Below are positions 1 to 17,261 of a DNA stretch of 17,261 nt, one piece after another; position 1 is the first letter of the stretch, and every line of letters starts with the position of its first letter. The translations under genes and the position numbers were made by a program. The DNA is taken from NCBI GenBank assembly GCA_026770615.1, contig MU631407.1, positions 240,550 through 257,810 on the forward strand. The letters run 5' to 3'. Source of the stretch: Pavlovales sp. CCMP2436. Taxonomy: Eukaryota > Haptophyta > Pavlovophyceae > Pavlovales. The notes below the pieces were generated by a model, which was given only the letters and a program-made list of their open reading frames with translations, searched no databases and had not been told where the DNA came from.

Positions 1-1
1 C

Positions 2-325
2 GTCGTGAGCGGCTGGGAAATCGACTCTGAGACCGCGTGGGTCACTTACGTCCTCACGTCCGAAAAGTTCATGACGAACCTGTGGCACATCAAGGAGTCT
101 GGCATGCCGGTGATCCTGTGCGTCGATACAACGCACCGCCTGGTGGCCGAGGGGCACTCCGTCTTCGTGTGCGGAGTTCGCGACATCGCTCAGAAGTTTC
201 ACAAGGTAGCCTACGGGGTCCAGCACAGTGACAAGGCTGTCGCTCCGAACGCGCGTATGCTCCGGATGGTCGCGGTAGAGTATCTGCGCGTCAAGGAGAG
301 GATGAAGTGGTCGTTAGCTTTATAG
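2..325 (+). pseudogene. MULE-type transposase core fragment, 5' end outside window
   Basis: The frame is open from the left edge, so the 5' end is missing, and it stops at TAG 323-325. Residues around 115-220 read VILCVDTTHRL, then GHSVFVCGVRD, then FHKVAYGVQHSD. That is the D-[AT]-T-[YH]-x-L ... G-x-x-D-x-x-x-x-F-H-x-[VI]-A pattern of the first half of the Mutator-like (MULE) DDE transposase domain, with the Asp of CVDTT as the likely first catalytic acid. Codons are GC3-rich up to about 311, then turn AT-rich (TCG TTA GCT TTA TAG), so homology probably ends at KERMKW. The rest of the DDE domain does not follow on this strand; a matching second half lies on the - strand at 565-1976. I read this as a truncated, dead copy. 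The motif match is by eye. Confidence 0.6.
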
Positions 326-564
326 TGTATTAAATTAGTTATTAGCAAAAAAATAGTTACTTTCATTATTATTTGTTCCGAATTTTTCGGCGAATTTTGA
401 ATTTTATTTCATGAGTAGTTCCTGAAGCTGTACTAAACATCTAATGGAACCAATTTTTTTGTTCTTCTAGTTAGTCAACTAACAGCAAACAAACAAAAAA
501 AAGGTTTCTAATTATTAAACTAACTATAAATATTAGCGGCTCAGCATGGTTCAACAGGTGTTGT
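326..564. other. AT-rich spacer, no gene seen
   Basis: About 240 bp of A/T-rich sequence with homopolymer runs and TTAAATTAGTTATT-like motifs, lying between the two convergent MULE fragments. I see no coding frame, RNA gene or clear terminal repeat. The 13-bp string TAAATTAGTTATT recurs near 4440 in the other gene-free stretch, which may be a shared remnant of one element or chance in AT-rich DNA. Confidence 0.5.
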
Positions 565-589
565 TCAGTCACTGGCTTGGTCGACATCA

Positions 590-617
590 GGCTGAGGTCG
601 AGCGATCGACCTCAGCC
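590..617. repeat. Perfect 12-bp inverted repeat with 4-nt loop
   Basis: GGCTGAGGTCGA (590-601), loop GCGA (602-605), TCGACCTCAGCC (606-617). It lies inside the last segment of the - strand MULE-like pseudogene. It could form a hairpin or cruciform. No T-run follows and no function is evident. Confidence 0.75.
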
Positions 618-988
618 ACGTGAACAAGGGGCAGAAGTTCGGCACCAACGCACCCGGGTACCCGCTGCACATGCGCAAAATCCCGAAAGGGGCCGCGCTG
701 TCTTCGGCGTACTAAATAAATAGGATATAACAAATGACAACTTTAGAGCTGAAAAGCAGAATTACCTTTTCCTTCACCCAGCCCTCGACGAGCAGGAAGG
801 TGGCATTGCACCACACGCCGGATTTGAACTTCTCGTTAAACACGTAATCATCCCGACTTGTGCCCGAGCCAGTTGCACATCTTCTCGCCGAACTTTTCGA
901 GCGAGTGTCTGACCCAATGGAGCGCGTCTTTCTGCGTGCGGTTGGTCCCCTCGAGCAGGTTGTTGTCGGAGCCGCAGCCAGCGCCGAC

Positions 989-1106
989 CTGCACGGTGGG
1001 GGTGGGGGCAGAGGTGGGGGGGTGGGGGGGTGGGGTGGGGGGGGGGGGTCAGGTGTAGAATTTGGAGTGCTCCGCCCTGTCCTAGCCCCTAGCCCCTAGC
1101 CCCTAC
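989..1106 (-). other. Intron of the MULE-like gene, G-rich on the + strand, direct repeat at borders
   Basis: Donor GTGCAG|GTAGGG and acceptor CCGTGCAG|GTCGG, phase 0, 118 bp. On the + strand it holds long G runs broken by single T or C, a likely G-quadruplex former. The donor side has about three copies of TAGCCCC/GGGGCTA. The nine bases CGTGCAGGT occur at both exon-intron borders. Confidence 0.6.
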
Positions 1107-1716
1107 CTGCACGCGCGTCCACCGGAAGACAAACGCGTACGACTCGAAGTACGCCGCCATGCCCGGCTGGGTCACGACCCAGGGGACGACGAAGAAGTAG
1201 CAGCAAAGCCACAGCAGCGCGAGCGTCGGCACGTTTTTGATCCGGTTGAAGTCGCGCTGCAGATTCTCGAGCACGGACGGCGCGTCGGGCGCAGGGCGCT
1301 TGTTCTTGCACAAGAGGAGCAGCTCAAGGTGGCGCCCTAAGTGCACGCTGCAGTCATCGTTCTCGCTGCCGAACACCTCGATGCAGGCCTGCTTCGACTT
1401 GTCGTTGTTGTCCTGCTGGACGGCCTTGATGCCGAGCTGGGGGAACTCCGGGTTGGGAATGGTGCGATGCCACGGGAGCGTCCCCCGCTAAGTGAGCGGC
1501 TCGCGCATCAGCCGACCGGATGAGAGGTTGCCACCCTTCTCCCGGAGCGTGCGTGCCGTCCACTCCTTGAACTCGCGCGCTGCATTCGGTGACGGCTTGA
1601 ACCTCCGCGAAGCCAGCTCGCCCTCGCTGGACGCGTCCGACATCACCGCCTCGTCTTCGCTGTCCACCTCCTCCAGACCGTACTCCTCGTCCTCCTCATC
1701 GGCAGCGAGGGCGGCC

Positions 1717-1808
1717 TCACTCGGCGTGTCATCGTCGTCATCGTCGGAAGCGGCGAGCACCTTGCGCACGTCCTGGTCACTCGGCGTGTCATCGTCGTCA
1801 TCGTCGGA
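1717..1808. repeat. In-frame 60-bp tandem duplication
   Basis: A 32-bp block (TCACTCGGCGTGTC followed by repeated ATCGTCGTC units) occurs at 1717-1748 and again, identical, at 1777-1808, a period of 60 bp. On the - strand it encodes the two acidic blocks SDDDDDDTPS, each followed by diverged sequence. The period is a multiple of three, so the frame is kept. Confidence 0.85.
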
Positions 1809-2168
1809 CACGACGATGCGCCCGCGCCGCCTCGAGGACTTGCCGGCCGTGCGCGGCTCGTCAGCCTCGGGCTCGGGCTCGAGCGGCGGCTTCTCGAGCG
1901 GCGGCTCCCGGCTTAAGAGGGGCACCCGCTCAGTGGGCGGTGTGATCGCTGAGGACTTCCACCACTGCCGCCGCATCCCTGCGCGTCGCGTCGCGCGCCG
2001 TGGCCGCCGTGGCCTTGCGTAATTCTGTAATGTGGCGCGAAACTTAAAATGTAATGTGGTATTCGAAAAATCTAAAATGTGAAATCCATTTTCAACTACG
2101 ACTTACTTAACAAATCCAAATCCAAACAAACCCATTTCCAATTGGGGACATAAAAATGAAGATGCGGC

Positions 2169-2188
2169 GGACGTCCGGACGTCCGGAC
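2169..2188. repeat. Short tandem GGACGTCC repeat
   Basis: GGACGTCC repeats two and a half times; each unit is itself palindromic. It sits just upstream of the pseudogene ATG and inside the left inverted repeat. Confidence 0.7.
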
Positions 2189-2196
2189 TTCGGCGA

Positions 2197-3660
2197 ATGG
2201 TCGACATCGCGCCGGCCACCTTCTGTGGCGCCATGGTGCAGGCGGTGCCAGCCTTTCTCGACGTGTGGGCCGACGCAACCAACCCGGCCAGCGGCGTCAC
2301 GCAGCGCGGGATGCTCGAGCTGCCGAAGGTCGAGCGCACGGTGGGGCGGAACTCCTTTGTGGACATGCAGCAGCACGGCTGGCGCGCATACCAGCTGCCG
2401 TCTTCCGGGGCAGGCTCTCTGCCACCGCCGCTACAGTGACAGGCCTTCCGCCGCTGCTGGTTGCCTCTGCAGCAGGAGGCCGGCATCGCCACAGGAGCGG
2501 GGCCCAACGGAGATCGGCCAACCTCCGTGCTCCACCTACCTCCAGAGGAAGCATGGCCGACGGCGCGCAGGAGCGCCGGCAGGCTGTGCCTCAACATGCA
2601 GAAGGACCTCACCGACGACCTGGAGGCTCACCGGTACGACGTGCTCAAGATGCAGATCAACGCGCGACACCACAGCGATCGCGCCGTACACCTCTTCAGG
2701 AGCCTCGATCGCAACAGCTCCGCCTGGGTCGCTGCACTACCGGGCGGCTACGGGCTCTGCAACACCGGCGAGTGGGTGGAGATCACCGCGCGCTTCTTCG
2801 GCGTCCAGAGCCCCATCTGCGCCAGCCTCGTCGCGTGCGGTGCGCGGCTCTTCGGCCACCTCATCGACGCGTTCGGAGACAACCTCGTCGCAGCCACGGG
2901 CGCAGGCGTCACCGGCGGCCACATCGCCAAGCTCCGGCACGACCCGATCCTCGCCCTCCTCGCGAGTTCGCGAGGTCCGTGGGTGCGTTCGCGCGCATCG
3001 AGGTTGGAGACTTCTTTGGCTCGATGCTCGCCGCCAACCCAGCGGCCTACCACCTCTACTACGGCGGAGTTACTACGGCGGAGTTGGCCGGCGACCCGGG
3101 CCGAAGGTCGACTTTTACGCCGAGTACGACCACTGGGATGGGCGTGCAGTCCCGCGGCTATTCGAACTCAAGACCATCGCGTTCTGCCCTACTTGGTACA
3201 AGGACACCGACGGGCAGTACCCGCAGGGCGCGGTGGGCAGGCGCGCCGACGCGCTACCTGGCGAGCGCATCAAGGAACTCATCAAGCTCGACCGCGACTT
3301 CTTCCACACACCATCCGGGCGACTGGCCCAATGGAGGCCCGTGCGCTGACCTTCTGCCCCCCAGGCGGCGATCCGTTCACTGCTCTTGCAGTTGGCGCCT
3401 TTGGGGAGTTTTCGATCGGCTTGGAAACGCTGGTCGCCGACTTCGCCAGCATGGGCGCACGCGCACTGCGAGGGCGCACGGGAGCTCCCTCCGAACAGCT
3501 CGCACGCACCGCCCTCCTGTGGAAGATGCGGCAGGAGATCGGTATGTGCGCCTTGTGTGGACACGCAAAGGTCATCATAGCGCGCGCGTATGGAGAACAT
3601 CGGTGGCGGCGGCGCGGCACACGGTGGCGCAGACGACGACGGCACCGAGGAGTGGGCTGA
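2197..3660 (+). pseudogene. Decayed RT-linked retroelement ORF, C-terminal part
   Basis: Coding-like, GC3-rich sequence runs from ATG 2197 in frame 1, meets TGA 2437-2439, and continues in the same frame. Recognisable order: a helical Q-K-D-L stretch (about 2600), SSAWVAALPGGYGL (about 2717), GHIAKLRHDPILALL (about 2920), then DFFGSMLAANP (about 3010), VDFYAEYDHW, LFELKTIAFCPTWY (about 3160), RRADALPGERI, and ALAVGAFGEFS (about 3385). I recall this order (S-x-AW-L-x-ALP, an H-rich segment, F-ELKT, FGAFGE-S) from abundant RT-associated ORFs of algae and dinoflagellates. The ELK block could be part of a restriction-endonuclease-like fold (inference). Frames change at about 2961 (one base lost), 3058-3085 (14-bp duplication) and about 3325 (one base lost). 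No reverse transcriptase domain is present here. With one stop and three frameshifts it is not functional. Confidence 0.5.
3058..3085. repeat. 14-bp exact tandem duplication causing a frameshift
   Basis: ACTACGGCGGAGTT occurs twice back to back (3058-3071, 3072-3085). The protein reads YYGGV in one frame, then YYGGV again in the next, so the duplication accounts exactly for the second frameshift in the retroelement-like pseudogene. Confidence 0.9.
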
Positions 3661-3809
3661 GGGCGTATACCACCAGCGACAAGAGACGCGGTCGTGGCAT
3701 GAAGCCGCGTAGGCCCGCCACCTGGGCGATCACTGGCTGAATTCGTCGGCCGTACACATCAGATTTGCCTGACTGCTGCTGCCCGTCTTCCTATTAAGTA
3801 AGTCGTAGT

Positions 3810-4649
3810 CTAAAACAAAAGTAGATGCGGCGTTGTGTTCCTCTCGACGGCGCCGATCTGCAACTAACTACTCAAGCCAGGGTCACCCCTCCAAAAAGGC
3901 GTACATTTACTATTCTACTTGACTCCGTCACATGTAGTTATATACTCCCAGTTCCAATACGGCTAGATCCCTGATCCTATTCAATGGATTTTCAAGCCTA
4001 TTCAATAGGATGAGTTCGGCACGCTGTAGTCTAGTCGACGAACCGCGCGGCGGAGATCTAGGGCCACCACACAGCACCATAGACAGGACGACATGGGGAT
4101 ATCCAGGAATTAATCAGATTGACGATGCGGCCTCCCGTTGGTCCGTTATCATCTCTTGAAATCACTACAAAAAATATAGAAATTTCAGCAGGGGGACCAA
4201 GTTTCGGGCATGTAGGCGCACGTGCCAGTAGCTTGCCAGCGCGTCGACGCGAACCAGCTCTAATCGGAGGGGGGCTCGGCGTGGAGTATGTGGTAGCCTA
4301 GACACCCCCAGGTGTGTTTGGTGCACCCTTGGTGCAGCTCAGAGCGCCCTCTGGCCACGCACCTATCGGTACCACTGTAAGAATTTTCTGTTAGATAGGA
4401 ATCTTTATTTATTTAAATTCGGCATTTAATTAGTAGTACTAAATTAGTTATTGAGGATGTTCTGATGGGGTAAGGCTTTTTATTTGCCTCTTGAGACCAT
4501 ACCTTCCAAGGCTCAGCTCCGGGCCACGAAATAGGGACCAATGGCAGCAATGCGCACCCATCCTATTGCATAGGTTTGGATAGGATCCGTCTCAGGGGTC
4601 TAGCCGAATAACAAACAGCACTAAATAGTTTTGCAAGACGGAGCGACAG
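3810..4649. other. Gene-free intergenic stretch
   Basis: About 840 bp of mixed composition with no convincing coding frame or RNA gene; it also holds whatever 3' UTR the - strand gene has. Two short inverted repeats share one sequence: ATCCTATT/AATAGGAT (3974-3981 / 4004-4011) and ATCCTAT/ATAGGAT (4560-4566 / 4580-4586). CCTATTCAAT is also directly repeated near 3977 and 3998. These may be the ends of a small degraded element of about 0.6 kb. An AT-rich patch near 4380-4455 contains TAAATTAGTTATT, also seen near 332. Confidence 0.4.
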
Positions 4650-7600
4650 CTAACTCCTCGCCGCGCGCGGCGTCGCCCGAGTGAGCTGCGGGGTAGCGAA
4701 GTGGGGTGCAAAGTCGGCGCGCTGGCTCATAGACGGCACGTCCCACGTCGCGCGCGGCACGCCTTGGTGTTTTCGCAGGCGGGCGACTTGGCTGCGACTG
4801 AACGCTCGCAGCTCGTGCACTGCCAAACGGCACGAGTGCTCGCGCCAGCCGGCGAGTGCGAGGCTGAGCCGCGTCGTTGCTAACTGCGCCACGGCCGCGC
4901 GCGCGAGCATCGCGCATGCATGAGCCGTCGCGCCGAGGAGTGCGCGGGCGGTGGCGGCGCGGCCCGCGGCGGCGGTGGCGAGCGCGCGTGCGCTGCACCG
5001 CCACCGACCAAGTGCCTCGGCGCCGATCGATGCCGCAACGCGTGCGGCAAGCGGCGCGGTAATCGCTTGCCTGCGCACGCGCGCCGCGCCCGAGGCGACG
5101 GCGACGCGCAAGGCGGCGAGCGCCCCCCGCCCGCGCGCGCGCTCGGAAAAGCTCTTGACCTGCGCCGTGCGCCCCGCCGCGCTCCCGGCGAGCAGCGTCA
5201 GCACGCGCAATGCCCACCGCGTCGCGCGGCTGCGGCGGCTGCGCGCGACGGCCGTGACCGCCGCCGCACGCGCGCGCACGCGACCGGCTGCTGCGCGAAG
5301 CCGCCGCAGGGCCCGCGCCCGCGCGACCCGCCGGCGCGCGACGGCCGCAATGACGCGCCACGCGCCGAGGGCGCCCCGGCGCGCGCGCTGTGCGGCCGTG
5401 GCGGCCGTCGAGGCCGCCGCGGTGGCCGCGGCGAGGTGCGCGGCCGCGGCGAGGCGCAGGCGGCGCAGCACCCGGCGGAGCGCGCGCTCGCGCGGCCGGG
5501 GGGCCGGGGGCGCGGCGGCTGCGCGGGTGCCGAGCGCGAGCAGCACGCGCGCTAGCCGCCTTCGCGCGACGGCTGCGGCAGCGTCGGCACGCGCGCGTCG
5601 GGCCAGTGCCGCGCGCCGCCAGCTGCGCAGCCAGGCGCGCCCGCAGAGGTTGGCCACCGCGCCTGCGTGCGCGCCTACCGCGTGCCCGCGCCGCGCGCTC
5701 GTCGTGCGAGCGGCGGCCGCGCGGAGGGCGCTCCTGAGCGCGCGGGCGGCGGCCGTGCGCGCGAGGTGGCCGCCGACCTGGACGCGCGCGACGGCGGCCC
5801 GCCAGAGGTGCAGGGCCCGCCCACGCGCCCAGGTATCCGCGGCCGCCGCGGCGAGCGGTGCGCGTGCGACCGCGCCGCGCGCGCACCGCGCGGCCGCTCG
5901 CCAGCGCTCCGCCGCGCTGCGCGTCCGTGCGTGCGCGAGCCGGAGCGCGACGCGGCTGGCGCGCGCGCGCCTCGCGTCGCGCGCAGGCGTCGCGCAGCGG
6001 TGGCGGCGGGCGGCGGCGCGCCAGCGCCAGAGCCAGCGCACGTAGACGCTGAGCGCCGCCGCCTGCGCCTGGCTGGCCACGCGCGCCGCCGCCTCCCAGC
6101 GGCCGAGCGCGAGCCACAGCGCCGAGCGCCTGTGCGCGCCCGCCGCGGTAGCCCCAAGGCGGGCCGCGCCGCCGCGCCGTCCCCCACGCGGGCTCGCGCC
6201 CTGGCGAGGCGCGGCAAAAGGGCTCCGCTCCTGGCCGCGCGGGGCGCCCCGCGCCTTCGCGTAGGGGCTCGGCGGCTGTTGCTCGTAGGATGCGCGCGCG
6301 CGCCAGCCCGTTGGAGGTGTGGGCTGCGCCCTACGCGCCGGCACCCCCCGGCTGCCTCGCGTGCGCGTGCGTGCCGTCGGTGGAGGCGGGCCGAGCGGCG
6401 AGGACCGCTCCGGCTGCGGCCACTCCCCACGCCAGGGCGGCTGCGGCTGCGGGGCGGGGGTTGCTGCGGCGTGCAGCTCGGACGCGGAGGCGGCGGAGGG
6501 CGGCTGCCGCTGCACAACGGTCGAGCTGGCCTGCCTCGAAACGAGCTGCTTAACGGTGAGGTCGAGCACGCGGGTGAGCGGATCTCGCTCTCCCTCATCC
6601 CCCGCTTCCCCCCCCCCCTCTGCCCCCTCCGCCTCCTCTCCCTCCTCCGCCCCCTCCCCCTCATCCTCCGTGGCGGCAGCAGCAGCAGCAGCAGCCATCC
6701 CGTCTTCCGAGCACGGACTCCGCTCAGCCCCCCAACCCGCGCGGTGGGCGACGAAGGTGAGGTCGGCGGGTGCACGGGCGGGGAAATCGGGTCTCGGGCT
6801 GTACGAAAGGTTTTCAGCTGCTTTCGAAACGTACGTCAAGTCGTCGTCAGCCAGCACGCCCCCTTCCGAGCCGCGGCTGAGTTCGAAAGGTGTTCTGCCA
6901 CCCTCCGAGCCCAACTCCGAGCCAGCCCTTCCCCGCGCGCCGAGCTCGATGTACTCGCCGGGGCCGTACGCGTAGCTCCCGCCCGCCCACTCCGTGCCTC
7001 CACCTAAGAGAGAGTCGGTAGACAGGGCGGACTTCCTCCCGGACTCCCGCCCAGACTCCCTCCCGGACTCCCTCCCGGATTCTCTCGCGGACTCCCTCCC
7101 GGACTCCCGCCTAGACTCCCTCCCGGACTCCCTCCCGGACTCTGAAATAAAAAGAGAACCGGACCCTGAAAAAAGAGAACCGGACTCTGAAAAACCGCTC
7201 GCTTCCTCCCACAGCTGCGGCGCAGACAGATCCGACACGGACAGTGGGAGTGCGGACAGTGAGAGAGCGGACGGTGGACGATGCTCGTCGCTGCTGAGCA
7301 CGCGCATGGCGTCGCGCAGAGCCCGCCATCGTCTGATCGGAGTTAGTTCGGATTAAAGGTCAGAGTTTAGATTGGAATCGGGGTCGGATTTTGTGGAGGT
7401 CAGGGTCAGAGGTCAGCATTGGGATCGGGGTTAAGGTGTGCGGGCAAGATCATATAGCAGAAAGTAGGCAGAGCGCATACCCGGCTTTGTTGCCTTCAGA
7501 GAGTGCAAGTCGGGGGACGCAAAAAAAAAAAAAAAAAACCTGAGCTCATCCGCGAGTGCTGCCGCGGCGCGCACGTGCCAGCGGCGCCCACCTGCCTCCT

Positions 7601-10600
7601 TCAGATTCATGACGACCTCGTAGTAAACGCGCCTATTCATGCGATGGGTTAGGAGAGAGCGGAGGCGTGAGCATTCTTCTTCTTCTTCTTCTTCTTCTTT
7701 TAGTTGTATACACGGTAGCGCGCTTGAGCATGTAGGAAATAGTAATGATGATAATAATAATAGCAAGAAGAAGAAAAAGATGAAGAAGAAGAAGAAGGAG
7801 AACTATAATAATACTCATAATAACCTGAGCAGGTAGGCGTCGGCCAGGTCCGCCGCGGCGCGGGAGCGCACCACGCGCCCTCCGCTGATGCGCCAGCGGA
7901 CGAGCAGAAAAAGGCGCGAACTCAGTGCGCGCTGCGAGTCCGCGGCGGCTGCTTCCGCTGTCGACAGGCGCCTGTGCAATTGTGAGTGGTATTGTTGAAT
8001 CATTGATTGAATTAGTTGTGTTTATTAGTTAGATTTATTACTTATATTGATGACTTTTATGCTGTCGACAGGCGCCTGCGTGCTTGTGAGTGGTATTGTT
8101 GAATCATTGATTGAATGATTTGCGTTCATGAGCTATTTTGATTATATCTATGCTGTGCGGAATCGAAACTGTGTCAAATTAAGATCAATATGAGTGTGCA
8201 GCGAAATAAATAAGAATAGTTTCAGCACAACTATAAGTTGGCGTTTTGACCATCGGCCTGCAGAATCATAATTTATGCGATATGTCGACAGCTGAGCAAC
8301 AATGAGTGGCATTGTTGATCAGGGTGGACAGGAAAAGGCGAGTCGACGCGTGATACTAATTTATGCTCGTGAGGATTAGAAACATACTTATATTGCCCCT
8401 CACCTAATCGGCTAGGGTTAGAATCTAGTTATATTCAATGAGTATCATACCCGATGCCTTCGCTGCAAGTTGTAGGCAATTTTAAATGTGTCAAAAAAAA
8501 AATTGCTCTCGCCTGTGTGCAGTTGCGTTGGCAAAATAAAGTATAAAGTGTACATAAGCTATGAACCGACGAAGTGAGCAAAAAAATAAAAAATAAAAAA
8601 AAGCCTCTTGCCTGCGCGCGGCTGCGTCGGCGGAATAAATCACAACGTGTAAGTTATGAACCGACGAGGTGAGCAAAAAACCAAACAAAAACACACACAC
8701 ACACAGCCTCTTGCCTGTGCGCGGCTGTGTTGGCGGAATTAATTATGACGTTTAAGACTTTAAGTTATGAACTGACAAGGCAAGTAAAAAGAACAAAAAA
8801 AACATAGCCTCTTGCCTGCGCGCGGCTGCGTCGGCGGTGGCTCGCAGCGCTCCGTCGGTGGCGTGTGCGTTGGAGCTGGCAAGGGCGATGGAGTCGACCA
8901 GGCAGTCGGTGGTACCCGCGCTCGCGTTGGCCACCATCCTGCCAAAGGCAGCATCAGATGATTCACGGTTCATGCGGTTACTCGCGGGGGTGCAGGCGGA
9001 GGGAGGTGCGCAGTTAAATACAGAAAAAGAAATAAAAAAAAAGCGAGCCTCTTTCCTGCGGAGGGCACGCGCGACGTCCGCGAGACTCAGCGAGCGCACC
9101 GCGGCCTCTCGTGCGTCCGCCGCGTCAGCCCGCTCCGAAGACTGCATTCGCCAGCGTTGCAGCGCTTGTGCGCGCGCGCAGCAGGACGCGGCCCTGGCGC
9201 CAACGGCGCTCGCCTGCGCGGAGTGTGCGTGCGCCAAGACCGAACCACACCAACGCCGCAGTGCGCGCGCCAACGCCGCGCGCGAGGCGGCGGCGTGCGC
9301 GAAGGCGAAAGCGGCGAGGTGCGTGCAGCGGCGCGAATCTGCCAGCGAGACGGCCGCCTGCAGCCGCGAGAGCGCATGGCCTCGCAGCCGAGCGGCAGCG
9401 TTTGTCGCAACCTTGCGCCCAGCGGCCGCGCGCTTCTCCGCGGCGGCGGTGATGACGGGCGCAAATCTCGAGCGCAGAGCCGCGCGGTGCGCGCGCAGCC
9501 AGCGTCTACGGGTGATACGGCGGAAGGGGGGGGGGAGGGGGGCAGTCAGGGCAGGCAGTGGGGGGGTGTGCTGTGGCAGCAGGGGGGTGAGCGGAGCGAT
9601 CACCTGCGGCCATCGGCGAGGGCTGCCCGCCTGTGCTGTCGCAACCTCCAACTGTGCAGCCGCGCGCGGTCGGCTGACTCGCGCACGGCTGCGAGCACGC
9701 GTCGGGCTGCGCGCGCCAGACCGCACTTGCCCAGCGTCAACTCGGCGCGGAGCAATCGCCCGGCGCACGCCCAGGGGCGGAAGGCGCTGGCGAGGTGCGG
9801 CAGGCGGCTGAGTCCAGCCAGGTTGCGGAGTGTACGCGATGGGCCCACACGCGCCAGCGTGGTGGTCGCGGCCGCCGCGTGCTGGCACTCCGCGGCGGCC
9901 TCGCACAGCGCTGCGAATGCGACTCGCTTTATTGCAAACGCGGTTGCCACGGCCTTGTGCCCGGCGGCGCTCGCGTCCGTGGCGGCCGCGGTAGCCGCGG
10001 CGCCGGTAGTGACAGCCAGTGCCAGTAGTGCGCGCGTGGCCGAGACCCTGAAGGCGGCGGCGCGCGCGCGCTCGCAGCGCGCGTGGGGCAGGAGGCTACC
10101 GCGACTGCGCTTGCGCTCCAGCCGGGCTGCCTCGTACCAGCGCGCGAGGGCACCGATCTGGTCGCCAAAAAGCCAGGTGCGCGCGATATGCGTAGCGCGT
10201 TCGCGTAGCACGGCCAGGTGGGCGGCAAAACCGTCCGCGTGCCGTACGATCACCGCCGAGGCAAGCGCGACGCGCATGTCATCGGCAACCCAGGCGAGCC
10301 CAGGCGAGCGCAACGGCGGCGGCACGCGTCGCACGGCCCGAAGGCGGAGTGCGCTCGGGTGTCTGGCGCGCGCGGCGTGCCCACGCCAGGCCGCCTGCAC
10401 GCGCGTGCTCGCCTCGCTGTTCGCGCGGAGGACGAGCGCCCGCTCGGCCGTGCGGCGGGCCTCCTCCTTGCGCCGCCACGCCTCGTCAGCCAGCCGGCGC
10501 ATCAGCGAGCGGTCTGGAACGGCGAGCAGCTCGGGCCTGCACCCGAGCCGATAGCCTGGGCCGGCAGGCAGGGGTGAGCGCGGCTCTCGCACGCGCGACT

Positions 10601-10613
10601 CACCAGATCTCAT
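4650..10613 (-). CDS. Sfi1-like Trp/Arg repeat protein, probable centrin/calmodulin-binding
   Basis: Spliced model: 10613-9604, 9505-9056, 8938-8816, 7971-7825, 7632-7540, 7332-4650; 4,506 nt, about 1,501 residues, TAG at 4652-4650. An in-frame TAG precedes ATG 10613. All five introns are phase 2. An IQ-like motif VQAAWRGHAAR lies at about residues 72-82. At least 16 motifs of the type L-x-x-W-[RK]-x-x-x follow, such as GALARWYEAAR, ALQRWRMQSS, FLLVRWRIS, RRWRALRDA, VRWLWRWRAAAR, LHLWRAAVAR and LALAGWREHS. This resembles the Sfi1 repeat, a long helix binding centrin at spindle poles and basal bodies. The last exon begins with a Ser-rich domain holding an SGRE repeat and an acidic stretch, then more W repeats to the C-terminus. 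A 48-nt GTGAGT-AG intron (10603-10556) within exon 1 is possible, since it is in frame either way. Family by motif only; Ala/Arg bias could inflate the resemblance. Confidence 0.62.
6675..6696. repeat. GCA/TGC trinucleotide run encoding poly-Ala
   Basis: About seven GCA units on the + strand; on the - strand they are read as the Ala run after EDGM in the last exon of the Sfi1-like gene, next to its acidic stretch. Confidence 0.8.
7029..7143. repeat. 12-bp minisatellite encoding SGRE repeats
   Basis: Imperfect GACTCCCTCCCG units (period 12) run through this interval. On the - strand they encode about nine copies of Ser-Gly-Arg-Glu with SRRE and SARE variants, near the start of the large last exon. 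The period keeps the frame, giving a Ser/Arg/Glu-rich, probably unstructured linker. A GAAAAAAGAGAACCGGA-type duplicate lies just outside (7150-7195). Confidence 0.85.
7333..7539 (-). other. Intron 5 of the Sfi1-like gene
   Basis: Donor CTCAG|GTTTTTT (an 18-base run, A on the + strand) and acceptor CCGATCAG|A, preceded by a CTAAC branch-like motif. 207 bp, phase 2. It contains loosely repeated GGTCAG/GGTCGG motifs (7358-7435). Confidence 0.6.
7633..7824 (-). other. Intron 4 of the Sfi1-like gene with complementary TTC and GAA runs
   Basis: Donor CTCAG|GTTATT and acceptor ATGAATAG|G with an upstream CTAAC; 192 bp, phase 2. The + strand carries a TTC run at 7674-7699 and an imperfect GAA run at 7764-7800. 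The transcript could therefore fold them onto each other, bringing the donor and acceptor closer. Confidence 0.6.
7958..8330. repeat. Tandem copies of the 3' splice-site region
   Basis: CTGTCGACAGGCGCCTG followed by GTGAGTGGTATTGTTGAATCATTGATTGAAT occurs from 7958 and again from 8062, a period of 104 bp. A diverged copy (TGTCGACAG ... GAGTGGCATTGTTGATCA) lies near 8283. On the - strand copy 1 holds the inferred true acceptor (AG at 7973-7972). Copy 2 has an equally good acceptor, CACGCAG|GCGCC, at 8077-8076, followed by the same first bases of the exon. Confidence 0.85.
7972..8815 (-). other. Intron 3 of the Sfi1-like gene, GC-AG, repeat-filled
   Basis: Donor GCGCAG|GCAAGAGG (GC instead of GT) and acceptor TTGCACAG|GCG; 844 bp, phase 2. 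No GT lies near the exon end until a poor TAT|GTTTT site a few bases inside, which would also keep phase and is the alternative. The donor matches CAG|GTAAGA except at +2. The intron carries arrays of both splice junctions (see the repeats at 7958-8330 and 8505-8830). Confidence 0.6.
8505..8830. repeat. Four tandem copies of the 5' splice-site region, about 100-bp period
   Basis: GCCTCTTGCCTGCGCGCGGCTGCGTCGGCGG-like cores begin at 8505 (diverged), 8603, 8706 and 8807, spaced 98, 103 and 101 bp. They are separated by AAGTTATGAACCGACGAGG-like segments and A-rich tracts. On the - strand each copy reads as an exon end, CAG|GC[AG]AGAG; the copy at 8807 joins the open exon 8938-8816. Confidence 0.88.
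8939..9055 (-). other. Probable GA-AG intron 2 of the Sfi1-like gene
   Basis: Border CTCCGCAG|GAAAGAGGCT ... TTTGGCAG|GATGG, 117 bp, phase 2. The first bases match the GC intron (GCAAGAGGCT) except at +2, and both continue into a T-rich run. The interval is stop-free and a multiple of three, so it could instead be translated as a Phe-rich 39-residue insert. Its T-rich composition against the GC-rich neighbours favours an intron. Confidence 0.45.
9506..9603 (-). other. Intron 1 of the Sfi1-like gene
   Basis: Donor GCCGCAG|GTGATC and acceptor CACCCGTAG|A, 98 bp, phase 2, with a strong C/T tract (G-rich on the + strand). The TGA made by reading through the donor ends the upstream frame, and splicing restores the W-repeat frame RRWLRAHRAALRS. 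Confidence 0.65.
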
Positions 10614-11079
10614 GAGCTTGTGCTACAGCATGTCAGCACTGGTGGCCATCCTTATTCCTGAAACGCTTCTCAGATTGATTTAAGGGCATCAGATTCTCCT
10701 GGATATGCTGTCCATGGGAGGCGGCAGCATGCGTAATTGTCGCTTCTCGTAGTGCTATGGCTGCCTCCCAGCTGACCGTCTGACTCTGCCCTGCGCTTCT
10801 TAGCAACCGCGGGGTACTGAAGGCAGTTTCCATCACCTCGTACGCTTACGGTGGTTAGGTTTCTGCCATCGCAGGTACATCGGCTTGGGCGGTTGCGAGA
10901 GCAGCCTGCTCCTGGGGCGTTGGATGAGCCCGACCTCCTGTCGTGGTCTCTCGTGTGCTCTTGGCCACGAGCCTCGCCCTCGGGTGGGCGCCCGGACTCC
11001 CGGACTTTTTTTTTTAAAAAATGCGAGATCGCCAACCCCGTGTGATTCACGTGGCCGGCTGGTGCGGGCGTGGACGGCG
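10614..11079. promoter_or_regulatory. Intergenic region between divergent genes, likely bidirectional promoter
   Basis: 466 bp separate the ATG of the - strand Sfi1-like gene from the ATG of HEATR1. I see no TATA box, no extra coding exon and no RNA gene. A T10A6 tract (11006-11021) sits about 60 bp before the HEATR1 start. The promoter role is inferred from the head-to-head layout. Confidence 0.45.
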
Positions 11080-11083
11080 ATGA
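11021..11083 (+). CDS. Upstream ORF (20 codons) overlapping the HEATR1 start by ATGA
   Basis: ATG 11021 directly follows the A-run, with an A at -3. It encodes 20 residues (MRDRQPRVIHVAGWCGRGRR) and stops at TGA 11081-11083, which overlaps the HEATR1 ATG (11080-11082) as ATGA. If it is in the mRNA, ribosomes would end exactly where HEATR1 begins. This could allow reinitiation or repress translation. Whether transcription starts upstream of 11021 is unknown. Confidence 0.4.
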   Translation: MRDRQPRVIHVAGWCGRGRR

Positions 11084-14000
11084 CGTCCCTAGGCCAGCAG
11101 CTGCAGCAGCTTGCAGCCGCTAGAGGCGGTGTCGCACCGTCGGGACAGGCGGTGGGCCCGGGCGCGCCGCGCACGATCGGCACCGCCTCGGGTGGTGTTG
11201 GCACGCCCGCCTCCTTCCTGTACGATGCACGCGAGGCGTCGAGCCTATCGATGGAGAACGTCTACGAGTCGGGCGTCAACGGGCTGCTCGAGCTGTGCAC
11301 GGTCGACGCGCGCTTCGAGCCATTTCACCACACGCTCTTCGGGCTGGCGGCCAAGACCTACGCGCGCGAGGTGATGGCCCCGTCAGAGAACGCCAAGCTC
11401 GACAAGAGCGTGTGCACCTTCTTGCGGCTGCTCGGGCCGCATCTGCTGCTCCGCTCGGCGCACAAGGCGCTCGAGTTCCTCGTGCGCCGGTACCGTGTGC
11501 ACGTGCACAACGCGCACACACTGCTCCGTGCCTTCCTGCCCTACCACCAGACCGCACTCTTCGCGCGTGCCGTGCGCATCGCCCATCTGGCCGCGCCCGA
11601 TGCGCCGTCCGCCTCCGGCGGCGCGGGCGCCGGCGCGCTCGCGGGTGCGCGCACATGGCAGTGGCTGCAGCCGGTGAAGGCGTCGGGGCTGCCGCTCACG
11701 CGCGAGGCGCTCATCGCCCGCTGCGCCTCGCACCCTGAGACGCTTGCCATCGTCTGCGAGCTCGGGCGCGAGGTCGTCGCGGCCGCCTCGGGCGCGCCGG
11801 TCGGCGCGCGCGCGCGCTCGCGTCACCTGGTCAACTTCGCGTGTGGCGTGGCCGTCGAGACGCTCGCGGCCGCCGCGCGCACCAACTCCGCCGAGGGCGC
11901 GCTCCGCGCCTCCGAGCTCGTCGGCGCGGTGCTGCCGCTCGCGTCGCGCGCGCTGGGCGCGCTCGCAACGGACACCGAGATGCACGCGGCAGGCTGCCTG
12001 CTCGTAAGCGCCCTCTGCCAGCCCAACGGCGGCTCGGCGGGTGCGGGCGGCGTGCAGCTCAACGCCGAGGTGGCCGCCGCGCTCGCCGACGCCGCGTGCA
12101 AGCCGCTGGCCGAGACCAACGCGCTGCGCGGCGGCGGCGCGGGCGCGAGCGGCGCGTACGAGCCCGCCGCGCTCCCCGCGCTCGGGCGCGTCCTTGTAGC
12201 CCTCGACGCGCTCGCCGCGTCCAGCGAGCGGATCGCCAAGGGGGACAAGGTCAGTGGTGTGAGCGCGTGGCGGCTGCCCGACAAGGCCTTCAAAAACGCC
12301 GCGCGCTGCAACGCGCTCGCCGAGGCGCTCGGCGCAGTGCACGCGCAGTACAGCCTGGGCCAGCTGCACCGCTGCCTGCTCCTCGACCTCGCCGAGCGCC
12401 TCGCCGCGCCCCTCTCGCCGCTGCAGCCGGCCCAGCCCGCCGTGGATAAGCAGGGCGGCGGCAAGCGCGGCGGCGGTGAGCAGGCCGCGGCGCCGCCGTC
12501 CGAAGCGACGCTGGCAAACTGGTCGGCGCTGCTCGTCTCGCTGATCCGCGCCGCGCCCTTCGACGCCACCACCGCCGCCGCCGTCGCCGGGCTGCTCGTC
12601 TCGAGCCCGGTGGCTGCGGGCGCGGCCGGCGGCGGCGGCAAGGGCGCGACGCCGTCGCTCGGCTTCGGCGACGAGGAGGCGGCGGCCGCCCGCGGCGGGC
12701 GCACCGCCATCGGGCTGCCGTCCGAGGCGATCGTCCTGCCGCTGCGCGCGCTCGCCTCCGTCGCCCCGTCCGCCGTCGACGCGGCGCTCGCTCGCGCGGG
12801 CGGCGGCGCGGCCGCCCTGCTCGCTGCCGGGCTCGGCGGCGTTGGCGCTGTCCTCGCCGGCACGTCGGGCGACGCGTCGCAGCTGGCCACCGCGCTCGGG
12901 CACGCGGACGTGGCCGTGCGCCTTGCGGCGGCCACGCGCGCGCAGCGCATGACGGACGCCGAGGTGCGCACCCGCACGACGCACTCGTGCCGCCCTGCAC
13001 GCGCGCGCGAATTACACACCCCCCTGTCACTGCAACGCGCTGACCCCCGCCCTCTCACCCACTACCTACCCGCTCCCCCCCCGCGCACAGTCGGGCGGCG
13101 AGGGCGCACAGCGCGAGCTCGCGGCCGCACTCGTTTGCGCGCTCGCCGACACCAGCGCGCAGGTGGCCGCCGCGGCCGTGGCGTGCGCGCCGCTGCTCCG
13201 CGCGCACGCGCCGCGCCCCGCACTCGTCGCCGCCGCCGCCGAGCTGCTCGGCCGCGCCTTCCTCGCGTTCCGCGCCCGGCCGGCTGCCGCTAGGCTCGCC
13301 GGCGCCGCGGCGGCGCAGCAGGCGAAGGACGGCGCCGCGCTGCGCGAGCTCGTCGTGCCCGTTGCGCGCCTGCTTGTGCAGGCCGCGCGCTGCCCGCTTG
13401 CCGAGCCGCGGGTCGACCTCTTCGCGCTCGCTGACGGCGCGCTCCTGCGTTGGGCCGCCGTGCGCGCGCCCTCGGCGGCCGCTGTGGCGGCGGGCGGCGG
13501 CGTGGGCAGCGCGGCCGACGGGCGGCGCGAGTACAACGGGCGAATGCGCGTCGTGCGCGCGTGCGCCGATGCGGCGGCCGAGCTCGCGGCCGAGGGCGGC
13601 GCGCCGAGCGCGCTGCCGCCGGTCGCGGCGGCGATGGCGGCGGCGCACGCGGCGGCCCCGCTGCGCGTGGCCAAGCCGCACAAGTCGGGCAGGGCGGGCG
13701 GCGACGGCGACGAGGCGGTGGTCGCGGTCGCGGAGGCCGGCGGTCCGGACGCGGAGGGCCTCGTCGCGTGGCTCACCGCCTTCGCCAACGCTGCCGCGGC
13801 CGCGCTCGCGGGCGACGCGAGCGCCGTCGCCGTCGCGCTGCTCGCCGCCGTCGCCGCGTCGAACGGGGACGCCGACGCGGCCGCCGACGCGCGCCTCGCC
13901 GCCGCCTCCGTCGCGCTCGCGCTCGCGTCCGCGTGGGCCGCCGCCCCCTCGTCGACCCCCACCTCGGCGGCGGCGTCGCCGAGCCTGGTGCTCGCCTCGC

Positions 14001-16026
14001 TGTCCGCGGCCCTCCTCGCCGCCTCCCGCGTCGCCCTGCTCGGTGGCGGCTTGTTGAACGCGGCGGCGGCGGTGGCGGCGGAGGGCGAGGCCGAGTCCGA
14101 CGCCGCGCCGGCGTCGGCGGCCGCGCTGCGGCGGTGGGGCGCGCTCGCCGCGGACCGGCGCGCGCTGGCCGCGTGCGCCTGCGCGCTCGCGCGCGCGACG
14201 CAGGCGGCGGCGCTCGGGCAGGCCGGGGCGACGGGCGTGGGCGTGGGCAGCGCGGGGCAGCCGCAGCAGCTGATGGCCTGCCTCCTCGCCGACGCAGGGG
14301 GCGCGCAGGACGCCGCCGTCCTCGCCGCGGCCCGGGCGCACGGCAAGGCGCTCGGCGCGTCCGTCGCTGCGCTCACGGCGCGCGCGCAGCTGACCGCGTG
14401 CGCGCGCGCGCCCGGCGCAGCTCAGCCGCTCGCCACCCTTCTGCTCAGCAGCGCCGCCTCCGCTGCCTCAGTCCCCGCCTGGGCGCGCGCGCGCGCTGGC
14501 GCGCTGCTAGGCGCACACGTGCGCTGGGCGCTGGCGGCGTTCGCCCGCGGCGACGTGGCAGCCGCAGCCACGGCGGCGCGCGCGGCCGTGCCCGCCCTGC
14601 TCGCCGGCGCGTCCGACCCCGCCGCCGACGCGGCGCCCGTGCGCGCGGCGTCGCTAGCGGCGCTGCCGGCGGCCGCGGGGCTACTGCGCGCGCTGGGCGG
14701 CGGCGCGGGGGCGCTGGCGCTCTTGGAGGGGATGGCGCAGCAGGTGCGGGCCCTCTGTTTGAAAATTGTTTCCCGCCCTTTGTTAGTTTGTTTCCCTCCA
14801 TCTCCTTTTTGTAAGTGCGTCTTGTTCTTTTAACGTCCCCTGACTTGCAGCCCGAAGGCGTACGGGCATGACCTCCCTGTGTTTCCCTCCTCGCCTGTTA
14901 CTGCTCGCCCCTCCTTTCCCGCCTCTCCTGTAACTGCTATCCCATCCGCCACACCTTTCCCGGTGTTTGAGCAGGCGACCCTTCTCTTTCTGCTATTCTG
15001 TCCACGCCTAAAGCTGCGACGGTTGCACTGGCCTGTTTGCTGCCTTGCCCCTTCCCCCCCTCCCATCCCCCCTCCCCATTCTTAGCCGGCAGGCGCACTC
15101 GTGGCCACTGATCTGGCACCCCCCCCCCCCCCCTCCCCATCCCCCCCCACACGTGCAGGCGGATGCGCTGGTTGCCGAGCCCGGAGCTTTTGTGGGACTG
15201 CTGCACGCCTCGCCCCGCTGCCGCCTGCCCCTGCTCCGCGCGGCGCTCGGCGCTCTGCTTGCGTGGCACGAGGAGGTCTCCAACGCCGGGGGGGTTGGCG
15301 CGGATGTCTTGGGGGTGGTGCTGGACGGCGACTGGCGGTGGGCTTGCGCCGACCGCCTCCTTGCCGCCGCCGCCGCGAGCGCCCGGCTGAGCGCGAGCAG
15401 CAGCACCGTCGACTCGCTCGCCGACAGGGCGGCCGAGGTGTCTGCGCTCTCCGCCGTGCTCTCGCTGGCGCTGCCGCACACGCGCGGCCCCTCGCGCCTG
15501 GCCCGACAGCTCGTCGAGTCGGTCGTGTCCACCATCGCCTCCCCCGCCTTCCTCGCGCCCCAGTCTGCTCCCGCCTCCACCGGCTCCTCGGCGGCGGCGA
15601 AGTCGGCGCGGGTGGAGGACGAGGCGGTCTCAGCCGCAGCCGCCGCCGCACTGCACGGTGCGCTTGTGCACACCTCCCCCCTTTTATGCATATTTTATGT
15701 GTGTATATTATGTATGTATATATATATATATATATATATAGAAACATCCTCCGGCTACTTTCAGCCAACAGGCGCACGAAATAAAAATAAACACACGCAC
15801 ACGCACACACACCTGCCCACTGCCTGTCCCTCCCCCTTCTTCTTCTGCAGGCGCCCTCGTCGCGCCAGCCGCGAGCGCCCGCGCCGCCGCGCGCGCCGCC
15901 CTGGTTGGGGGCGCCTTCGAGGCACTCGGCGCAGCGGCGCAGGCGGCGCTCACCAACTCGCTCGCGCGGGGGGCGGCGGCGGACGAGGCAGACGTCGAGG
16001 CGGCTGCAGACGCGGGGGGCGAGGTG

Positions 16027-16070
<44 letters not shown>

Positions 16071-17120
16071 CCTCCCCACTTGCAGCCCCTGGTCTGAGCG
16101 TAGGGGCATGGCGCTTTTTCCCGCTTTTTTATATCAAAAAATATCAAAAATTGAGAGATGCGGTCTCATATGGGCTAGGTTCGGGCTCGGGCTCGGCAGG
16201 CTTTTCTCTATCCACCCCCCCCCCTCCACCTTTGCTATATACATAGACAATTTCTTCTTATGTAGACCGCTGCCCCGGGGAATGATTACGATTATGCAAC
16301 TGGCTAGGTTCGGGCTCGGGCACGCGGGAGGGTTTTCCTGTCGCGAACCGAGTCTAACCCCACCGTGAATGCCACCCCATATCCATTCTATGACCCCAAG
16401 GCGTGTTTGTGTGTGTGTGTGTGTGTGTGTGAAAGCCATTCCATATCCATTCTAGAACATATCCATACCCTAAGGCGGGTGTTCCGCCTGCTTTTTGCTC
16501 TCTTTTTTTGCTTTTGCTTTTGCTTTTATTATTTTTGCTTTGTATCCATATTCTGTGATTAACCCCCCCCCCCCCCCTTATATCTATCTATCTATCTATC
16601 TATATAAAACGCTCCGCGCGCTTCTCCCCCCTCTATTAATCAATTGTTAAACATATAAAAAAATATCCATTAAAATATCGCAGTCACTTCGCTCGCCCCC
16701 CCCTCCCCCTCCCCCCTCTATTAATCAGGTGTATAATTATATCATAAAATATCCAATAAAATATCGCAGGCGCTCCGCTCGCTCCCGCTTCGCGCGCTGC
16801 ACGTCTCCGCCGTGATCGACGCCGCCTCCGCCGCTCTGGCGCAGGGCGGCCCCTCCTCCTCCCTCTCCGCCCTGGCGTTAGCAGACCTCTCCAGCGCCTG
16901 CGCCCTCATCAAAGTCCTCCTCGCCGGTGGCTTTTCAAATGTGGTGCCCTGCTCCGACGCCCCGGCCGAGATCGGCGAGTTGCTCGCCGCCCCCTTCCGC
17001 CTGCTCCGCGCGCTCGTCGGCGCTGCGGCGGCTGCGGACGTGAGGACGGCGGCGGCGGCGAGTGGGGGGGCGGGGGGGGAGGAGGAGGGGGAGGACGAGC
17101 TCGGGGCATACGCCGCACAG
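11080..17120 (+). CDS. HEATR1: HEATR1/UTP10, SSU processome HEAT-repeat scaffold, 5' part
   Basis: Exons: 11080-12963, 13091-14743, 15159-15657, 15851-16023, 16770-17120; phases 0, 0, 1, 0, then 0 into an intron that leaves the window. They encode 1,520 residues; animal HEATR1 is about 2,100, so the C-terminal domain lies to the right. The start MTSLGQQLQQLAA is the family N-terminus although the frame is open further upstream. Conserved blocks follow: SFLYDAREA (45-53), LLELCTVDARFEPF (69-82), LLRSAHKALEFLVRRYRVHVHN (about 123-144), LLRAFLPYHQTALFARAV (148-165) and W-x-WLQPVKASGLPL (193-206). The rest is Ala-rich helical repeat with little recognisable identity. UTP10/HEATR1 is a nucleolar scaffold for early 18S pre-rRNA processing and rDNA transcription. 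Identity is sure for the N-terminus; the exon joins rest on frame and splice sites. Confidence 0.85.
12964..13090 (+). other. HEATR1 intron 1
   Basis: Donor GCCGAG|GTGCGC and acceptor CGCGCACAG|TCG after a C/T-rich tract; 127 bp, phase 0. The frame before and after joins cleanly (DAE|SGGEGAQRELAAALV). Confidence 0.8.
14744..15158 (+). other. HEATR1 intron 2 with an internal decoy acceptor
   Basis: Donor GCGCAGCAG|GTGCGG and acceptor CACACGTGCAG|GCGG after C-rich runs; 415 bp, phase 0. An internal CTGACTTGCAG (ending 14850) looks like an acceptor, but using it gives a TGA after six codons (PEGVRA). CGCCTGTTACTGCT / CTCCTGTAACTGCT are direct repeats near 14894 and 14927. Confidence 0.7.
15658..15850 (+). 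other. HEATR1 intron 3
   Basis: Donor CACG|GTGCGC and acceptor CTTCTTCTGCAG|GCG; 193 bp, phase 1. It contains a TA run (15717-15740) and CA-rich repeats (about 15791-15812). GGTGCGCTTGT at the 5' border and GGCGCCCTCGT at the 3' border resemble each other (8 of 11), and both could read GALV. Confidence 0.7.
16024..16769 (+). other. HEATR1 intron 4, repeat-rich
   Basis: Donor GGCGAG|GTGCTT and acceptor AATATCGCAG|GCGC; 746 bp, phase 0. Contents in order: T39 (16028-16066); a decoy acceptor CCACTTGCAG (ending 16085) that would give an early stop; a direct repeat GGCTAGGTTCGGGCTCGGGC (16173 and 16302); CCATATCCATTCTA repeated near 16377 and 16441; a GT run (16409-16430); a TATC run (16581-16602); and tandem copies of the 3' splice region. 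No exon is evident inside. Confidence 0.7.
16602..16797. repeat. Tandem copies of the HEATR1 intron 4 3' splice-site region
   Basis: CTCTATTAATCA ... AAAATATCCA(T/A)TAAAATATCGCAG followed by C(A/G)CT(T/C)CGCTCGC occurs at about 16631-16697 and again at about 16716-16785, offset about 85 bp. Both carry TATCGCAG (ending 16683 and 16769); only the second continues into the open HEATR1 frame. A third partial copy of the exon-start part (CGCTCCGCGCGCTTC) lies at 16610-16624, about two periods upstream. Confidence 0.85.
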
Positions 17121-17261
17121 GTGCCCAACGAAATGAACAAAATGAATCAAAATGAAACAAAATGAGACAAAAAGAGAAGATCATTTATATCCGACAAAAT
17201 GAAACAAAAAGAGAAGATCATTTATATCCGACAAAATGAAACAAAAAGAGAAGATCATTTA
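17121..17261 (+). other. HEATR1 intron 5, 5' part, with 37-bp tandem repeat
   Basis: Donor GCACAG|GTGCCC at 17120/17121; the intron runs off the window. From about 17131 it is AAATGAAACA-like A-rich repeats. From 17174 a 37-bp unit (GAGAAGATCATTTATATCCG, then ACAAAATGAAACAAAAA) repeats with starts at 17174, 17211 and 17248, identical where visible, and is cut by the window end. Confidence 0.8.

Follow-up and report, generated by a model that had tools for sequence, protein, structure and literature searches.

The window analysed in this work comprises 17,261 nucleotides of the GC-rich eukaryote Pavlovales sp. CCMP2436 (contig C101, positions 240550-257810) and belongs to an assembly of 119.35 Mb in 703 contigs; the contig ends where the window ends (257810). 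Its minus strand carries a gene with exons A (to 9604), B (9505-9056), C and D (Table 1), E (7632-7540) and F (from 7332). Spliced exons A to F form one open frame to the stop, all junctions being in phase 2 and of the form AG|R, with an arginine across each of them. A codon model trained on the window itself marks 8816-8932 of exon C as coding. We read the protein as Sfi1/IQ-like; in exon A one match to the IQ motif was found, below threshold (PF00612, E=0.0044; 17.1 bits, the cut-off being 20.3). The neighbouring gene on the plus strand (from 11080) has an open frame once introns I1-I4 are spliced out. The sole Pfam match in its first 624 residues is U3snoRNP10 at sub-threshold strength (E=0.033, 15 bits against 34.4), so that its identity as a UTP10/HEATR1-like protein is only a reading. 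Searches for homologues of this protein scored none, either among 7990 candidates (E<=0.001) or, with residues 45-175, among 471 candidates (E<=1e-5). Near the start of the last intron of this gene (17121-17261) lies a tandem array of 37-bp units (TRF 17157-17261, 98% matches). Several open reading frames are present in positions 1-3740 (e.g. 2111-3349 and 2160-3740 on the plus strand), and the six that were tried gave no Pfam match at E<=0.01. No known structured RNA was detected in the window at gathering thresholds.

An earlier note on this DNA had placed the region behind exon C in an intron of the minus-strand gene, and as far as the frame shows this holds: the open, phase 2 reading of exons A to F is good evidence, short of proof, that 7972-8815 is an intron and that donor 1 is the donor used. 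The same note had described the donor junction as repeated at intervals of about 100 bp. The motif CAGGC[AG]AGAG indeed occurs at four sites on the minus strand of the window and at none on the plus strand, and the last exon bases of the copies are 8816, 8715, 8612 and 8513, i.e. at spacings of 101, 103 and 99; the first three positions had been given correctly and the fourth one base off, at 8514. The repeat finder returned four 75-nt copies as one family (D6; spacings 99, 103, 101). When the end of exon C is compared with its own intron the score is 32, whereas the maximum in 2000 local shuffles is 16, and a chance origin of the copies is thereby ruled out.

The repeated donor block is 32 nt long and consists of 23 nt of exon and 9 nt of intron. 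Copies 2 and 3 differ at three positions. For copy 4 the differences number 11 from copy 1, 9 from copy 2 and 10 from copy 3, which makes it the most diverged in the alignment of the four units that had been proposed. The spacers that follow copies 1-3 are 68-85% identical at aligned, ungapped sites of gapped alignments. There is no recognisable shared spacer after copy 4; instead, a T-run and then the decayed antisense remains of an interspersed element follow it. The frame through exon C meets a stop at 8754-8752, upstream of donor 2 (ORF 8752..10095), and use of any of donors 2-4 would run the frame into this stop, contrary to productive use. Of two equal donors, the intron-proximal one tends to be chosen by mammalian spliceosomes. 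If such a preference holds here, exon signals must favour donor 1; otherwise, transcripts with an early stop are to be expected.

At its other end, the acceptor junction, intron C|D has a duplication too, the two copies being 82% identical over 91 nt. The comparison of the acceptor with its own intron gave a score of 37 (maximum of 17 in 300 shuffles). An inner acceptor at approximately 8076 would yield AGG CGC CTG TCG ACA GCA TAA and thus a stop. Intron C|D has therefore the order of four donor copies followed by two or three acceptor copies, and the innermost copy is the most diverged at the donor end and at the acceptor end alike. The proposal in the earlier note that the intron grew by repeated duplication of the exon-intron junction stands in so far as the junction is the repeated unit; it had missed the acceptor end and the other introns of the genome. 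The acceptor pair of C|D did not appear in the scan of introns for their own repeats, probably an effect of the complexity filter used there, and was found by other comparisons.

Table 1 Positions of the exons, introns and repeated junction copies discussed in the text (window coordinates)
Feature	Position	Strand	Basis
Exon C (41 codons, phase 2), from which the repeated exon tail derives	8816..8938	-	spliced frame open
GC-AG intron C|D, 844 nt	7972..8815	-	spliced frame
Exon D	7825..7971	-	spliced frame
Copy 1, exon tail and GC donor 1, used according to frame	8807..8838	-	block comparison, frame
Copy 2, donor 2, last exon base 8715	8706..8737	-	4/32 differences from copy 1 (three G-to-A changes at CpG)
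Copy 3, donor 3, last exon base 8612	8603..8634	-	1/32 differences from copy 1
Copy 4, decayed donor 4 (GCGAGA), last exon base 8513	8504..8535	-	11/32 differences from copy 1
Three T-rich, mutually similar spacers X1 (8738-8806), X2 (8635-8705) and X3 (8536-8602), with copies 2 and 3 between them	8536..8806	-	
Antisense copy, decayed, of an interspersed poly(A)-tailed element; lies immediately inside copy 4	8445..8486	-	score 18 against maximum of 11 in 500 dinucleotide shuffles
Upstream acceptor-junction copy, intron end and 15 nt of exon D	8061..8151	-	repeat comparison
Acceptor junction adjoining exon D, AG at 7973-7972	7957..8047	-	repeat comparison, frame
Third, degenerate acceptor-like copy (CTCAGCTGTCGACAT, GTCGACA at 8289), weak	8270..8310	-	repeat/motif comparison
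Neighbouring gene, intron I4 (16024-16769): duplicated acceptor junction	16624..16786	+	86 nt x 1.9 tandem; score 34 against maximum of 20 in 300 shuffles

The window contains nine complete introns. When each of their 18 junctions was compared with the intron to which it belongs, a score above that of every one of 300 shuffles was obtained for three: the donor and the acceptor of C|D and the acceptor of I4 on the plus strand. They lie in the two longest introns of the window (844 and 746 nt). The acceptor of I2 on the plus strand scored 20, a value reached by 1 of 300 shuffles (maximum 21); it sits in a C-run and was left uncounted. Interior repeats away from junctions are also present in introns I2 and I4, and at other loci. 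At the end of exon B a donor-like CGCAG|GAAAGAGGCT with a T-run was found (9042..9070, minus strand), with which intron B|C would start with GA. The donor regions of B|C and C|D are identical at 14 of 15 bases, and a T-run follows both. The exon B junction scored 20, a value reached by 1 of 500 shuffles (maximum 23), and its interpretation as a fifth, older relative of the donor copies is suggestive only. Intron B|C could be retained in the transcript because it is 117 nt long, a multiple of three, and free of stops.

Duplicated junctions were also read by eye from the listed repeats at other loci of the genome, of which L020 and L029 had been fetched as carriers of the interspersed element, and L034 and L045 came from stretches drawn irrespective of repeats (29,786 readable bases in 5 of 20 stretches). 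Stretch L020 contains a donor A with a repeated block of 38 nt at 100% identity, a donor B in three copies spaced by 159 and 139, and a duplicated acceptor block. The donor in L034, beside an exon that we read as IQ-like, has a 50-nt block repeated with 2 mismatches, and that in L029 a repeated block of 22 nt of exon and approximately 19 nt of intron. In L045 (4324-4779, minus strand) a 456-nt intron, whose flanking exons join in frame, has both ends duplicated, the copies of the donor block lying 178 nt apart and those of the exon-start block 166 nt apart. It is the second intron with the donor-donor...acceptor-acceptor order. These cases suggest that the duplication process has also acted on other introns of this genome.

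Local direct repeats are not confined to junctions. In 110 kb (window included) 46 pairs were found, whereas one shuffled control gave none; short local duplications are thus common in the genome, also off junctions. In an automated placement test 8 of 18 pairs fell on coding boundaries as called by the model, where 6.0 would be expected (P=0.21), and since this is non-significant we do not claim that duplications prefer junctions. Two window pairs of the initial 20 had been excluded from that test, the codon model having been trained on the window, and the boundary calls are noisy: an exon in L020 with a sub-threshold aminotransferase match (PF00202, E=1.8e-4) was called on the opposite strand. 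Junction duplications are present in three of four introns of at least 400 nt against none of eight shorter ones. The 12 complete introns of this count comprise the nine from the window, that of L045 and the kinase introns L052 and L053, which were picked for their exons; a further kinase stretch, L054, was excluded, its acceptor not being recognisable. The association with long introns is suggestive only, because C|D and L045 were chosen for having duplications. Three of the four junctions of L052 and L053 are at shuffle level. The acceptor of L053 scored 15, a value that none of 300 shuffles reached (maximum 13), but a TA repeat adjoins it, and no hit was obtained there in the own-intron repeat scan. 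Two matches of the kinase search (C19:598705-599397 and C34:157292-157462) are surrounded by open frames of 18100 and 6594 codons, which are surprisingly long.

Each duplication in intron C|D copied the splice signal and part of the intron together with the exon edge, which amounts to about 22 nt of exon C at the donor and 15 nt of exon D at the acceptor. The reading that we favour, and hold to be fairly likely, is that the intron was lengthened by successive short local duplications that spanned its active exon-intron junctions at both ends. As the exons are still joined in frame by the outermost donor and acceptor, copies falling inside the intron would be spliced out and left to drift; the outermost copies would then be the youngest. 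At the donor end two direct repeats may have been expanded to four by unequal exchange or replication slippage, helped by the T-runs, which would explain the even spacing of 99-103 and the similar spacers. That the spacers of copies 1-3 are alike is as expected of tandem units and lends support to serial duplication. The inner splice sites are probably weak competitors or fossils. Against a plain tandem array speaks copy 4, which has no recognisable spacer, so that the decayed element would have to be its spacer.

A further point against plain tandem duplication leads to the strongest rival. Around the donors of L020 and in L034 and L045 the repeats are sharp-edged and enclose unrelated filler, which fits better with insertion or break repair. 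According to such a reading filler or an antisense poly(A)-tailed element was inserted just behind the 5′ splice site, by repair of a staggered break or by target-primed insertion. Every insertion would have left a long target-site duplication, 20-50 nt of the exon edge, and at this locus the insert would later have been multiplied through recombination between its flanking repeats. We regard this course of events as possible, though on balance unlikely. Consistent with it are the T-runs behind the donor block, the decayed element after copy 4, and the position of the right edge of the repeat: of the six donor cases examined by eye, five (window, L020 A, L020 B, L034 and L045) have it between about -1 and +10 relative to the donor. 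The sixth, L029, repeats the adjoining intron as well, and I4 is a plain tandem without filler; both would fit plain duplication better. The fillers were not recognisable by eye as one element either. When spacers of C|D were compared with the interspersed element, X3 scored 7, below the shuffle mean, and X1 gave a weak score of 10, reached by 20 of 500 shuffles. Break repair or insertion and plain duplication may both operate, because the donors of L020, L034 and L045 differ in this respect from L029 and I4.

The favoured serial duplication can be extended to the lineage as a whole. Introns would then lengthen mainly at active junctions, and a junction-directed process, in which breaks are tied to transcription, to splicing or to the change in composition between the GC-rich exon and the AT-rich intron, would copy the exon edge and the splice signal inward at both ends and leave nested, age-graded series that record growth and may compete in splicing. 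We consider this generalisation doubtful. A true preference for junctions would suggest a mutational process tied to exon-intron borders.

The copies might alternatively be kept for a function, the extra donors serving as U1 binding sites that define exon C, as CAG|GC ratchet points for stepwise removal of the intron, or in regulation via transcripts with premature stops. This is improbable. It draws on the sequence CAG|GCAAGAGGC, identical across copies 1-3, on the report that splicing at the upstream 3′ site of an exon can be stimulated by a 5′ splice site on its downstream side (PMC8724738), and on the contrast between copies 1 and 3, which differ at 1 of 32 block sites and 14 of 44 spacer sites (Fisher p=0.0014). 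The remaining two pairs among copies 1-3 lack such a contrast (p=0.15 and 0.36), so that selection on decoy donors, or gene conversion, is only possible. Copy 4 is decayed, and the extra exon-start copy in L045 has no AG before it. All the donor copies contain AG|GC, but the inner AGs have no directly preceding pyrimidine tract, the sequence there being GC-rich.

A transposon, introner or satellite unit that carries the motif by chance is very improbable: interspersed elements are common in introns of this genome (655 first-look candidates for one such element, of which 40 were scored, with at least 41 matches including the query's own place), but copy 1 belongs to an open coding exon and the donor unit gave 3 matches in the 119-Mb assembly, all at its own locus (counts are lower bounds). 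The earlier note had named occurrence at many unrelated loci as the mark of a transposon or satellite, and since the unit was not found elsewhere in the assembly, such an origin is unlikely. Neither long arrays of one unit nor its presence at many loci, as in a satellite, nor the many unrelated loci of an introner or transposon were observed. Exact matches to the 14-mer CRCAGGCAAGAGGC number five in the assembly; three fall at this locus, and the other two are in coding-like sequence that has no T-run. For the acceptor block no match beyond its own locus was found in the 119-Mb assembly (again a lower bound).

The earlier note knew of no feature type to which such an arrangement belongs; in fact, tandem duplication across an intron-exon boundary has been published. 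A study of the potato RdRp gene that drew on relatives and RNA reads describes a new intron produced by one tandem duplication, which crossed the border between intron 1 and exon 2 (PMC4974935). There, as here, the duplicated block spans a splice junction and the extra exon-derived copy ends inside an intron; unlike there, donor copies are repeated and one or two acceptor copies added in an existing intron, whose borders are predicted from the frame. Direct repeats of exon, splice signal and intron at one junction, which characterise a boundary duplication, are found at C|D. The AGGT tandem-duplication model of Rogers (PMC3443670) and a fission-yeast intron across four 24-bp duplicates, both described in PMC4974935, share with C|D the tandem copies that each bear a splice-site-like AG|G; in them a new intron arises inside an exon, whereas here an existing intron is enlarged and the exon is unchanged. 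Tandem genomic duplication has also been reviewed as a route of intron gain (PMC3443670). Direct repeats of 4-30 bp near intron borders have been described by comparing the two ends of an intron (PMC11782384); they likewise lie near splice sites and are read as scars of breaks and insertions, whereas in our case each end repeats itself, mostly in longer blocks. Introner families can have up to 50% GC and 40% GA 5′ splice sites (PMC9860276, PMC7789003). GC and GA donors occur here as well, and the dispersed element is present in several introns of the genome; unlike introners, the repeated unit is local, found at a single locus and without a family.

No serial, two-ended case was noticed in the consulted literature on repeated or duplicated splice sites in introns and on introners. 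As junction duplication itself is already published, the novelty lies in its serial, two-ended and recurrent form. To our knowledge, the growth of introns is less documented than their gain. Several introns with copies of their own junctions at varied stages of decay provide a natural record of such growth, and three near-identical donors approximately 100 nt apart are a natural experiment on the choice made by the spliceosome.

The dispersed element, seen in antisense as a T-run followed by GTTCTTTTAACGTCCCCCGACTTGCAGCCCGAAGGCGTACGGGCATGAC, is present in the window at 14824-14872 and 16060-16110 on the plus strand and at 7492-7528 and 8445-8486 on the minus strand, and in stretches L011-L029. 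An exact 28-base piece of it was searched for in viral contigs and had no match there. Its opposite strand ends in poly(A), which resembles the tail of a retroposon. With the element read in this antisense orientation, coding sequence in the same direction was called within 120 nt upstream of 8 of the 19 fetched copies, against 3 of 19 in the opposite direction, these calls being noisy. Judged by eye, several copies lie a few bases behind a donor (AG|GTGGCTTTTTT), and a possible reading of the element is an antisense retroposon by which the starts of introns are seeded or favoured.
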